This document shows positions 1 through 64,000 of a DNA stretch of 64,000 bases, piece by piece. A model generated the notes under the pieces. It did not search any database. It was given only the letters and a program-made list of their open reading frames with translations, and was not told the origin of the DNA. Numbering within the stretch: the first letter of the stretch is position 1; the number at the start of each line of letters is the position of its first letter. Source of the stretch: Glutamicibacter soli (GTDB lineage: Bacteria > Actinomycetota > Actinomycetes > Actinomycetales > Micrococcaceae); contig NZ_POAF01000001.1 of assembly GCF_003309065.1 (NCBI RefSeq), positions 186,001 to 250,000 on the forward strand. Reading direction: 5' to 3'. The translations under genes were made by a program, and so were the position numbers.

Positions 1-818
1 ATCTTGGCCAGTTCGTCCGGGTTGTCGAAGAAGGTGGTGGCCTTCACGATGGCTTCGGCGCGCTGCACCGGGTTGCCGGACTTGAAGATGCCCGAGCCAA
101 CGAAGACGCCGTCGGCACCCAGCTGCATCATCATGGCAGCGTCGGCAGGGGTTGCGATGCCGCCCGCGGTGAACAGCACTACCGGGAGCTTGCCGGTGGC
201 GGCAACTTCCTTGACCAGCTCGTATGGAGCCTGCAGTTCCTTGGCGGCAACGTACAGCTCGTCTTCCGGCAGGGCCGAGAGCTTTGCGATTTCCGCGCGG
301 ATCTTGCGCATGTGGCCGGTGGCGTTGGAAACGTCGCCGGTGCCTGCCTCGCCCTTCGAGCGGATCATCGCGGCACCTTCGTTGATGCGGCGCAGAGCTT
401 CGCCGAGGTTGGTGGCACCGCAGACGAACGGCACGGTGAACGGTTGCTTGTCGATGTGGTTCTCGTAGTCGGCTGGCGAGAGGACCTCGGACTCGTCGAT
501 GTAGTCGACACCCAGCGACTGGAGGATCTGCGCCTCGACGAAGTGGCCAATGCGGGCCTTGGCCATCACCGGGATGGAGACCTCGTTGATGATGCCGTCG
601 ATCATGTCCGGATCGCTCATGCGGGATACGCCGCCCTGGGCGCGGATATCGGCAGGAACCCGCTCCAGCGCCATGACAGCGACCGCGCCTGCATCTTCAG
701 CGATACGTGCCTGCTCCGGGGTGACAACGTCCATGATGACGCCGCCCTTGAGCATTTCAGCCATGCCGCGCTTAACGCGGTCCGAACCGATAACTGGGTT
801 CTGGGAGTTCGAAGACAT
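1..818 (-). CDS. pdxS: Pyridoxal 5'-phosphate synthase lyase subunit PdxS (3' end cut by window)
   Basis: PdxS condenses ribose 5-phosphate, glyceraldehyde 3-phosphate and PdxT-derived ammonia into PLP in the cytosol. The first 272 residues are visible out of roughly 300 for the family. The start at 818 reads [20 protein letters not shown] and has GGAA-type purines upstream. The (beta/alpha)8 barrel is recognisable from [32 protein letters not shown], the MAKARIGH segment (the Lys position of the family) and the phosphate-binding [17 protein letters not shown] stretch. The C-terminal part, and any pdxT partner, lies beyond base 1. Identification is firm. Confidence 0.96.
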
Positions 819-952
819 GGGGAGAACTGGTTCCTTTCAATACTGCATAAAAATGTCGCTGGGCGCCCGAGATTCTACCGTGGAATGCGGGGAGCGACGA
901 GGTAGTACCCATTCATCGTAGGATCAGCGAAGTTCATAACCTTGAGTGTTGC

Positions 953-1025
953 GTAACATTGTTACGGTAGGAGATTTATCCCTTAGATCAGGTTTCCGGC
1001 GTAACAATTGGATCTCCGCGTTACC
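953..1025. repeat. GTAAC inverted and direct repeats upstream of pdxS
   Basis: A short palindrome GTAAC-ATT-GTTAC lies at 953-965. GCGTAACA recurs at 999-1006, and an inverted half site GCGTTACC lies at 1018-1025. They sit 135-207 bases upstream of the pdxS start in an otherwise empty stretch of about 600 bases (819-1420), so they could be an operator. No MocR/PdxR-type regulator gene is in view. The remaining gap holds only the terminator-like hairpin at 1365-1407 and no convincing ORF. Confidence 0.35.
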
Positions 1026-1364
1026 TCTGGTCAAAGCCTATTTTCACGAATTTGCTACGACATTGCCGCACGCTAGATGAGTTGTCATAGGGCAAAACCC
1101 CGGTGTCACATTCTGGGCTCCAATGCCATGCGGATCAATGCTGCGCTTCGGGCATCTACGGCTCTCGCCAGCAGTCTTGGTAGATTCCGACATTCGGCGG
1201 CAGATTTTCACTGCCCGGTCAGTGCATCCCTGTTGATGGCCAGCCTTCGACAACGTCGTCTGCGCCGGGCTCGTGGGTCGTGTTCGTTTCTGGTTTCGCA
1301 TGTTTTTAGCGCGGACCGATGCGTCGGTCCACGCACGTTTCGTGCGCATTGCATATATGCAGAA

Positions 1365-1407
1365 GGCACCGCCATTCGGTGAGCGTGAGCTTCGGAACGA
1401 CGGTGCC
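1365..1407 (-). terminator. Stem-loop downstream of the glycerophosphodiester operon
   Basis: GGCACCG at 1365-1371 pairs with CGGTGCC at 1401-1407, with partial pairing inside. On the minus strand it follows the phosphodiesterase stop (1421) by about 14 bases and runs into a short TTCT tract, so it is a plausible but weak terminator. Confidence 0.5.
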
Positions 1408-1420
1408 ATGGATCTGCTGG

Positions 1421-2170
1421 CTATGCAGGAATCTCGGCCACGATGTCGGCTATCCATGTTTTGGCGGCCGCCGGATCATCGGCGCAGACCGCGGCGGCTC
1501 CGATCGCCAAGGCCTGACGCACGTCGTCCGGACCGCGAAGCGGCCAGAGCGTGGGCAGGTATCCCTTACGGTGGAGCTCCTGCACCGTAGCATCGCGCAC
1601 AGCGTGGACATTCAGGTGCACAAAGGTCGCCTGGCTTTCGGCCAGCAATCCAAACAGCGCGTCAACATCGTCGGTCAGGGTGGTGGTGCCTCCGAGGATG
1701 AATCCCCGCGAAACCTGCGGGCACAATGTCTTGATCTGCACCAGTGCCTCATGGTTGAAGCTCGTGAACTGCAGCCGCTCGAAGTCCTGCGGCCTGGCAT
1801 TGACGATCGCAGCAGCTGCCGGGACGACACGGGGATCCTTGATCTCGATCTGGATGGCGGTGGTCGTGGCGTCCAGTGCCTCGGTGAGCGTAGGAATACC
1901 CAGCCACTCCCCCAGATCGACACCTCGAAGTTCTTCCATCGTCAGGGTAGCTACATTGATGCCGGCGAGGGCACCCGGTGTGGGGGCAACCCGGTCAATC
2001 GTCTCGTCATGCAGGATGAACACCTCGCCGTCGGCAGACAGCCTGATATCCAGCTCGATCTCGGCAACACCCAGCTCTTCGGCATAGCGGTAGGATTCCA
2101 GCGTATTTTCCGGGCGATGGGCCATGGCGCCGCGGTGCCCGACAAGTCGCATTCCAGTCATCTGGCTCAT
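1421..2170 (-). CDS. ugpQ: Glycerophosphodiester phosphodiesterase
   Basis: This 249-residue enzyme should hydrolyse glycerophosphodiesters to glycerol 3-phosphate and an alcohol. The GDPD signature is clear at the N-terminus: VGHRGAMAHRPENT carries the catalytic His and the metal-binding Glu, followed by EIELDIRLSADGEVFILHDE with the second acidic pair and second His. A later EIKDP strand is also typical. No signal peptide is seen, so it is probably cytosolic. It starts 2 bases after the substrate-binding protein stop (2173) and is likely translationally coupled. An in-frame extension further upstream merely antisenses the neighbour's reading frame and was dropped. Confidence 0.93.
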   Translation of the reverse strand: MSQMTGMRLVGHRGAMAHRPENTLESYRYAEELGVAEIELDIRLSADGEVFILHDETIDRVAPTPGALAGINVATLTMEELRGVDLGEWLGIPTLTEALDATTTAIQIEIKDPRVVPAAAAIVNARPQDFERLQFTSFNHEALVQIKTLCPQVSRGFILGGTTTLTDDVDALFGLLAESQATFVHLNVHAVRDATVQELHRKGYLPTLWPLRGPDDVRQALAIGAAAVCADDPAAAKTWIADIVAEIPA

Positions 2171-2172
2171 GG

Positions 2173-3540
2173 TTAGGCAACCTTCTCTTCGTAGGTGGCG
2201 CGGATCTTGTCCGCTTCGGCGCGCAGCTTCGCAGCTACCGGCTTCACCAGCTCCTCCGGCTTGACGTTGGAGGTGTAGTTCTTCTGCACCATCTGCTTGA
2301 GCTCCGAAATGGCGGAGGTGACGTAGCGGCGCACATCGTCCGGACCCGAGGCGATCTGCAGCTGGTCCACGGCGACCTGGTAGTTGGGATTCTTGTCCAT
2401 CAGGTCGGTGACGAGCTTGGAGCTGGTTGCCCCCTTGGTCACCGGAAGGTACCCGGTGCCGACGGTCCACTGCGAGGAGATTTCGTCGTTGGCCAGGAAG
2501 CGCAGGACCTCGACCGCATCGGCCTTGCGCTCGTCGCTGATCTGACGCAGGACGGACAGGCCGCCGCCTCCGGTAGGAGTTCCCGTCCCGGCAGGGCCCT
2601 TGGGCATGAAGCCGGTGCCGACCTCGAACTTGGCTGCCTTGGTGACGCTGGTCAGCCCGCCGGTGGACTGGGTGACGGTGGCGCACTGGCCGTTGCTGAA
2701 GTCGTTGACGAAGCTCTGCGCCAGGTACATGCTCTTGTCCTCGTGGACCAGCTGGCGTTCGAAGTCCACGGCGGCCAGCGACTCGGCGCTGTCCAGACGC
2801 ACGTCCAGCCCGTTGGAGATCGCGCCTCCGAAGGCCCAGAGCAGTCCGCTGAAGTACCAGTCGTCGGCGCCGGTCAGGGCGCGCATCTTCATGGTGTTGC
2901 CCTTGAACTTCACACCGGTGACTTCCTTGCCCCAGCTGCGGAATTCATCCCAGGTTCCCGGGGCTCGATCAGGCAGGCCTACGCTGGCGAAGAGATCCCG
3001 GTTGTAGTAGAACAGCGGAGTCGAACGGGCGAAGGGAACCCAGTAGGACTCGTCGCGCACGGTGCCTTCCTTGTAGAAGTTCTCCGTGTATACCGATGGG
3101 CCGAAACTGGAGTCGTGGTACTTGTTCAGTGGCTCCAGCGCGTCGGAGAGGAAGTAGCGGTTCCAGTGGATGTCGGAGAGCACCGCGAGATCCGGAACCT
3201 GCTTGGCCCGCAGGCCTGCAGTGAGCTTCTCGCCCACTCCGTCATAGCCGTCGAACTGCTGGACCTCCGCATAAATCGCGGTCTGCGACTCGTTGAACTT
3301 CTTGATCAGGTCGGCGAACATCTTGCCGTTGTCGCCTCCCCAGGAGCTCCAGATCACGACGTTGCGGCGGCCGGCGAAGCCGGCGGGCACCTTTGTGGCC
3401 GGCTGCGCGAAGGTTGCGGTGGAGGAGTTCCCGCAGGCCGCCAGTGCCGGGATGGCCAGGGCGGTGAGGCCGAGGGCGCCAAGGAAGCTGCGGCGCGACG
3501 ATGATTTCTCCAGTGTGCTGGCAAGCGGGTTGTTCTGCAT
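2173..3540 (-). CDS. ugpB: ABC transporter substrate-binding lipoprotein, glycerol-3-phosphate (UgpB) type
   Basis: This 455-residue extracytoplasmic binding protein captures the solute and delivers it to the permeases. The N-terminus SSRRSFLGALG followed by a hydrophobic stretch and the lipobox LAAC indicates a Tat-like lipoprotein signal, cleaved before the Cys near residue 36. The fold is family-1 (maltose/UgpB cluster), with VVIWSSWGGDNGKMFADLI near the mature N-terminus and VPFARSTPLFYYNRDLF in the hinge region. The gene order permease-permease-binding protein-phosphodiesterase points to glycerol 3-phosphate or glycerophosphodiesters, but substrate assignment is inference. A gap of 61 bases separates it from the upstream permease gene. 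Confidence 0.88.
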   Translation of the reverse strand: MQNNPLASTLEKSSSRRSFLGALGLTALAIPALAACGNSSTATFAQPATKVPAGFAGRRNVVIWSSWGGDNGKMFADLIKKFNESQTAIYAEVQQFDGYDGVGEKLTAGLRAKQVPDLAVLSDIHWNRYFLSDALEPLNKYHDSSFGPSVYTENFYKEGTVRDESYWVPFARSTPLFYYNRDLFASVGLPDRAPGTWDEFRSWGKEVTGVKFKGNTMKMRALTGADDWYFSGLLWAFGGAISNGLDVRLDSAESLAAVDFERQLVHEDKSMYLAQSFVNDFSNGQCATVTQSTGGLTSVTKAAKFEVGTGFMPKGPAGTGTPTGGGGLSVLRQISDERKADAVEVLRFLANDEISSQWTVGTGYLPVTKGATSSKLVTDLMDKNPNYQVAVDQLQIASGPDDVRRYVTSAISELKQMVQKNYTSNVKPEELVKPVAAKLRAEADKIRATYEEKVA

Positions 3541-3601
3541 GGTTGGGTCCTTTGTGATTGCGGTGAAATGCGGGCGGTTTGCGGATTTCGGGGTTTACGG
3601 C

Positions 3602-4486
3602 CTAGCGGCGCACTGCGGCGCCGGCCATGCCGTTGATGATGTACTTCTGGGCGAAGAGGAAGAGCAGCAGCATGGGCAGGACAATCATCAGCGTCGCGGC
3701 CATGATCATGCCCCAGTCGTCCAGTCCCTCGGATTGCTTCAGGAACATCAGGCCGATGGGCATCGTGCGCATGTCGAGGGTGTTCGTGACCAGCAGCGGC
3801 CAGATGAAGTCGTTCCATTCGTCGATGACCGCGATCAGCGCCACGGTGATGACCGCCGGCTTGGACATCGGCAGAACGAAGGACCACAGCTTGCGCAGGT
3901 GGCCGGCCCCGTCGAGTTCGGCCGCTTCCAGCACTTCCTTGGGCAGGCCCATGAAATGCTGGCGCAGCAGGAAGGTTCCGAAGGCGGAGCCGAGCCCCGG
4001 CAGGATGATGCCGGCATAGGTGTTGATCAGCCCGAGGTTGCTGATCGTCGAGTAGTTCAGCAGCAAGGTGACATGGCCCGGAACCATGAGCGCGCCGAGC
4101 ACTCCCAGGAACAGCCATTTCTTGCCGGGGAAGGGCAGAAATGCGAAGGCGTAGGCGGTGAGGGCCGCGAGCGCCACTTTCACCGTGGCGCCGACGGTGG
4201 TGACCAGCAGCGAATTCATGAAGAACTGGTCGAATGGCGCGGCGGCCAACGCCGCCGAGAAATTCTCGGTGGTTGGCTCGCTGGGCCACGGCGTGAATGG
4301 CCACTGGTAGATTTCGTCGTTGGGCTTGATCGCCGCCAAGACCATCCAATAGGCCGGCACCAGGAAAACCAGGGCGATCAGGCCCAGCAGCAGGTAGCTG
4401 GCGAGATGGCGCTTCCGGCGCTTGGCCGGTGGACGACCGCCGGCCGCGGTTGTCGTCTCACGTGTAAGGGATGCCAGGGCGCTCAC
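3602..4486 (-). CDS. ugpE: ABC transporter permease, UgpE-like
   Basis: This 294-residue inner-membrane subunit is of the MalG/UgpE type. After a basic N-terminus (KRRKRH) come about six transmembrane helices, and the EAA loop EAAELDGAGHLRKLW (with the conserved G) docks the ATPase. The GTG start at 4486 gives a 4-base GTGA overlap with the upstream permease stop. The longer open frame upstream only shadows ugpA. No ATP-binding gene accompanies the operon, so a shared MsmK/UgpC-type ATPase encoded elsewhere must energise it. Confidence 0.9.
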   Translation of the reverse strand: MSALASLTRETTTAAGGRPPAKRRKRHLASYLLLGLIALVFLVPAYWMVLAAIKPNDEIYQWPFTPWPSEPTTENFSAALAAAPFDQFFMNSLLVTTVGATVKVALAALTAYAFAFLPFPGKKWLFLGVLGALMVPGHVTLLLNYSTISNLGLINTYAGIILPGLGSAFGTFLLRQHFMGLPKEVLEAAELDGAGHLRKLWSFVLPMSKPAVITVALIAVIDEWNDFIWPLLVTNTLDMRTMPIGLMFLKQSEGLDDWGMIMAATLMIVLPMLLLFLFAQKYIINGMAGAAVRR

Positions 4487-5454
4487 GAGTAGTGCACCTT
4501 TCGTTCTGCGAATCGCATCTGCACCGCGGTGACCACGAGCAGGATGATGAACATGAAAACCGAGGAGGCTGCCGCGGATCCGATATTGAATTCCTGGAAT
4601 CCTTGCTCGTAGATGTACCAGCTCAGCGTCGTGGTTGAACCTGCCGGCCCGCCGCTGGTCATCATGGCGATCAGGTCGAATGCCTGGAAGGCGCCAATGA
4701 TCTGGGTGACGCACAGGAAAAAGGTTGTCGGCGTCAGCAATGGCCAGACGATTTTGCTGAAGGTCTTCCATCGGCCAGCGCCGTCCAATTGCGCCGCTTC
4801 AATGACGTCACGTGGAATCGACTGCAATGCGGCCAGGTAGACGATGGCCACGAAGCCCGCACCCTTCCACACTGCAACGATGATCAGTGCGGAGAGCGCC
4901 ATGTCCGGATCCGTCGTCCAGTGCGGCGAGTCCATGCCGATGGCGTTGAACAGCAGCCGCGACAGGCCGTAGTTGGGGTCGAAGACGAACAGCCAGACCG
5001 CTGCCACCGCGGCACCGGAAATAACATGCGGCGTGAAGGCCAAGGTGGACACTGCCTTGGTGCCCCTGGCGCCGCCGTTGAACAGCAGCGCCATGCCCAG
5101 GCCGCAGACGAGGCTTGCCCCGACCACTGCCACGACCCAGGTCAGGGTCCGCCGCATGACGTCGACGAAGCCGGGGTCGGTGAAGAGCGCGGTGTAGTTT
5201 TCCAAGCCGATGAAGTTCGGGAACGGGGAGATCATGTCCCAGTCGGTGAGGCTCAAGAGCAGATTTCCCAGGATCGGCCAATAGGCAAAAACTGCAATCA
5301 GCAGCAGGTTGGGAAATGCGAAGAGCGCAAACAATAAATATTTCCGGTGGTTCCTGGATTGCGGTTCCGCGGGAGCCGCGATCGGGGACTCGGTATGAAG
5401 GTCCTTGGTTGCGCCAGCGGTGGGCGCCGTTCGTTCGGTTTCGAGAACCGTCAT
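4483..5454 (-). CDS. ugpA: ABC transporter permease, UgpA-like
   Basis: This 323-residue MalF/UgpA-type permease has six predicted helices, beginning with YLLFALFAFPNLLLIAVFAY, and the EAA loop EAAQLDGAGRWKTFSKIVWP. Three in-frame ATGs occur at 5469, 5460 and 5454. The last was chosen because GAGAGG lies 7 bases before it. It is the first gene of the operon ugpA-ugpE-ugpB-ugpQ and is divergent from the DeoR-type regulator at 5768. The intergenic region holds inverted repeats that could bind that regulator. Confidence 0.9.
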   Translation of the reverse strand: MTVLETERTAPTAGATKDLHTESPIAAPAEPQSRNHRKYLLFALFAFPNLLLIAVFAYWPILGNLLLSLTDWDMISPFPNFIGLENYTALFTDPGFVDVMRRTLTWVVAVVGASLVCGLGMALLFNGGARGTKAVSTLAFTPHVISGAAVAAVWLFVFDPNYGLSRLLFNAIGMDSPHWTTDPDMALSALIIVAVWKGAGFVAIVYLAALQSIPRDVIEAAQLDGAGRWKTFSKIVWPLLTPTTFFLCVTQIIGAFQAFDLIAMMTSGGPAGSTTTLSWYIYEQGFQEFNIGSAAASSVFMFIILLVVTAVQMRFAERKVHYS

Positions 5455-5703
5455 TCTCATGCCTCTCAAATTTCACATGACTACTTGAGATTTCACGTAC
5501 TCGAGAACGATAGTTTCACTCGGACCACAGTCGGTCAACCTGCCTATTACCTGCGATTCAGATCACAGCACCATTTATTCAAATCGCAAGAATTTGCTGA
5601 TTTACAAGGGAGTTTGCCATTCTTAATCAACATCGCTCCCCGCGGGCAACCTGCACGACAAGATCACGACAAGCTATCTTCAGGTGAAGTTCATTTAGCG
5701 TTC

Positions 5704-5747
5704 ATAACAATTTTTAAGTGAAATCACTAAATGAGGTAAGTTGTTAT
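5704..5747. promoter_or_regulatory. Nested inverted repeats between ugpA and the DeoR-type regulator
   Basis: ATAACAA at 5704-5710 is mirrored by TTGTTAT at 5741-5747. Inside, GTGA-AA-TCAC at 5718-5727 forms a second dyad with an almost identical centre, and A/T-rich arms extend it. Their place in the divergent promoter region suggests operators for the adjacent DeoR/GlpR-like protein controlling both directions. This is inference from position and symmetry. Confidence 0.5.
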
Positions 5748-5767
5748 AAATCCCTGAAAGGCAGGCC

Positions 5768-6571
5768 ATGAGCACACCTAAGACCGGAACCCGCCCGCAG
5801 CGGCTTGAAGAAATTCTCCAGCTGCTTCTGGACGATGAAAAGAGCTCGGCGCAATCCCTCGCGGCTCGATTCGACGTTTCAGTCATGACCATCCACCGCG
5901 ACCTCGATGAGTTGCAGCGCCGCGGGATGGTGCGCAAATTCCACGGCGGCGTCTCCGTCGCCCGCACGGGGAACCATGAAATCGCCGCCTCGCTGCGGCG
6001 CAACATCGCCACCGAGAACAAGCAGCGTCTGGCACAGTGCGCCGCTGGTTTGCTCACGCCGGGGCAGTCGCTATTTCTGGACGACTCAACCACTGTGGCA
6101 TTCATGGCGCCGGCAGTCGCCGGCATCGACGGCCTTGGCATCTCGACGAACTACCTGCCATTGCTCAACACCCTGGCCGAGGCCGGCGCCGCGGAGGTTC
6201 GGGCCATCGGCGGAACCTATGACCACAGCCACGAGTCGTTCCTGGGGCTGGCTGCGGTGCGTGCAGTGCAGGAGCTGCGCGTCGACATGGCCTTCGTTTC
6301 CACCAGCACCGCCGATGCCGATGGCTTCTACCACCAGGAGGAGGCGATCGTCGAGTTGAAGATGGCGATGCTGCGCTCGGCGCGGCGCAGGGTGTTGCTC
6401 ATGGATTCGAGCAAGCTCGGCCAGAGCTCCATGCACCGCCTTGGCGGGTGGGACAAAGTCGACGACCTGATCACCGATGCGCTGGCGCCGGCGGACTTCC
6501 TGGGCCAGCTGAAAACACTGGGCGTCCGGGTGCACGTGGCCCCCGACGCGATGGAGGGAATCACCGAATGA
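5768..6571 (+). CDS. DeoR/GlpR-family transcriptional regulator
   Basis: This 267-residue protein has an N-terminal DeoR helix-turn-helix (residues about 8-58, with SLAARFDVSVMTIHRDLDEL and the family hallmark KFHGG) and a C-terminal sugar-phosphate-isomerase-like sensor domain (FLDDSTTVAFMAP). GlpR-type members respond to phosphorylated sugars or glycerol 3-phosphate and often repress the linked uptake operon. GAAAGG precedes the ATG by 6 bases. It overlaps the HAD gene by ATGA. Function as repressor of the divergent ugp operon is inferred. Confidence 0.9.
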   Translation: MSTPKTGTRPQRLEEILQLLLDDEKSSAQSLAARFDVSVMTIHRDLDELQRRGMVRKFHGGVSVARTGNHEIAASLRRNIATENKQRLAQCAAGLLTPGQSLFLDDSTTVAFMAPAVAGIDGLGISTNYLPLLNTLAEAGAAEVRAIGGTYDHSHESFLGLAAVRAVQELRVDMAFVSTSTADADGFYHQEEAIVELKMAMLRSARRRVLLMDSSKLGQSSMHRLGGWDKVDDLITDALAPADFLGQLKTLGVRVHVAPDAMEGITE

Positions 6572-7260
6572 ACCAGGAACTTCCACGCGCGGTGCTGTGG
6601 GACATGGACGGGACGCTGGTCGACACCGAACCCTACTGGTTCCTTGCGCAGCGCGAACTGCTCGGCCGCTACTCGATTGCGTGGACCCAGGAGCAGGCGC
6701 ATGCGCTGGTCGGCAGCGCACTGCCGGATTCGGCCGCGTTTTTCCAGCAGCTCGGGGTTCCGTTGCCTGCCGACGAGCTGATCGGTACGCTGATCGGCAA
6801 GGTGGCGGCACGCACCCGGGCCGAAATCCCGTGGCGTCCGGGCGCCAGACGGCTGTTGCAGGAGCTGGACTCCTTGGGTGTCCCCTGCGCGCTGGTCACG
6901 ATGAGCCGCGGCCCGCTGGCCAAGGTGCTGCTCGATGCGCTGCCGCCGGATACCTTCGACGTGGTGGTGACCGGCGAAATGGTGCGGCGCGGCAAACCCG
7001 ATCCGGAACCGTACCTGCTGGCAGTGCAGCAGCTGTGCCGGAGGCACGAGCTGCCGCAGGAGGCAGCCCGTGCCATGGTCGCCGTCGAGGATTCGCCGCC
7101 CGGAGTGCGCTCCGCCCTGGCGGCTGGGCTGTGCACCGTCGGAGTGCCCAACATGGTGCCACTGGAAGCGCTGCCCGGACTGGTGCGGTGGGACAGCTTG
7201 GCGGGCCGGTCGGCCGCCCAGCTCGGTGCACTGGTGGGCCGGCCGGTCCCGGCAGGCTAG
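6568..7260 (+). CDS. HAD-superfamily phosphatase (PGM/phosphoglycolate-phosphatase type)
   Basis: This 230-residue protein has all four HAD motifs: WDMDGTLVDTEP (nucleophile Asp and acid/base Asp), the VTMS Thr/Ser motif, the Lys in RRGKPDPEPY, and EDSPPG. The cap between motifs I and II is alpha-helical (C1 type). The 4-base overlap with the DeoR regulator suggests a role in the same sugar- or glycerol-phosphate metabolism, perhaps a glycerol-3-phosphate phosphatase, but substrate cannot be read from sequence. Its TAG stop shares a CTAG tetranucleotide (7257-7260) with the convergent permease gene. Confidence 0.88.
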   Translation: MNQELPRAVLWDMDGTLVDTEPYWFLAQRELLGRYSIAWTQEQAHALVGSALPDSAAFFQQLGVPLPADELIGTLIGKVAARTRAEIPWRPGARRLLQELDSLGVPCALVTMSRGPLAKVLLDALPPDTFDVVVTGEMVRRGKPDPEPYLLAVQQLCRRHELPQEAARAMVAVEDSPPGVRSALAAGLCTVGVPNMVPLEALPGLVRWDSLAGRSAAQLGALVGRPVPAG

Positions 7261-8921
7261 TTCGTCAGCACGTCGCGGCGGTTGAATCGGGCCATGCCCG
7301 CAGCTCCGAGTGCCAGTGAAATCAGCAGCAGCACCGCCGGCGGGGTCCAGCTGAAGTCCTCTGCCGGAACCCTCGGGATGGCACCGAACGGCGTGGCGCG
7401 GATGACGTCTTCCGACAGCGAGAATAGCCCGCCGAACATCGCAGCCATCACCGAAATGCCGTAGACGGCCCAGGTGATCGCGGTGGTGGATCGCGGCAGG
7501 TAGCCGAAGGTCAGCAGCTGCAGTCCCAGCATGGAGAGCACCGCCGGCCAGAAAGCCAGGGCTGCGCCCGCGAGCTGTCCGGGATCGGCCGACCCCTGCG
7601 AGGCTGCGCCGGTAAGGTATCCACCCAGCACCAGCATGAACCCGGAGCCGAGCACGGCGATCAGCAGGTGCGCGCCGAGCCAGGTACCGCGGGACAGGGA
7701 GCCTGCCAGCTGCTGCTCCAGCCGTCCGCCTTCCTCCTCGCTGCGCGCCGCGCCCAGACACTGGATGGCGAAGGCTCCGGCCAGCAGGGCGTTGAAGAGC
7801 ACGAAGATGCCCAGCACGCCGTCGAGCATGCTGTGCCCGGTGCCCACGAAGTTACGGGCGAACGGGTTCTGCGGATCCAGCAGCGAGCTCATGGCCTGCG
7901 CCACGGAGCCGAAGAACAGGCCCGAGACGGCTGCTCCGATGAACCAGCCGACCAGCGAGGAGCGCTGCAGGCGCAGCGCCAGTCCCAGCGCGGTAGTGGT
8001 GAAGTTTCCGGCCGCGGCGGGACCCCGGCGTTCGGGCAGCAGTCCGGCGCCCAGGTCGCGGGTGCTTTCAAGGCGCAGGGCGAACAGGCATCCGGCCAGG
8101 CCCAGGCCGACCAGGGCGAGCAGCGGCCACCAGTTGTCCTCGCCGAAGGCGCGCATGTTCTGCGCCCAGCCGACGGGCGAGAACCAGCTCAGTGCGGTGG
8201 GGTCGACCCCGTCGGCCTGCAGGTCGGCGGCGGCGCGGATGAAGTAGAACAGCCCGATCAACGCCACGCCCAGCGAGTTCGCCCCACGGCTGGTGGAGGC
8301 CAGCTGGCCGCAGATCGCGCCCAGGCCGATGAAAGCAAGGCCGGTGCCGGCGATGGACGCGCCCATGACCCAGCTGCCGTTTGCCGGCAGCGCCACCGCC
8401 AGGCACAGCAGGCTGATCAGCAGGCCCGTGACCGCACACAGTCCCGCGGCAACCAGATAGTTCGCCGTCGGGTAGGCATGGCGCCCCAGCGCGGTGGAGC
8501 GCAGCAGTTCGGTGCGCCCGGCTTCCTCATCGGCCCGGCCGTTGCGGGTGACCAAGAAAACCACGGCGAAGCCCAGTGCCACCGCGAGCGTCATCCAGAT
8601 CTTGATGACTAGGATGCCTCCCAGCGAACCAGCCGCATAGGGCAGGCCGGTCATGGCGGCCACCGCAGGGGTGTTGGCCACCTGCGCGTAGGCGTCGCGC
8701 GCGGCCTGCGTGGGGAACGCCTGCTGCTGCGAGTCGTAGACCACCGGGATTATCGAGGCCAGCACCAGCGCCCAGATGGCCAGGCGAAGCCAGTTGCGGC
8801 GCAGGATGAACAGCGCCGCGGTGCCGGCCCCGGTCAGGGTGCCGGTGCCGCGCCTCGAGGCGGTCGGGTGCACCAGGTGCTCGGCCGGCGCATGGCGCCC
8901 GCGGGCGGTTCCGGTGCTCAT
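7257..8921 (-). CDS. ABC-2 type exporter permease (double-length, antibiotic-exporter type)
   Basis: This polytopic membrane protein of about 554 residues has two halves of roughly six helices each, resembling permeases of actinobacterial drug/polyketide exporters. The region after helix one (PVVYDSQQQAFPT) and the soluble TRNGRADEEAGRTELLRST motif are typical of this group. The second half repeats the feature as ARSEEEGGRLEQQLAGSLSR. ATG at 8921 overlaps the ATPase stop as TGATG; a GTG three bases earlier (8924) is an alternative start. It forms an operon with the ATPase and TetR genes. Exported substrate is unknown. Confidence 0.87.
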   Translation of the reverse strand: MSTGTARGRHAPAEHLVHPTASRRGTGTLTGAGTAALFILRRNWLRLAIWALVLASIIPVVYDSQQQAFPTQAARDAYAQVANTPAVAAMTGLPYAAGSLGGILVIKIWMTLAVALGFAVVFLVTRNGRADEEAGRTELLRSTALGRHAYPTANYLVAAGLCAVTGLLISLLCLAVALPANGSWVMGASIAGTGLAFIGLGAICGQLASTSRGANSLGVALIGLFYFIRAAADLQADGVDPTALSWFSPVGWAQNMRAFGEDNWWPLLALVGLGLAGCLFALRLESTRDLGAGLLPERRGPAAAGNFTTTALGLALRLQRSSLVGWFIGAAVSGLFFGSVAQAMSSLLDPQNPFARNFVGTGHSMLDGVLGIFVLFNALLAGAFAIQCLGAARSEEEGGRLEQQLAGSLSRGTWLGAHLLIAVLGSGFMLVLGGYLTGAASQGSADPGQLAGAALAFWPAVLSMLGLQLLTFGYLPRSTTAITWAVYGISVMAAMFGGLFSLSEDVIRATPFGAIPRVPAEDFSWTPPAVLLLISLALGAAGMARFNRRDVLTN

Positions 8922-9850
8922 CACCGCTCGCCTCCCCGGGCCGCGGCCGGCTGGGCCGGCGCGTCGGAGTAGTGGCGCAGGAACAGGTCCTCCAGCGAGG
9001 GCGGGGCGCTGACGAGGTTGCGCGGCGAATGCGCCGCCAGTGCCGCCAGCACACCCGGAAGCTGCGCCGGATCCACGCTGAAGTTGGCGGTGGCGCCGGC
9101 CAGCTGCAGCTCCTCGATGCCCGGCACCGCGGCCAGCTCGGCGGGGTTGCCGGAGATCTCCACGCTGACCTGGGTGCGCTGCAGGTGGCGCAGGTCGGAC
9201 AGGCGGCCGGCTTCCACGGTCTGCCCGTCGCGGATGATCGTGACGGTGTCGCAGAGCTTTTCCACCTCGGCGAAGATGTGGCTGGAAAGCAGCACGCTGC
9301 GTCCCTCGGCGGCGGCTTCGCGGATGCAGGAGGTGAAAACCTGCTCCATCAGCGGATCCAGCCCCGAGGTCGGCTCGTCCAGCAGCAGCAGCTCCGCATC
9401 GGAGGAGAGGGCCGCGACCAGGGCGACCTTCTGGCGGTTGCCCTTGGAGTAGCTGCGGGCCTTCTTCGTGGGGTCCAGATCGAAGCGCTCGAGCAGTTCG
9501 GCGCGGCGGCGCTCATCACTCTGGCCGTGCAGCTTGGACAGGATGCTGATGGCCTGCCCGCCGGTGAGGTTGGGCCAGAGGTTCACTTCGCCGGGGACAT
9601 AGGCCACCCGGCGGTGCAGGGCGACCGCATCTTTCCAGGGGTCTGCGCCGAGCATGCGTGCTTCTCCCCCATCGGCCTTCAGCAGGCCGAGCAGGATGCG
9701 GATGGTGGTGGACTTTCCCGAACCGTTCGGCCCGAGGAATCCGGCGACCTGGCCTGTTTCTACTCGCAGGTCCAGGCCCGTCAGGGCGGCGGTGCGCCCG
9801 TAGTTCTTTGTCAGTCCGCTCACTTCAATGGCCGGGATGGTGGTGGCCAT
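8921..9850 (-). CDS. ABC transporter ATP-binding protein (DrrA-like)
   Basis: This 309-residue nucleotide-binding subunit powers the adjacent permease. Walker A is GPNGSGKST, the signature is the variant YSKGNRQK, Walker B is [13 protein letters not shown], and the switch His is in [12 protein letters not shown]-terminal extension of about 80 residues after the ABC fold is common in DrrA-type exporters. The ATG at 9850 has GGAG nearby, 10 bases after the TetR stop. A much longer open frame extends upstream but only antisenses tetR coding sequence. Confidence 0.92.
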
Positions 9851-9860
9851 GGTGTGCTCC

Positions 9861-10532
9861 TTACCGGGATACGGTGTCTCCCGCGGATCCCGCGGGCGGG
9901 ATATGCGCTGCGTCGGAGGCCAGGTACTCGTTGAGGTATCCCGGGTCGGCGAACAGCCCTTCGGTGTACAGCTCCAGCGTGGGCAGGGCGATTTGTCCGT
10001 AGTAGTCCTTGACCACGGTGGAAAAGTCTTCCGGATCCTTCGGCGGGTACAGCGCAAAGTAGAGCACCAGCGCTCCCAGCGACTGCAGGATCAGGTAACG
10101 TGCCCGGGCCGGCTCGTTGCGGCTCGGGACGATCAGGCCGCTGGATACGGCTTGGTCCAGCAGGGCGAGAGCCTCGTTGATCAGCTGTTCGGTGAACTGC
10201 CTTCCGGCCTGCGCGCCCTCGCGCGCGGAGCGCAAGATGTACAGCAACAGAACCCCGCTCTCCCGCGAGGTAGGCAGGTGGTTGAGCACCTGGCCGGGAT
10301 TGACGCGCAGGGACTCTTCCTTCAGCCGGCGGTAGCGTTCGAGTACCGTGGCATCGCACTCGGCGCGCAATGCCTGTTTGGACCCGAAGTGGTGCCGCAC
10401 CAGCCCGGCGGTGACCTGTGCGCGGGCGGCGATGGCCCGCAGGGATTCGTCGAATCCCTGCGCGGCGAAGGCCTCGATTGCGGCGTCGCGCAACCTGGCC
10501 CGTGCGGTCAGATCATCCTGGGCTGTACTCAC
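9861..10532 (-). CDS. TetR-family transcriptional regulator of the ABC exporter
   Basis: This 223-residue protein has an N-terminal TetR DNA-binding domain (residues about 8-55: [21 protein letters not shown] then [16 protein letters not shown]), followed by an all-helical ligand domain. The GTG at 10532 was preferred. The only extension (to a TTG at 10568) would translate through the direct repeats and lacks a ribosome-binding site. It is first in the operon tetR-ATPase-permease and is probably autoregulatory through the repeats just upstream. Confidence 0.88.
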
Positions 10533-10561
10533 GTATAGGAGGCTACTCCGGTGTATAGGAG
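10533..10561. promoter_or_regulatory. Direct repeat GTATAGGAG upstream of tetR
   Basis: GTATAGGAG occurs at 10533-10541 and again at 10553-10561, two helical turns (20 bases) apart. The first copy abuts the chosen tetR start. Read on the minus strand each contains CTCCTATAC, so the motif overlaps likely -10 or leader sequence. A head-to-tail arrangement is less usual than a dyad for TetR proteins. A role as operator is inferred. Confidence 0.45.
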
Positions 10562-10620
10562 TTGGCAATGGGTTTTTCCTACGGGTTTCAGTCCCTTGTT
10601 TCGCCCCGGTTCAACCGGTC

Positions 10621-11337
10621 TCAGCGAACCGCCGCGGCACGCAGCTGGGTGAGCGCCATTCCCGCGGTGAGCAGGGATTTTCCTGTGTCACCTGCGACCA
10701 GGCCGGAGGGCATCGCTCCGGCCCAGTGCCAGCCGTGCCGTGCCGCCAGCTGTTGCAGGTTCTCCAGGTTGCTCCAGTGCAGGACGGTCGGCTGCGCGGG
10801 GTAGCTTCCCAGCAGCAGGGTGCCCGAGGCGAATCCGCGGTTCACGGCCGCCTCCAGGGTCAGTGCGGTGTGGTTCAGGGTGCCGAGGTCCGGGCGCGAG
10901 ACCACCACCAGCGCGGCCCCGAGCGCTCGGGCCAGATCCGCGATGTTCTCCCCTGCCGCGGTGAGTTCCACCAGCAAACCGCCTGCGCCTTCGACCAGCA
11001 CGGTGTCGTAGTCCGCGGCCAGCTGGGTGATGCGTGCCAGATGGTCGGCCAGCACCGGAAGCTTCGCCACGGCGGCGGACCCGCCCTCGACCAGCGCTGC
11101 GTCCACCGGCGCCATGGGCTCGCGCAGCCGGATGCCTTCGGCAACCAGCAGGCCGGTCGGATGCCCGAGCCAGGCGGCGATGTTCTGGGCATCGCCGGCC
11201 TCCCCTGGCTGTACCCCGGTCTGGGTGGGTTTGTAGACCGCGACGCGGCGTCCGGCGGCAAGCTCTCGGGCGGCGAGGGCGGCGGTGGCGACGGTTTTGC
11301 CCACATCGGTGTCGGTTCCGGTGATGACGTGGATCAT
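10621..11337 (-). CDS. bioD: ATP-dependent dethiobiotin synthetase
   Basis: BioD carboxylates and cyclises 7,8-diaminopelargonate to dethiobiotin. The 238-residue sequence opens with the P-loop TGTDTDVGKT. It then shows VYKPTQTG with the substrate Lys, and VLVEGAGGLLVELTAAGENIADLA with the metal-binding Glu. Length fits the family. The start at 11337 overlaps the P450 stop by ATGA. It is the last gene of the biotin operon. Confidence 0.95.
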   Translation of the reverse strand: MIHVITGTDTDVGKTVATAALAARELAAGRRVAVYKPTQTGVQPGEAGDAQNIAAWLGHPTGLLVAEGIRLREPMAPVDAALVEGGSAAVAKLPVLADHLARITQLAADYDTVLVEGAGGLLVELTAAGENIADLARALGAALVVVSRPDLGTLNHTALTLEAAVNRGFASGTLLLGSYPAQPTVLHWSNLENLQQLAARHGWHWAGAMPSGLVAGDTGKSLLTAGMALTQLRAAAVR

Positions 11338-12515
11338 GGCTGGGTCCTTTCGAAAGTGGCGCGGCGAACGCGGACTGTAGTCGGTGATTGGAAGGAAACC
11401 AGATGGCCCCAGGGTTCGTTGCTGTCGACGAGTTCCAGTTTGGGCCATGCCTCGGCGGCGGTGCGCAGCACCACCTCGGTTTCCATGCGGGCCAGTCCGG
11501 CGCCCAAGCAGCGGTGCAGCCCGAAGCCGAAGACCAGGGAATCGTCCCCCGACTCGGCCAGTTGGCCGCCGGACAGGCGCAGCACCAGTTCATCGCCCGG
11601 GGCGAAGCGTTCGCCGTCCAGCTCCGTATCGACCCGGGTGATGCGGCGCCAGGTGGGGACCGAGCTCGCTTCCAGGAGCACCCGCTGCACCACCCGGGAG
11701 CTGGCGGCGTCGCCAGTGCCCGGATCGGCGCAGTCGGCCCAGTCGCCGTCGTGCAGGGCGCAGAACAGCGCGCTTTGGATGAGCATTGCGGTAGTTTCCT
11801 GCCCGGCGATGCCCAGGAAGTAGGCCAGCGAGACGATGCGTTTGGCGTCCACCCCGGCCTGGTGCAGCGCGGCGTAGAGGTTTCCGTCGTCCCTCGCCAA
11901 GGCATCGGCCACCGTGCCGCGCAGCCAGGCGTGGTATTCGACGGCGCTGCGGGCCAGCTCCTGCTGGCGCTGCGCATCAGGCCAGCCCCAGAACAGTTCC
12001 AGCGAGTCCCGGCTCCATCGTTTGAGCTTCTCAACCGGCGGCACCGGAGTTCCGGTCAAGCGGGCCATGACCTCGGGCGGGATGACGGCGGCCAGCTCGA
12101 CGGCCAAATCCAGCTCCGCCCCGGCATCGAGCTCTTCGCGCAGCTGCCGGCACAGCTGCCCGGTGCGTGAGGTGATGAACTGAGCCTGCGCGGCGACCTT
12201 GGCGGGGCTGAAGAAGCCGGCGACCACCCGGCGCACGGCCAGGTGTTCGGGGCCGGTGGCGCTGGCGAGCACCGGCGGCAGCGCGAAGCGGCCGCGGGCC
12301 AGGACGCGCAGCGTGGCAGGAGCCAGCTCGACCGCTGCATGCAGCGCGTTGGCCGGGGTGAAGTCCTCTGCGCGGCGCAGGATTTCGCGGACCGTCGCAG
12401 GGTCTTCGATGCTGCGGTAGCGTCCGGTTACCGCATTCGGCAAGACCTCCTGCAGCGGCCGGGCCAGGGGTGCGCCGGCCGCTGCCGACAGGGATCCGGC
12501 GTAGGGGCAGCTCAT
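11334..12515 (-). CDS. Cytochrome P450 embedded in the biotin operon (BioI-like by context)
   Basis: This 393-residue protein has the haem-ligand loop FGFGLHRCLGAGLARME (Cys about 336) and the I-helix AGQETT oxygen-activation motif. Around the K-helix, where an ExxR is expected, the sequence reads QRVLLEASSVPTWRRI, and I cannot place a normal ExxR. The stretch between the K-helix region and the haem loop is also short. It overlaps bioF and bioD by ATGA on both sides, so it is co-translated with biotin genes. In Bacillus subtilis the P450 BioI makes a pimeloyl thioester by cleaving long acyl-ACP, and a similar role here is inference from context. No bioC, bioH, bioW or bioZ is visible. Confidence 0.85.
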   Translation of the reverse strand: MSCPYAGSLSAAAGAPLARPLQEVLPNAVTGRYRSIEDPATVREILRRAEDFTPANALHAAVELAPATLRVLARGRFALPPVLASATGPEHLAVRRVVAGFFSPAKVAAQAQFITSRTGQLCRQLREELDAGAELDLAVELAAVIPPEVMARLTGTPVPPVEKLKRWSRDSLELFWGWPDAQRQQELARSAVEYHAWLRGTVADALARDDGNLYAALHQAGVDAKRIVSLAYFLGIAGQETTAMLIQSALFCALHDGDWADCADPGTGDAASSRVVQRVLLEASSVPTWRRITRVDTELDGERFAPGDELVLRLSGGQLAESGDDSLVFGFGLHRCLGAGLARMETEVVLRTAAEAWPKLELVDSNEPWGHLVSFQSPTTVRVRRATFERTQP

Positions 12516-13702
12516 GCTTCAACCTCCAGGATGGCGCCGATGACGCTGCGCAGCGCGGCGGCCAGGGTGTCGGGATGGTGGTGCGCGTGGGCGGTCAGCC
12601 GCAGCCGGGACACGCCGTCGGGCACGCTGGGCGGGCGGAAGCAGTTCACTGCGTAGCCGCGGTCGCGCAGCAGCGCGGCGGCGGCCGCGGCCTGCGCGGG
12701 AGTGTTCATGCGCACCGACTGCACAGGGCCCGCCGAGGCTTCAATGCGGCCGGCCAGCCGCGGCTCGGCGGACAGGGTGTCGCGGATCAGCCGGGTGTTG
12801 GCCGCCAGCTGCGCGATCCGCTCGCCGGTGGCCAGGCTCAGCGCGGCCAGCGCCGCGCCCGCGGCGGCCGGGGCCAGCGCGGTGTCGAAGATGAAGGTGC
12901 GGGCGGTGTTCAGCAGGTGCTCGCGCCACAATTCGGCGTCGTCTCCGCCGAGGAGCACCGCGCCGCCCTGGGCGCCCAGCGCCTTGGACAAGGTGGCGGT
13001 GGCCAGCACGTGTCCGGCCTGCTCCAGTCCCGCCGCGCGCACGGCGGATCCGCCGGGCACCGTCGCCAGCGAATGCGCCTCGTCGACCAGCAGCACCGCC
13101 CCGTACTCGGCGCACAACGCGGCAGCCTGCTCCAGCGGTGCGGCGTCGCCGAGCACCGAGTAGAGCGATTCGAGAACGAGCACCACGCGCGGCTTGGGGG
13201 CCGGGGCGTCGCGGTTGGCGCGCAGCAGCTGCTCGGCGGCGTCCAGGTTGTTGTGCTCGAAGCTGTGCCAGTCGGCGCCGGAGAGCTTGGCCCCGTCGAG
13301 AAGGCTGGCGTGGGCGTGGGCGTCGAGCAGGAACAGGCTGCCCGGTCCGCCCAGCGCGCCGAGCACGCCGAGGTTCGCGGTGTAGCCGCTGGAGAACACC
13401 AGCGCCTGCGAACGGCCGGTGTAGCTGCACAGGGCGTTTTCCAGCTCGCGGTGGATTTCCCAGGTGCCGGAGGCGACCCGGCTGGCCGAAGCGCCGGCGC
13501 CAGCGATGCACAGCGCGTTGATGGCTCCGGTGCGCACCACCGGGTGCGCGCCCAGGCCCAGGTAGTCGTTGGAGGCCAGGTCGTAGCGGGTGGAGCGGGC
13601 GCTGTCGGTGCGCTGCATGTCCCGCTTGGCGCGCACCGCTGAGCGTCCGTGCAGCCAGCCATCCCAGGCCGTGGTCGCAGGAGCGAGCGTCAGTTCAGCC
13701 AC
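12512..13702 (-). CDS. bioF: 8-amino-7-oxononanoate synthase
   Basis: BioF condenses pimeloyl thioester with L-alanine (PLP-dependent) to KAPA. The 396 residues show the alpha-oxoamine synthase features DLASNDYLGLGAHP, the SASRVASGTWEIHRELE loop, VDEAHSLATV with the PLP-contacting Asp and His, and TLSKALGAQGG with the Schiff-base Lys. It begins with GTG at 13702, 8 bases inside the end of bioA, and ends in an ATGA overlap with the P450. Confidence 0.94.
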   Translation of the reverse strand: MAELTLAPATTAWDGWLHGRSAVRAKRDMQRTDSARSTRYDLASNDYLGLGAHPVVRTGAINALCIAGAGASASRVASGTWEIHRELENALCSYTGRSQALVFSSGYTANLGVLGALGGPGSLFLLDAHAHASLLDGAKLSGADWHSFEHNNLDAAEQLLRANRDAPAPKPRVVLVLESLYSVLGDAAPLEQAAALCAEYGAVLLVDEAHSLATVPGGSAVRAAGLEQAGHVLATATLSKALGAQGGAVLLGGDDAELWREHLLNTARTFIFDTALAPAAAGAALAALSLATGERIAQLAANTRLIRDTLSAEPRLAGRIEASAGPVQSVRMNTPAQAAAAAALLRDRGYAVNCFRPPSVPDGVSRLRLTAHAHHHPDTLAAALRSVIGAILEVEA

Positions 13703-15056
13703 CGTGGACCTCCGATACCGCGCCGGTCAGGGCCGTGCCCAAGGTCTGCAGCTGCCCGTCGGTGCAGATGTACGGCGGCATCACGTAGACCAGGTCGCGG
13801 AACGGGCGCACCCAGGCGCCGCATGCAACGGCGGCGCGGGTCACCTCCGCGACCTTGACCGGTTCGTGCAGCTGGATCACCCCGACCCCGCCGAGTACCC
13901 GCACCTGCCGCACGGCCGGCAGCTTCCGGGCGCCGGCCAGCGAGCTGTTCAGCCCGCGTTCAAGCCGGGCCACCTGGGCCTGCCACGGCGCAGGTTCGGA
14001 GTCGGCCGCACCGGGAGAGGTGAGCAGATCCAGCGAGGCGCAGGCCACGGCGCAGGCCAGCGGGTTTCCCATGAAGGTGGGACCGTGCAGCAGCGCGGAT
14101 CCGGCGGTGGCTCCGCCCGAGGCCAGCACCCGGGCGATCTTGTTGGTGCAGAGCATCGCGGCCAGGGACAGGTAGCCGCCGGTCAATGCCTTGCCCACGC
14201 ACATGATGTCCGGCTCGATGCCTGCGTGCTCCACGGCGAAGAGCTTGCCGGTGCGCCCGAAACCGGTGGCGATCTCGTCAACGATCAGCAGCATCCGGTG
14301 CTCGTCGGCGATCTCGCGCAGCACCTGCAGCACCCGCGGCGGGTAGATGAACATGCCGCCGGCGCCCTGCAACAGAGGTTCGCAGATGATGCCGGCCAGC
14401 TCTGCGGCGTGTTCGGCGGCCAGCCGGCGGGCCCGGGCTGCCCAGAGCTCCAGTTCGTCCTCGTCGTAGAGCCAGTCCCCGGCGATGGTGCGCTCGGCGG
14501 CGGGCGGGCGCGGGAGGAACAGCTGCTCGCTCGCCAGCGGGGCAAAGGCGGCGTGCATGCCGTCGACCGGGTCGCACACGCTCATGGCGGCGAAGGTGTC
14601 TCCGTGGTAGCCCCCGCGCAGGGCCAGGAAGCGGCGGCGTTCGGGCCGTCCGCAAGCGTCCTGGTACTGCAAGGCCAGCTTGAGCGCTACCTCGACGCTG
14701 ATGGATCCGGAGTCGGCCAGGAACACGTGGCGCAGTCCTTCCGGAGCGAGCCCGACCAGCCGTTCGGCCAGCTCGATGGCGGGTTCATGGGTCAGCCCGC
14801 CGAACATCACGTGGCTGAATGTATCGATCTGCGCATGCGCGGCGGCGTCCAGCACCGGGTTACGGTAGCCGTGCACCATGGACCACCAGGAGGCCATGCC
14901 GTCGATGACCCGATGTTCAGCGCCGCGGGCATCGCGCAGCGTGAGTTCGGCCCCGCCGGCCCCGCTCACCGCGTAGAGCGCGCCGGCATCCAGCGGCGCG
15001 TAGGGGTGCCAGAGCAGCCCGGAATCCCTGCTCAGCAGGTCGGTTGCGGTGCTCAT
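13695..15056 (-). CDS. bioA: Adenosylmethionine-8-amino-7-oxononanoate aminotransferase
   Basis: BioA transaminates KAPA to DAPA using SAM and PLP. The 453-residue class-III aminotransferase has LWHPYAP near the N-terminus, [13 protein letters not shown], the [20 protein letters not shown] cofactor region, [31 protein letters not shown], and the PLP lysine in [10 protein letters not shown]. The ATG at 15056 overlaps bioB by ATGA. Longer in-frame upstream sequence lies inside bioB and is not used. Confidence 0.95.
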
Positions 15057-16273
15057 GCGTTCGGTCCTTGCTGGGTTCCGGCGCCACGGCGGCGCAGCAC
15101 CGGTTCGCGCGCGGCGCTCGGTCCGCAGCCGGTGGCGGCACTGCCGCATCCGGTGCCGCAGCCGCTGGCGCAACCGCCGGCCGGGGCTTCGTGGGCGGAG
15201 GCCGCGTGGGCCGCGTGCTGCAGGCGGCGAGCCACCTCGGCCGGGCTGGAGGCCTCCTGGCCCAGGACCACGAAGCCGGCGTCGGCGATCATGTCCAGGT
15301 CCTTGGCCGCGCCCTGGCCTTCGCTGGTGAGGTAGTCGCCCAGGAAAATCGAGTTGGCGACCTCCAGCGCGGTGGACTGCAGCGAGCGCAGGTGCATTTC
15401 GCGGCCGCCGGCGATGCGCAGTTCCTTGTCCGGGCAGGCCAGACGCACCAGGGCCAGGATCCGCAGGCAGGCCAGCGGGGTCAGCAGCCAGGTTCCCTCC
15501 ATCGGGGTGCCGTCGAAGGGCATCAGGAAGTTGACCGGGATGGACTCCGAGCCCAGCTCACGCAGGGCGAACACCGCCTCGATGAGCTGCTCCGGGGTTT
15601 CGCCCAGGCCGACAATGAGCCCGGAGCAGGAGGACAGGCCGGCAGACTGCGCCTGCTGCACGGTGTCCACCCGGTCCTGGTAGCTGTGCGAGGTGCAGAT
15701 CTCCGGGTAGAGCGATTCGGAGGTGTTCAGGTTGTGGTTGTAGGCATCCGCCCCGGCGTCCTTGAGCCGCGCGGCCTGCCCGTCCTTCAGGATGCCCAGG
15801 CAGGCGCAGACCTCGACCTGCGGGTGCTCTTCCTTGAGCTGCTCGACCATGGTGGCCACGCGGTCCACGTCGCGGTCGGTGGGGCCCTTGCCGGAGGCGA
15901 CCATGCAGACGCGGGAGGCGCCGCCGGCGATGCCGTAGCCGGCCTGGGCGACTGCCTCGTCGGGCTTGAGCCAGGTGTACTTCAGGATTTCGGCCTTCGA
16001 GCCCAGTCGCTGGGAGCAGTAGGTGCAGTCTTCCGGGCACAGGCCCGACTTCAGGTTGACCAGGTAGTTGACCTTGACGGTGTTGCCGAAGTGCTTGCGG
16101 CGCAGGGTGCCGGCGGCGCCGACCAGCGGCAGCGTGGCGAAGTCGGGGGTGGCCAGCACCGCCAGCGCCTCGGCCTCGGTGAGGCGGTGCCCGGCGGCGA
16201 TGCGGGCGGCGAGCTGGTCTGCGTCGAGCGCCGCCGGTGCGGCGGTATCTGCGGCTGCGGTGTTCAAGGTCAT
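15053..16273 (-). CDS. bioB: Biotin synthase with cysteine-rich C-terminal tail
   Basis: BioB inserts sulphur into dethiobiotin by radical SAM chemistry. The CxxxCxxC cluster motif [12 protein letters not shown] places C79, C83 and C86. [27 protein letters not shown] and GLIVGLGE follow as in the family. The protein is 406 residues, about 50 longer than most BioBs. The extra C-terminus carries C368, C372, C376 and C383 in a Gly/Ala-rich setting (CASGCGTGC, then TGCG). The start at 16273 follows GAAAGG. It is the first operon gene, about 70 bases from two BioQ-like boxes. Confidence 0.95.
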
Positions 16274-16345
16274 GGCGGTGCCTTTCGATCGCGAACCCGT
16301 TCCGGAGCGCTGCGGGGGCGCGAGTTTTTACCCGCCACAGCTTCC

Positions 16346-16360
16346 TTGAACGGTGTTCAA
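16346..16360. promoter_or_regulatory. BioQ-type operator, copy 1
   Basis: TTGAAC-GGT-GTTCAA is a perfect 6-base dyad with a 3-base spacer. It matches the actinobacterial BioQ consensus core TGAAC-N3-GTTAC/CA known from the biotin genes of corynebacteria and mycobacteria. It lies 73 bases upstream of the bioB start, in the expected promoter zone. BioQ is a TetR-type repressor of biotin genes; its gene is not in this window. Confidence 0.82.
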
Positions 16361-16377
16361 TGTGTATTGATTACACA
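16361..16377. promoter_or_regulatory. Second dyad between the two BioQ-like boxes
   Basis: TGTGTA-TTGAT-TACACA is a perfect 6-base inverted repeat immediately adjacent to BioQ-like box 1. On the minus strand it contains TGTAATCAATAC, and part of it may be promoter sequence. Whether it binds a protein is unknown. Confidence 0.4.
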
Positions 16378-16401
16378 CCGTACACCCATGTCGGAGTTTT
16401 C

Positions 16402-16416
16402 TTGAACACCGTTCAA
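16402..16416. promoter_or_regulatory. BioQ-type operator, copy 2
   Basis: TTGAAC-ACC-GTTCAA repeats the arms of copy 1 exactly with a different spacer, 56 bases away start to start. Two boxes could bracket the bioB promoter, or one may serve an unseen divergent transcript. The remaining 16417-16694 stretch holds no convincing gene. Confidence 0.8.
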
Positions 16417-16694
16417 CTGTGTGTCGTGAAGATCCGAAACCACGCGGACTTTCGCAGCTGGCCCGGATCACCCGGGGCGCAAGAGCGCGGCAGACGCTAC
16501 GCGGTGAGGTCATTTTCCCTTGATTTTGGCGGAATTCGACGGTTCGCCGGCGCGCTTCCCAGTCCCTGCAGGATGCGCCGCCCCGTGGATCCGCCAAGCC
16601 CCAGGGCTCGCCGCGTCCACGCACCGACTTGCCGAACTCGATCACCCCTCCATCCGGCGTCGATCACTCGCGCCCCGGTTGTCGGGCAGCAAAA

Positions 16695-16740
16695 AGCGCG
16701 CCGCGGTCCGAGGGATTTCACTCTCGGGCCGCGGCGCGCT
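16695..16740 (-). terminator. Strong rho-independent terminator after the HIT gene
   Basis: AGCGCGCCGCGGTCCGAG at 16695-16712 pairs almost perfectly with CTCGGGCCGCGGCGCGCT ending at 16740. On the minus strand the stem is followed directly by TTTTTGC. It ends transcription of thrS-HIT before the biotin promoter region. Confidence 0.88.
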
Positions 16741-16779
16741 CATTCAACGTTGCAGGCCTGCTTGCAGCCGGCCTTCGGC

Positions 16780-17340
16780 CTATTCGACCTCCAGCCAGGC
16801 GGCGGCGATGGCTTCGCGCACCTCGCCGAGGGTCTGCGGGATCGCCTTGGTGCGGGCGATGATCGGGAAGAAGTTCCCGTCGCCGTTCCAGCGCGGCACC
16901 ACGTGCTGGTGCAGGTGCGCGGCGATGCCAGCTCCCCCTGCCTCGCCCTGGTTCATGCCCAGGTTGAAGCCGGCCGGGTTGGACACCGCGCGCAGCACAC
17001 GCATCGACTTCTGCGCCAGGGCCGCCATTTCAGCGGTCTCCTCCAGCGTGATGTCGGTGTAGTTCGGCACGTGGCGGTACGGGCAGATCAGCAGGTGGCC
17101 CGGGTTGTACGGGAACAGGTTCAGGATCACGAAGCAGGTTTCCCCGCGGTGCACGATCAGCGCCTCACTGTCGGTGCGGTGCGGACCGGCGCAGAAGGGG
17201 CAGCTCGCCTCGTCCTTGACTTGATCCTGGCCGCCCTTGATGTAGGCCATCCGGTAGGGAGTCCACAAGCGTTGGAACGAGTCGGGCACGCCGGCGAGTT
17301 CGAAGTCGTCGGTGACCTGTGCGTCCTGCGGATACTGCAT
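16780..17340 (-). CDS. HIT-family protein (diadenosine polyphosphate hydrolase/phosphorylase type)
   Basis: This 186-residue protein has the histidine triad HLHQHVVPRW near residue 142 and an N-terminal CPFC zinc-type pair. The layout matches the actinobacterial Ap4A phosphorylase/HIT proteins such as mycobacterial Rv2613c, which likewise sits just downstream of thrS. It would recycle dinucleoside polyphosphates made as side products by aminoacyl-tRNA synthetases. Start at 17340, 27 bases after the thrS stop, so co-transcription is likely. Confidence 0.88.
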   Translation of the reverse strand: MQYPQDAQVTDDFELAGVPDSFQRLWTPYRMAYIKGGQDQVKDEASCPFCAGPHRTDSEALIVHRGETCFVILNLFPYNPGHLLICPYRHVPNYTDITLEETAEMAALAQKSMRVLRAVSNPAGFNLGMNQGEAGGAGIAAHLHQHVVPRWNGDGNFFPIIARTKAIPQTLGEVREAIAAAWLEVE

Positions 17341-17367
17341 GCTGGTGGACTCCCTATTCCGGTGTGC

Positions 17368-19383
17368 TTAGTTGTTGTTGTCGCGGCTCTTGATGACTTC
17401 GACGATGCGGGCAACCGCCTCGTCGACAGGAACCTGGTTGTCCTGGCTGCCGTCACGGAAGCGGAAGGAAACCGCGTTGGCTTCGGCATCCTCGCCGCCG
17501 GCGATGAGCACGAACGGGATCTTTTCCTTGGACGCGTTGCGGATCTTCTTCGGGAAGCGGTCCGAGGAGTCATCCAGCTCCACACGCACACCCTGAGCCT
17601 TGAGCTTCGCGACGACCTCGGCGAGGTAGTCGTTGAAGGCCTCGGCCACCGGGATGGCGCGAACCTGCACCGGGGCAAGCCAGGCCGGGAAGGCGCCGGC
17701 GTAGTGCTCGGTGAGCACACCCAGGAAGCGTTCGATCGAGCCGAACTTGGCGGCGTGGATCATCACCGGCTCCTGGCGGGAGCCGTCGGCTGCCTGGTAC
17801 TCCAGGCCGAAACGTGCCGGCTGGTTGAAGTCGTACTGCACGGTGCCCATCTGCCAGGTGCGGCCGATGGCGTCCTTGGCCTGGACCGAGATCTTCGGGC
17901 CGTAGAACGCGGCGCCGCCCGGATCGGCGACCAGTTCGACGCCGGTTTCGGTGGCAACGCGCTCCAGCACCGCGGTGGCTTCCTCCCACTGCTCGTCGGA
18001 GCCGATGAACTTGTCCGACTCCGGATCGCGGGTGGACAGCTCCAGGTAGAAGTCGTCCATGCCGAAGTCCTTGAGCAGGGACAGCATGAAGTTCAGCAGG
18101 TGCTCGACCTCGGAGGGGGCCTGCTCCTTGGTGACGTAGGAGTGCGAGTCGTCCTGGGCGAAACCGCGCACGCGGGTCAGGCCGTGGACCACACCGGACT
18201 TCTCGTAGCGGTAGACGTGGCCGAACTCGAACAGGCGCAGCGGCAGTTCGCGGTAGGAACGTCCGCGGCCGCGGAAGATCAGGTTGTGCATCGGGCAGTT
18301 CATGGCCTTCAGGCGGTATTCCTGGCCCTGCTTGGTGATGTTGCCGTCTTCATCGCGCTCTTCATCGATGTGCAGCGCCGGGAACATGGTGTCCGCGTAG
18401 TACGGCAGGTGGCCCGAGGTGTGGAACAGCCCGTCCTTGGAGATGTGCGGGGTGCCCACGTACTGGAAGCCCTCTTCCACGTGGCGGTCGCGCACGTAGT
18501 CTTCCATCTCGCGCTTGATGATGCCGCCCTTGGGGTGGAACACCGGCAGGCCGGAGCCCAGCTCGTCAGGGAAGGAGAACAGATCCAGCTCGGCGCCCAG
18601 CTTGCGGTGGTCGCGGCGCTCGGCCTCGGCCAGGCGCTCCTGGTAGGCCTTGAGGTCCTCCTTGGTCGGCCAGGCGGTGCCGTAGATGCGCTGCAGCTGC
18701 TTGTTCTTTTCACTGCCCAGCCAGTAGGCGGCGGCCGAACGGGTCAGCGAGAAGGCGTTCTTGATCAGCTTGGTGTTCGGCAGGTGCGGGCCCCGGCACA
18801 GGTCCTTCCAGAGCGTTTCGCCGGACTTGCGGTCCACATTGTCGTAGATGGTGGTTTCGCCGGCGGCGACCTCGACGGTCACGCCCTCGCCGGAGGTGTC
18901 GGCCGAATCAGCCTTGGCCAGCAGCTCGCACTTGTACGGCTCGTTGGCCATCTCGGCCTTGGCCTCCTGAGGGGAGACCTCGCGGCGGGAGAAGAGCTGG
19001 TTCTGGTTGACGATCTTGAGCATCATCTTTTCCAGCTGCTTCAGATCTTCGGGAGTGAACGGCTCAGCGACATCGAAGTCGAAGTAGAAGCCGTCGGTGA
19101 TGTACGGGCCGATGCCGAGCTTGGCATCGGGACGCAGCTGCTGCACCGCCTGGGCCATCACGTGGGCGGTCGAGTGGCGCAACACCTCCAGACCCTCAGG
19201 ATCGGCGATGGTTACCTGGGTGACAGTGGTTCCGGCTTCGAGTTCGCGGGACAGGTCTCGCAGTACGCCGTCGACGTGCATGACTACAACGTCTTTGTCC
19301 TTGGCGAAGAACTGCAAACCGGTCGTTCCCGCGTCCACCTGTACCTGCTCGCCGTCGATGGTGAGAGTCAGCTGCTCGCTCAT
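17368..19383 (-). CDS. thrS: Threonyl-tRNA synthetase
   Basis: This 671-residue class-II synthetase charges tRNA-Thr. The N-terminal TGS domain covers about residues 1-65. The editing domain begins with [12 protein letters not shown] (HxxxH). The catalytic domain contains [12 protein letters not shown] with the zinc Cys, motif 2 in [20 protein letters not shown], and motif 3 in [18 protein letters not shown]. The anticodon-binding domain occupies the last 110 residues. Start at 19383. No T-box leader was seen in the 108 bases upstream. Confidence 0.97.
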
Positions 19384-19491
19384 GAGATCGGGTTCTACCT
19401 TTCAATCTGTGATGGCTTCATAGCTTGTGGCATACCTTGGCCACAGCCAGCCAGAACCCAGTTTAGTTCAGCATTGCGCTGCGCAACCGGT

Positions 19492-20139
19492 TCACTTCGG
19501 CTTTTGTGCCGTTTGTCCGCCCGAGTGTGACCCGTTCAACAGCTCATCGGCCGACAACAGCCCCGAATAGTGCCACAGCTTGCGTTCGGAGACCGGTTGC
19601 GAGCTGGCGATCTTCCCGTTCTTCTGATCCTCGCGGAAGGCCGGGATCACCGCATCCAACCGGCGCTGCAGCTCTTGGCGCTCGTCCTCGGTGAGCATCA
19701 GGTTGCTGGTGCTCAGCTGCGCCAGGTCAGCCCTGGCCTCGCCGCTGTCGTACCAGCGCTGGGCGTGGGCCAAGGTGGCCTCGAGGCGACGCTGCTCGTC
19801 GTGAATGACCTGCCCGAGGTAGGCGTTCATGGCAGTGGCCGACCCGTCCTCGGTGCGGTCTGCGGGCTGGCCAGTGGTGTAGCCGGTGGCGGCCGGGCGC
19901 CAGACGCGGTCGCGTTTGTCGCGCGCCAGCTCGGGAGCCTCCTCGATCATCTCCGCTTTGGCCAGCTCGCGCAGGTGGAAACTGACCTTGTTCGGGGCAA
20001 GACCCAGCAGCTCGCCGATATCCGAGGCGCGCCCGGTGCGCATGGCAGCCAGCGCGTCGAAGATCTGCCGGCGCAGCGGGTTGGCCATGGCCTTGAGCAT
20101 GGGCGTGGTGAACGTGACGTTCGACTGTGCTTGAGTCAT
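19492..20139 (-). CDS. ArsR-type winged-helix transcriptional regulator
   Basis: This 215-residue protein has an N-terminal winged helix (MANPLRRQIFDALAAMRTGR, then LLGLAPNKVSFHLRELAKAE). A long polar C-terminal half probably dimerises or senses a ligand (RRLEATLAHAQRWYDSGEAR). ATG at 20139 is preferred over a TTG at 20163 that would fall inside the operator repeats. It is divergent from the MFS exporter across four phased repeats, suggesting it represses both itself and the exporter. Ligand unknown. Confidence 0.87.
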   Translation of the reverse strand: MTQAQSNVTFTTPMLKAMANPLRRQIFDALAAMRTGRASDIGELLGLAPNKVSFHLRELAKAEMIEEAPELARDKRDRVWRPAATGYTTGQPADRTEDGSATAMNAYLGQVIHDEQRRLEATLAHAQRWYDSGEARADLAQLSTSNLMLTEDERQELQRRLDAVIPAFREDQKNGKIASSQPVSERKLWHYSGLLSADELLNGSHSGGQTAQKPK

Positions 20140-20155
20140 GGATTCAGCATAACAA

Positions 20156-20205
20156 TTGCTCAAATAAAATTGCGCAAGTTCTATTGCGCAACTTTATTTG
20201 CGGGT
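20156..20205. promoter_or_regulatory. Four 14-bp-phased TTGC repeats between arsR and the MFS gene
   Basis: TTGCTCAA starts at 20156, TTGCGCAA at 20170, TTGCGCAA at 20184, and a degenerate TTGCGGGT at 20198. Each step is exactly 14 bases, with A/T-rich spacers. TTGCGCAA is itself a perfect 8-base palindrome. The array fills most of the divergent intergenic region, so it very likely carries the ArsR-type operator sites and overlaps both promoters. Confidence 0.7.
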
Positions 20206-20218
20206 TTATGGTTGGTGC

Positions 20219-21628
20219 ATGACCACGGACCAGACTCCCCTGCTTCAGTTGCAGACGGCCGACGCCGGCGCCGGCGCACAGCGGCTGCCGGCGTTGCGCC
20301 ACCAGCGCAGCTACCGCATCTGGTGGGTTGCCGACACCACGGCCCTGCTAGCCGGTGGTATCTACGCCTTCGTGCTGCCGCTGATCCTGCTGGCATTGAC
20401 CGGTTCGCCGGTGCAGGCAGGCACGCTGGCAGCCGTGGGCCTGGCCGCGCGGGCAAGCCTGACGCTGCTTGGCGGCTCCGTGGCCGACTGTTCCGACCGG
20501 GCGCGCATGATGCTCCTCGGAGGGATTTGCGGTGCAGCGCTCACCTCGGCACTGGCAGTGGCCAGCATCAGCGGGTCGCTGAGCGCCGCAGTGCTGTGCG
20601 TCTCCCACGTGCTCATGGAACTGCGCGGAGGCTACTTCGGCACTGTCACGAATGCCGCGCTGAAGGACGTGGTCCATCCCAAGCAACTGGGACGAGCCAT
20701 GGCCGCAAACCAGGGGCGCGATTCGGTGCTCATGCTGGGAGCCGCCCCGCTGGGCGGACTCCTGCTCGGACTGGGCGCGGCATTTGCCCTGCTTGCCGTC
20801 AGTTTCCTGCAGCTACTCGCAGCCGCCTCGGGGTTCGCACTGCGCGGGCCGTTGCGCGCAGCTGAAGCCGACTCCAAGCCCGTAGAAAACTCCCCTGCCG
20901 GCAGCGCAGCGGTCTCCCCCGGCATCGCGGCAGGCATGCGGTGGTGTTTCGCCAGGCCGCAGCTGCGCAGCCTGCTGATCCTGATCACCGTCATCAATAT
21001 CGGAACCAACGGGCTGAACACGACGTTGATCTACGGACTGCAGCAACGCGGCGAAGCCCCCTGGGTGATCGGCCTGGTATCCACATTCATGGGGCTGGGC
21101 ATGTTCGCCGGCTCGCTGTTCGCCGGACGCCTGATCGAGAAGTTCCGGACCGGAGTGCTGGCCTGCAGCTGCTTGAGCGTTCTGGGCGGCGCGATGCTGC
21201 TCATGGGGTTCAACACGAACCTAATCTGGCTGGGCGCCATGCTGCTGATCGCCTACCTGAGTGTTCCGGCGCTAAACGCGTCGGTCGGAGGCTATTTCAT
21301 GGCAGTGGTGCCGAGGGAGATGGCAGGACGCGCCAACTCCCTGATCTTGTTCATGGCCCTGTCGGCTTTGCCGCTGGCGCCGTTTCTCACCGGGCTCGGC
21401 CTTCAGTGGTTGGGCATGGGGCCGACCTTGCTGTTCTTCAGCTCCCTGGTGATCGTTGCAACCGTCGCCGCCTGGTGCTCACGGCACGTGCGCGGCATCC
21501 CGCACCCGGATCACTGGACCAGCGAACCGGCGAGCGCAAATTCTCAGATCGAAGCGGAGGCGAGGGAATCTGCAGACGTGGTGTCTACAGAGGGCGAGCT
21601 GCCGCAGGCTAAGGAGAACCGAGCATGA
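20219..21628 (+). CDS. MFS transporter
   Basis: This 469-residue, 12-helix permease has the cytoplasmic loop GGSVADCSDRARMMLLGG in the motif-A position and a matching loop GRLIEKFRTGVLAC in the second half. A long charged C-terminal tail (about 45 residues) follows the last helix. It resembles the DHA/enterobactin-exporter branch, so it is probably an exporter under the divergent ArsR protein. ATG at 20219 was chosen over an in-frame ATG-less extension at 20198 that would overlap the operator. It overlaps the following microprotein by ATGA. Confidence 0.85.
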   Translation: MTTDQTPLLQLQTADAGAGAQRLPALRHQRSYRIWWVADTTALLAGGIYAFVLPLILLALTGSPVQAGTLAAVGLAARASLTLLGGSVADCSDRARMMLLGGICGAALTSALAVASISGSLSAAVLCVSHVLMELRGGYFGTVTNAALKDVVHPKQLGRAMAANQGRDSVLMLGAAPLGGLLLGLGAAFALLAVSFLQLLAAASGFALRGPLRAAEADSKPVENSPAGSAAVSPGIAAGMRWCFARPQLRSLLILITVINIGTNGLNTTLIYGLQQRGEAPWVIGLVSTFMGLGMFAGSLFAGRLIEKFRTGVLACSCLSVLGGAMLLMGFNTNLIWLGAMLLIAYLSVPALNASVGGYFMAVVPREMAGRANSLILFMALSALPLAPFLTGLGLQWLGMGPTLLFFSSLVIVATVAAWCSRHVRGIPHPDHWTSEPASANSQIEAEARESADVVSTEGELPQAKENRA

Positions 21629-21801
21629 AAAACCATCCAGCATCAAGGTCGTCAGTTTCTGCCGGGAGGCTTGGCTTGCGCCGCATCCCCAGCAGTGAAC
21701 AGCGCAACCATCACGCGCCGCGCAGTATCGATCAAGAGTTCCGTGCCCAGCGTGAGCGCTATTTGTCTTCGCCGCGCAATGAGCAATGGATCTATCTGTA
21801 A
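21625..21801 (+). CDS. 58-residue basic microprotein coupled to the MFS gene
   Basis: The ATG at 21625 overlaps the MFS stop (ATGA) with GGAG at 21613-21616. The frame stays open for 58 codons to TAA at 21799-21801. The product is hydrophilic, rich in Arg, Ser and His (for example RRIPSSEQRNHHAPRSIDQE), and ends NEQWIYL. No domain is recognised. The coupling and ribosome-binding site support translation. It may assist the transporter or simply be a lineage-specific small protein. Confidence 0.6.
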   Translation: MKNHPASRSSVSAGRLGLRRIPSSEQRNHHAPRSIDQEFRAQRERYLSSPRNEQWIYL

Positions 21802-21883
21802 GGGCTACGTCGGAATTCGGCAATCGTTCTTATCAGGTTTCCATGGCGCAGCTGCTTGCACATTCCGCAGGTAAGGCATGGTC

Positions 21884-21929
21884 AGGCAGAGCAATCCCTG
21901 TCAGGGTAATGACAGGGGTTGCTCTGCCT
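21884..21929. terminator. Long hairpin after the MFS/microprotein unit
   Basis: AGGCAGAGCAA and TCCCTGTCA (21884-21903) pair with TGACAGGGG and TTGCTCTGCCT (21910-21929) around a short GGGTAA loop, giving about 19 paired bases. No U-tract follows on the plus strand (CTATCATT), so it may terminate inefficiently or protect the mRNA end. Confidence 0.6.
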
Positions 21930-21965
21930 CTATCATTCGAGGTCAACGCACCCTAGGCTGGTCAT

Positions 21966-22406
21966 ATGAACAAGTCGGCCCCGCCGACCATCAGCGCGAT
22001 CACCCTCGGCGTGCGTGATGTCGGTGTTTCAACCAGGTTCTATACCGAGGGACTGGGTTTCGAGCTGGTGCAGCCAGCCCATCCGGAGATTGCCTTTGTC
22101 CGCGCCGGGCATTCCTTGATGCTGGCCTTGTGGGACATTACGCAGATGCCCAACGAGTATGGCGACATCGGGCACGGCGAGAAGGCTCCCCCTGTTTCGC
22201 TGGGGCACAATGTGCACACCGATGCGGAAGTTGAACAGCTCTACCGGCGAGCGCTTGATGCCGGGGCCCAGTCCGTTACGGCTCCTACCGTGCAGCCGTG
22301 GGGCGGGATGAGCGCCTGCGTGGCCGATCCTGACGGGTTCCGCTGGGATTTTGTGCACAATCCGTCATTTGTCATTGATGCGGACGGCCACGTGTCCTCG
22401 GTGTAG
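21966..22406 (+). CDS. VOC-superfamily (glyoxalase/bleomycin-resistance fold) protein
   Basis: This 146-residue protein has two beta-alpha-beta-beta-beta modules: ISAITLGVRDVGVSTRFYTE with GLGFELV in the first, and HTDAEVEQLYRRALDAGAQS ... CVADPDGFRWDFVHNP in the second. This is the usual fold of glyoxalase-like proteins, but no specific substrate is indicated. It is a single-gene unit, 48 bases before the HAD gene. Confidence 0.85.
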   Translation: MNKSAPPTISAITLGVRDVGVSTRFYTEGLGFELVQPAHPEIAFVRAGHSLMLALWDITQMPNEYGDIGHGEKAPPVSLGHNVHTDAEVEQLYRRALDAGAQSVTAPTVQPWGGMSACVADPDGFRWDFVHNPSFVIDADGHVSSV

Positions 22407-22454
22407 CGGGTTCACGTTTACCTGGTTCTTTCCAGTGCGGGGGAAGATGAACCT

Positions 22455-23138
22455 ATGCCCTCGCACGTTTATTTTGATTTCTTTGGCACCTTGGTGCGTT
22501 ATGACCCGTCGATCCTGCCGAGCGCGTTCAACGCTCCGCTGGAATTTGCGCGCAGGGCTTCGGTTCGGGTGGGCCAGGCAGAGGCCGATGCGTTGTGGAC
22601 TCGCGCATGGGATGAGCTGGATTCGACGGCGCACCGCTCCGGGCGTGAGTGTTCGATGCTTCAGATCGCCCGGCGCTATTGGGAGCTGCTCGGTTCTCCG
22701 CCCGTAGCCGAGAATGAGCTTGCCCGCCTGGTGCGGGAGTATCTTGCCGTATGGAGCGCTCAGGTTGCCCCCGCAACTGGTGTCCGGACGTGCTTGCAGA
22801 ATCTCTGCGCAGATCATGTGCTGAGCGTGGTGAGCAATACCCATGATGCGGCGTTGGTGCCGCGGCTGCTGCGCGAGCTGCAGTTGGACGCGTACTTCGA
22901 CAGGGTCTTCACCTCAATAGAGCTGGGGTGGCGCAAACCGCACCGGCAGATCTTCCAGTTGGTGTTGGACGCGCACGGGATCACTGCGCAGGATGCGGTG
23001 TTCGTGGGAGATAACTGGGATGCGGACATCCAGGGTCCGCAAGCGGTCGGGATGCGCGCGTTCTATGTCGGCGCACCAGAGTCTGGCCGGGAACCGGTTT
23101 CGCTCGCGCTGCTGCCCGGCATGGTACGCGGATCCTGA
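22455..23138 (+). CDS. HAD-superfamily hydrolase
   Basis: This 227-residue protein has motif I as YFDFFGTLVRYD, where Phe replaces the usual residue between the catalytic Asp pair region (DxFGT, as in haloacid dehalogenase-like and nucleotidase members). Motif II is VVSNTHD, the Lys is in WRKPHRQIF, and motif IV is FVGDNWDADIQGP. The cap between motifs I and II is helical. Substrate cannot be assigned. It ends 30 bases before the convergent dnaE2 stop. Confidence 0.86.
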   Translation: MPSHVYFDFFGTLVRYDPSILPSAFNAPLEFARRASVRVGQAEADALWTRAWDELDSTAHRSGRECSMLQIARRYWELLGSPPVAENELARLVREYLAVWSAQVAPATGVRTCLQNLCADHVLSVVSNTHDAALVPRLLRELQLDAYFDRVFTSIELGWRKPHRQIFQLVLDAHGITAQDAVFVGDNWDADIQGPQAVGMRAFYVGAPESGREPVSLALLPGMVRGS

Positions 23139-23168
23139 CGACCTGATCCCCCTCACCTGAAGCTCCCC

Positions 23169-26100
23169 CTACATGTTTTGCGCTCCGCGCTGGTCCAGGC
23201 CTTCGGCGTTCATGCGGCGGGCGAGTTCTCCGACGGTTTCGGTGGGGCTCTGTCCGAGCTTGGGCCGGTAGCTGGGGCGCGGGCGGGCTGCGGAGTCCAG
23301 GTATCCGGCGGCGGGCAGGGTTTCGGGCTGGTGCAGGTCCCAGGCGTTCAGCGCCTGCAGCGAGATGCCGCGGGGTCCGGTGCGCCGGGTGATGCCGTGG
23401 ATGAGCAGCATGCGGGTGGAGAACAGCAGCGATCCGGTGCGTTGCTGGGTGTCGTCGAAGAAGGTGGCGTCGATACAGCCGGTGCCGTCGTCCACGGAGA
23501 TGAACACGACGCGTTTGCCTCCGCGCATGGGCGGGGTCTGGGTGGCCACGCGGACCCCGGCGACCAGCACCTCGGTGCCGTTGCGCAGGTGCAGCAGCTC
23601 GATGGCCTGGGTGATCGGCAGGTGGGCCAGGCGTTGCCGGTAGGAGGTGATGAGGTGTTCGCTGGCGTCCAGGTGCATGAGGTCCAGTTCGGTGCGGATG
23701 ATCTCGGCCGGTTCCAGCTGCGCTCCGGTGTTATTGATGTGTTCGATCTGCCCGAGGTCGAGGGTGAGCTGGCCGGGGCCGGGCCGGTATTTGGCCGGCA
23801 GGCTGGTGCGGGCCATGGACTGGGTGTGGGCGATGGTGTCCGCCCGGCTGGTGCCGGTGAGCAGGGAGTCGAAGACACCCAGGGCCGCGAGGTTCTGGTA
23901 GGTGCGCCGGGACAGGCCGGCGCGGTCGCGCACGTCGGCCAGGTGCTCGTAGGGCTGCCCGGCGACCAGGCGTTCGACCTCTCGTTCGCTCATCTGGTGG
24001 ATGTCGCGGAAGGCCAGGCGGACACCATAGCGTCCGGGGCGCAGGGTTCCGGGCGCGCGGGGCACGGCGGGGGCCGCGGCAGGAGCGTATTCGAAGATTC
24101 GTTCGACTCGGTAGTGCCCGGTGGAGCGGTTGATGTCCAGCGGCAGGATGGGGATGCCCATGCGCCGGGCCTCGGAGACCAGCAGTCGCTTGGGGTACAT
24201 GCCCGGGTCGTGCTCCCAGATGCCGGCGAGGAAGGCTTCGGGGTGGTGGGCCTTGAGCCAGGCCGAGTGGTAGGTGGGTACGGCGAAGGCGGCCCCATGG
24301 GCCTTGCAGAAGCCGAAGGAGCCGAAGCCCGCCAGCACCGTCCAGACCTTGTCGATGGTTTCCGGGGTGTAGCCCTTGGCGGCGGCGCTGGCGCGGAAGT
24401 ATTTTTCGACCGCCGGTTCCTGGGCGGGGTTGCCCAGGTGGCGGCGGTAGACATCCGCCATGCCCAGGCCGCAGCCGGTCATGGTGTCCAGGATGCGCAG
24501 CACCTGTTCGTGGAAGACCACTACCCCGTGGGTTTCGGCCAGCGCGGGCTTGAGTTCCTGGTGCAGGTACTGTTCGGGGGCGAAGCCGTGGCGGTGCTCC
24601 AGGTAGGGCTTGACCATGTTGGACTGCATGGGGCCGGGGCGGAACAGCGAGATATCGATGATCAGGTCGTTGAATTCGGCGGGGGCGAGCTTGCCGATCA
24701 GCTCGCGCTGGCCCGGGGATTCGATCTGGAAGCAGCCCAGGGTGTGGGTGGAGCGGATCAGTTCGAAGGTGGGGGCGTCATCCAGCGGGACCCGGGCCAG
24801 GTCGATATGACCGGCCGGGTCGATATAGCTGGTGGTGGCGTGTCCCCCGGCGCGGGCGACCGCGGCCGCATCGGGGTGCAGGCGCGCGATCTCCTGAAGG
24901 GTGTAGGCGATGGCCGACTGCATGCGCACCCCGAGCACGTCGAGCTTGATCAGCCCCATGAGGTCCATGTCGTGCTTGTCGAACTGGCTCATCGGCAGGG
25001 CGATGCCCGAGGGCTGGACCGGGGTGCGGTCCAGCAGCGAGGCGTCGGAGAGGATCACGCCGCACGGGTGCATGGAGATGTGCCGCGGCAGCCGGTCCAG
25101 GCGTTCGGTGGCGTCGATCAGGATGTCCAGCTGGGAGTCCTCGGTGAGGCGTTCGGCCAGTTCGCCCAGCTCCGGCTTCTCGGCGAGCGCTTCGCGGAAG
25201 GAGGAGGCGGAAAAACGCCACAGCTGCTTGGCGATGCCGTCCACCTGCCCGTCCTCCAGGCCCAGGGCGGCTCCGGCATCGCGGACCGCTCCGCGGGCCC
25301 GGTAGGCGTTCTGCATGCTCATCAGGCTCACGCGTTCTTCGCCGAAGCTGGCGAAGATCTTGCGATAGATCTCGTGGCGGCGGGCTGATTCCACGTCGAT
25401 GTCGATGTCCGGCAGGGTGGTGCGGGTGTCGGAGAGGAAGCGTTCGAAGACCAGGTCGTGGGCCAGCGGGTTGACCTGGCTGATGCCCAGCAGGTAGTTG
25501 ACCAGCGAGGAGGCGCCGGAGCCGCGGGCCGCCACGCGCACCCCCAGCCCGGTGATGAGCTTGACGGTTTCGGCGACGGTGAGGAAGTAGCCGGCGAAGT
25601 CCAGCCGGTTGATGACCCCGAGTTCCAGGGACAGCCGCTGCTCGACGGTGTGCTTCGTCTCGTTGGGCAGCAGCCGGGGCACGGCGGCGTAGACGCGTTC
25701 GGTCAGCTCCTGCATGGCCGGGCGGTGTAGGCCCAGCACCGAGGCTTCGGGGATGACAGGTTTTTTCCAGCCCAAGTCGCCGGCGGGGTCCAGGGCGGCG
25801 AAGTTGGCGACGGCCTCGGTTTCCCGCAGCAGCTTGCGCATCCAGCCGCGCTCGGTGGCGCGGGCGATTTCGGAGGCCAGCTGGCGCATCTCCTGCGGGG
25901 ACTTGAGCCAGCCCTGCCCGTTGGGCTGGCAGGAGTCCATTTCACTCAGGCTGTTCAGGGTGCGAGCGGAGTCCAGGAGGTCGGCGGTGACCGCGCCGTC
26001 GGGGTCGGCGTAGCGCACGGCGTTGCTCAGCACCGCCTTTAGGCCCAGTTCCTCGGCGTAGCGCAGCATCCTGCCGGCTTCCCCGAGGTTGTAGCGGGAT

Positions 26101-26627
26101 CCGGGGGTGGACAGATGGGTGGTGATTTCCACGCGCAGCATGGGGCCTGCCAGCTTTTTCCAGTCGGCCAGCAGTGCGCGGGCCTTGGCGTACTGCCCGC
26201 GGGCCAGCGCCCGGGCCACGTCGGATTCCCCGCCGACCAGCAGCATGAGGTTTCCGGAGGCCACCCGGTGGGCGAGCTGGCGCCGGGTCAACCCGGGAAT
26301 GCCGCGGGGCGCCTGGTGGGCTTGGCTGATGCTGCGGCATAGGGCCGCGTAGCCTGCTCCGTTGCTGTGCCCGCGGGCCAGCAGGATGACCCGGCCAGCT
26401 GCATGGCCCGGGGTGTCGAGCAGTGCCAGGTTCACGCCCAGCAAGGGTTGTAGCCCGTGTTCCATGCAGGCGGCTACGTGCTTGACCGCCCCGTAGAGCC
26501 CGTCGCGGTCGGTGAGGGCCAGCGCTTCGGCGCCCATGGCGTGCGCGGCGGCGGCCAGCTGGGGCGGGGTGGAGACCCCGTAGTGGGCGCTGTAGGAGGA
26601 AGCGACATTCAGGTGCGTGAAGCTCAT
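23169..26627 (-). CDS. dnaE2: DnaE2/ImuC-like error-prone DNA polymerase III alpha subunit
   Basis: This 1152-residue C-family polymerase acts in damage-induced translesion synthesis. The PHP domain (1-280) starts FTHLNVASSYSAHYGVS. Its metal-binding His positions are partly replaced (N, A), and DRDGLYG has Arg where DHxx is usual, which suggests an inactive PHP. The catalytic palm includes RGSGASSLVNYLLGI and LPDIDIDVES with the Asp pair. A helix-hairpin-helix and an OB fold (VLVAGVRVATQTPPMRGGKR) follow. A near-perfect LexA box lies at 26637-26652, just ahead of the start. The usual ImuB/Y-family partner is not adjacent. Confidence 0.9.
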   Translation of the reverse strand: MSFTHLNVASSYSAHYGVSTPPQLAAAAHAMGAEALALTDRDGLYGAVKHVAACMEHGLQPLLGVNLALLDTPGHAAGRVILLARGHSNGAGYAALCRSISQAHQAPRGIPGLTRRQLAHRVASGNLMLLVGGESDVARALARGQYAKARALLADWKKLAGPMLRVEITTHLSTPGSRYNLGEAGRMLRYAEELGLKAVLSNAVRYADPDGAVTADLLDSARTLNSLSEMDSCQPNGQGWLKSPQEMRQLASEIARATERGWMRKLLRETEAVANFAALDPAGDLGWKKPVIPEASVLGLHRPAMQELTERVYAAVPRLLPNETKHTVEQRLSLELGVINRLDFAGYFLTVAETVKLITGLGVRVAARGSGASSLVNYLLGISQVNPLAHDLVFERFLSDTRTTLPDIDIDVESARRHEIYRKIFASFGEERVSLMSMQNAYRARGAVRDAGAALGLEDGQVDGIAKQLWRFSASSFREALAEKPELGELAERLTEDSQLDILIDATERLDRLPRHISMHPCGVILSDASLLDRTPVQPSGIALPMSQFDKHDMDLMGLIKLDVLGVRMQSAIAYTLQEIARLHPDAAAVARAGGHATTSYIDPAGHIDLARVPLDDAPTFELIRSTHTLGCFQIESPGQRELIGKLAPAEFNDLIIDISLFRPGPMQSNMVKPYLEHRHGFAPEQYLHQELKPALAETHGVVVFHEQVLRILDTMTGCGLGMADVYRRHLGNPAQEPAVEKYFRASAAAKGYTPETIDKVWTVLAGFGSFGFCKAHGAAFAVPTYHSAWLKAHHPEAFLAGIWEHDPGMYPKRLLVSEARRMGIPILPLDINRSTGHYRVERIFEYAPAAAPAVPRAPGTLRPGRYGVRLAFRDIHQMSEREVERLVAGQPYEHLADVRDRAGLSRRTYQNLAALGVFDSLLTGTSRADTIAHTQSMARTSLPAKYRPGPGQLTLDLGQIEHINNTGAQLEPAEIIRTELDLMHLDASEHLITSYRQRLAHLPITQAIELLHLRNGTEVLVAGVRVATQTPPMRGGKRVVFISVDDGTGCIDATFFDDTQQRTGSLLFSTRMLLIHGITRRTGPRGISLQALNAWDLHQPETLPAAGYLDSAARPRPSYRPKLGQSPTETVGELARRMNAEGLDQRGAQNM

Positions 26628-26636
26628 GCCATCGCC

Positions 26637-26652
26637 TCGAACATGTATTCGA
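26637..26652. promoter_or_regulatory. LexA (SOS) box upstream of dnaE2
   Basis: TCGAAC-ATGT-ATTCGA has one mismatch from the actinobacterial/Gram-positive LexA palindrome CGAAC-N4-GTTCG. It sits 10 bases before the dnaE2 ATG and 9 bases after the end of the upstream gene, so dnaE2 can be SOS-induced independently. Confidence 0.82.
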
Positions 26653-26660
26653 GTGCCGCC

Positions 26661-26975
26661 TCAGGCGCTGCGGGCATGCTGCTCGTGCAGGCGGACCAGG
26701 CGCCAGCGGGTGCTCTGCGCATCGAAGCTGACATCGATGCTGAACGGCTCCGAACGGCCCGAGGAGTCGGCCAGTTGCAGTCGCCACATCTCATAATCGG
26801 CCACTCCTGCCCCTAGTCCACGCGGGATTCTCATGTTCTCCTCCCACCATTTGCGGCGTTCGAACCAACGTTCGGGTTCAGCCACCAGGCGGTAGTCTTT
26901 CCCTCGCCAGGTGACGCGCAGCGGTATTCCGTTCGCTGCGCGGGTGACCTCAATCGGCTCGGTGAACATGCCCAC
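26661..26975 (-). CDS. DUF6504-like small protein linked to dnaE2
   Basis: This 104-residue protein is rich in Trp and Arg: VTWRGKDYRLVAEPERWFERRKWW, then YEMWRLQLADSSG. It ends in a basic LHEQHARSA tail. Proteins of this type, remembered as DUF6504, commonly accompany actinobacterial dnaE2/imuB mutasome genes; the domain name is from memory. The GTG start at 26975 has AAGGAG 7 bases upstream; an ATG six bases inside is less well spaced. It carries its own perfect LexA box. Function unknown, presumably in damage tolerance. Confidence 0.8.
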   Translation of the reverse strand: MGMFTEPIEVTRAANGIPLRVTWRGKDYRLVAEPERWFERRKWWEENMRIPRGLGAGVADYEMWRLQLADSSGRSEPFSIDVSFDAQSTRWRLVRLHEQHARSA

Positions 26976-27008
26976 GTGTGCGCTCCTTACTCAACAAATT
27001 CATTCTAT

Positions 27009-27024
27009 TCGAACATGTGTTCGA
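27009..27024. promoter_or_regulatory. Perfect LexA (SOS) box upstream of the DUF6504-like gene
   Basis: TCGAAC-ATGT-GTTCGA is a perfect 6+6 palindrome with a 4-base spacer that is itself part of the symmetric ACATGT centre. It lies 33 bases upstream of the GTG start, placing the small gene and dnaE2 in the SOS regulon. Confidence 0.9.
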
Positions 27025-27133
27025 TCGGTAGCTACACTAGTCAGCCCGGCCGACAGTTTGGCGCGGGCCCGGTTTCGTGAACAATTTTTTTGATCAGTTC
27101 ACCGCTCGCGGCGCTGCCGAGGAAGGTACGGCA

Positions 27134-27177
27134 AAGGCCCGGAGGTCGAACGGATGATCCGCTCGGCCCCGGGCCTT
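27134..27177 (-). terminator. Stem-loop downstream of the NTF2-like gene
   Basis: AAGGCCCGG at 27134-27142 pairs with CCGGGCCTT at 27169-27177. On the minus strand a short TTTG follows the stem. It lies 13 bases past the stop at 27190. Confidence 0.65.
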
Positions 27178-27189
27178 CGACGGGCGCCG

Positions 27190-27693
27190 CTAGGGTGCCG
27201 GAACCTCCAGGAACTCGCCCTCTACGATCTGCGCGCTCTCATCAAGCGCGCGGGTCATCGACCAGGTGTCGGTGAAGCGGCAGGCGGACATCTTCCACTG
27301 GCCGTCCACCAGCACGTATTCGTCGTCGTATTCGCCGGTCTTCAGGTACTCGGTGCGTTCGGCCAGGTTGATCTGGCGGAAGCGCAGCGTCCAGCGTCCC
27401 CGGGCGGTGGTGGGGCTAATCAGCGTGATGTCCGGGTGCATGCCGTGGTGCATGTCGAAGATCACGGGCTTCCCGTCGACCTTCGCCAGCGCCACCTGGG
27501 TAAAGATCTCGGCCATCGGCTCCACGTCGTCGAAGGCGCCCATGGGGCCGTAGTCGATGATCGCGCCGCGTTTGATGAAGCAGTCGCGGAATCCCTGCGG
27601 GTCCTTGCCGTCGCAGGCGCGCCAGTAGCGGTGCTTTAGCGCCTTGATCTCTTCGATCGCTTCCAGCGCGGCAAGGCGTTGTTCCAAATCCAT
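27190..27693 (-). CDS. NTF2-like/SnoaL-fold protein
   Basis: This 167-residue protein starts LEQRLAALEAIEEIKALKHRYWRACDGKD, the standard helix-1 motif of SnoaL-like (NTF2) proteins. It continues FIKRGAIIDYGPMGAFDDVE and a C-terminal beta sheet (DDEYVLVDGQWKMSACRFT). Members are polyketide cyclases, steroid isomerase or dehydratase-like enzymes, or ring-hydroxylase small subunits. Here it follows an SDR gene by 49 bases and a carboxylate/steroid-type MHS transporter further up, suggesting a small catabolic unit. AGGAGA precedes the ATG by 7 bases. Confidence 0.83.
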   Translation of the reverse strand: MDLEQRLAALEAIEEIKALKHRYWRACDGKDPQGFRDCFIKRGAIIDYGPMGAFDDVEPMAEIFTQVALAKVDGKPVIFDMHHGMHPDITLISPTTARGRWTLRFRQINLAERTEYLKTGEYDDEYVLVDGQWKMSACRFTDTWSMTRALDESAQIVEGEFLEVPAP

Positions 27694-27742
27694 GGATTGT
27701 TCTCCTGAAAAAGTCGTGTCGAGCGGATAGTCCGTTGGCGAA

Positions 27743-28603
27743 TTAGCCGATGACTGCGTCGGAAAACACCGGCGGGTTTCCAAGCATGGGGCGGTGGGAG
27801 ACCGGCTGCGCACCGTTCACGTCCTGCACCCCCAGTTCCGCGGCCACTTCCGCGGCGATCAGCACCTGGCCGCTGCGCTGCATCAACTGCGGGTCGCGGT
27901 GCAGCGCGTCGATGACCCGGCCGGGGAATTCCGGGGATTCGACGGTGGCTTCCAGGTCCCCGTACTGCTCCGGGCTTTTCGCCAGCTCGGCCAGGGTGCG
28001 CTCGGTCTTCAGCATCCCCATCCACAGGGAGATGACGGCGACGCCGTGCGGCTTGAAGTCCACGGCCATGTCGCTGGCCATCTTGTCCACGGCGGCCTTG
28101 CCGGCCCCGTAGGCCGGTCCGTGCATGTAGCAGGTTCCGCCGAAGGAGGAGGTGTTCACCACCAGCCCGCCACCGGCGATCAGCAGCGGCGCAGCGTAGT
28201 AGCTGGCGACGTAGCTGGAGCGCAGCCCGACGTTGAACACCTGAAGCAGGTCCAAGGACTTCTCCCAGAACGCTCCGGTGAGCGTCAGCTCCGCCGGGAC
28301 CGCGTAGGCGTTGTTGACCAGGATGTCGATGGCCCCGTCTTCGGCGGCGATGCGTTCAAAAAGCGCCTTCACCTGGGTGTCGTCGGTGTGGTCGAGCACC
28401 ACCGGCACGCCGATCCCGCCACGGGCGGTGATCTCCTCGGCGGTGGCGAAAACGGTCCCCGGCAGCGGGGCCTCGCCTTCGGTGGTGGTACGCCCGGTGA
28501 CATAGACCTTGGCCCCGGCTTCGCCCAGCGCCAGCGCGATCCCCTTGCCCGCCCCGCGGCTGGCTCCAGTGACAACTGCGACGCGTCGGGTTTTCTGGGT
28601 CAT
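27743..28603 (-). CDS. Short-chain dehydrogenase/reductase
   Basis: This 286-residue SDR has a Rossmann motif TGASRGAGKGIALALGEAGA, the NNA strand DILVNNAYAV, a catalytic Ser in VVNTSSFGG, and the YxxxK pair in YGAGKAAVDK. A long C-terminal part (PGRVIDALHRDPQLMQRSGQ) resembles the DHRS1-like branch. The cofactor loop (TGRTTTEGEAPLPGT) favours NADP but is not decisive. It probably oxidises or reduces a small alcohol or ketone together with the downstream NTF2-like protein. Confidence 0.88.
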   Translation of the reverse strand: MTQKTRRVAVVTGASRGAGKGIALALGEAGAKVYVTGRTTTEGEAPLPGTVFATAEEITARGGIGVPVVLDHTDDTQVKALFERIAAEDGAIDILVNNAYAVPAELTLTGAFWEKSLDLLQVFNVGLRSSYVASYYAAPLLIAGGGLVVNTSSFGGTCYMHGPAYGAGKAAVDKMASDMAVDFKPHGVAVISLWMGMLKTERTLAELAKSPEQYGDLEATVESPEFPGRVIDALHRDPQLMQRSGQVLIAAEVAAELGVQDVNGAQPVSHRPMLGNPPVFSDAVIG

Positions 28604-28737
28604 CGATTTCCTCCCGTGATTCTGGCGCGCTCGAGGTCCCGGGCGCTCGTGGCTCGATTACATCCCGCCCGCGCGCCGCCGAAATCCGCCCGTCCCGCTG
28701 AACGGGACGGGCCGCCGCGCCGCCCCGGCGGCACGAA

Positions 28738-28778
28738 GGCCCGGAACCAGCCGGTCGACGACCAGCGGATTCCGGGCC
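28738..28778 (-). terminator. Stem-loop after the MHS transporter gene
   Basis: GGCCCGGAA at 28738-28746 pairs with TTCCGGGCC at 28770-28778. It lies about 20 bases beyond the stop at 28799, with TTCG after the stem on the minus strand, so it is a moderate terminator candidate. The gap to the SDR start (28603) otherwise holds only a GC-rich inverted repeat around 28690-28710. Confidence 0.6.
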
Positions 28779-28798
28779 CTTGGCAGGAGACGGAGGTT

Positions 28799-30154
28799 CT
28801 ACTCCACCCGGTTGCCCAGCTCGTGCAGCGGGGTCTTGAAGGTTTCGCGGGCCCAGATGGCTCCGATGGCCGCCACGATGGAGGATCCGGCAACGATCCA
28901 GGCCGCCGGGCCGTAGTTGGCAGGGATCCCGCCGACAAGCACGGTGGCGATCATCGGGGTGAACCCGGCGCACAGGATGCCCACCTGCAGGCCGATGGCG
29001 ACACCCGAGTAGCGGACCTTGACGTGGAACAGCTCGGAGAACCAGGCCGGGTAGATCGCGTTGGACACCGCGTAGCTGCCGGCGGTGATCGCGATGCTCA
29101 GCAGGAAGACCAGCGCGATGTTGGAGGTGGAGATCGCCCAGAAGTACACCCAGATCAGCACGCCGGAAGACAGGATGCCCGTGATGAAGATCGGGCGGCG
29201 GCCGAACCGGTCCGAGAGGTAGGCGCTCAGCGGCTGAGTGAAGATCGCCAGCACGTTGCCCACGATGCTGACCACCAGCATGGTGGCCGCGGGGATGCCC
29301 ACGCTGACCGCGTAGGCCAGGCCGAAGGCCTGCATCAGGGTGTTGGTGACGCATTGGAAGGACATCAGCGAGACCTGGAAGAACTGCGCCGGGTGGGTCT
29401 TGAGCATCAGCAGGAACGGCAGCTTCTCCTTGGCGTCGCCGGCCTGCGCCTTGACCTCGTCCTCGAAGACTTCAGGCTCCTCGAGCGAGCGGCGCACCAG
29501 CATGGCCACGATCATGACGACCACCGAGAGCAGGAAGGGAACACGCCAGCCCCACGACATCCTGGCGGTTTCCTCCATCGCGGCGACCGGGATGAATGCC
29601 AGCGAGGCCAGCACGATGCCCGCCGAGATCCCGCTCATGGCGAAGGACGGGAAGAACCCGCGCCGCCCCACCGGGGATTCCTCCATGGTCAGGGTCGAGG
29701 ACCCCGCCGTCTCTGCGCCGGCGGACAGGCCCTGGACCAGCCGCAGGGACACCAGCAGGGCCGGGGCCAGGTAGCCGGCCTGCGCGAAGTTCGGCAGCAG
29801 GCCGATCGCGAAGGTCGACCCTCCCATCAGCATCAGGGTCAGCACCAGCGTGTTCTTACGCCCCAGTCGGTCGCCCAGGTGGCCGAACACGATGGCCCCG
29901 AATGGGCGGGCCACGTAGGCGACGCCGAAGGTGGCGAACGAGGCCATGAGGGTAATCGTGGGATCCCCCGCCGGGAAGAAGATATGCGAGAAGATCAGCG
30001 ACGCGGCGGTCGCATAGATGAAGAAGTCGTAGTACTCCAGCATGCCTCCGAGGAACGCGGCCAGCGCCGCTTTCTTCGCCCGCTTCATCCGGTAGCTCTG
30101 CTCGACACGCGAGAGATCTGTACCGACAACTGCGCTGCTCTGGTCAATCGCCAT
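28799..30154 (-). CDS. MFS transporter of the metabolite:H+ symporter (MHS) type
   Basis: This 451-residue, 12-helix permease has an MHS-typical N-terminus GGMLEYYDFFIYATAASLIF. Motif A is GHLGDRLGRKNTLVL and the second loop is LSDRFGRRPIFI. The LVQGLSAGAETAGSSTLTMEE segment is also characteristic. MHS carriers import carboxylates, osmolytes or aromatic acids. ATG at 30154 has GGAGG upstream. It likely feeds the SDR/NTF2-like pair downstream, although a terminator-like hairpin separates them. Confidence 0.9.
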   Translation of the reverse strand: MAIDQSSAVVGTDLSRVEQSYRMKRAKKAALAAFLGGMLEYYDFFIYATAASLIFSHIFFPAGDPTITLMASFATFGVAYVARPFGAIVFGHLGDRLGRKNTLVLTLMLMGGSTFAIGLLPNFAQAGYLAPALLVSLRLVQGLSAGAETAGSSTLTMEESPVGRRGFFPSFAMSGISAGIVLASLAFIPVAAMEETARMSWGWRVPFLLSVVVMIVAMLVRRSLEEPEVFEDEVKAQAGDAKEKLPFLLMLKTHPAQFFQVSLMSFQCVTNTLMQAFGLAYAVSVGIPAATMLVVSIVGNVLAIFTQPLSAYLSDRFGRRPIFITGILSSGVLIWVYFWAISTSNIALVFLLSIAITAGSYAVSNAIYPAWFSELFHVKVRYSGVAIGLQVGILCAGFTPMIATVLVGGIPANYGPAAWIVAGSSIVAAIGAIWARETFKTPLHELGNRVE

Positions 30155-30359
30155 GGGGAACCTCCAAGTAACAAGAACCGATGTGCACGCTATCCGAACA
30201 GTGGTACGTTTTGCGCACACTTGAGTGTACTCCTGTGTGATCCGCAACACCTAGGGAAATTTCAAAGAAAATTCGCCGATCCGAAAATCTCCCGCAGGCG
30301 CTCGGTGCCTTGCAGGTCAACGGCGATTTGCCGTGTGCAGGCCCCGTTAACGCGGCAAA

Positions 30360-30382
30360 GGGCCGCCCCGAGGGGCGCCCCT
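30360..30382 (-). terminator. Compact GC hairpin after the aldo-keto reductase gene
   Basis: GGGCCGCCCC at 30360-30369 pairs with GGGGCGCCCC around a tiny loop. On the minus strand it is followed by TTTGCC, 18 bases past the stop at 30400. This is a typical intrinsic terminator. Confidence 0.72.
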
Positions 30383-30399
30383 GGTCTGCGCGAGGGAGG

Positions 30400-31227
30400 T
30401 TAGTGGCCGAAGGAATCCGCATCCAGGCGCGGGCCGGCACCGGTATCCAGCGCATCGATCGCCGCCAGCTGCTGCCCGGTCAGGGAGAAGTCGAAAACAT
30501 CAAGGTTCTCGCGCTGCCGCACATCGCTGGCGGACTTGGGCACCGCGACGCGTCCCGAATCAAGGTGCCAGCGCAGCACGATTTGCGCCGGGGTCTTGCC
30601 ATACTGCTCCGCCGCTTCGGTGATCGCCAGATGCGACAGGAAATCCCCGGCACGGCCCAGCGGGCTGTAGGCGGCGGTGACGAGCTGGCGCTGGGCATGG
30701 GCCTGAAGCTGCCCGCGCTGCAGGTGTTCGGGGTCGACCTGCACCTGGTTCAGCGCCGGGCGCAGCCCCGCGTCGTAGACGGCCTGCAGGTGCGCCGGCT
30801 TGAAGTTGGACACGCCCCAGGCGCGCAGCTTCCCTGCCTGTACCAGTTCCTCCAGCCCGTGGCAGGCCTCGACATAGGCACCCTGCTGCGGGTTGGGCCA
30901 GTGCACCAGATACAAGTCCAGGTAATCCAGCCCCATCAGCTCGCAGGCGCGCTCGTAGGCGGCGGCCACGCCGTCGCGCGAGTGGTCCTCCTTGTTGAAC
31001 TTGCTGGTCACCCACAGCGTCTCGCGCCGCACCCCGGCCCGCGCGATGCCCTCGCCGACCGCCTGCTCGTTGCCGTAGTTCGCCGCGGTGTCCACGTGGC
31101 GGTAGCCGTTGCCCAGCGCCCGGGCCACCGCATCAGCCGCTTCCTCGCCGGTCAGCGGCCAGGTGCCCAGCCCGATGGCCGGAATCCGCAACCCCGGCGC
31201 CAACTCGATCGTGTGCTGTTCCTGCAT
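30400..31227 (-). CDS. Aldo/keto reductase
   Basis: This 275-residue TIM-barrel NADPH reductase has the tetrad Asp and Tyr in HVDTAANYGNE, Lys in VTSKFNKED and His in YLVHWPNP. GVSNFKPAHL and PKSASDVRQRENLDVFDFSL (NADPH pocket) are also standard. Length matches DkgA/2,5-diketogluconate-reductase-like members. It probably detoxifies aldehydes or ketones. It is a single-gene unit, divergent from mscR. Confidence 0.92.
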   Translation of the reverse strand: MQEQHTIELAPGLRIPAIGLGTWPLTGEEAADAVARALGNGYRHVDTAANYGNEQAVGEGIARAGVRRETLWVTSKFNKEDHSRDGVAAAYERACELMGLDYLDLYLVHWPNPQQGAYVEACHGLEELVQAGKLRAWGVSNFKPAHLQAVYDAGLRPALNQVQVDPEHLQRGQLQAHAQRQLVTAAYSPLGRAGDFLSHLAITEAAEQYGKTPAQIVLRWHLDSGRVAVPKSASDVRQRENLDVFDFSLTGQQLAAIDALDTGAGPRLDADSFGH

Positions 31228-31480
31228 TCCTGCTCCCTCGTCCCTGACCTGCGCTTATCGCCTTGGCTAATCCATTCAAGTATTAAGCGGCCGCCGCGCA
31301 AAAGTCCACGACTAAACACGTCAGCGACTATGTAGGATTCCGGGACAATCGGCGAATCGGCCGCACAGCGCATCCATCCCGCGCCACACTTGGTCATTTG
31401 GCGCGCGGCTCCTAGATTCCCGTCTGCCGCACCGATAGCATCGGGTCAGAAGCACAATCCACCACAAGGAGCTCACTGAC

Positions 31481-32566
31481 ATGTCCCACAAGGTCAAAGC
31501 GGTCATTTCCCGCGCCAAAGACGCCCCGGTCGAGGTTGTCGACATCATCGTTCCGGATCCGGGACCGGGAGAGGTCGTGGTCGACGTGCTGACCACCGGC
31601 GTGTGCCATACCGACCTGCACTACAAGCTCGGCGGCATTGGTGACGACTACCCCTACCTGCTGGGCCACGAGTCCACTGCGGTGGTCAGCCAGATCGGCG
31701 AGAACGTCACCAACGTCAAGGTCGGCGACCGCGTCATCCTGAACTGGCGCGCGGTCTGTGGCCAGTGCCGCGCCTGCGCCAAGGGCGAGCCGAAGTACTG
31801 CTTCAACACCTTCAACGCCACCCAGAAGATGACCCTGGAAGACGGCACCGAACTGTCCCCTGCGCTGGGCATCGGATCCTTCGCCGAAAAGACCCTGGTC
31901 CACTCCGGGCAGTGCACCATCGTGGACGAGGACGCTGATCCGGCGGCCGTGGGCCTGCTGGGCTGCGGCATCATGGCCGGCATCGGCGCGGCCATCAACA
32001 CCGGAGAGATCAAGCGCGGGGAATCCGTGGCGGTCATCGGCTGCGGCGGCGTGGGCTCGGCGGCCATCGCCGGCGCCCAGCTGGCCGGGGCTACCACCAT
32101 CATCGCGGTGGACGTCAACCAGGACAAGCTGGAAACCGCCAAGCGCTTCGGCGCCACCCACACCGTGAACTCCGCCCAGGTGGACGCGGTCACCGCGATC
32201 CAGGAGCTCACCGGCGGCTTCGGCGCCGACGTGGTCATCGACGCGGTGGGCCGCCCGGAAACCTACAAGCAGGCCTTCTACGCCCGCGACCTGGCCGGGC
32301 GCGTGGTGCTGGTGGGCGTGCCGACCCCGGAGATGACCCTTGAGCTGCCGCTGCTGGACGTCTTCGGCCGCGGCGGTTCGCTGAAGAGCTCCTGGTACGG
32401 CGACTGCCTGCCGAGCCACGACTTCCCGATGCTGGTCCAGCAGTACAAGCTCGGCCGCCTGGACCTGGATTCCTTCGTCACCGAGCGCATCGGCATCAAC
32501 GACGTCGAGGCGGCCTTCGACAAGATGCACGAGGGCACCGTGCTGCGATCGGTGGTGGAAATCTAG
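31481..32566 (+). CDS. mscR: S-(hydroxymethyl)mycothiol dehydrogenase
   Basis: This 361-residue zinc alcohol dehydrogenase of class III type oxidises the formaldehyde-mycothiol adduct with NAD. Catalytic zinc residues lie in GVCHTDLHY and LLGHES. The structural zinc loop is [15 protein letters not shown], and the NAD fold is [18 protein letters not shown]. Sequence details ([29 protein letters not shown]) are those of actinobacterial MscR rather than glutathione-dependent enzymes. AAGGAG precedes the ATG. The stop overlaps the next start (TAGTG). Confidence 0.93.
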
Positions 32567-33195
32567 TGGCCGCGCGCATCGAGAACATCGTCACCTCCGG
32601 CACCTTCAGCCTGGACGGCGGCACCTGGGAGGTGGACAACAACGTCTGGCTCATCGGGGACGACGCCGAGGTCATCGTGATCGACCCGGCCCACGACTCG
32701 CAGGCCATCCGCGAGGCCATCGGCAAGCGCGAGGTGATGGCGGTGCTGCTCACCCACGGGCACGACGACCACATCCGCGCCGCCGCGCAGTTCTCCGACG
32801 AGGTCGACGCCCCGCTGTTCCTGAACCCCGAAGACCAGATGCTCTGGGACGCGGTGTACCCGGAGCGCGACATCGACGCGGAAATCCACGAAGGCGACAG
32901 CTTCACCGTCGCCGGGACCACGCTGACCGCCCTGCACACTCCGGGGCACTCGCCGGGTTCCACCTGCTTCTACTCGGAGGACCTGGGCGTGCTGTTCAGC
33001 GGCGACACCCTGTTCAACGGCGGCCCCGGTGCCACCGGCCGCAGCTACTCGAGCTTCGAGACGATCATCGACTCGATCCGCTCCAAGCTGCTGACCCTGC
33101 CGGCGGAAACCGTGGTCAACACCGGCCACGGCGCCGCCACCACCATCGGCGACGAAGCGCCGAACCTGGATGAGTGGATCGCCCGCGGTCACTAG
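32566..33195 (+). CDS. Metallo-beta-lactamase-fold hydrolase coupled to mscR
   Basis: This 209-residue MBL protein has the metal motif THGHDDH, then HTPGHSPGST and FSGDTLFNGGPGATGR. It starts at a GTG whose G is the last base of the mscR stop. The same pair exists in mycobacteria (Rv2259-Rv2260 arrangement). The likely job, from context, is hydrolysis of the S-formylmycothiol made by MscR to formate, analogous to a glyoxalase II or S-formylglutathione hydrolase. Confidence 0.88.
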   Translation: MAARIENIVTSGTFSLDGGTWEVDNNVWLIGDDAEVIVIDPAHDSQAIREAIGKREVMAVLLTHGHDDHIRAAAQFSDEVDAPLFLNPEDQMLWDAVYPERDIDAEIHEGDSFTVAGTTLTALHTPGHSPGSTCFYSEDLGVLFSGDTLFNGGPGATGRSYSSFETIIDSIRSKLLTLPAETVVNTGHGAATTIGDEAPNLDEWIARGH

Positions 33196-33218
33196 CCCCA
33201 CAGCGGAGCGCAACGCGG

Positions 33219-33263
33219 AGCCCAGGCCCGGAAGGAATGAGAATTTCCCTCCCGGCTTGGGCT
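33219..33263 (+). terminator. Terminator after the mscR-MBL operon
   Basis: AGCCCAGGCCCGGA at 33219 onward pairs with TCCCGGCTTGGGCT ending at 33263, followed by TTCGTG. The start of the next gene is 22 bases away. Confidence 0.7.
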
Positions 33264-33284
33264 TTCGTGTGAAATGATGAGTAC

Positions 33285-33821
33285 ATGCCTGAATCTTCTG
33301 CCCGCGTGCGCTCAGCGAAAATCCCCGGCTGGATCGGAACACTGTTCATCCTGGCTGGCAGCGTGCTGCTCTGGCGCGACAGCCAGGCCGAATACCTGCT
33401 CTATTCCGGCAGCAGCGAACCGCAATCGGTCGACACCTTTTCCATTGGCCCCTCGATGCTGCAGGTCTCCGGCGAGCTGCTGCTGGCCTTCGGATTCGGG
33501 GCGCTATGCCTGAGCCTGGGACTGATCCTGGGGCGCCGCATGCTGAAAAGCAGAAAACATCTACTCACCACGCGTATCATCTGGCTCACCGGGCTGCTGG
33601 TGCTGGCTGGCGGAACCGGCCTGCTGATCTGGGATGCACTGCAGGTCAGGAGCTTCGGCTGGTTCGCCTACGCGCCGCTCAGCAACAGCGCGTTCTCCCC
33701 CGCCCCCTGGGTGACCTGGACACAGATTCTCGGCAAGCTGCTTAGCGCGCTGGGCCTTGGTGCCTTCGGCTTGGGCATCGGGCTGCACGCAGGAGCACCG
33801 GCTCGGCACGTGGACTCCTAG
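33285..33821 (+). CDS. Four-helix membrane protein of unknown function
   Basis: This 178-residue protein has four predicted helices (IGTLFILAGSVLLW, LLLAFGFGALCLSLGLILG, IIWLTGLLVLAGGTGLLIW and LLSALGLGAFGLGIGLHAG). Two extracytoplasmic loops separate them, the second containing FGWFAYAPLSNSAFSPAP. No family is recognised. The YAPLS-like loop resembles short actinobacterial integral proteins of unknown role. Its TAG stop shares CTAG (33818-33821) with the convergent SRAP gene. Confidence 0.72.
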   Translation: MPESSARVRSAKIPGWIGTLFILAGSVLLWRDSQAEYLLYSGSSEPQSVDTFSIGPSMLQVSGELLLAFGFGALCLSLGLILGRRMLKSRKHLLTTRIIWLTGLLVLAGGTGLLIWDALQVRSFGWFAYAPLSNSAFSPAPWVTWTQILGKLLSALGLGAFGLGIGLHAGAPARHVDS

Positions 33822-34543
33822 AACAGCGAACGATGCGGTTCGATCAGCTCCGGACCGTCGTTGCGCACGTTTCCCACCGCGGGATCCACCTCGTGCATGG
33901 TCCAAGTTGAAGCCACATCGAATGCCTCGGACCGGATCTGCTCGATCAGCCCTTCGCCGTCCTCCTGTTCCGGATCCAGCCAGCGGGCCATCATGTCCCG
34001 ATCCAGCGGAATCGGCAGGCGGTCGTGGAGCCCGGCTAGCTCGCCGAGTACTCCCGGCTCTTCGCTCGAGGGCGAATCCATGGTCATGATCGAGGTGGAC
34101 AGGATCCAGCTTCCGTCCTCGTCTTTCCACCATTCATACAGCCCCGCGAAGAAGATCAGCTTGCCGTCATCGCGGTGCACAAAGAAGGGACGCTTCTTGC
34201 TGCCTTCCTTCTTCCACTCGTAGTAGCCCTGCACGGGAACCGCGGCCCGGCGCTTCTTGACCGCCGAACGGAACGTCGGCTTGGAGGAAGCGGTTTCGCT
34301 GCGCGCGTTGAAGGCGCGCACCCCCACCGACAGCTCCTTGGCCCAGCCCGGAACCAGGCCCCAGCGGGCCACGTGGACCTGGCGATGCAGCTGTCCGTCG
34401 ATCATCCGCTCGAGCACCACCGGGACATCGGTGGTCGGCGCGACGTTCCACGACTGGCGAAGCTCCAGGTTGGCGTCCGCCTCCGCTTCAGCCTCGGCAA
34501 CCAGGTCGCCAATGGCCTTGGCCATGACGTAGCGTCCGCACAT
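33818..34543 (-). CDS. SOS response-associated peptidase (SRAP/HMCES/YedK family)
   Basis: This 241-residue SRAP protein crosslinks to abasic sites in single-stranded DNA through Cys2, protecting them from error-prone repair. The maturation site MCGRYVM is intact. WNVAPTTDVPV, FNARSETASSKPTF, the catalytic Glu in GYYEWKK and the His in LHDRLP are all present. No clear LexA box was seen in the 60 bases upstream, so SOS control is not shown for this copy. Confidence 0.94.
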   Translation of the reverse strand: MCGRYVMAKAIGDLVAEAEAEADANLELRQSWNVAPTTDVPVVLERMIDGQLHRQVHVARWGLVPGWAKELSVGVRAFNARSETASSKPTFRSAVKKRRAAVPVQGYYEWKKEGSKKRPFFVHRDDGKLIFFAGLYEWWKDEDGSWILSTSIMTMDSPSSEEPGVLGELAGLHDRLPIPLDRDMMARWLDPEQEDGEGLIEQIRSEAFDVASTWTMHEVDPAVGNVRNDGPELIEPHRSLF

Positions 34544-34605
34544 GGAGTCCCCCTTGAGATGTTGGTTTCCTTGGCACTAAGGGTACTGCACGGCCGGCCT
34601 GCTGG

Positions 34606-35937
34606 TTACCCGAAGAATTCCGGTGCTTGGTCACGGAGCTTGTCTTCAAGCATGTCTCTGGTGCACTCGATTGGTTCGCGGTTGAGCTTGACCGAATCGA
34701 TCATCCACCCGATCTCGTCGCTCTTCAACGTGTACTGGTTGTCCCAGATGGAACAGACCTGTTCGGTCCCGGCAGGCGCGTAAGCCGCCTCCTGCACGGT
34801 CCACAATTCCACACCCACACTCAGGGTGTCCTTGCCCTCGATGTCGTACACATCCACGTAGGCCCAGACGGTTGTTGACAGACCTGCGGCCCAGTCCTGC
34901 ACGCTGCCCATGCGCTCCTGCATTTCCGGAGTCATCAATTCAAAGGACGCTTCGTAGTTTCCGGAATTGATTCCTTGGCCGAACGCCCCGAAAAGTTCGG
35001 CGACATAGATCGCCTGCTCGTGCTCGCTGCTCACTTCCGGGGTCAGCACAAAGCCGGTTGGGGCATCAGAACCTGCGCAGCTTTGCAACGGCATGAAGTC
35101 TGCTCGGTCTTCCCACTGTTTGACGGCGCGATTAATACGCTGGGATGTCACTGCGAAGCCAGTGCCCTCGACACTTACACCGCGTCCTTCGCGCTGCACA
35201 GCTATGGCCATGCCCACCACGTTGCCCTTGGTGTCCAGCACCGGCCCACCCGAGTTGCCGCTATTCATGGCCGCGTCGGTCTTCAATATGGATTCGACCT
35301 CAGCTTCGGACCATGGAGTCCCTTGATTGACACTGCTGATCTTGCCAGTGGTCAGGCTCAGGTCGTTATTCGACTTGACGGCATCCTCTACTTCAAGACT
35401 GAGCGGAAAGCCAAGCACCCCGACTTCGGTTCCAATGTTTGGGGCATCGTCCGACAACTCAAAAATGTGGCCGTCTGAGTCCTTGGCCAGCTTCAACAAA
35501 GCGATATCAATGATCGGGTCCGCACCCACCACCATCGCCCCGTGGAGCGCATCATCCACACGAACCTGCAGCGAGCTGGCCTGATCCACAACGTGCGCCG
35601 CGGTAACCACCAGGTCGTCGTCGACCAGGAAACCGGTACCGGTAGACATACCCTCCTCGCAATGCCCGGTCCCAATATGCGCTATCCCGGAGCGGGAGGA
35701 AGCTGTCAGCGAGTCCCATCCCTGGCTTGGCGTAGCCGTTGCAGTGGGGGTATGCGGCACAACTGGCGGGTTTGAGGGCGGGCGGGTTGTTGGTGACTGG
35801 CTACTGGGCTCCGTGGCTCCTGCCGAGGGCTGCGCCTCGGGAGTGTTGATGGTTACGCAGCCAGAAAGTGCAAGCATGAGCGACGCCCCCGCAATAGCCG
35901 TGCCGAATTTCTTGCCACAATCCTTGATGCTGCTCAT
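34606..35937 (-). CDS. Trypsin-like serine protease lipoprotein
   Basis: This 443-residue exported protease has a signal peptide with lipobox ALSGC, giving a lipoprotein, followed by a Pro/Ser/Thr-rich linker (about residues 35-72). The S1C-like domain has His in VTAAHVVD, Asp in PIIDIALLKL and Ser in MNSGNSGGPV. No PDZ domain is evident. A C-terminal region of about 140 residues (AELFGAFGQGINSGNYEASF onward, ending PEFFG) is unassigned. It is likely a cell-surface quality-control or processing protease. Confidence 0.87.
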   Translation of the reverse strand: MSSIKDCGKKFGTAIAGASLMLALSGCVTINTPEAQPSAGATEPSSQSPTTRPPSNPPVVPHTPTATATPSQGWDSLTASSRSGIAHIGTGHCEEGMSTGTGFLVDDDLVVTAAHVVDQASSLQVRVDDALHGAMVVGADPIIDIALLKLAKDSDGHIFELSDDAPNIGTEVGVLGFPLSLEVEDAVKSNNDLSLTTGKISSVNQGTPWSEAEVESILKTDAAMNSGNSGGPVLDTKGNVVGMAIAVQREGRGVSVEGTGFAVTSQRINRAVKQWEDRADFMPLQSCAGSDAPTGFVLTPEVSSEHEQAIYVAELFGAFGQGINSGNYEASFELMTPEMQERMGSVQDWAAGLSTTVWAYVDVYDIEGKDTLSVGVELWTVQEAAYAPAGTEQVCSIWDNQYTLKSDEIGWMIDSVKLNREPIECTRDMLEDKLRDQAPEFFG

Positions 35938-36118
35938 GGAATTCGCCGCCTTCGCCCAGCTTGATTCTCCAAGACAACCACTGTCCGAATTGGGGCTAGA
36001 CTATCCCGAGCCTTCACCTCTCGACAACGGTTCGGGCGGGTCCGAACGTACTCGAGTAGCACTTGGAAAGAACCAAGCCACAGGGAAGAAAATCGTGGCA
36101 CACATGGTTACATGAAGT

Positions 36119-36397
36119 ATGAGCAACGAATTGAATCTTCAGAAGTACGTTCCTGCCGCTGGCGGAGTCACCATGTTCACCACCAGCTGGTGCGGCTACT
36201 GCCGCAATCTGAAGCGCCTGATGGACCAGAAGGGCGTGGCCTACACCGAGGTGAACATCGAAGAGGTCGAGGGCACCGCGGAAATCGTCGAGTCGTTCAA
36301 CAACGGCAACCAGACCGTCCCGACCCTGATCTTCCCGGACGGCACCGCCGCCACCAACCCGCGCATCGAGGAAGTCGTCGAGCGCGTCGGAGCGTAA
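36119..36397 (+). CDS. mrx1: Mycoredoxin (glutaredoxin-like, CGYC)
   Basis: This 92-residue thioredoxin-fold protein has the CGYC active site in TMFTTSWCGYC, cis-Pro in TVPTLIF, and the C-terminal DGTAATNPRIEEVVERVG typical of mycoredoxin-1. It reduces mycothiol mixed disulfides in actinobacteria. ATG at 36119. It fits the mycothiol genes mscR and MBL nearby, although it is transcribed alone. Confidence 0.88.
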   Translation: MSNELNLQKYVPAAGGVTMFTTSWCGYCRNLKRLMDQKGVAYTEVNIEEVEGTAEIVESFNNGNQTVPTLIFPDGTAATNPRIEEVVERVGA

Positions 36398-36413
36398 GTC
36401 CGCCTTAAATGCA

Positions 36414-36447
36414 TAGTTCCCGGAACCCGCCGCGGTTCCGGGAACTT
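36414..36447. terminator. Bidirectional terminator between mycoredoxin and the lipoate-ligase-like gene
   Basis: AGTTCCCGGAACC at 36415-36427 pairs with GGTTCCGGGAACT ending at 36446. TTCGTGTTT follows on the plus strand and TATGC on the minus. It serves the convergent ends at 36397 and 36453. Confidence 0.75.
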
Positions 36448-36452
36448 CGTGT

Positions 36453-37205
36453 TTAACCGGCCGTCCACCCCGGGATGGTGACATGCTCCCGGTATTCGGC
36501 CAGCAGCGCCTCGATAAACGTTTCGGTTGAGAGCCCGGGCATCAGGTCATCACCTGCACCCACCGTCTCGGGGTTCATCGGGACTTCCATGGCACCATAG
36601 ACGGCATCCAGCACGCGTCGCAACGGCTCAGAGTTCTCCACCACGAAAACGCTGGAGAACAGCCAAGCTCCGGAAATCACCCGCTGCGCGGTGCCCACCA
36701 GCTTGACCGCATGCCCGATCGCAGAGCCCGGCCCCGGGACCCCGTGCACCGAATGGTCCCCGACGCAGTACTCGCCGTCGATGGGCCCCACCTCGGCTTG
36801 GACCCCGACCCTGCGGAATGCATCGGCATAGAGCCGGGCGAAAATCTCGAACCGCTGCTGCTGGTGCATGATCGCTTCGGCCTGCGGCTCGATATGGTCA
36901 ACGATCAAGGTGCCGCGATGGTACGCGGCCGCCCGGCCGCCCGCCTTCCGCACCAGCGGCGCGAATCCCTGATTCTCGGCCGCCCGGCTGGCCAGCTCGA
37001 AGCCCGGGAGGCGAACATCACGCTGGCCGAACGCCAAGGTGGGGTCGGGCCGGTACAGGCGCAGCAGCGGCCCGCGCTCACCGGACTGGACTTCGCGCAA
37101 CAGCTGCACCCCGCGCTCCAGATCAGCACCGGGATCTCCGCTGGGTTCCTCGCGCAGCAAGGTCAACGGAGCATCAGATTGGCGATTCCACAAGGTCATG
37201 GTCAT
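36453..37205 (-). CDS. Lipoate-protein ligase A family protein
   Basis: This 250-residue protein has the LplA/biotin ligase fold: LLRLYRPDPTLAFGQRDVRLPG, the substrate loop RKAGGRAAAYHRGTL (family pattern GGxxxxH), and the basic AIGHAVKLVGTAQRVISGAW with a candidate catalytic Lys. Members attach lipoate or octanoate to E2 domains, or act as lipoyl/octanoyl amidotransferases. The exact reaction is not decided by sequence. Two closely spaced ATGs (37205, 37199) are possible. Confidence 0.85.
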   Translation of the reverse strand: MTMTLWNRQSDAPLTLLREEPSGDPGADLERGVQLLREVQSGERGPLLRLYRPDPTLAFGQRDVRLPGFELASRAAENQGFAPLVRKAGGRAAAYHRGTLIVDHIEPQAEAIMHQQQRFEIFARLYADAFRRVGVQAEVGPIDGEYCVGDHSVHGVPGPGSAIGHAVKLVGTAQRVISGAWLFSSVFVVENSEPLRRVLDAVYGAMEVPMNPETVGAGDDLMPGLSTETFIEALLAEYREHVTIPGWTAG

Positions 37206-37318
37206 GAGTCTAATTCAGCCGGCGAAGCCGCTTCGAACGTATGACGCCCAGTCACCGGCTGGGTGAGGTGAGGGTGAAAATTACTGGGCGTTGGGCGCAG
37301 TAGGACATAATTGGTCGT

Positions 37319-37927
37319 GTGCCTTCTTCATCTACACCAGTAATTCTCATCGGCGGACCCTCAGGCTCAGGCAAGTCATACCTTGCAGCTCGGTTTGGAA
37401 ATCCGCATCTTCCACTCGATGAGTTCTACCGCCAGCTTTCCGAAGACGGGCACCCCGAGGCATTCCCCCGCACTCCCTACGGAGAAGTCGACTGGGACCA
37501 CCCGGGCACCTGGAACATGGACGCAGCGTTGAAGGCAGTCAACGAGCTATTGGAATCGGGCAGCACCATGGTGCCGAACTACTCCATCTCCACCTCAAGC
37601 TACGACGGGCATCGAAAGATCTGCGGCAATGGCGGCCCCATCATCGCGGAAGGGATCTTCCTCTCGGAAATCCTCGAGCCGCTGCGCGCCCAGGGAATCG
37701 ATGTCCAGGCCTACTACGTCGACGAGCCGGCGCTGCTGACGACGATCCGCCGCTTCGTCAGGGACGTCTCCCAGCGCCGCAAGCCGCTGCTGTTCCTCAT
37801 CAAGCGAGGCTATGCGCTCTTCAAGGCGCATGCCTCCGACAGGGAAAACTACCGGGCCAAGGGATTCACGATCATGCCGAAGCCCCAGCTCAAGAAGCTG
37901 CTGGCAAACCTCAGCCCGGTTTCCTAG
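37319..37927 (+). CDS. P-loop uridine kinase-like protein
   Basis: This 202-residue protein has Walker A GGPSGSGKS. The following LPLDEFYR and WDHPGTWNMDAALKAVNEL are like uridine/phosphoribulokinase-type kinases. IAEGIFL holds the later acidic motif, and RRFVRDVSQRRKP is the lid-like basic segment. It starts with GTG at 37319. Substrate could be a nucleoside or another small hydroxyl compound. Its TAG shares CTAG (37924-37927) with the convergent thioesterase gene. Confidence 0.78.
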   Translation: MPSSSTPVILIGGPSGSGKSYLAARFGNPHLPLDEFYRQLSEDGHPEAFPRTPYGEVDWDHPGTWNMDAALKAVNELLESGSTMVPNYSISTSSYDGHRKICGNGGPIIAEGIFLSEILEPLRAQGIDVQAYYVDEPALLTTIRRFVRDVSQRRKPLLFLIKRGYALFKAHASDRENYRAKGFTIMPKPQLKKLLANLSPVS

Positions 37928-38742
37928 CGCGAGCGGACCGTCAGGATCTGCTCTGCTCGTCCGAACGGCCCGCTTTCATCGTGCAGAACCGTCGAGGTCA
38001 GCCCAATGCCATCGGTGCCGTAGCTTTGCTGTGCCTCCAGCCCCAGCCATTCTCCCGCCGGGGCACGGTACATGTGGATCTGCAGATCGAGGTTCGGGAA
38101 CATCCACTCGCCGGCGCCGGGTTCCACCCGCGGAGCGACACCATTGGCGGTGTCGACAAGCCCAATCAGGCGGGACATCGACGAGGCATTGTGGACGTCC
38201 ACCAGATCGTAGGGAGTGCGCAGCCAGGCAAGCCCCTTTCCCTTGCGGCGACCCTCAGCGGCACGCATTTCAACGGACTTGATGTATCCCCCGGGCCAGA
38301 GCTTTGAAATCTCCAACGCTTCGCAGTCCTGCGGCCCAACCACCGGTGCATCCTCAACACCCGCAACAGCCGAGGAGTCCCCGGTAATCACGCGCCAAGC
38401 CTGCGCAACAATGCTCGTCCGACCCTTGGCCTTCATTTCGGCTTCGATCAATTCGATCGTCCGGCCCGGTCGCACCATGCGCGTGGTGATCTCGAATTCG
38501 CCGGCATGGATCAGGCCATGGATTTCAAAGCTCAGTCGCGCAATGCGCATGTCGCTTCGAGGCTGGAACTGCTCCAGTTCATGTGCCATGATCCCCGAAG
38601 CCGGCGCCATGTGCTGCTCGTGCGCATTCCACGCACCCTGGGCATGCCACGAAGAACGGTAGCGCCCCTCGCCCAGCGACTCGAAGTAGAAGTCCCCCGA
38701 TGCAAGAATCTTGTCCAGGTCCTCGGTGAGCTGATGCGTCAT
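37924..38742 (-). CDS. Acyl-CoA thioesterase-like (double hot-dog) protein
   Basis: This 272-residue protein has two hot-dog modules: ASGIMAHELEQFQPRSDMRIARLSFEIHGLIHAGEFEITTRMVRPGRT in abbreviated form at residues about 50-100, and DLVDVHNASSMSRLIGLVDTANG in the second half. It ends in a beta-rich FPNLDLQIHMYRAPAGEWLG segment typical of thioesterase-like/TesB proteins. The start at 38742 is set by GGAGGG 6 bases ahead; the longer frame to 38808 lacks this. Substrate unknown. Confidence 0.8.
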   Translation of the reverse strand: MTHQLTEDLDKILASGDFYFESLGEGRYRSSWHAQGAWNAHEQHMAPASGIMAHELEQFQPRSDMRIARLSFEIHGLIHAGEFEITTRMVRPGRTIELIEAEMKAKGRTSIVAQAWRVITGDSSAVAGVEDAPVVGPQDCEALEISKLWPGGYIKSVEMRAAEGRRKGKGLAWLRTPYDLVDVHNASSMSRLIGLVDTANGVAPRVEPGAGEWMFPNLDLQIHMYRAPAGEWLGLEAQQSYGTDGIGLTSTVLHDESGPFGRAEQILTVRSR

Positions 38743-38834
38743 TGCTGCCCTCCAGGCATGTTCGCGCGGATGTGTCGTTGATCCCAGCGTATCGAACGGG
38801 TGAGACAAACCACTAAATCATCCACCACCCCGGA

Positions 38835-39410
38835 TCAGCTCGGTCGATCACCGTGATGCGCTCGCCGGCCTTCGTGATCCATGATGCTGAGAATTTCAGC
38901 AACCCCGTTCACTGCCCAGATGACGTGCGGGGTCAACGTGTCGAATTGGGCCGCTTGCCCGGCGACGACGTGGTAGGTTCTTTCGCCGAGCTTCAACTGC
39001 ACTTCGCCGGAGAGCACAGTGAACCATTCCTTGCCCTGATGGATCCTAGCCTCGCTGGGCGCCGGGGCGGTCGCGGAGTCGTAGCGGATTTTCGACACCG
39101 TCACGCCGTTGACCGCGTCCTCATTCGTCAGTTTCCAAATGGTCATTCCCGGCAGGTCAACTGGCTCGGGCCTGATGACGACGTCTTCCCCGGCCGTCGC
39201 CACCAATACGTCAAGCGTGGTGCCCAGGGCGCGGGCAATGGGCACCAGCTGGTCCAGGGCGATACGCCGAGAGCCGGTTTCGATGCGGCTCAGTGTTGAG
39301 ACGCTGAGTTTCGCCTTGGTTGCCAAGGACTCCAAGGACCAGCCCCGGCTTTGCCGCAGCGCGCGAATCCGCTGGCGAATCGTGCTGTCCACATCAAGTT
39401 CTTGCGTCAT
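38835..39410 (-). CDS. XRE-family regulator with C-terminal cupin domain
   Basis: This 191-residue protein has an N-terminal helix-turn-helix (residues 10-65: IRALRQSRGWSLESLATKAK, then LSVSTLSRIETGSRRI) and a C-terminal cupin (IHQGKEWFTVLSGEVQLKLG, with FDTLTPHVIWAV). Such proteins sense a small molecule and control adjacent metabolic or redox genes. The ATG (39408-39410) sits in the centre of a perfect palindrome TTGCGT-CAT-ACGCAA, implying tight autoregulation. It is divergent from the flavoprotein gene, 73 bases away. Confidence 0.88.
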   Translation of the reverse strand: MTQELDVDSTIRQRIRALRQSRGWSLESLATKAKLSVSTLSRIETGSRRIALDQLVPIARALGTTLDVLVATAGEDVVIRPEPVDLPGMTIWKLTNEDAVNGVTVSKIRYDSATAPAPSEARIHQGKEWFTVLSGEVQLKLGERTYHVVAGQAAQFDTLTPHVIWAVNGVAEILSIMDHEGRRAHHGDRPS

Positions 39411-39416
39411 ACGCAA
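39402..39416. promoter_or_regulatory. Palindromic operator spanning the XRE-cupin start codon
   Basis: TTGCGT-N3-ACGCAA is a perfect 6-base dyad. The three spacer bases are the regulator's start codon (read on the minus strand as ATG). It is likely the binding site of the encoded XRE protein, also overlapping the upstream region of the divergent thioredoxin-reductase-like gene. Confidence 0.65.
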
Positions 39417-39482
39417 AACAATACTCCGAAGAAGCAATTTCTCTCTACGGTAGTGTTCACAACCACCCGAAAGGACACAGCA

Positions 39483-40442
39483 ATGGAACACTACGACGCA
39501 ATCATCATCGGCGGTGGCGGCGCTGGACTTGCAGCGGCCGTAGCGTTGGGGCGTTCTCGCCGGACGGTTATAGTTATCGACACGAACCAGCCGCGAAATG
39601 CTCGCGCATCACACGCCCATAACGTCTTGGGCCAAGAAGGAATCAGCCCGCAGTATCTATTGGAGCTCGGGCGAAGCGAAGCCGAACACTACGGCGCACG
39701 GATCGTCCACGAGGAGGCGGAGCGCCTGACCGGATCCGTCGAAAACGGATTCACCGTCAAAACCGGCGCCAGCGAGTACTCCGCCTCGCGCATCGTGCTG
39801 GCCACCGGACTCACCGACAACCTTGCAGAGATCCCAGGGTTGCGCGAAGCCTGGGGTATCTCCGCCATCCACTGCGCGTACTGCCATGGATGGGAGGTGC
39901 GGGATCAGGCAGTCGCCGTTTTGGGGGTCGGCCCGATGAGCACCCACCAGGCCCTACTATTCGCACAACTCAGCAGCCACGTGGTATTCATCAACCACCA
40001 GCCAGATGTTCTTTCCGAGGAAAACCGGGCAACACTTGAAAAGCTGGGTGTGCCAATCCTGGAGCGCAGGATTGCGAAGCTTCGAGTGGACGGCGACGGG
40101 CAGCTCGAAGGCGTTGAGCTGAGCAACGGCGATCTGGTTAAGGCCCAAGCAGCCGTTGTAGCCAGCAGAATGAATGCCAATGCAGACCTATACCAGCAGC
40201 TCGGCGGCAGGTTGCAAGAGCATCCTCTGGGCACGTTTATCCAGGTAAGCGAAATGGGGCTAACGGGTATTCCCGGGGTCTACGCAGCTGGCAACGCAGT
40301 GAACTTGGGCGCCATGGTCATGGCCGCGGCTGCATCTGGCACCATCGCTGGAGCGGCACTCAACGCAGACCTTGCCATGGCGAGCATTAATGACCTTGCC
40401 ATGGCGAGCATTAATTCGGAGCCGAGCAAAATACACTCCTAA
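39483..40442 (+). CDS. Thioredoxin reductase-like FAD/NAD(P) oxidoreductase
   Basis: This 319-residue flavoprotein has the FAD fold AIIIGGGGAGLAAAVALGRS, the dithiol CAYC in IHCAYCHGWEV, a second nucleotide fold VAVLGVGPMS (Gly pattern altered from GxGxxA), and the terminal FAD motif GVYAAGNAV. Actinobacterial proteins of this type often pair with an XRE-cupin regulator. The C-terminus ends in an exact duplication of DLAMASIN caused by a 24-bp tandem repeat, absent from usual TrxB ends. ATG at 39483 with AAGGA upstream. Confidence 0.88.
   Translation: MEHYDAIIIGGGGAGLAAAVALGRSRRTVIVIDTNQPRNARASHAHNVLGQEGISPQYLLELGRSEAEHYGARIVHEEAERLTGSVENGFTVKTGASEYSASRIVLATGLTDNLAEIPGLREAWGISAIHCAYCHGWEVRDQAVAVLGVGPMSTHQALLFAQLSSHVVFINHQPDVLSEENRATLEKLGVPILERRIAKLRVDGDGQLEGVELSNGDLVKAQAAVVASRMNANADLYQQLGGRLQEHPLGTFIQVSEMGLTGIPGVYAAGNAVNLGAMVMAAAASGTIAGAALNADLAMASINDLAMASINSEPSKIHS
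40368..40415 (+). repeat. Perfect 24-bp tandem duplication at the end of the flavoprotein gene
   Basis: Unit 40368-40391 is repeated exactly at 40392-40415. The length is a multiple of three, so eight residues (DLAMASIN) are duplicated in frame. It looks like a recent replication-slippage event. Confidence 0.9.
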
Positions 40443-40449
40443 CGGCTAC

Positions 40450-40656
40450 AGGTCTTGCGGTGGTTACACTCAGAGCAACCATCGCAAGGCCTTTGACGAT
40501 CGAGTTGCTCGACGAAAAGTCGTGGAAATCGCCGAGTCCGCTCATAGCTCCTTCTTCCAACAAGTAATCTCTGAAGTTGCCGGGCACTTCACCAAATCTC
40601 ATTACGAGCGTTCAATCGAGATCGCAGCCAGAACAGGCCTTGACACCCGCCCGTAA
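40450..40656 (+). pseudogene. Possible gene remnant after the flavoprotein gene
   Basis: An open frame ending at 40656 reads SNHRKAFDDRVARRKVVEIA and later TKSHYERSIEIAARTGLDTRP. It looks protein-like, with amphipathic helices, but has no good start after 40442. Its 5' part only shadows the flavoprotein gene. It may be a decayed gene tail or chance. The rest of the 443-base-plus interval up to the cold-shock gene is described separately. Confidence 0.2.
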
Positions 40657-41202
40657 CCGCCAGCAACCACACTCTGCTCCGGTCCCAGCGGTCCGTTAGG
40701 AAGGTCACGAAGACATCCTCGGCTCCAGATGGTAGAGTTATTGAGTTACCTCGGCGCTTGATGGTGTGACTCACCCGCCAGCAAGCGTTAGCAGTATGGA
40801 TTTGTAGCACAGCCAACAAATCGTCTGTGCAGCACATATCGGCTGGTCAGATCCTGGATCGGATCAGCTCCTAACCGAAACGAATTCTTCATCTTCTCTT
40901 CTTCACTGCAAACTGGTTATCCAGACGCATCAGTGCGTCCGATGACAACCGATTCCGTGTTCTACTTCGATGGGGCTGGTTCATTACCGTCCTTCTCCCG
41001 GAATCTCGCGGATAACTAATCCAGTGCAGCGACATCCGTTTTTGGCCGATACCGGCAAAATCAGTAATCGATCCCCCGTATCGACGGCAGGCGAATCGTT
41101 TCGGATGGCACTGCCCGAGGTAACCTCAAAAATTTCCGATTCGAATCTCCGGATCGGCACTCAGGCCACGCTGTGGCCAACCAATAATAAGGAAATAACA
41201 CT
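40657..41202 (+). other. Long gene-free leader region before the cold-shock gene
   Basis: About 545 bases have lower GC than the surroundings and no credible ORF. Cold-shock genes often carry long structured 5' leaders acting as RNA thermosensors, and the 3' part may be such a leader. Short dyads such as GGATCGGATC at 40856-40865 are seen but no defined fold. The promoter was not located. Confidence 0.4.
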
Positions 41203-41406
41203 ATGGCCACTGGCACCGTAAAATGGTTCAACGCTGAAAAGGGCTTCGGCTTCATCGCTCCTTCGGATGGATCGGCTGACGTCTTCGCACACTACAGCGC
41301 TATCCAGAGCTTCGGATTCCGCAGCCTCGAAGAAGGCCAGACCGTTGAGTACACCCTGGAAGCCGGTCCAAAGGGCCCACAGGCAACCAACATTCAGGCC
41401 CGCTAA
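41203..41406 (+). CDS. cspA: Cold-shock protein CspA family
   Basis: This 67-residue single OB-fold nucleic acid chaperone has RNP1 KGFGFI, RNP2 DVFAHYS, the start ATGTVKWFN, and the end [12 protein letters not shown]. It binds single-stranded RNA/DNA and aids translation in cold or general growth. AAGGA lies upstream at 41189-41193. It is a monocistronic unit closed by the hairpin at 41419. Confidence 0.96.
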
Positions 41407-41418
41407 GAGTCTTTGAAA

Positions 41419-41460
41419 TAACGGCGTGGACTTCATCATTTGATGAAGTCCACGCCGTTA
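41419..41460. terminator. Perfect 20-bp stem terminator after cspA
   Basis: TAACGGCGTGGACTTCATCA at 41419-41438 pairs base for base with 41441-41460 around a TT spacer. TCGTTTTC follows on the plus strand. It also faces the convergent MFS gene ending at 41513 and may serve both strands. Confidence 0.9.
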
Positions 41461-41512
41461 TCGTTTTCGGGCTCATTCCCCCGGCTCAGCGAGCCGAGGG
41501 TTTCGCACCAGT

Positions 41513-42751
41513 CTAGAGAGCCACGCGTTGGCTCGGCTTCAGTGCATCGCGATTGGCGAAAATTACGACTACTGCCAGAGCCAACAGCAGCAGCGCCAAC
41601 CCGTGGAACCCGAAGAGCGCCAGCAGCGGCCCCGCGCTGAGGCCGCCCAGTGCGCCGGCGAGGTTCATCAGCAGGTCGCTGGTGCCCTGGAGACTGGTGC
41701 GTTCGTGAATCGGCGCAGCTGCCGAAACCATGGTCGAGCCCGCCACCGTAGAGGCGGACCAGCCCAGGCCCAGTAACGCCAAGGCAACAGTCACCATGAC
41801 GTGGTCCTCCGGGTTGAACCAGACGAAGAGGCTCGACCCGATCAGCAGGACTTGCCCCATCAGGGCAACACGAGACCCGCCGACCCGGTCGGTCAGCCAG
41901 CCAAAGAGCGGCGACAGCGCGTACATGCCCAGCACGTGAAGCGAAATGGTGAATCCGATGAGCGTCAGCGTTGCCCCATGGTGCTGCATGTGCACCGGGG
42001 TCATGGACATGAGCGCCACCATGTAGGCATGGCTCAGCGCAACGGTCACCACGGCCCGACGAGCCGCAGGCCTCTCACGCAGGAGATGGAAACCCCCGCC
42101 ACGGCGCGCGACAGCCGGTACGCTACCGCTGTTTTGCTGCAGGGCGACCTTCATCGGGTCCGGCCGCAGCCCAAGGAGGTAAATGCTCATGCCAGCCAGC
42201 TGCGCCGCCATCGCAATCAAGAATCCTCCGGTATAGGCGGGCAGTCCCAATGCGGTGGACACTACTTCGCCTGGCGCGAAGAGGTTCGGACCGATCACGG
42301 CACCGATGGTTGTCGTCCACACCACCAAGGACAAATCCCGGCCCCTGGTCTTCTCGTCCGACAGGTCGGTCGCAGCGAAACGCGATTGCAGGTTCATCGC
42401 CGAAGCGGTTCCCAGCACCAGCATTCCGAGGAATAGCAGCGGCACCAAATCAAGCATCGCCGAGGTGACGATCAGCAGCGAGCCGAGAACCGCGATCAAG
42501 GCGCCGGTGGAAAGCGAGATCCGGCGCCCAAAGCGGCGCGCCAGCATCGCCAATGGGATCGCCATGATCGCCGCACCGAGGGTGTTCATGGTCGCGGCCA
42601 TGCCGGCCAGCGAGTCGAGGCCCGAAACATCAACGATGAGCAGGGAACCCAGTGTTATCGTCGCGCCGCCGCCGAGCCCTCCCAGTATCTGCCCCAGAGC
42701 GAGCACTGAAATAGACCGCCGGCGAATTGCGCGGATCTGAGGCTCGCTCAA
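41513..42751 (-). CDS. MFS efflux transporter in the Rph-like/TetR unit
   Basis: This carrier of about 412 residues and 12 helices has motif A AMLARRFGRRISLSTGALIAVLG in part (ARRFGRR) and second-half loop GWLTDRVGGSRVA. The protein lies downstream of a TetR regulator and an Rph-like enzyme, suggesting drug efflux. No ATG is available in the right place: TTG at 42751 is the first common start, whereas AAGGAG at 42787-42792 is ideally spaced for an ATT codon at 42779-42781, so the true N-terminus may be ten residues longer. Confidence 0.82.
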   Translation of the reverse strand: MSEPQIRAIRRRSISVLALGQILGGLGGGATITLGSLLIVDVSGLDSLAGMAATMNTLGAAIMAIPLAMLARRFGRRISLSTGALIAVLGSLLIVTSAMLDLVPLLFLGMLVLGTASAMNLQSRFAATDLSDEKTRGRDLSLVVWTTTIGAVIGPNLFAPGEVVSTALGLPAYTGGFLIAMAAQLAGMSIYLLGLRPDPMKVALQQNSGSVPAVARRGGGFHLLRERPAARRAVVTVALSHAYMVALMSMTPVHMQHHGATLTLIGFTISLHVLGMYALSPLFGWLTDRVGGSRVALMGQVLLIGSSLFVWFNPEDHVMVTVALALLGLGWSASTVAGSTMVSAAAPIHERTSLQGTSDLLMNLAGALGGLSAGPLLALFGFHGLALLLLALAVVVIFANRDALKPSQRVAL

Positions 42752-42856
42752 CTGCTCGGCTCTGGCATCTGACTTTGTAATGATTTCTCCTTGGTACGTC
42801 GCCCAGCTGGGTTCACCGTATTCTATAGCTTCGGGTGCATCGCCATGGCTGAGCGA

Positions 42857-43462
42857 TTAGCTCGCGTGAGGCTCCCCGGGTTTCAGGGTCCACAGCGGTA
42901 AGGCGATCTCATCAACTAGTTCAACAATGAACCGGTCGGTAACCTTCCCAAAACTGATGAAACGCTGCTTGAACAGTTCGGTGGGGACCCGAAGCAGCAG
43001 TTCGGACGGGATCTCCGCCAGTTCCCCGCGCGCCTGAGCACGTTCAGCAACCAGATGCATCATGTTGGGGCCCATCCCCCACGACATGTCTGCCATGCTC
43101 GGCGCTTGTTCCGACAAACTCGCGATGACCAAGCCCCGCAACAGCTCGCCAATCGGTTCGTCGATCTGCGCTGCCATCGAGCGCAGCACCAGGAGCAAGT
43201 CTTGGCGAAGTGTTGCAGCCTGTTCCGGCAGGACCGGCATGACGGCTTTATGCGCCGCGACGGCCCGCACCAATTCAATCTTGTTCGGCCACCGCCGGTA
43301 GATGGACACCTTGGACGCAGAGGCCCGACGTGCCACTGCTTCAACGCTCAGGGCGGCGAATCCGGACTGCGCCAGCTCCAACGCCGCGGCATCGAGTATT
43401 GCAGTGACAAGTTGCTCCCCGCGCCGTCGTGGGCCTGATCGATAATCTTTCTGGTCAGCCAT
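42857..43462 (-). CDS. TetR-family transcriptional regulator
   Basis: This 201-residue protein has a TetR domain (residues about 17-62: AILDAAALELAQSGFAALSV, EAVARRASASKVSIYRRWPNK) and a C-terminal ligand domain of the TetR_C type. The ATG at 43462 overlaps the end of the Rph-like gene by 8 bases, so the two are co-translated. The MFS gene follows about 75 bases later. It probably represses this drug-response operon. Confidence 0.88.
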   Translation of the reverse strand: MADQKDYRSGPRRRGEQLVTAILDAAALELAQSGFAALSVEAVARRASASKVSIYRRWPNKIELVRAVAAHKAVMPVLPEQAATLRQDLLLVLRSMAAQIDEPIGELLRGLVIASLSEQAPSMADMSWGMGPNMMHLVAERAQARGELAEIPSELLLRVPTELFKQRFISFGKVTDRFIVELVDEIALPLWTLKPGEPHAS

Positions 43463-45845
43463 GTTCTGGCTCCAACACGAGACCACGGTCGCCGTCAACG
43501 ATGATTTGCTGGCCATCGGCCAATACGGTGGTGGCGTTAGCGCATCCCATGACCGCTGGGATCCGGTATTCACGGGCAACGATAGCTGCGTGGGAGACGG
43601 CAGAACCGTGATTGACCACCACCGCCGCGGCCCGGGAGAACAACGGAGTCCACGACGGGTTGGTAGCAGGACAGACCAGGACTTCTCCGGGCAGCAGCTT
43701 TTCGAACTCTTCTGGAGAATTGATTATGCGAACGCTTCCGCTGGCCCTGCCTCCGCCGGAACCGGTGCCGTGCAGTAATGCCCCTGGCACCGGTGACAGA
43801 TCGTAGAGGGTGGCTGGAGAAATCATCGGTGCACCGCCCAGCTCATCATGGCGCCGTCGACGGCCGGCCGCAATCTGGGCAAGTTGGCCACCGCTGAGTG
43901 CAGCGGCACCGGGCGCGCGGCGCAGGAGGTCATAGTTCACGAACCAGATATCTCCTGGGTCTTCCAAGGCCGAGGCATCGTGCAGTCGGCGCCCCATTTC
44001 ATTGATGGCGGAGCGTACTGCCGGCATGGTCCGGGTGATTTCGAAATGCGTGTCTTCGCGCACGGAGATGAATCCACGCAGCCCCTTGACCCATCGTCTG
44101 ATTCGCGGTTCCAGCCACCGGCTGCCAAGCAGCGGGTGGGATATCAGATTTTCCAAGGCGTCTATTTCCGCTCCTTCTGCGCCAGTTCCATCGATCAGCA
44201 TGCGCAGCAGGTTGATTACCGGGGTTGGGTCGTCGCCCCAGGTCGCTGCTCGCGGCAGCAGCAAGCTGGCTGATTCCCTGTGGCCGTAGCGAGCAAGAAA
44301 TTCATCGATCTGGTCAGCGATTTCGTCCATGTGCGGTTGCGAGCGCAGCGCCTGGATTGTTGATTCTGGCTCCGTATCCCGCAGAAGCTGGGTGCCTCCG
44401 GGCATCTCGGCGATCAGTTTAGCAATACGTTGCAGATCGTCGTTGATTCGGTGGGTCTCGGTATCAGCAGTCACGCTCAGCGACGCAAACTGCGACAGCT
44501 TTCCGGTTAACGCCAGTACCAGGATCAGCTTGATTCCCGCAGGGATCGCCTGGCGTAGGTATTTCACTCGCAGCTCAGTCACAAGTTGCATGCTGGTGGT
44601 GGCCCTGCTTGGAATCTCCGACAGTTCTTTCCAGGACAGATCCGCCACTTGGAGTTCGTTGAGCTGTTGGCAGTTGCGCAGGTACTCGTCATACAAGGGA
44701 TCTTTTCGCCAGGATCCTGTCGGAGCTTTCTGCGTAAAGGCTTGAACTAATTTCCGCGGAATTGCCGCTGATGGTTTCGGCGTGACGGGAATGAATTCGG
44801 TGACGACCCCGTTCTCGCGCTTCAAGCATGCGGAGTAGTCCACACGAACCCCGGTGATTCCGTGCAGCATACCCGCGACCAATGGGGCGATACCGGCATC
44901 GATCCATGCTTCGGTTTCCAATATAGTGGGGCGCTGCGGCAACAACTCGTAGAGCATCGGTGCGACTTTCCGCGCCAGCGGGCCGATATTGCGCGGGGCT
45001 GGAGGCAAGGCTGTCATCGGCCTGGCCTGCAGAATCAGGAGATCGCCATTGGCTACAGCCCATTCAATATCCATGGGTCGGCCGAAGCCTTCGCGGATGC
45101 GAACGCCGGCTTCCGCAATCTCGCGCAGCGTTTCCTCGGAAACCTGCTGGTTTTCCTTGGGAGTCTCATTTCTGGTTCCACCGTCGGAGTTCAGCTTGAT
45201 GACAGTGCCCGCCAGTCCGGCTCGGCGCTCGATAATCCTCCCCTTGGAATCAATGACCGCCCGATCTGCGGTCACCATTCCCGAAACCACTGCTTCGCCC
45301 AAGCCCGGGTTAGATTCCACCACGATGTGGTCCCTGCCCCCGGTCACCGGATCAGCGGTGAACATCACCCCGGCGAAGTCTGCATCCACCATCGACTGAA
45401 CCACGACGCCCATCGACATCACCGATTCATCGATCTTTCGCTCACTTCGATACGCTCGGGCGCGGTCGGAGTACAAGGAAGCCCAACAGTCTTCAACAGC
45501 CCGGAACAGCTGCCTTTCGCCCGAGATGCCCAGGTATGTCTCCTGTTGTCCGGCGAAAGTGGAACCCGGAAGGTCTTCTGCCGTCGCGCTGGAACGGACG
45601 GCAACCAAAGGGCTTCCTAGTTCTCGGTAAGCTGCTCCGATCACTTCGGCCAGTTTTGTTCCGCTGAGCGCGGTGAAGGAACCAGCCGACCGGAATTCTT
45701 CGTAGGCATCCGTCGTCACGACAAATCCCGGAGGCACGTTTTCCCCCAGCTTGATCAGTTCGCCCAAACCTGCGGCCTTGCCTCCGACGACATTCAGGTT
45801 GTCTTGGGAAGCTAATGCCAAAGGCAGGATCTGCGGTTTTTCCAT
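43455..45845 (-). CDS. Rifampin phosphotransferase-like dikinase
   Basis: This 796-residue enzyme has the Rph order of domains: an N-terminal ATP-grasp PPDK domain (1-290; VVGGKAAGLGELIKLG, VRSSATAEDLPGSTFAGQQE, LILQARPM), an unrelated central domain (about 300-690), and a C-terminal swivelling His domain (CPATNPSWTPLFSRAAAVV, catalytic His in GSAVSHAAIVARE). True PEP synthases carry the His domain in the middle and a PEP-binding barrel at the end, which is absent here. Rph inactivates rifamycins by phosphorylation at the C21 hydroxyl. Substrate here is inferred from architecture and the TetR/MFS neighbours. Confidence 0.8.
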   Translation of the reverse strand: MEKPQILPLALASQDNLNVVGGKAAGLGELIKLGENVPPGFVVTTDAYEEFRSAGSFTALSGTKLAEVIGAAYRELGSPLVAVRSSATAEDLPGSTFAGQQETYLGISGERQLFRAVEDCWASLYSDRARAYRSERKIDESVMSMGVVVQSMVDADFAGVMFTADPVTGGRDHIVVESNPGLGEAVVSGMVTADRAVIDSKGRIIERRAGLAGTVIKLNSDGGTRNETPKENQQVSEETLREIAEAGVRIREGFGRPMDIEWAVANGDLLILQARPMTALPPAPRNIGPLARKVAPMLYELLPQRPTILETEAWIDAGIAPLVAGMLHGITGVRVDYSACLKRENGVVTEFIPVTPKPSAAIPRKLVQAFTQKAPTGSWRKDPLYDEYLRNCQQLNELQVADLSWKELSEIPSRATTSMQLVTELRVKYLRQAIPAGIKLILVLALTGKLSQFASLSVTADTETHRINDDLQRIAKLIAEMPGGTQLLRDTEPESTIQALRSQPHMDEIADQIDEFLARYGHRESASLLLPRAATWGDDPTPVINLLRMLIDGTGAEGAEIDALENLISHPLLGSRWLEPRIRRWVKGLRGFISVREDTHFEITRTMPAVRSAINEMGRRLHDASALEDPGDIWFVNYDLLRRAPGAAALSGGQLAQIAAGRRRRHDELGGAPMISPATLYDLSPVPGALLHGTGSGGGRASGSVRIINSPEEFEKLLPGEVLVCPATNPSWTPLFSRAAAVVVNHGSAVSHAAIVAREYRIPAVMGCANATTVLADGQQIIVDGDRGLVLEPEHG

Positions 45846-45965
45846 GAGGCCATGCTACGGCTTAGAGAACGATCCGTACACTACTTTTTAAGCTGAAGCT
45901 GTCGGCAGAAATTTCTAAGCAAACTTACAAGGGAAGCCATGCAGCGTCTCGGGACCACAAGACGA

Positions 45966-46002
45966 CAAAACCCGAACCCACGAAACGCGGGTTCGGGTTT
46001 TG
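45966..46002 (-). terminator. Terminator after nrdF
   Basis: CAAAACCCGAACCC at 45966-45979 pairs with GGGTTCGGGTTTTG at 45989-46002. On the minus strand the stem's own 3' arm ends in TTTTG. It lies 34 bases past the nrdF stop at 46036. The 120 bases towards the Rph-like start hold no other feature. Confidence 0.85.
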
Positions 46003-46035
46003 GATTTGGCTAGCTATCCGTGAATTGGGGAAAGC

Positions 46036-47049
<1,014 letters not shown>

Positions 47050-47180
47050 TCAGCCTGCAGCTCTAACTTCGCAATCAACTCTACCCCCTTGTTTGCTCTT
47101 TAACCTACCCGTGAGCTGTGTCGGGACGCCTCAAAGAGAAAGATCACAAACCGTTTCTGACTAGGCACTTAAGCACAGCA

Positions 47181-47211
47181 AGTCGCCGAATCCGGTAGGG
47201 ATTCAGCGACT
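47181..47211 (-). terminator. Attenuator-like hairpin between nrdE and nrdF
   Basis: AGTCGCCGAATCC at 47181-47193 pairs with GGATTCAGCGACT at 47199-47211. Only TTGCTG follows on the minus strand, so it could reduce rather than end read-through into nrdF. The rest of the 248-base gap holds no ORF. Confidence 0.5.
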
Positions 47212-47258
47212 GGCTGTTCATGCTGGCTAATACTCTAGTCAGCGCATTTCACGAGGCT

Positions 47259-49397
47259 TTACAGCATGCAGGAAACGCAGTTTTCCACTTCGGTGCCTTC
47301 AAGGGCCAGCTGACGCAGGCGGATGTAGTACAGGGTCTTAATGCCCTTGCGCCATGCGTAGATCTGGGCCTTGTTGATGTCACGGGTGGTTACGGTGTCC
47401 TTGAAGAACAGGGTCAGCGACAGGCCTTGGTCGACGTGCTGAGTGGCAGCGGCGTAGGTGTCGATGATCTTCTCGTAGCCAATTTCGTACGCGTCCTCGT
47501 AGAACTCAATGTTCTCGTTGGTCATGTACGGGGCCGGGTAGTAGACGCGGCCAATCTTGCCTTCCTTGCGGATTTCGACCTTCGCAGCAACAGGGTGGAT
47601 CGACGAGGTCGAGTTGTTGATGTAGGAGATCGAACCGGTTGGCGGCACGGCCTGCAGATTCTGGTTATAGATGCCGTGTTCCATGACCGACTTCTTCAGC
47701 GCGATCCAGTCTTCCTGGGTAGGAATGTGGATGCCGTCGAACAGTTCGCGCACACGCTCGGTGGCTGGAGCCCATTCCACGTCGATGTACTTGTCGAAGA
47801 ATTCGCCCGTTGCGTACTTGGAGTTCTCGAAGTTGTCGAAGACCTCGCCGCGTTCAATCGCGATCTTGTTCGACGCGGTCAGCGCGTGGAACAGAATCGA
47901 GTAGAAGTAGATGTTGGTGAAGTCGATGCCTTCTTCGGAACCGTAGTAGATGCGCTCACGAGCCAGGAAGCCGTGCAGGTTCATCTGACCCAAGCCGATG
48001 GCGTGCGACTTCCGGTTTCCGTCCGCAACCGAAGGAACGGAGTCGATGTATGACATGTCGGAGACTGCGGACAGCGCGCGGATGGCAATGTCCACGGACT
48101 TGGCCAGGTTCTTGCCGTCCATAGCCTTGGCGATGTTCATCGAACCCAGGTTGCAGGAGATGTCCTTGCCCACGGTCTTGTAGCTCAGGTCGTCATTGTA
48201 TTCCGACGGCGAGGAGACCTGCAGGATTTCCGAGCAAAGGTTCGACATGGAGACGCGGCCCTCGATCGGGTTGGCCTTGTTCACCGTGTCTTCGAACATG
48301 ATGTACGGGTAGCCGGACTCGAACTGGATCTCCGCCAGGGTCTGGAAGAACTCGCGGGCGTTGATCTTGGTCTTCTTGATGCGCGAATCATCGACCATCT
48401 CGGTGTACTTCTCGGTGACCGAGATTTCGCTGAACGGCTTGCCGTAGACGCGCTCGACGTCGTACGGGCTGAACAGATACATGTCCTCGTTCTTACGAGC
48501 GAGTTCAAAGGTGACGTCAGGAATGACAACACCCAGCGACAGGGTCTTGATACGGATCTTCTCGTCGGCGTTTTCGCGCTTGGTGTCGAGGAAGCGGTAG
48601 ATGTCCGGGTGGTGGGCGTTCAAGTAGACCGCGCCGGCACCCTGGCGTGCGCCAAGCTGGTTGGCGTAAGAGAAGGAATCTTCCAGAAGCTTCATGACAG
48701 GGATGACGCCGGAGGACTGGTTCTCGATCTGCTTGATCGGTGCACCGTGCTCGCGCAGGTTGGTCAGGGCCAGGGCCACGCCGCCGCCGCGCTTGGACAG
48801 CTGCAGCGAGGAGTTCACGGCACGGGCGATCGACTCCATGTTGTCTTCAATGCGAAGCAGGAAGCAGGAGACCAATTCGCCGCGCTGGGCCTTGCCCGCG
48901 TTGAGGAAGGTCGGGGTAGCAGGCTGGAAACGGCCTTCGATGATTTCGTCGACGAGCTGGGTGGCCAGTTCTTCGTTGCCGCGAGCCAGGTGCAGGGCAA
49001 CCATGCAGACACGGTCCTCGTAGCGCTCCAGGTAACGCTTGCCGTCAAAAGTCTTCAGGGTGTACGAGGTGTAGAACTTGAAGGCGCCCAGGAAGGTTTC
49101 GAAACGGAACTTCTTGGAGAAGGCGTGCTTGAACAGGTCGCGGATGAAGTTCATCGAGTACTGGTCGAGAGTTTCACGCTCGTAGTATTCGTGCTTGACC
49201 AGGTATTCGAGCTTCTCATCCAGATCGTGGAAGAACACGGTGTTGTTGTTCACGTGATCCAGGAAGTACTGGCGAGCCGCGTAGCGATCCACCTCGAACT
49301 GGATCTTGCCGTCTGGACCGTAGAGGTTCAGCATGGCGTTGAGGTCGTTGTAGCTCAACCCCTGGAACTGCGCGGGGAGCTCTTTCGAGTCCTTCAT
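47259..49397 (-). CDS. nrdE: Class Ib ribonucleotide reductase alpha subunit
   Basis: NrdE reduces NDPs to dNDPs. The 712-residue protein has the Class Ib N-terminus without an ATP-cone. Active-site Cys residues lie in [13 protein letters not shown] and SNLCSEILQ, the radical-path [11 protein letters not shown] loop is present, and the terminal CVSC pair accepts electrons from NrdH. The ATG at 49397 overlaps nrdI by ATGA; a TTG at 49430 would add eleven residues and is less likely. Confidence 0.96.
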
Positions 49398-49879
49398 CGT
49401 TCCTGCTGCTTCTGCGACGCTGGTTTCCAAAAGGTTTCAAGCCCTTCTTTGACTTTGAGAACATCTTCCTGCGTTCCCATGAGTTCGAATGTATAAAGCA
49501 CGGGCACATCGCATTTGGCCGCGATTCGCTTGGCCGCAATGCAGTAGTACTCGCCGAAGTTTGTATTCCCTGCTCCGATGACACCGCGTAGGTTCTTGCG
49601 GTTCTCTTCATACCCGAGAAATTTCATGATCTGCGGCAGGATTGATCGTTTACCGCCGTCTCCCCCATAGGTGGGAATCAGCAGGACGTACGGAGCTGTG
49701 GTGATGAGTTTCGGCTCGTACCCGTAAAGCGGAATCCGGGCCGAATCCATCTGAAGTTTTTCGACGAACCGCCGGGTGTACTCCGATATCGAAGAAAAGT
49801 AGATCAACTTCGAATCGGTGTACACCACTGGTTCGTGCGCCTCAGCGTGTTGCCTGTCGGCAAGAGCTGTCGGTGGCAT
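49394..49879 (-). CDS. nrdI: Flavodoxin-like NrdI
   Basis: This 161-residue NrdI supplies oxidant for Mn(III)2-tyrosyl radical assembly in NrdF. The flavodoxin fold is seen in [30 protein letters not shown] and [20 protein letters not shown] (FMN loops), with [19 protein letters not shown] near the end. An N-terminal polar extension of about 20 residues precedes the fold. It is 58 bases downstream of nrdH. Confidence 0.95.
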
Positions 49880-49937
49880 GGTATTTCGCCTCCACTACAA
49901 AAGAGCGGATTTAGTACCGAATGGGCTCGGTATCTGG

Positions 49938-50168
49938 TTAGTTTGCCGGAGCCAGCAGAGCGATCTTGTCCGGGCGGAAGCCCGACCAGTGATCGTTGTC
50001 GGTCACGACAACCGGTGCCTGCATGTATCCAAGGCCACGCACGTGCTCCAAGGCGTTAGCATCCTGAGAGATATCGACCTTGTTGTACTCGACACCCTTC
50101 TTGTCCAACGCGCGGTAGGTGGCGTTGCACTGTACGCAGGAAGGCTTCGTGTAAACCGTGATGGACAT
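49938..50168 (-). CDS. nrdH: NrdH-redoxin
   Basis: This 76-residue glutaredoxin-like protein with thioredoxin-like activity has the active site CVQC in YTKPSCVQCNAT and the NrdH signature WSGFRPDKI. It reduces the NrdE C-terminal disulfide. AAAGGGGAT precedes the ATG at 50168. It is the first gene of nrdHIE, behind NrdR-like boxes. Confidence 0.96.
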   Translation of the reverse strand: MSITVYTKPSCVQCNATYRALDKKGVEYNKVDISQDANALEHVRGLGYMQAPVVVTDNDHWSGFRPDKIALLAPAN

Positions 50169-50304
50169 AGTCCCTGATCCCCTTTAAAAAGTCCTAGTTT
50201 CGGTCCGTCTTCTCACCGTTTTCACGGTGGTGCGGACCAACCTCTCGGATGCCCCAAAGTTCACCTTCGGGGTGTTTTCGGCGTTTATCGCGCCATCGGA
50301 TTCA

Positions 50305-50320
50305 ATACTACATCTTGTGT
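50305..50320. promoter_or_regulatory. NrdR-like box, distal copy 1
   Basis: ATACTACATCTTGTGT resembles the NrdR consensus ACACTATATATTGTGT-type box. It is paired with the copy at 50337-50352, whose centre is 32 bases away (three helical turns), the usual geometry for NrdR repression of nrd operons. Neither nrdR nor other genes occupy 50169-50640. Confidence 0.72.
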
Positions 50321-50336
50321 CTGGCCGGTCAAGCGG

Positions 50337-50352
50337 CCACAAGATGATGTAT
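50337..50352. promoter_or_regulatory. NrdR-like box, copy 2
   Basis: CCACAAGATGATGTAT shares CACAAGATG with the reverse complement of the first box. Together they match the tandem NrdR operator arrangement. One mismatch in the core lowers confidence compared with copy 1. Confidence 0.65.
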
Positions 50353-50391
50353 TACAGCTATGTGATTCCCCCACAAGGGAGTCCACAGGAA

Positions 50392-50452
50392 TTGTGGATA
50401 CCGGCCCCTGATTAAACCCCGATTTCTCGCGGTACAGCCTGGTTTGTCCACA
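50392..50452. promoter_or_regulatory. DnaA-box-like sites upstream of nrdHIE
   Basis: TTGTGGATA at 50392-50400 (reverse TATCCACAA) and TTGTCCACA at 50444-50452 each differ by one base from TTATCCACA. The second is the form common in actinobacterial origins. A weaker GAGTCCACA lies at 50379-50387. DnaA activates nrd transcription in some bacteria, and the sites could do so here. They do not by themselves indicate an origin, since no dnaA/dnaN is near. Confidence 0.5.
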
Positions 50453-50640
50453 GCTTGGGATATCGAACTTGTGGGTTAAAAATACTTGGTGTGAGAAGTT
50501 CCTCGGCGTGTTTCGCCTCCGTCGACTTGTGCCATGGCTGAAGTGTCTGTACCTACATGTAGTATCCGCCGGGAAACCGACACTTTAGGACGGTTCAAGG
50601 CAGGGTGTGGAAACACCCGTGGAATGGATACAAAGGCGCG

Positions 50641-51438
50641 CTACACCGACGACGTCCCACACCGCCGCTGCCGGGCTTGCAAGCGTCCCGGAATGCCTAG
50701 GCGGGGTACTTGGCGGGCCCCGAAGATCCCCTGGCCCACACGGACGACGGTGGCGCCTTCCTGGATGGCGATCTCGAAGTCTCCGCTCATGCCCATGGAC
50801 AGCTGCGTGAATCCCTCCGGGGCTCCGGCGGCCTGCAGCTCGGCGAGCGTCTCGCGCAGCAGGGTGAAGCTGGCGCGAATGGAGGACTCGTCGCTGGTAT
50901 TCGCAGCCATGGTCATCAGCCCGACGGGCTTCAGGCGGTCCAGCGGCTTCAGCGCTGCCAGCAGTCCCGCGGCTTCTGCCGCTTCGATGCCGGACTTCGA
51001 TTCCTCCCCGGAGGTGTTCACCTGGATGAAGACATCCAGGTGGCGGTCTTCGGCTTCCAGCCGGCTCTGCAGGGTTTCGGCGAGCCGGAGCGAATCAAGG
51101 GCATGGAACTCGTCGGCGAACTGCGCCACGAACTTCGCCTTGTTGCGCTGCAGCGGACCGATCACCGAGTAGCGCAGATGCGGGTAGTCCTGCTTGAACT
51201 CCTCGTGCTTGGCTTGCGCTTCCTGGACCTTGTTCTCCCCCAGCGTGTCCACGCCGGCGGCAATGGCCAGGCGCAGCCGCTCGGCCGGGATGGTCTTGGT
51301 GACCGGCAGCAGGCGCACCGATTCTGGGTCGCGGCCCACCGAGCGTGCCGCGCGGGCGATCCGCTCGCGCACCGCAGCCAGGTTGTGGGAGAAGTCCTCG
51401 GTGGTTGCCGCGTGGGCCGCGGCAGGTTGCGAAGTCAA
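50641..51438 (-). CDS. YggS-family PLP homeostasis protein, copy 1
   Basis: This 265-residue PLP-binding protein of the YggS/PROSC family is a single TIM barrel. The Schiff-base Lys is in LLPVTKTIPAERLR. GVDTLGENKVQEA, SVIGPLQRNKAK, VFIQVNTSGEESKSGI, LSMGMSGDFEIAI and TVVRVGQGIFGAR complete the family signature. The only available start is TTG at 51438. The C-terminus has an extra basic tail (GRLQARQRRCGTSSV). A terminator-like hairpin separates it from poxB, so it may have its own promoter. Confidence 0.88.
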   Translation of the reverse strand: MTSQPAAAHAATTEDFSHNLAAVRERIARAARSVGRDPESVRLLPVTKTIPAERLRLAIAAGVDTLGENKVQEAQAKHEEFKQDYPHLRYSVIGPLQRNKAKFVAQFADEFHALDSLRLAETLQSRLEAEDRHLDVFIQVNTSGEESKSGIEAAEAAGLLAALKPLDRLKPVGLMTMAANTSDESSIRASFTLLRETLAELQAAGAPEGFTQLSMGMSGDFEIAIQEGATVVRVGQGIFGARQVPRLGIPGRLQARQRRCGTSSV

Positions 51439-51473
51439 AGCGCCTACGCCTCTTTCTGAAGTTCACATGCAAA

Positions 51474-51503
51474 ATGCCGGCGCCGCATTCACGGCACCGG
51501 CAT
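51474..51503 (-). terminator. Terminator after poxB
   Basis: ATGCCGGCGCCG at 51474-51485 pairs with CGGCACCGGCAT at 51492-51503. On the minus strand TTTTGC continues from the stem, 21 bases after the poxB stop. Confidence 0.8.
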
Positions 51504-51523
51504 TAAGCATAGGCAATTAATTC

Positions 51524-53248
51524 CTAGAACATCTGCCGCCAGTTGGTCTTGGCCAGATCCAGCAGCTCGTCGCCGCGCCCGGACATGACCGTGCGGATCG
51601 CGTAGAGCGCGAAACCCTTGGCCTGTTCCAGCTTGATCGACGGCGGCATGGACATCTCCTGGCGGTCGGTCACCACGTCCAGCACCGCCGGTCCGTCGTG
51701 GGCCAGGAAGTCCTTGATGGTGTCCTCCAACTGGGAGGAGTCCGTCACGCGGTAGCCCTTCAGCCCGGCGGCGTTAGCCAGCGCGCCGAAGTCGGGATTC
51801 TGCAGGTCGGTGGCGTAGGTGACGAATCCAGCGGCCTTCATTTCAAGTTCCACGAAGTTCAGCGAGGAATTGTTGAAGACCACCACCTTGATCGGCAGCT
51901 TGTTCTGCGTGGCGGTGAGCAGCTCGCCGAGCATCATGGCAAGCCCGCCGTCGCCGGCGAAGGCGATCACCTGGCGGGAGCGGTCGATGGCCTGGGCGCC
52001 CAGCGCGTGGCACAGCGCGTTGGCCATGGAACCGTGGTTGAAGGAACCCAGCACCCGGCGCTTGCCGGTCATGCTCAGGTAGCGGGCCGCCCAAATCACC
52101 GGGGAACCCACGTCGGCGGTGAAGATCGTGTCCTCGTCGGCCGCCTGGTCGATCAGCCGGGCCAGGTACTGGGGATGGATCGCGGTGCCCGGCTTGGACC
52201 CGGTAGCCAGCTCGTCGAGCTTGGTCCGGGTCTTGCGGTAGTGCTCCAGCGCAGTGTCCAGGTGCTTGCGGTGCGTCTGCACCGGCAACAGCGCCGCCAG
52301 CGCGGCCGCGGTGTCCTTCACGGTGCCCACCAGGGGCACATCCACCCGGGTGCGCCGGCCGATCTGCTCGCCGCGGATGTCCACCTGGATGATGGTCGCC
52401 TGCTGCGGGTAGAACTGCTGGTACGGGAAGTCGGTACCCAGCATCAGCAGCACCTCGCATTCGGCGATGGCCTTGGCGCCCGAGGCGAAGCCGAGCAGGC
52501 CGGTCATGCCAACGTCGAAGGGGTTGTCGTATTCGATGTGCTCCTTGCCGCGCAGCGCGTGCACGATCGGGGCGCCCAGCTTGTCCGCCAGGGCGATGAC
52601 CTCGTCGTGGGCGCCGGCGGTGCCGGCCCCGGCGAGGATGGTGACCTTGCGCGAGGATTCGAGGATTTCCGCGGCGCGCTCCAGCTCCTGCTCGTCGGGC
52701 AGGATGCGCGGGTTGGTTTTCACGATCTGGTGGGTTTCGCTGCGCTCCATGCTCGACAGGGCCACGTCCCCGGAGACCACCAGCACTGCCACGCCGCGTT
52801 TCTCGATGGCCTCGCGCATCGCGATGCGCAGCATGCGCGGCATCTGCTTGGGGTCCGAGACCTGTTCGGCGTACACCGAGCAGCCGCGGAAGACTTCCAC
52901 AGGATGGGTTTCCTGGAAGTAGTTGGAGCCGATTTCCTCGGTGGGGATGTGCGCGGCGATGGCCAGCACCGGAACCCGTGAGCGCTGCGCGTCGTACAGC
53001 CCGTTGATCAGGTGCAGGTTGCCCGGCCCGCAGGATCCGGCGCAGACGGCCAGCTCCCCGGTGATTTCAGCCTCCGCCGCGGCGGCGAACGCCGCGGCTT
53101 CCTCATGGCGGTGGTGGATCCATTCGATGCGGCCGTTGACCCGCAGCGCGTCGGTCAGGCCATTGAGCGAATCGCCGGGAATGCCGTAGATCCGGCGGAC
53201 CCCCTGGGCGTCGAGCTGGTCGATAAGGTGTTCGGCAACGGTAGGCAA
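51524..53248 (-). CDS. poxB: Pyruvate dehydrogenase (quinone)/pyruvate oxidase, PoxB-like
   Basis: This 574-residue ThDP/FAD enzyme oxidises pyruvate to acetate and CO2, passing electrons to the quinone pool. Residue Glu of the ThDP site is in HRHEEAAAFAAAAEAEITG. The FAD domain shows VTILAGAGTAGAHDEV, and the ThDP motif GDGGLAMMLGELLTA runs to FNNSSLNFVELE. Length matches E. coli PoxB (572). The TTG start at 53248 has AAGGAG 5 bases ahead. It sits between two yggS copies. Confidence 0.92.
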   Translation of the reverse strand: MPTVAEHLIDQLDAQGVRRIYGIPGDSLNGLTDALRVNGRIEWIHHRHEEAAAFAAAAEAEITGELAVCAGSCGPGNLHLINGLYDAQRSRVPVLAIAAHIPTEEIGSNYFQETHPVEVFRGCSVYAEQVSDPKQMPRMLRIAMREAIEKRGVAVLVVSGDVALSSMERSETHQIVKTNPRILPDEQELERAAEILESSRKVTILAGAGTAGAHDEVIALADKLGAPIVHALRGKEHIEYDNPFDVGMTGLLGFASGAKAIAECEVLLMLGTDFPYQQFYPQQATIIQVDIRGEQIGRRTRVDVPLVGTVKDTAAALAALLPVQTHRKHLDTALEHYRKTRTKLDELATGSKPGTAIHPQYLARLIDQAADEDTIFTADVGSPVIWAARYLSMTGKRRVLGSFNHGSMANALCHALGAQAIDRSRQVIAFAGDGGLAMMLGELLTATQNKLPIKVVVFNNSSLNFVELEMKAAGFVTYATDLQNPDFGALANAAGLKGYRVTDSSQLEDTIKDFLAHDGPAVLDVVTDRQEMSMPPSIKLEQAKGFALYAIRTVMSGRGDELLDLAKTNWRQMF

Positions 53249-53367
53249 GACAGCTCCTTTGGAACAGTGACGGTGTCACTTTCACCCTACTGCGCCAGCG
53301 CCCTGCGGGCTAAGTGTTTTTGCAGATACCCCGCTGCCTCTCAGGTCACAGGCGTGTCGGCCGGGGC

Positions 53368-54129
53368 TCAGCCGGCGAATCCGGGCCAGTAGTGCGAGTC
53401 CGGCAGCGCGCGGGCCCCGAAGATGCCCTGCCCCACGCGCACCACTGTGGCGCCCTCGGCGATGGCCAGCTCGAAGTCGCCGCTCATGCCCATGGACAGT
53501 TCCGCGATCCGCTCGTCGGCCTCGCGCACGGTGTCACGCACGGCCCGCAGCTTCTGGAAGCAGCGGCGCACCGCCACCTGGTCGGTGGAGAAGATCGCCA
53601 GGGTCATCAGGCCCTTGACGTGCAGACGGTCGAAGGCCGGCAGCTGCTTGACGAAGCCGGGCGCCGCTTCCGGCGGCATGCCGAACTTGGATTCCTCGCC
53701 GGAGGTGTTCACCTGCACGAATACGTCCAGGGTGCGGTCCTCCAGCTCCAGGCGGCGCTGCAGCGCCTCGGCCTGGCGCAGGTTGTCCAGCGCCTGGAAC
53801 TCGTGGGCGAAGCGCGCCACGTACTTGGACTTGTTGGTCTGCAGGTGCCCGATCACCGAGTACTTCAGCTGCGGCAGGTCCGCCAGCTCCTCGGATTTCT
53901 GCAGCGCTTCCTGCACCTTGTTCTCCCCCAGCCAGTCCACCCCGGCGGCGATCGCCAGGCGCAGCCGCTCGGAGGGCACGGTCTTGGTGACCGGCAGCAG
54001 GCGCACGCTGCCCGGCGCGCGGCCCGCGGATGCTTCCGCGCGGGCGATCCGCTCCCGCACCGAGGCGAGGTTCGCGGCGAAGTCCGCCTGGGTCTGGGCG
54101 TGGGCTGCTGCGGAGGGGTGTTCACTCAT
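53368..54129 (-). CDS. YggS-family PLP homeostasis protein, copy 2
   Basis: This 253-residue paralogue of the gene at 50641 shares near-identical blocks: RLLPVTKT, AAGVDWLGENKVQEA, QVNTSGEESK, ELSMGMSGDFE and TVVRVGQGIFGAR. It differs mainly around residues 90-175. The start is ATG at 54129. Both copies keep the Lys and the phosphate-binding SMGMSxD segment, so neither looks inactivated. It is upstream of poxB by 119 bases in the same direction. Confidence 0.9.
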   Translation of the reverse strand: MSEHPSAAAHAQTQADFAANLASVRERIARAEASAGRAPGSVRLLPVTKTVPSERLRLAIAAGVDWLGENKVQEALQKSEELADLPQLKYSVIGHLQTNKSKYVARFAHEFQALDNLRQAEALQRRLELEDRTLDVFVQVNTSGEESKFGMPPEAAPGFVKQLPAFDRLHVKGLMTLAIFSTDQVAVRRCFQKLRAVRDTVREADERIAELSMGMSGDFELAIAEGATVVRVGQGIFGARALPDSHYWPGFAG

Positions 54130-54229
54130 GATTCCATCCTACGACCGCGTCCACGGTGCGCGGTTATGCTGGGTGCACAGAAGACATCCGCGCACCGGCC
54201 CGAATTCCGGCGCTGAACAGGAGCTCCCG

Positions 54230-54613
54230 ATGACCAGCATGCCCCCGGTCCCGCGCCGCATGGCCAACACCGCAGACCTCGCCGCCCAGGCGGACGGCCG
54301 CAACGGGGCGCTGTGGAAACTTGAACCGGGCCGGCGGGACCTGGACGCGAACGTGATCGCGCTGGCACCGGGAGCCGAGATCGGCGAGCACGTGGGCCCG
54401 GAGCTGGACGTGCTGCTGCACGTGGTCGCCGGCTCCGGCCTGCTGCACGGCGAGGGAACCACCGTGCAGCTGGGTGCCGGGGACATCATCTACCTGCCGG
54501 CCAGGGCCCGGCGACACTTCGTCGCCGGCGAGCAGGGGCTGTCCTACTTCTCTGTGCACCAGCGCAAGAAGACCGCCGGGCTGATGCCCGCGCACCGGCC
54601 CAGCGAGACCTAG
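54230..54613 (+). CDS. Small cupin-domain protein
   Basis: This 127-residue single cupin has motif 1 GAEIGEHVGPELDVLLHVVAG and motif 2 VQLGAGDIIYLPARARRHFVAG. One His/Glu set is present, so metal binding is plausible, but the usual two-His motif is incomplete. AGGAGCTCCCG precedes the ATG at 54230. Function unknown. Its TAG stop shares CTAG (54610-54613) with the convergent PLP enzyme gene. Confidence 0.84.
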   Translation: MTSMPPVPRRMANTADLAAQADGRNGALWKLEPGRRDLDANVIALAPGAEIGEHVGPELDVLLHVVAGSGLLHGEGTTVQLGAGDIIYLPARARRHFVAGEQGLSYFSVHQRKKTAGLMPAHRPSET

Positions 54614-55680
54614 TCCTCCCAGATCCCCTCGGCCAGGAAGCGCTCCAGTACCGCGGTGTGCGGGGCCAGGTCAAGGCCCTGGTCTGCCAGCCAGTCGTCG
54701 TTGTAATAGGTGTTGGCGTAGCGCTCGCCGGAGTCGCAGATCAGCGTGACGATGCTGCCGCGCTCACGGCGCTGGAGCATGCCGGCGATGATCTGGAATG
54801 CGGCGTAGAGGTTGGTGCCGGTGGAGCCGCCGGCGAAATAGCGGGTCTTGGCCCGCAGCAGGCGCATGGCGGCCAGCGAGCCGGCGTCGGGGACCTGGAT
54901 CATCTCGTCGATGACCCCGGGCACGAAGGACGGCTCGACGCTCGGGCGTCCGATGCCCTCGATCCGCGAGCCCACGCCGGTGGAGTAGCCCATGTTCCCG
55001 GTGCGCCAGCCCTCGTAGAAGGAGGAGCCTTCGGGGTCCGCCACGGCGACCTTCGTGTCGTGGCGCTTGTAGCGCACGAAGCGCCCGAAGGTCGCGCTGG
55101 TGCCGCCGGTGCCGGCACCCACCACGATCCAGCTCGGGATCGGGTAGCGCTCGGCGCTCATCTGCGCGAACACCGATTCGGCGATGTTGTTGTTGCCGCG
55201 CCAGTCGGTGGCCCGCTCGGCGAAGGTGAACTGGTCCAGGTAGTAGCCGCCGGGGCCGGCGGCCAGCTCGCGGGCCGCCGCGTCGACCTGCCCGGCCTGG
55301 TCCACCAGGTGGCAGCGCCCGCCGTAGAACTCGATGAGCTCGATCTTCTCGGTGCTCGTGGACTTAGGGACCACGGCGATGAATTCAAGTCCCAGCATGC
55401 GGGCGAAGTACGCTTCGGAGACTGCGGTGGAGCCGCTGGAGGCCTCCACCAGCGTGGTGCCCTCCTGGATCTTGCCGTTCACCAGGCCGTAGAGGATCAG
55501 CGACCGCGCCAGACGGTGCTTGAGCGATCCAGTGGGGTGCACCGATTCGTCCTTCAGGTACAGCTCGATCCCCCATTGCTTGGGCAGTTCGAAGCGGTGC
55601 AGATGCGTATCGGCGCTGCGGTTTGCATCGGCGTCAAGCAGGGAGATGGCCTCGCGGACCCACTGGGTTGATTGCGTCAT
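54610..55680 (-). CDS. cds1: PLP-dependent cysteine synthase-family protein (Cds1-like)
   Basis: This 356-residue fold-type II PLP enzyme has the Schiff-base Lys in TGSLKHRLARSL, the Asn/Ser loop EASSGSTAVSEAYFARMLG, GAGTGGTSATFGRFVRYKR and the late CDSGERYANTYYNDDW. This pattern is that of mycobacterial Cds1 (L-cysteine desulfhydrase, H2S producer) rather than CysK. The ATG at 55680 follows an in-frame TTG (55683). Activity assignment is by similarity only. Confidence 0.85.
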   Translation of the reverse strand: MTQSTQWVREAISLLDADANRSADTHLHRFELPKQWGIELYLKDESVHPTGSLKHRLARSLILYGLVNGKIQEGTTLVEASSGSTAVSEAYFARMLGLEFIAVVPKSTSTEKIELIEFYGGRCHLVDQAGQVDAAARELAAGPGGYYLDQFTFAERATDWRGNNNIAESVFAQMSAERYPIPSWIVVGAGTGGTSATFGRFVRYKRHDTKVAVADPEGSSFYEGWRTGNMGYSTGVGSRIEGIGRPSVEPSFVPGVIDEMIQVPDAGSLAAMRLLRAKTRYFAGGSTGTNLYAAFQIIAGMLQRRERGSIVTLICDSGERYANTYYNDDWLADQGLDLAPHTAVLERFLAEGIWED

Positions 55681-55775
55681 CAAACCAGCTTATCGCCACC
55701 TGTCGCGCCATCAGGCAATCTCCGCACAGCCGTGGTAGTTTCAGACTCGAGACGAAGTATCGGATAAGGGATGCC

Positions 55776-56609
55776 ATGGCCAAGGCCCGTCAAAATGCGA
55801 CACCACTAGTGTCTATCTGTTACGCACTGGTCGTTTTCGCGGCCTTGAACTGGGCGGTGTTCGGCACCGGAGCGATCCGCGGCTCGCATCTGGGCCAGAT
55901 CGCCGGCGGCTGGTTGGAAGCCGACGCCACGGTGATGGCGGTTCCGCTGGTGGCCCAGCTGCCCTGGTTCGCCCTGATGGCTGGCCTGGGCATCTATGCG
56001 GTGTGGCAATGCATGCCCACCGCCAGGCACACGGACCTGCACGGCAAGCTGCGCCCCTGGGTACTCGCGCTGGTCCTGCTTAATGCCCTGTGGCTGCAAT
56101 TGCTGCAGCGCGACCGGATGGGCTTCAGCCTGCTGTTCGCGCTGCTCATGCTCCTGGTGCTGACCCGGATCGCCTTGATGATCGACCGCACCACGCTGCG
56201 CAACAACATGGACCGCTGGATCACCCGGTCCAGCTTCGGCTTGTTCACCGGATGGCTGGTCATCATCGTGCTCGGCGAGGCGGCGGCTTGGCTGGCGGCC
56301 CTGGGAGTGGATTCGAACCGGCTGATGTTCAAGGGAATCGCGGCCCTGGTGCTGCTGCTGGTCAGCCTTGCCCTGTGCGCGCTGACCTTCAAGAAACCCA
56401 TCGGGCTCTACATGAACGCCGGGGCCCTGTGGGTCGTTTTCTGGATCACCATCGACCGCTACACGTGGCAGGCCTCCTCGCCCCTGTTCGCCGGGGTGGC
56501 GAGCGTCGCCACGCTGTTGCTGCTGCTGTGCCTTGCCAGCGCGGTGCGCACCCGGCTGCGTCGGCTGCGGGATCCCCAGGAGCCTGCGGACGGCGAGCCC
56601 GCCGCGTAA
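55776..56609 (+). CDS. Polytopic membrane protein, possibly long TspO/MBR-like type
   Basis: This 277-residue protein has about eight or nine helices, rich in Trp (LNWAVFGTGAIRG, NALWLQLLQRD, SSFGLFTGWLVIIVLGEAAAW). The repeated Trp-bearing helices and SFGLFTGW pattern recall the long TspO/MBR-related 'tryptophan-rich sensory' proteins, but this is from memory and not decisive. The C-terminus is charged (RTRLRRLRDPQEPADGEP). ATG at 55776 follows AAGGG. Confidence 0.75.
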   Translation: MAKARQNATPLVSICYALVVFAALNWAVFGTGAIRGSHLGQIAGGWLEADATVMAVPLVAQLPWFALMAGLGIYAVWQCMPTARHTDLHGKLRPWVLALVLLNALWLQLLQRDRMGFSLLFALLMLLVLTRIALMIDRTTLRNNMDRWITRSSFGLFTGWLVIIVLGEAAAWLAALGVDSNRLMFKGIAALVLLLVSLALCALTFKKPIGLYMNAGALWVVFWITIDRYTWQASSPLFAGVASVATLLLLLCLASAVRTRLRRLRDPQEPADGEPAA

Positions 56610-56745
56610 GCCGCGCCCGTGAAGTCTCTGGGAGTTCGCACTGAGCGCAACCAACGGTGCTTGAGCGCGTTATCGGTGCTGGCTAGGCTGGAGACGTGAA
56701 CGCACGGCGTCCCATCCACGGGCGCGGGCCAACCGAGAGGAAGTT

Positions 56746-57087
56746 ATGTCGAAGACCGCCAAGAATTTCAAAGAAGTAGAGAAGTCGCTGGCCAAGCTCG
56801 CCAAGTCCGCCAAGGAAGAGCTGCCGGACGAGTTGCGCGAAACCTGGAACAACGCGATTTCCGGCGTGAACGTCGAAGCGATCAGCCACGCCGGGGCGAA
56901 TCTGGTGGAGAACGTGACGGGCAAGTCCAAGGCGGCCAAGCGCACCCGCGCCTCGGTGGAGAATGCGGTGAAGAGCGCGCAGAAGTCGCTGGCTCCGAAG
57001 CAGAGCCACAAGGGCCGCAACTTCCTGATCATTTCGCTGATCGTTGCCGCGGTGGCCGCAGTGGTCCTGAAAAAGAAGACCGCCTAA
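56746..57087 (+). CDS. Lys-rich helical protein with C-terminal membrane anchor
   Basis: This 113-residue protein is highly charged (SLAKLAKSAKEELPDELRET, then GKSKAAKRTRASVENAVKSA) and ends in one hydrophobic helix (FLIISLIVAAVAAVVL) plus KKKTA. It is probably a coiled-coil, tail-anchored cytosolic protein. No known domain is recognised. GAGAGGAAG precedes the ATG by 5 bases. It is closed by the terminator at 57101. Confidence 0.75.
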   Translation: MSKTAKNFKEVEKSLAKLAKSAKEELPDELRETWNNAISGVNVEAISHAGANLVENVTGKSKAAKRTRASVENAVKSAQKSLAPKQSHKGRNFLIISLIVAAVAAVVLKKKTA

Positions 57088-57100
57088 GGCTTGAGATCCG

Positions 57101-57133
57101 AAGGGCATCCGGGGCATACCCGGATGCCCTTTT
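57101..57133 (+). terminator. Intrinsic terminator
   Basis: AAGGGCATCCGGG at 57101-57113 pairs with CCCGGATGCCCTT at 57119-57131, followed by TTGC. It ends the preceding small-protein gene. Confidence 0.88.
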
Positions 57134-57218
57134 GCATGCCTGCCATGTGGTCTGGGCCCCAGCAGCTCGTTCTTCGCCTCACAGAACGTTGCAGCAGGCC
57201 ACCGGGTGCCGCACAATG

Positions 57219-57238
57219 AAGTTACCAATCGGTAACTT
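57219..57238. promoter_or_regulatory. Perfect operator-like palindrome upstream of the hydroxyacyl-CoA dehydrogenase
   Basis: AAGTTACC-AATC-GGTAACTT is a perfect 8-base dyad with a 4-base spacer, 74 bases before the start at 57312. Such dyads bind TetR, HxlR or MarR-type repressors. No candidate regulator is adjacent, so the binder is unknown. Confidence 0.6.
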
Positions 57239-57311
57239 ACTGGTTGGCGGCACGGCGGCCGTTGCGCCGAAAACAATTGCCAGCTCCTGCCGGCGGAATC
57301 GGGGCAATCCC

Positions 57312-58163
57312 ATGATCCTCACCAACACCACAGTCCTGGGCACCGGCGTGCTGGGCGCGCAGATCATCTTCCAGACCGCCTATCACGGCCTGCCCGTCGT
57401 GGGATACGACATCACCGAACAGGCACTGGAGGCGGCAAACCACCGCCTGGATTCACTGGTGCAGACCTACGCGGACTACTTCGACGCAGGAGACCGCTCC
57501 AAGGCCCAGGCAGCGCGCGATTCCATCCGACTGTCCATGGACCTGGCCGATGCGGTCAAGGACGCAGACTTCGTCATCGAGGCCGTCCCGGAATCCCTCG
57601 ATATCAAACAGGGCACCTACGAGGCCCTAGCTGCCGTGGCGCCGGAGCGCACCGTGTTCGCCACCAACTCCTCCACCCTGCTCCCGTCGGCCATCGCACC
57701 GCACACCGGGCGCCCGGAGAAGTTCCTGGCCCTGCACTACGCCAACCACGTCTGGCAGAACAACACCGGCGAAATCATGGGCACCGCGCTCACCGGCAGC
57801 GAAGCCTATGAGGCCGTGGTCGACTTCGCCGAACGTACCGGTCTGGTGGCGATTCGCGTCCTCAAGGAGCAGCCGGGCTACCTGCTCAACTCCCTGCTGG
57901 TCCCGTTCCTCCAAGCCGCAAGCCACCTGCTGGTCAACGGCGTGGCCGACGCTCCGACCATCGACAAGACGTGGAAGCTGGGCACCGGCGCCCCGAAGGG
58001 ACCCTTCGAGATCTACGACATCGTGGGGCTGAACACCGCCTACAATATTTCCAGCATGGGTGACGAGACAAGCAAGAAGTTCGCCGCCCTGCTCAAGAGC
58101 GAGTACATCGAGAAGGGCAAGCTGGGCGCGGCGACCGGCGAGGGCTTCTACAAGTACAACTAG
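57312..58163 (+). CDS. 3-hydroxyacyl-CoA dehydrogenase family protein
   Basis: This 283-residue protein has an N-terminal NAD fold TVLGTGVLGAQIIFQTAYHG, then DFVIEAVPES and ATNSSTLLPSAIA. The catalytic His is in ALHYANHVWQNNTGEIM (HYxNP is usual, so NH replaces P here). The C-terminal dimer domain ends TGEGFYKY as in 3-hydroxybutyryl-CoA dehydrogenases. It probably acts on 3-hydroxyacyl-CoA or a related hydroxy acid. The ATG at 57312 was chosen because the extended frame upstream spans the operator palindrome. Confidence 0.87.
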   Translation: MILTNTTVLGTGVLGAQIIFQTAYHGLPVVGYDITEQALEAANHRLDSLVQTYADYFDAGDRSKAQAARDSIRLSMDLADAVKDADFVIEAVPESLDIKQGTYEALAAVAPERTVFATNSSTLLPSAIAPHTGRPEKFLALHYANHVWQNNTGEIMGTALTGSEAYEAVVDFAERTGLVAIRVLKEQPGYLLNSLLVPFLQAASHLLVNGVADAPTIDKTWKLGTGAPKGPFEIYDIVGLNTAYNISSMGDETSKKFAALLKSEYIEKGKLGAATGEGFYKYN

Positions 58164-58531
58164 CGGCGTGGCCAGCTGAACAGTTCGGGCGGCTGCGCCC
58201 CGTCATCAAGAAGCAGGTCGATTTCGATGCAGTCGCTGTCATAGTCCACCCCGCAGGCCAGCCTGGACAGCGAGCGCCAGACGCGGCGCACTGGCGTGTC
58301 ATCGGGGCGTGATGGGTGGATGGCCAGCTCGCGGATCGCCGCAACAGAACCGCTGACGGTCCTGGTCTTCGCGCCATGGACGGCGAACTGCTCGTGCTGA
58401 TCACACATGTAATAGGGATGTTCACCGCGAGTGACGTAGGCAAGCACCCACTCGACGCGCTAGCCGGGGCTCAGCATCCCGCCGCAACAGGCCTGCTCGG
58501 CAGGATCGAGGATCACGGTGATCTGCATCAT
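58160..58531 (-). pseudogene. Small conserved-looking gene interrupted by an in-frame TAG
   Basis: From ATG at 58531 the frame reads MMQITVILDPAEQACCGGML, then SPG, TAG (58460-58462) and, in the same frame, RVEWVLAYVTRGEHPYYM to a stop at 58160. The part after the TAG has 99 codons with a strong protein character (CGVDYDSDCIEIDLLLDDG). A CAG-to-TAG change would restore one protein of about 123 residues. Alternatively translation restarts at GTG 58447. TATACT lies 4 bases before the ATG, suggesting a leaderless message. No family recognised. Confidence 0.55.
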
Positions 58532-58558
58532 GCCAGTATAGAAGCATGCCACGCATGA

Positions 58559-58602
58559 AGCGGGGACCGCGGCGGCTGTCGGCAGCCACCGCGGTCCCCG
58601 CT
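58559..58602. terminator. Strong GC-rich hairpin after the surface-protein gene
   Basis: AGCGGGGACCGCGG at 58559-58572 pairs with CCGCGGTCCCCGCT at 58589-58602, with a further GGCT/AGCC pairing inside. On the minus strand the stem lies 11 bases beyond the stop at 58614 and is followed by TTCATGC. Confidence 0.72.
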
Positions 58603-58613
58603 ATTCTCGGTTG

Positions 58614-61202
58614 TCAGTGCCCGCGTGCATTGCCGCGTGCCTTCAGGGCCGCGGCCACGCCAACCCCAGCCAGGACCAAGCCCAGGGGCAGGAACCACAG
58701 GCTGCCCACCCCTGTCTGCGCCAGGTCATCCGTGGCTGGTTCCGCGGCCGAGGTTTCCCCGGCGTCCGGCGCGGCGGACTCGGCGCCGTCCGGCGCGCCC
58801 GCTGAGCCGTCACCCTTGCCCTCGCTGGTGGACGGAGTGCTCGACGGCGAGGTGCTCGGTGCAGCCGAATCGGTGGGAGTCGAGGATGCGGTGGGCGCCG
58901 CAGATTCGGTCGGAGCGGTACTCGCCGCAGGCGCCAAGGCGAAGGCTTCGGCCTCGGCCCCGAGGCTGGCGAAGACGGTTTCTCCGCTGGCATCCTTCAC
59001 CGCGTCGTTATCCGTCACCACGTAGACCTGGCCGTTGCCGGCGACAGCGAGGCCTTCAAGCTTTTCCTGGGTCCGGCCGTTGGTCCGCTCCAGCACCGGC
59101 AGGACGTCCACCGCCAGCTTCTTCTCCAGCAGGGGAACCGTGTCGTTCGGCGCGCTGGCCGAGGCTTCGGGCAGGGCGAACTGGTACACGGCCTTCAGCT
59201 TGGCGTTCTCGCCGATGCGCTTGTCGCGCTCGATCACCGCAAAACTGCCGTCCGAGAGCCGGGTGATCTCCGAGAGACCGTTCCAGCTCCCGTCGTCCCC
59301 GGCATCCTCCAGCTGGTAGCCATACCAGGAGAATTCGCCGCTGGCTGGGAGGTAGCGCCCGATGCGGACGAAGTCCTCGCCCCCCACCTCGCGCTGCAGG
59401 GCGAAGACCACTTCTTCTTCCTCCCCCGCGCCGAAGGCCGCAACTCCTTCCAGCCCCTGGCCCTTCAACGTCCCGACAATGTCCTGCGGCAGCTGCACCC
59501 GCTCGGCGACCGCGCCGTCGACATCGATGCGCACCAGCGTGTTGCCCGCGCCCTCGGCTCCCTCGCTGGCCGCCCAGAAGCCGCCCCCTGCACGGGCGGA
59601 GATGCCTTCCAGGTCCAATTTCGCCGGGGCGCCGTCCTCGGTCACCGGCAGGGAGTCCGTGACCAGCCCCTGGCCGGCATCGATGGTGTAGATCAGCGGT
59701 TCGTAGGCATTGTCACTGACCGCGAAAATCTGGTGCGCAGCCTCCGGGTCGGCGCTCAGCCCGCTGAGCGCTCCGAAGGGCACCGGAGCGGACGGATCGG
59801 AAGACAGCTGCGGGAACTGCGGCGTGGCGGCACCGAAACTGAACAGGGTCAGCGCCGAACGCACACCCTCGTCGGCCTCGTCGGTTTCCGAGGAGACGGC
59901 GAGCAGGTCGCGCCCCGGGATCGGAAGGATCCCTTCGGGACCATTGGTGGTGGGCAGCGTCTGTAGGTATTTCGGCTCGCGCGGGTCGCTCAGGTCGTAG
60001 ACCGCCACGAAATTTCCGCGTTCGGAGGCGACGAAGGCGTACTCGACACCCCGGTACTCATGCACGGCCAGGCCTTCGGGCTCGGTGCCCTTCTTGCCTG
60101 CGCGGCCTTCGGGGAACAACCCCTGGGACAGCGCAAGGCGCTCAAAACGGTTTCCGGCGTCCCACACCGGTTCGCCGGTGAGGGAATCGAAAATGGTGAA
60201 GCCGCGGCTGCCACCCTTCCAATCCCCCTCATTGGCGGTCGCAAGGTAGCGGTCCTGGATCCATCCGATGGCATCCGGTTCGCGGGGAACTCCCTGAAGC
60301 GAACCGCTGGGGTCGAGTTTTCCGTCGTCTTGCGTGTCGATGCCGGCCAGATCCACGGATCCGGCGCTGAACGCCTTGGTAATCTTTCCGCTCGGCAGGT
60401 CGATGAGGACAATGCCATTGTTTTCCTGGAGGGTTACCGCCACCTGGTTGCGGTCATTGATAGTGACATATTCGGGTTCCGGATCTTGCGGGGTATCAAG
60501 TCCGGCCTGGGCAAGCTGGTCGAGGGCTACCGGCTTTTCACGGGTGCCGCCGGCCAGCGGCACTTCGCGAAGCGTCCATTCGTCCGGGGCGCCGCCCAGC
60601 AGATCGAGGATGGCCACCGAACCGGCCGGAGTCTGCGGCAGTCCACCGTCCCCGGCATCTTCATCGCGTTCATTCTCGATGGCGATCGCCGCGTAGGATC
60701 CGTCGGCGGACAGGGCGATGGAGTCGGGCTGCCCGGACAGCTCGATGCTGTGCACCAGTTTGCGATCCGCGATGTGCACCACGTCCACGCGGCCCGACGG
60801 GTCGATGTAGCTCTTGGAGTTGTTGACGACCACGAACACGTACTCGCCGTAGGCGGCGACGCTGGTCGGCTCGTCCTCGGCGCTACCCAGCTGGTGCAGC
60901 GGCAGGGTTCCCAAGCCCGCTGGATTCGAGGCGTCCGAGATGTCGACGAAGCCGATCATGCGGGACAAGGCATCGGTATAGATCAGCGTCTGTCCGTCGG
61001 CTGAGACAGTGGAGATTTCCGCGGCGGTCTCAGCCGCGGCCCCCTCGGGGTGGTTCTGGTAAACCGGGTAGGTGGCGGTGCGTTCAAAATAGCTTCCGGT
61101 GTCCGCGCTGGCGGCTGCGGACAGTGTCAGCGGCACCAGACCGCCGGCCCCCAATGCCAGCGCGGCAATAATGCCTGCTGACCTCTTTGCGGTTCGATTC
61201 AC
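58614..61202 (-). CDS. Sortase-anchored beta-propeller/phytase-esterase-like surface protein
   Basis: This 862-residue exported protein has a Sec signal peptide at residues 1-33 (IIAALALGAGGLVPLTLSAA). A choice-of-anchor I/YncE-type propeller region covers about 40-490 (GKKGTEPEGLAVHEYRG, NFVAVYDLSDPREPKYLQ). An esterase-like-activity-of-phytase domain covers about 500-745 (LEGISARAGGGFWAASEG). A Pro/Ser/Thr/Ala-rich wall-spanning linker follows. The C-terminus has LAQTG at 827-831, a hydrophobic helix and a basic tail, the LAxTG signal of actinobacterial class E sortases. Ligand or substrate unknown; phosphate-ester hydrolysis is a guess from the domain name. Confidence 0.86.
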   Translation of the reverse strand: MNRTAKRSAGIIAALALGAGGLVPLTLSAAASADTGSYFERTATYPVYQNHPEGAAAETAAEISTVSADGQTLIYTDALSRMIGFVDISDASNPAGLGTLPLHQLGSAEDEPTSVAAYGEYVFVVVNNSKSYIDPSGRVDVVHIADRKLVHSIELSGQPDSIALSADGSYAAIAIENERDEDAGDGGLPQTPAGSVAILDLLGGAPDEWTLREVPLAGGTREKPVALDQLAQAGLDTPQDPEPEYVTINDRNQVAVTLQENNGIVLIDLPSGKITKAFSAGSVDLAGIDTQDDGKLDPSGSLQGVPREPDAIGWIQDRYLATANEGDWKGGSRGFTIFDSLTGEPVWDAGNRFERLALSQGLFPEGRAGKKGTEPEGLAVHEYRGVEYAFVASERGNFVAVYDLSDPREPKYLQTLPTTNGPEGILPIPGRDLLAVSSETDEADEGVRSALTLFSFGAATPQFPQLSSDPSAPVPFGALSGLSADPEAAHQIFAVSDNAYEPLIYTIDAGQGLVTDSLPVTEDGAPAKLDLEGISARAGGGFWAASEGAEGAGNTLVRIDVDGAVAERVQLPQDIVGTLKGQGLEGVAAFGAGEEEEVVFALQREVGGEDFVRIGRYLPASGEFSWYGYQLEDAGDDGSWNGLSEITRLSDGSFAVIERDKRIGENAKLKAVYQFALPEASASAPNDTVPLLEKKLAVDVLPVLERTNGRTQEKLEGLAVAGNGQVYVVTDNDAVKDASGETVFASLGAEAEAFALAPAASTAPTESAAPTASSTPTDSAAPSTSPSSTPSTSEGKGDGSAGAPDGAESAAPDAGETSAAEPATDDLAQTGVGSLWFLPLGLVLAGVGVAAALKARGNARGH

Positions 61203-61357
61203 GTGGGTAGTCCCCCCAAAAAATAGCTTGGTGTTTGCTCAAGATGGCCCCCCAAGAGTCGCAATCCTTTCCGACCGGCAGGTGAACACCGGGCGACGCG
61301 TAGTAGTCCACTCGTCGTCATTTTCGATGGGCCCACACTCCAGCAGACAGGCAGCCG

Positions 61358-62260
61358 CTAAGCCCAGGCCTTGAATGCGCCGGTTCGAGCCAACCGGTCT
61401 CCGAGGGGACCGATGATCGAAAAGGAATCCTGCCCAGCAATACCCTGCACCGTGTCCCGCTGGGTGATCGTGGTGCCGTCGGCCAGTTCGATGCTCATTT
61501 CAAGGACCAGGGAGGCGCCCTTTGCCCGCTGCTCCTCGCGGAGCCGTCCGGCGGCGACCGCCTCCACGATCCGCTCCACCTGCCTGATGGACGCTGTATC
61601 CGGCAGGAAGGTGAATTCGACACCTGCAATCTCCATCACCAGCTGCGCCGGGACGTCGGTGAAATCCAGTCGCCAGTGCACTTCGGCGGCTCCCCGGGCC
61701 CGGGGCAGCAACGAGGCCAGACCCGTGGCGTCGATCCACGCGTCGGCCAGGTGGCCGTAGCGCTGGGCCAGTTCCTCCGCGAGTTCACGCAATTGGACGG
61801 CTGCGTCACTGAGCTCGAATTGCGCACGGGCGACGCCTTCGCGCGCTCCCGGCTCCGCTGGGCATTCCAATTGCGGATCCCAGTCGCAGATCTCCGGCAT
61901 CTGCCCGGGGTCCTGCAGCTTCAGGGTGACATGGATCAGGTCGTGGTCGAAGTCAGTGCCCGCCGGAACGCTGGTGGTCGGGGTGATCCGGGCAGGCTCC
62001 CCGGTCGGCAGCAGCTGGACCGGATCGCCGATGGCCGGCTCGTAGCGGCGGTCGATGTAGTGGATCTCCTTCACCGTGCCGTGAACCGCCGCGACCGGCA
62101 CGCCGGAATCACTGAGCACGTCATGGTCGTTCAGTTCGTAGACCACGGTGCCATCCGGATGGCGCAGCCGGGCGATCTCCCACTGCACCTGCTGGCCCAC
62201 CTCGAAGCCCGGGTGGCAGCAGGCGTGAAGCGCCCCGTGGATTTCCAACTCGATCTGCAT
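61358..62260 (-). CDS. Conserved actinobacterial protein, DUF6578-like
   Basis: This 300-residue cytosolic protein starts MQIELEIHGALHACCHPGFEVGQQVQWEI, the first 20 residues carrying a CC pair. A beta-rich middle follows, then a helical region (ELSDAAVQLRELAEELAQRY). The last third (IEAVAAGRLREEQRAKGASL) resembles an elongated dimer helix. It reminds me of DUF6578 proteins, but this is from memory. The ATG at 62260 is 70 bases from the divergent ABC-F gene. A much longer open frame upstream is antisense to that gene. Confidence 0.68.
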   Translation of the reverse strand: MQIELEIHGALHACCHPGFEVGQQVQWEIARLRHPDGTVVYELNDHDVLSDSGVPVAAVHGTVKEIHYIDRRYEPAIGDPVQLLPTGEPARITPTTSVPAGTDFDHDLIHVTLKLQDPGQMPEICDWDPQLECPAEPGAREGVARAQFELSDAAVQLRELAEELAQRYGHLADAWIDATGLASLLPRARGAAEVHWRLDFTDVPAQLVMEIAGVEFTFLPDTASIRQVERIVEAVAAGRLREEQRAKGASLVLEMSIELADGTTITQRDTVQGIAGQDSFSIIGPLGDRLARTGAFKAWA

Positions 62261-62329
62261 GGCACCACCGTAGCCGAACGCACGCGCCGGCGACGGAACG
62301 AACCGGCCAAAGCCCGATAGGATTGCCAG

Positions 62330-64000
62330 GTGGCTCATATTGACGTGACAGACATCCAGTATTTCCTTTCCGACGGCACCCAGCTGCTGGGCGGGGTGAC
62401 CTTCAAGGTCACCGCCGGCTCCAAGACCGCGCTGATCGGACCCAACGGCACCGGCAAGACAACCCTGTTCAAGATCATCGCGGGCGACCTGAAAGCCGAC
62501 GAAGGCTCCATCAACCGCACCGGCACCCTGGGCATCATGCGCCAGTTCGTCGGGCAGGTGCGCGACGAGTCCACGGTGAAGGACCTGCTGCTGTCCACCG
62601 CCGCCCCGGCCCTGGCCCAGGCCGCCGCAAAGGTCGCCGAGTACGAGGCGAAGATGCTCACCAGCGAGGACGAGAAAGTCCATATGCGCTACGCCGAAGC
62701 GATCATCGAATGGGGCGACGCCGGCGGCTACGAACTGGAAACCACCTGGGACAAGGTCTGCATGGCGGCCCTGGGCATCGGGTTCGACAAGGCCGGCGAC
62801 CGGCTGGCCCGCACGCTCTCCGGCGGCGAGCAGAAGCGCCTGGTCCTCGAAGCGCTCTTCGAGGGCAACGACGAACTGCTGCTGCTCGACGAGCCGGACA
62901 ACTACCTGGACGTGCCGGGCAAGCGCTGGCTCGAGGACACCATGTCCCGCTCCAACAAGACCGTGCTGTTCATCAGCCACGACCGCGAGCTGCTGAACAA
63001 TGCCGCTACCCGCATCGTGACCCTGGAACCGGGCCACGGCGGCGCCACCGCCTGGGTGCACGGCGGCGCATTCGGCTCCTACGTTCAAGCCCGCAAGGAG
63101 CGCAACGAACGCTTCGAGGAGCTGCGCAAGCGCTGGGACGAGGAGCACGCCAAGCTCAAAGAGCTGGTGAACATGTACAAGACCAAGGCAGCGTTCCGCT
63201 CCGACATGGCCAACCGCTACCAGGCCGCGACCACCCGGCTGGAAAAGTTCCTGGAGGCCGGCCCGCCGCAGGCCATCCCGCTGGAGCAGAACGTGAACAT
63301 GCGCCTGAAGGGCGGGCGCACCGCCAAGCGCGCGGTGGTCGCCGAAAAGCTTGAACTGACCAACCTGATGAAGCCCTTCGACGCGGAGATCTGGTTCGGG
63401 GACCGCGTGGGCGTGCTCGGCTCCAACGGCTCGGGCAAGTCGCACTTCCTGCGCCTGCTGGCCTCCGGCGGCACGGATCCGGAGCGCGAGCACCTGCCGG
63501 TGTCCGACGTGGTGATCGAGCCGGTGCAGCATGCCGGCACGGTGAAACTCGGCGCGCGCATCCGTCCGGGCTACTTCGCCCAGACGCACTCGCGCCCGGA
63601 TCTGTTCGGCCGCACCCTGCTGGACATCCTGCACCGCGGCGACGAGCACCGCTCCGGCCTGCCGCGCGAGGCGGCCGCCGGCGCGCTGGACAGCTACGGG
63701 CTGGCAGGCCAGTCGGAGCAGAAGTTCGATTCGCTCTCCGGCGGGCAGCAGGCGCGCTTCCAGATCCTGCTGCTGCAGCTCTCCGGCGCAACCCTGCTGC
63801 TGCTTGACGAGCCCACCGACAACCTCGACCTGCATTCGGGCGAGGCGCTGGAGCGCGCCATCGACGCGTTCGAGGGCACGGTGCTGGCAGTCACCCACGA
63901 CCGCTGGTTCGCCCGCGGCTTCGACCGCTTTCTGGTCTTCGGCTCGGACGGCAAGGTCTACGAATCCGACACCCCGGTGTGGGACGAGACCCGGGTGCAG
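62330..64000 (+). CDS. ABC-F family ATPase (3' end beyond window)
   Basis: At least 557 residues contain two ABC domains and no membrane segments, as in ABC-F translation factors. Domain 1: Walker A GPNGTGKTT, signature LSGGEQKRL, Walker B LLLLDEPDNYLD. The interdomain arm is helical and charged (KERNERFEELRKRWDEEHAK). Domain 2: [30 protein letters not shown]. The GTG at 62330 follows AGGA. It could be a ribosome-rescue or antibiotic-protection member. The second Walker A ends KSH rather than KST, which is worth noting. Confidence 0.9.
   Translation, partial: MAHIDVTDIQYFLSDGTQLLGGVTFKVTAGSKTALIGPNGTGKTTLFKIIAGDLKADEGSINRTGTLGIMRQFVGQVRDESTVKDLLLSTAAPALAQAAAKVAEYEAKMLTSEDEKVHMRYAEAIIEWGDAGGYELETTWDKVCMAALGIGFDKAGDRLARTLSGGEQKRLVLEALFEGNDELLLLDEPDNYLDVPGKRWLEDTMSRSNKTVLFISHDRELLNNAATRIVTLEPGHGGATAWVHGGAFGSYVQARKERNERFEELRKRWDEEHAKLKELVNMYKTKAAFRSDMANRYQAATTRLEKFLEAGPPQAIPLEQNVNMRLKGGRTAKRAVVAEKLELTNLMKPFDAEIWFGDRVGVLGSNGSGKSHFLRLLASGGTDPEREHLPVSDVVIEPVQHAGTVKLGARIRPGYFAQTHSRPDLFGRTLLDILHRGDEHRSGLPREAAAGALDSYGLAGQSEQKFDSLSGGQQARFQILLLQLSGATLLLLDEPTDNLDLHSGEALERAIDAFEGTVLAVTHDRWFARGFDRFLVFGSDGKVYESDTPVWDETRVQ

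Follow-up and report, generated by a model that had tools for sequence, protein, structure and literature searches.

The window analysed here, a stretch of 64,000 nucleotides from Glutamicibacter soli, carries on its minus strand the gene row bioB-bioA-bioF-P450-bioD, whose fourth member (11334-12515) encodes a P450-type haem protein of 393 residues. The genes bioB (15053-16273), bioA (13695-15056, start at 15056 inferred) and bioD for dethiobiotin synthase (10621-11337) match TIGR00433, TIGR00508 and TIGR00347, respectively, above the cut-offs. For bioF (12512-13702), encoding 8-amino-7-oxononanoate synthase, the best match is TIGR00858 with 299 bits, below the cut-off of 426, and the assignment rests in addition on the operon position. 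Overlaps of four bases join bioB to bioA, bioF to the P450 gene and the P450 gene to bioD, and an overlap of eight bases joins bioA to bioF, the starts of bioA and bioD being the inferred ones. As the initial annotation had stated, the P450 gene overlaps both neighbors by ATGA: the forward strand reads TCAT at the bioF stop and P450 start (12512-12515) and again at the P450 stop and bioD start (11334-11337), and because of the latter overlap the start of bioD is most likely 11337. A four-base bioF/P450 overlap is also found in 15 of 19 relatives in which a separate P450 gene directly follows bioF (script-chosen starts).

BioB of the window has a Cys-rich C-terminal tail and, behind it, the sequence RRRGAGT...PNA; relatives share the RRRGAGT end whether or not they have the Cys-rich part. 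By analogy with BsaP (PMC11099021), the Cys-rich tail may serve as an auxiliary segment built into the enzyme. Behind bioD lie genes for a TetR regulator and for an ABC exporter pair (7257-10568, minus strand); among the 22 loci read first, the regulator and both exporter genes were all matched behind bioD only in L031-L034. Among named relatives, the one closest to the P450 comes from G. protophormiae (77% identity), followed by other Glutamicibacter and Paeniglutamicibacter records.

The haem-thiolate loop of the P450, FGFGLHRCLGAGLARME (residues 329-338, 11502-11531, minus strand), is intact, and so is the I-helix motif AGQETT (residues 237-242, 11790-11807, minus strand). ExxR is a structural motif present in nearly all P450s. 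At the corresponding K-helix site (11673-11684, minus strand) the window P450 reads R278-V-L-L281 when aligned with 22 ExxR-keeping relatives (EGLR in 21, ESLR in one) and ten other P450s, i.e., both residues of the motif are replaced. An ExxR hidden by a shifted register was rejected, as the K-helix stretch of the window P450 contains no E..R; among the 45 Micrococcaceae-type members described below, a raw E..R occurs within this stretch in 11, in five of them in register. The TWRR motif follows (residues 288-291, 11643-11654, minus strand), with W289, R290 and R291 identical in all 69 members of the clade described below; the Arg at the R291 position, also present in the ten other P450s, is presumably a haem-propionate contact. 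The distance from R291 to the haem Cys is 44 residues; in the ten other P450s it is 57-58, and the 22 relatives have 56-58. The meander (residues 315-328, 11532-11573, minus strand, placed by spacing and alignment) is therefore short by about 12-14 residues. The absent region is where one would expect the E-R-R triad to have its third residue. The PF00067 match of the protein is barely above the cut-off (25.3 versus 22.8 bits). Its assignment to the P450s is based on the haem-thiolate Cys (69 of 69 clade members), on fold and profile, and on the I-helix (A/G)Gx(D/E)T(T/S); what it lacks is the K-helix ExxR and a meander with the third triad Arg. The initial annotation had described the haem and I-helix motifs as intact, the ExxR as not placeable and the stretch ahead of the haem loop as short, leaving it to an alignment to reveal a normal ExxR; all three descriptions hold, and the alignment with the 22 relatives and ten other P450s reveals none at the window site.

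Related P450s were searched in 98 related genomes and then, by profile, in 395 Micrococcaceae genomes. The latter delivered matches of at least 337 bits in 95 genomes, with the next listed matches at 212 bits or less; those lower-scoring matches that were aligned (L023, L024, L052) resemble CREJ and have normal motifs. With a bioF profile, 114 of the same 395 genomes reached at least 314 bits. Of the 395, 94 contain P450 and bioF, 20 bioF only, 280 neither and one (G156) P450 only, on a contig that begins at the P450. In all 94 genomes with both, the two matches lie on one contig, their starts 701-1987 bases apart. Four of the 95 P450 matches (G328, G163, G147, G314) cover only the first two thirds of the profile; truncated copies were rejected as the cause, since three of the four can be aligned over their full length as a single piece and the remaining one ends at a contig end.

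Forty-five members of this type were tabulated, comprising the 22 first-read loci, the window, 20 later loci, G156 and G511; 44 are from Micrococcaceae and one (G511) is from another family. The initial annotation had proposed a survey of whether such a P450 always lies within biotin loci, and all 45 adjoin bio genes, with bioF in view in 44; four further loci, read later, adjoin bio genes as well. The usual order is bioF-P450-bioD, and most Micrococcaceae loci have the P450 among bioB-A-F-D. The order bioF-bioD-P450 occurs together with a second type of bioB (32-36% to that of the window) in genomes G023, G026, G394 and G511 (loci L048, L049, L103 and L136), and six tabulated loci (L047, L093, L094, L095, L097, L098) gave no bioB match. 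No gene for a redox partner, ACP or acyl ligase was found beside the P450, most loci having been matched for bio genes and a few others.

An order-level profile search (297 genomes, E <= 1e-66) found eight P450s of this kind, seven of them in Micrococcaceae, and a phylum-level search (346 genomes) found three, one of which is a distant form from a 7-Mb genome (G867) that adjoins bioD, bioF and bioB. In the family of this genome, hereafter the second family, a related P450 is present in 73 of 121 genomes (E <= 1e-40) and bioF in 100 (E <= 1e-70), including all 73 with the P450. The P450 and bioF share a contig in 69 cases, in 67 of them with match starts no more than 12 kb apart (median 2.5 kb). 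A bio gene is in view in 20 of the 21 second-family loci that were read, the exception being L185, whose bioF match lies on another contig; in many cases the P450 gene and bioD are convergent or separated by several kb. Seven more loci were fetched after a class-level search (118 genomes): L207, L208 and L209, from three further families, adjoin bio genes, and L210-L213, which are more distant, have none in view. In a tree of 79 proteins (midpoint root, for drawing only) 69 form one clade with support 100/100, apart from ten other P450s. This clade consists of the 45 tabulated members, the 21 from the second family and L207-L209, and a bio gene is in view in 68 of the 69. L209 is sister to the 45 Micrococcaceae-type members (99/95) and also has a short spacing.

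ExxR is intact in all 22 members of the second form (the 21 loci and L207), in L208 and in the ten other P450s, reads Q..R in L209, and is intact in five of the 45 Micrococcaceae-type members, all five of which share a frame with bioF. Counted to the haem Cys, the second form, L208 and the other P450s have a spacing of 56-58 residues and L209 one of 40; of the 45, 44 have 40-50 and L049 has 59, filled by an insertion. These alignments are most simply read as a single loss of the meander, before L209 split off, with erosion of ExxR later in several lines; as an alternative to loss only, ExxR may have been re-gained in the fused lines. Since all 45 members share the haem loop at 39-77% identity, and 44 the short spacing, the departure from the usual frame is not a matter of chance or sequencing error.

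The structure model of the window P450, built with 23 sequences, shows a P450 fold with a mean pLDDT of 90.7. Block 331-340, at the haem loop, has a pLDDT of 70, below most of the model, as might be expected for a model without haem and meander. In Foldseek, CREJ (PDB 5gwe) ranks first with a TM-score of up to 0.81 and 27-28% identity, and BioI (CYP107H1) ranks 14th with 0.73-0.77 and 19-20%; the sequence scores are 94.7 bits for CREJ and 50.2 bits for BioI, and BioI is absent from the best 60 matches of the ExxR-keeping form. CREJ comes from Corynebacterium glutamicum and, as the title of PDB entry 5xjn indicates, acts on phosphorylated aromatics. Orthology to BioI was rejected on score, identity and rank. 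Because CREJ is nearer than BioI both in sequence and in fold, a BioI-like role of the window P450 would be convergent, not inherited.

Nine positions, H91, R95, R291, H334, C336, T241, T242, W289 and R290, are invariant in all 69 clade members, and the first seven of these are presumably haem and oxygen-activation positions; H334, R335 and C336 of the FGFGLHRCLG loop are the same in all 45 Micrococcaceae-type members. The I-helix Glu E240 is kept in 66 of the 69 and replaced by Ala in L096 (AGQATT) and by Tyr in L097 and L098 (AGQYTT), which argues against a uniform mechanism in those lines. In six orthologue pairs the P450 has a dN/dS of 0.11-0.36 and BioF one of 0.21-0.35, the P450 value being the higher one in three pairs (L054/L035, window/L031, window/L032). 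Because the haem and oxygen residues are invariant and dN/dS resembles that of BioF, the protein probably still functions as an enzyme, with a P450 frame that has been remodelled. The suggestion of the initial annotation that it might have lost activity and kept a structural role thus found no support: the residues of haem binding and oxygen activation are retained, and purifying selection acts on the gene.

Two of the rival explanations bear on this point. A haem-binding but catalytically dead P450, serving BioF or BioD as a structural partner or sensor, would explain why ExxR and meander are missing and why the haem-loop block has a mean pLDDT of only 70. We regard this as very improbable given that T241, T242 and the haem-propionate positions never change within the clade and E240 rarely does, that dN/dS is about as low as that of BioF, and that clade relatives near bio genes keep the full P450 frame. 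Still further down stands a decaying pseudogene or an assembly error, to which the unusual motif, the short loop and the four part matches among 95 could be attributed; it is already refuted by the orthologues, with their general haem loop, nearly general short spacing and purifying selection, and the part matches themselves proved to be three full-length genes and one that stops at a contig end.

BioF and the P450 lie in one open frame in eight of 43 loci, distributed over four genera; 21 of the loci were tested for it and a further 21 were judged by gene ends, the window being the remaining one. The stop-free bioF-P450 frames are those of G030, G142, G159, G188, G212, G168, G274 and G324. 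In six of them the likely start is an ATG preceded by a purine-rich stretch, giving 765-822 residues; in G030 and G212 it is a GTG, giving 742 and 784 residues, respectively. These frames would be translated as one BioF-P450 protein, and the frame shared with BioF is the strongest pointer to the step that the P450 serves. A model of the fusion (pLDDT 72.7, pTM 0.57) is too poor for domain orientation.

Four routes to pimeloyl thioester, namely BioC-BioH, BioI-BioW, BioZ and BioE, are listed in PMC12915131. The initial annotation had expected the P450 to be anticorrelated with other pimeloyl enzymes, which was followed up in part: BioW (PF03744) was found in none of the 24 P450-bearing and 20 P450-less genomes searched (44 in total), with B. 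subtilis and M. jannaschii as positive controls, and BioC exceeded the TIGR02072 cut-off in none of 58 genomes, all of which gave weak matches to this strict model (passed by one of 14 controls). Each of four genomes has three or four KAS III-like matches, the own genome three, none of them on the contig of the window (C11); a BioZ-like enzyme may be a pimeloyl source in these genomes. The P450 is missing from 20 of the 114 bioF-bearing genomes in Micrococcaceae and from 27 of the 100 in the second family, which must therefore have another pimeloyl source or need a supply. Fifteen loci from the 20 Micrococcaceae genomes were read (L109-L123), most with bioB-A-F-D in a row; none has a replacement gene of P450 size between bioF and bioD, the two matches being at most 286 bases apart in all 15. 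Ten neighbors annotated from five such loci included no evident replacement candidate. The bioA or bioB matches are in pieces in L111, L122 and L123, and L125 (G052, short bioF match) is also broken, so that some of the P450-less loci may be losing the biotin pathway.

BioI of Bacillus makes pimeloyl thioester, the compound used by BioF. The initial annotation had suggested a BioI-like or diverged enzyme as provider of the pimelate moiety. What stands of this is a diverged, biotin-dedicated P450 as the most likely supplier, given the 45 of 45 loci beside bio genes, the eight of 43 shared frames and the lack, in the genomes searched, of BioW matches and of BioC matches above the cut-off; descent from BioI does not stand (50 bits versus 94.7 for CREJ, 19-20% identity). 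We consider it probable, on genomic grounds, that the P450 makes pimeloyl thioester for BioF from a longer acyl thioester. It would be an active, biotin-dedicated haem-thiolate enzyme that, with a redox partner, oxidatively cuts a longer acyl chain carried as ACP or CoA thioester and hands the C7 pimeloyl thioester to BioF, working like BioI but drawn independently from a different P450 branch. The Micrococcaceae branch would have lost the meander by deletion, with ExxR eroding afterwards in most lines, and its fold would be stable in the absence of the usual E-R-R clamp, perhaps through contact with BioF. An active P450 of the biotin locus with another reaction, such as trimming or oxidising a short-chain precursor, salvaging biotin-like compounds or making a biotin analogue, appears unlikely, albeit less so than a dead protein. 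It would agree with the fact that the nearest solved relatives do not include BioI, with the second-family gene often being convergent to or several kb from bioFD and not in one operon, and with MkpG and a BioF-like enzyme, which can make a KAPA analogue (PMC13336041, section 2.3). Against it stand the short overlaps and shared frames with BioF, the user of pimeloyl thioester, and the position among bioB-A-F-D in most Micrococcaceae loci.

We favour the supply of pimeloyl thioester to BioF, and are inclined, with more reserve, to extend it to a separate, undescribed actinobacterial pimeloyl route in which a non-BioI P450 clade feeds BioF directly, sometimes as one protein, and in Micrococcaceae does so without E-R-R triad and meander, so that a P450 could work with no such clamp. 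Neither an actinobacterial biotin-operon P450 nor a P450 without triad and meander was recognised as described in the titles and abstracts covered, subscription papers lying mostly outside them. The clade and its natural BioF fusions are a direct candidate for the source of the C7 biotin precursor. They also constitute a natural experiment, with a full frame, with ExxR and a short meander, or with neither (most of the Micrococcaceae type), beside the same genes, by which the need for the E-R-R triad becomes testable.

Among known systems, BioI of Bacillus subtilis is the closest in presumed role: like the window P450 it is tied to biotin genes, the window gene also lying within a biotin operon, is expected to feed BioF and has a P450 fold. 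BioI keeps a normal P450 frame. The identity of 19-20% is below the one-family rule of >40% (PMC3599690), and BioI is described as unique to B. subtilis and redundant there (PMC12915131). CREJ is the nearest solved P450 by sequence and fold, but identity is 27-28%, and the aligned CREJ-like P450s of these genomes keep ExxR and meander. The own genome contains such a second, CREJ-like P450 with normal ExxR and meander (L052:2741-3862, plus strand, contig C19), around which no bio genes were matched in a 7-kb stretch.

The CYP157 P450s of Streptomyces also have a K-helix without proper ExxR; in the examples given in PMC3599690 only the Arg is changed (EVLW, EQSLW) and the genes are conservon-linked, whereas the window P450 has both residues changed (RVLL), a short meander and linkage to biotin genes. 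Kinship with CYP157 was rejected on motif and linkage. A pimeloyl-providing enzyme joined to BioF is known from the BioWF fusion of Corynebacterium amycolatum and Desulfosporosinus (PMC9544090); there BioW, an acid-CoA ligase, occupies the N-terminal side, whereas here a P450 occupies the C-terminal side of BioF. BioE, as outlined in PMC12915131, cuts long acyl thioesters oxidatively to pimeloyl, the reaction proposed here for the P450, but is a diiron oxygenase and thus a non-haem, ferritin-like protein. In the mkp cluster of Streptomyces the P450 MkpG and the BioF-like MkpD are, by deletion, both needed for alpha-methyl-KAPA (PMC13336041, section 2.3), and therefore pairs of a P450 and a BioF-like enzyme work in actinomycetes; the likeness to the P450 and BioF of the window is one of description, and the product of the mkp pair is an antimetabolite.
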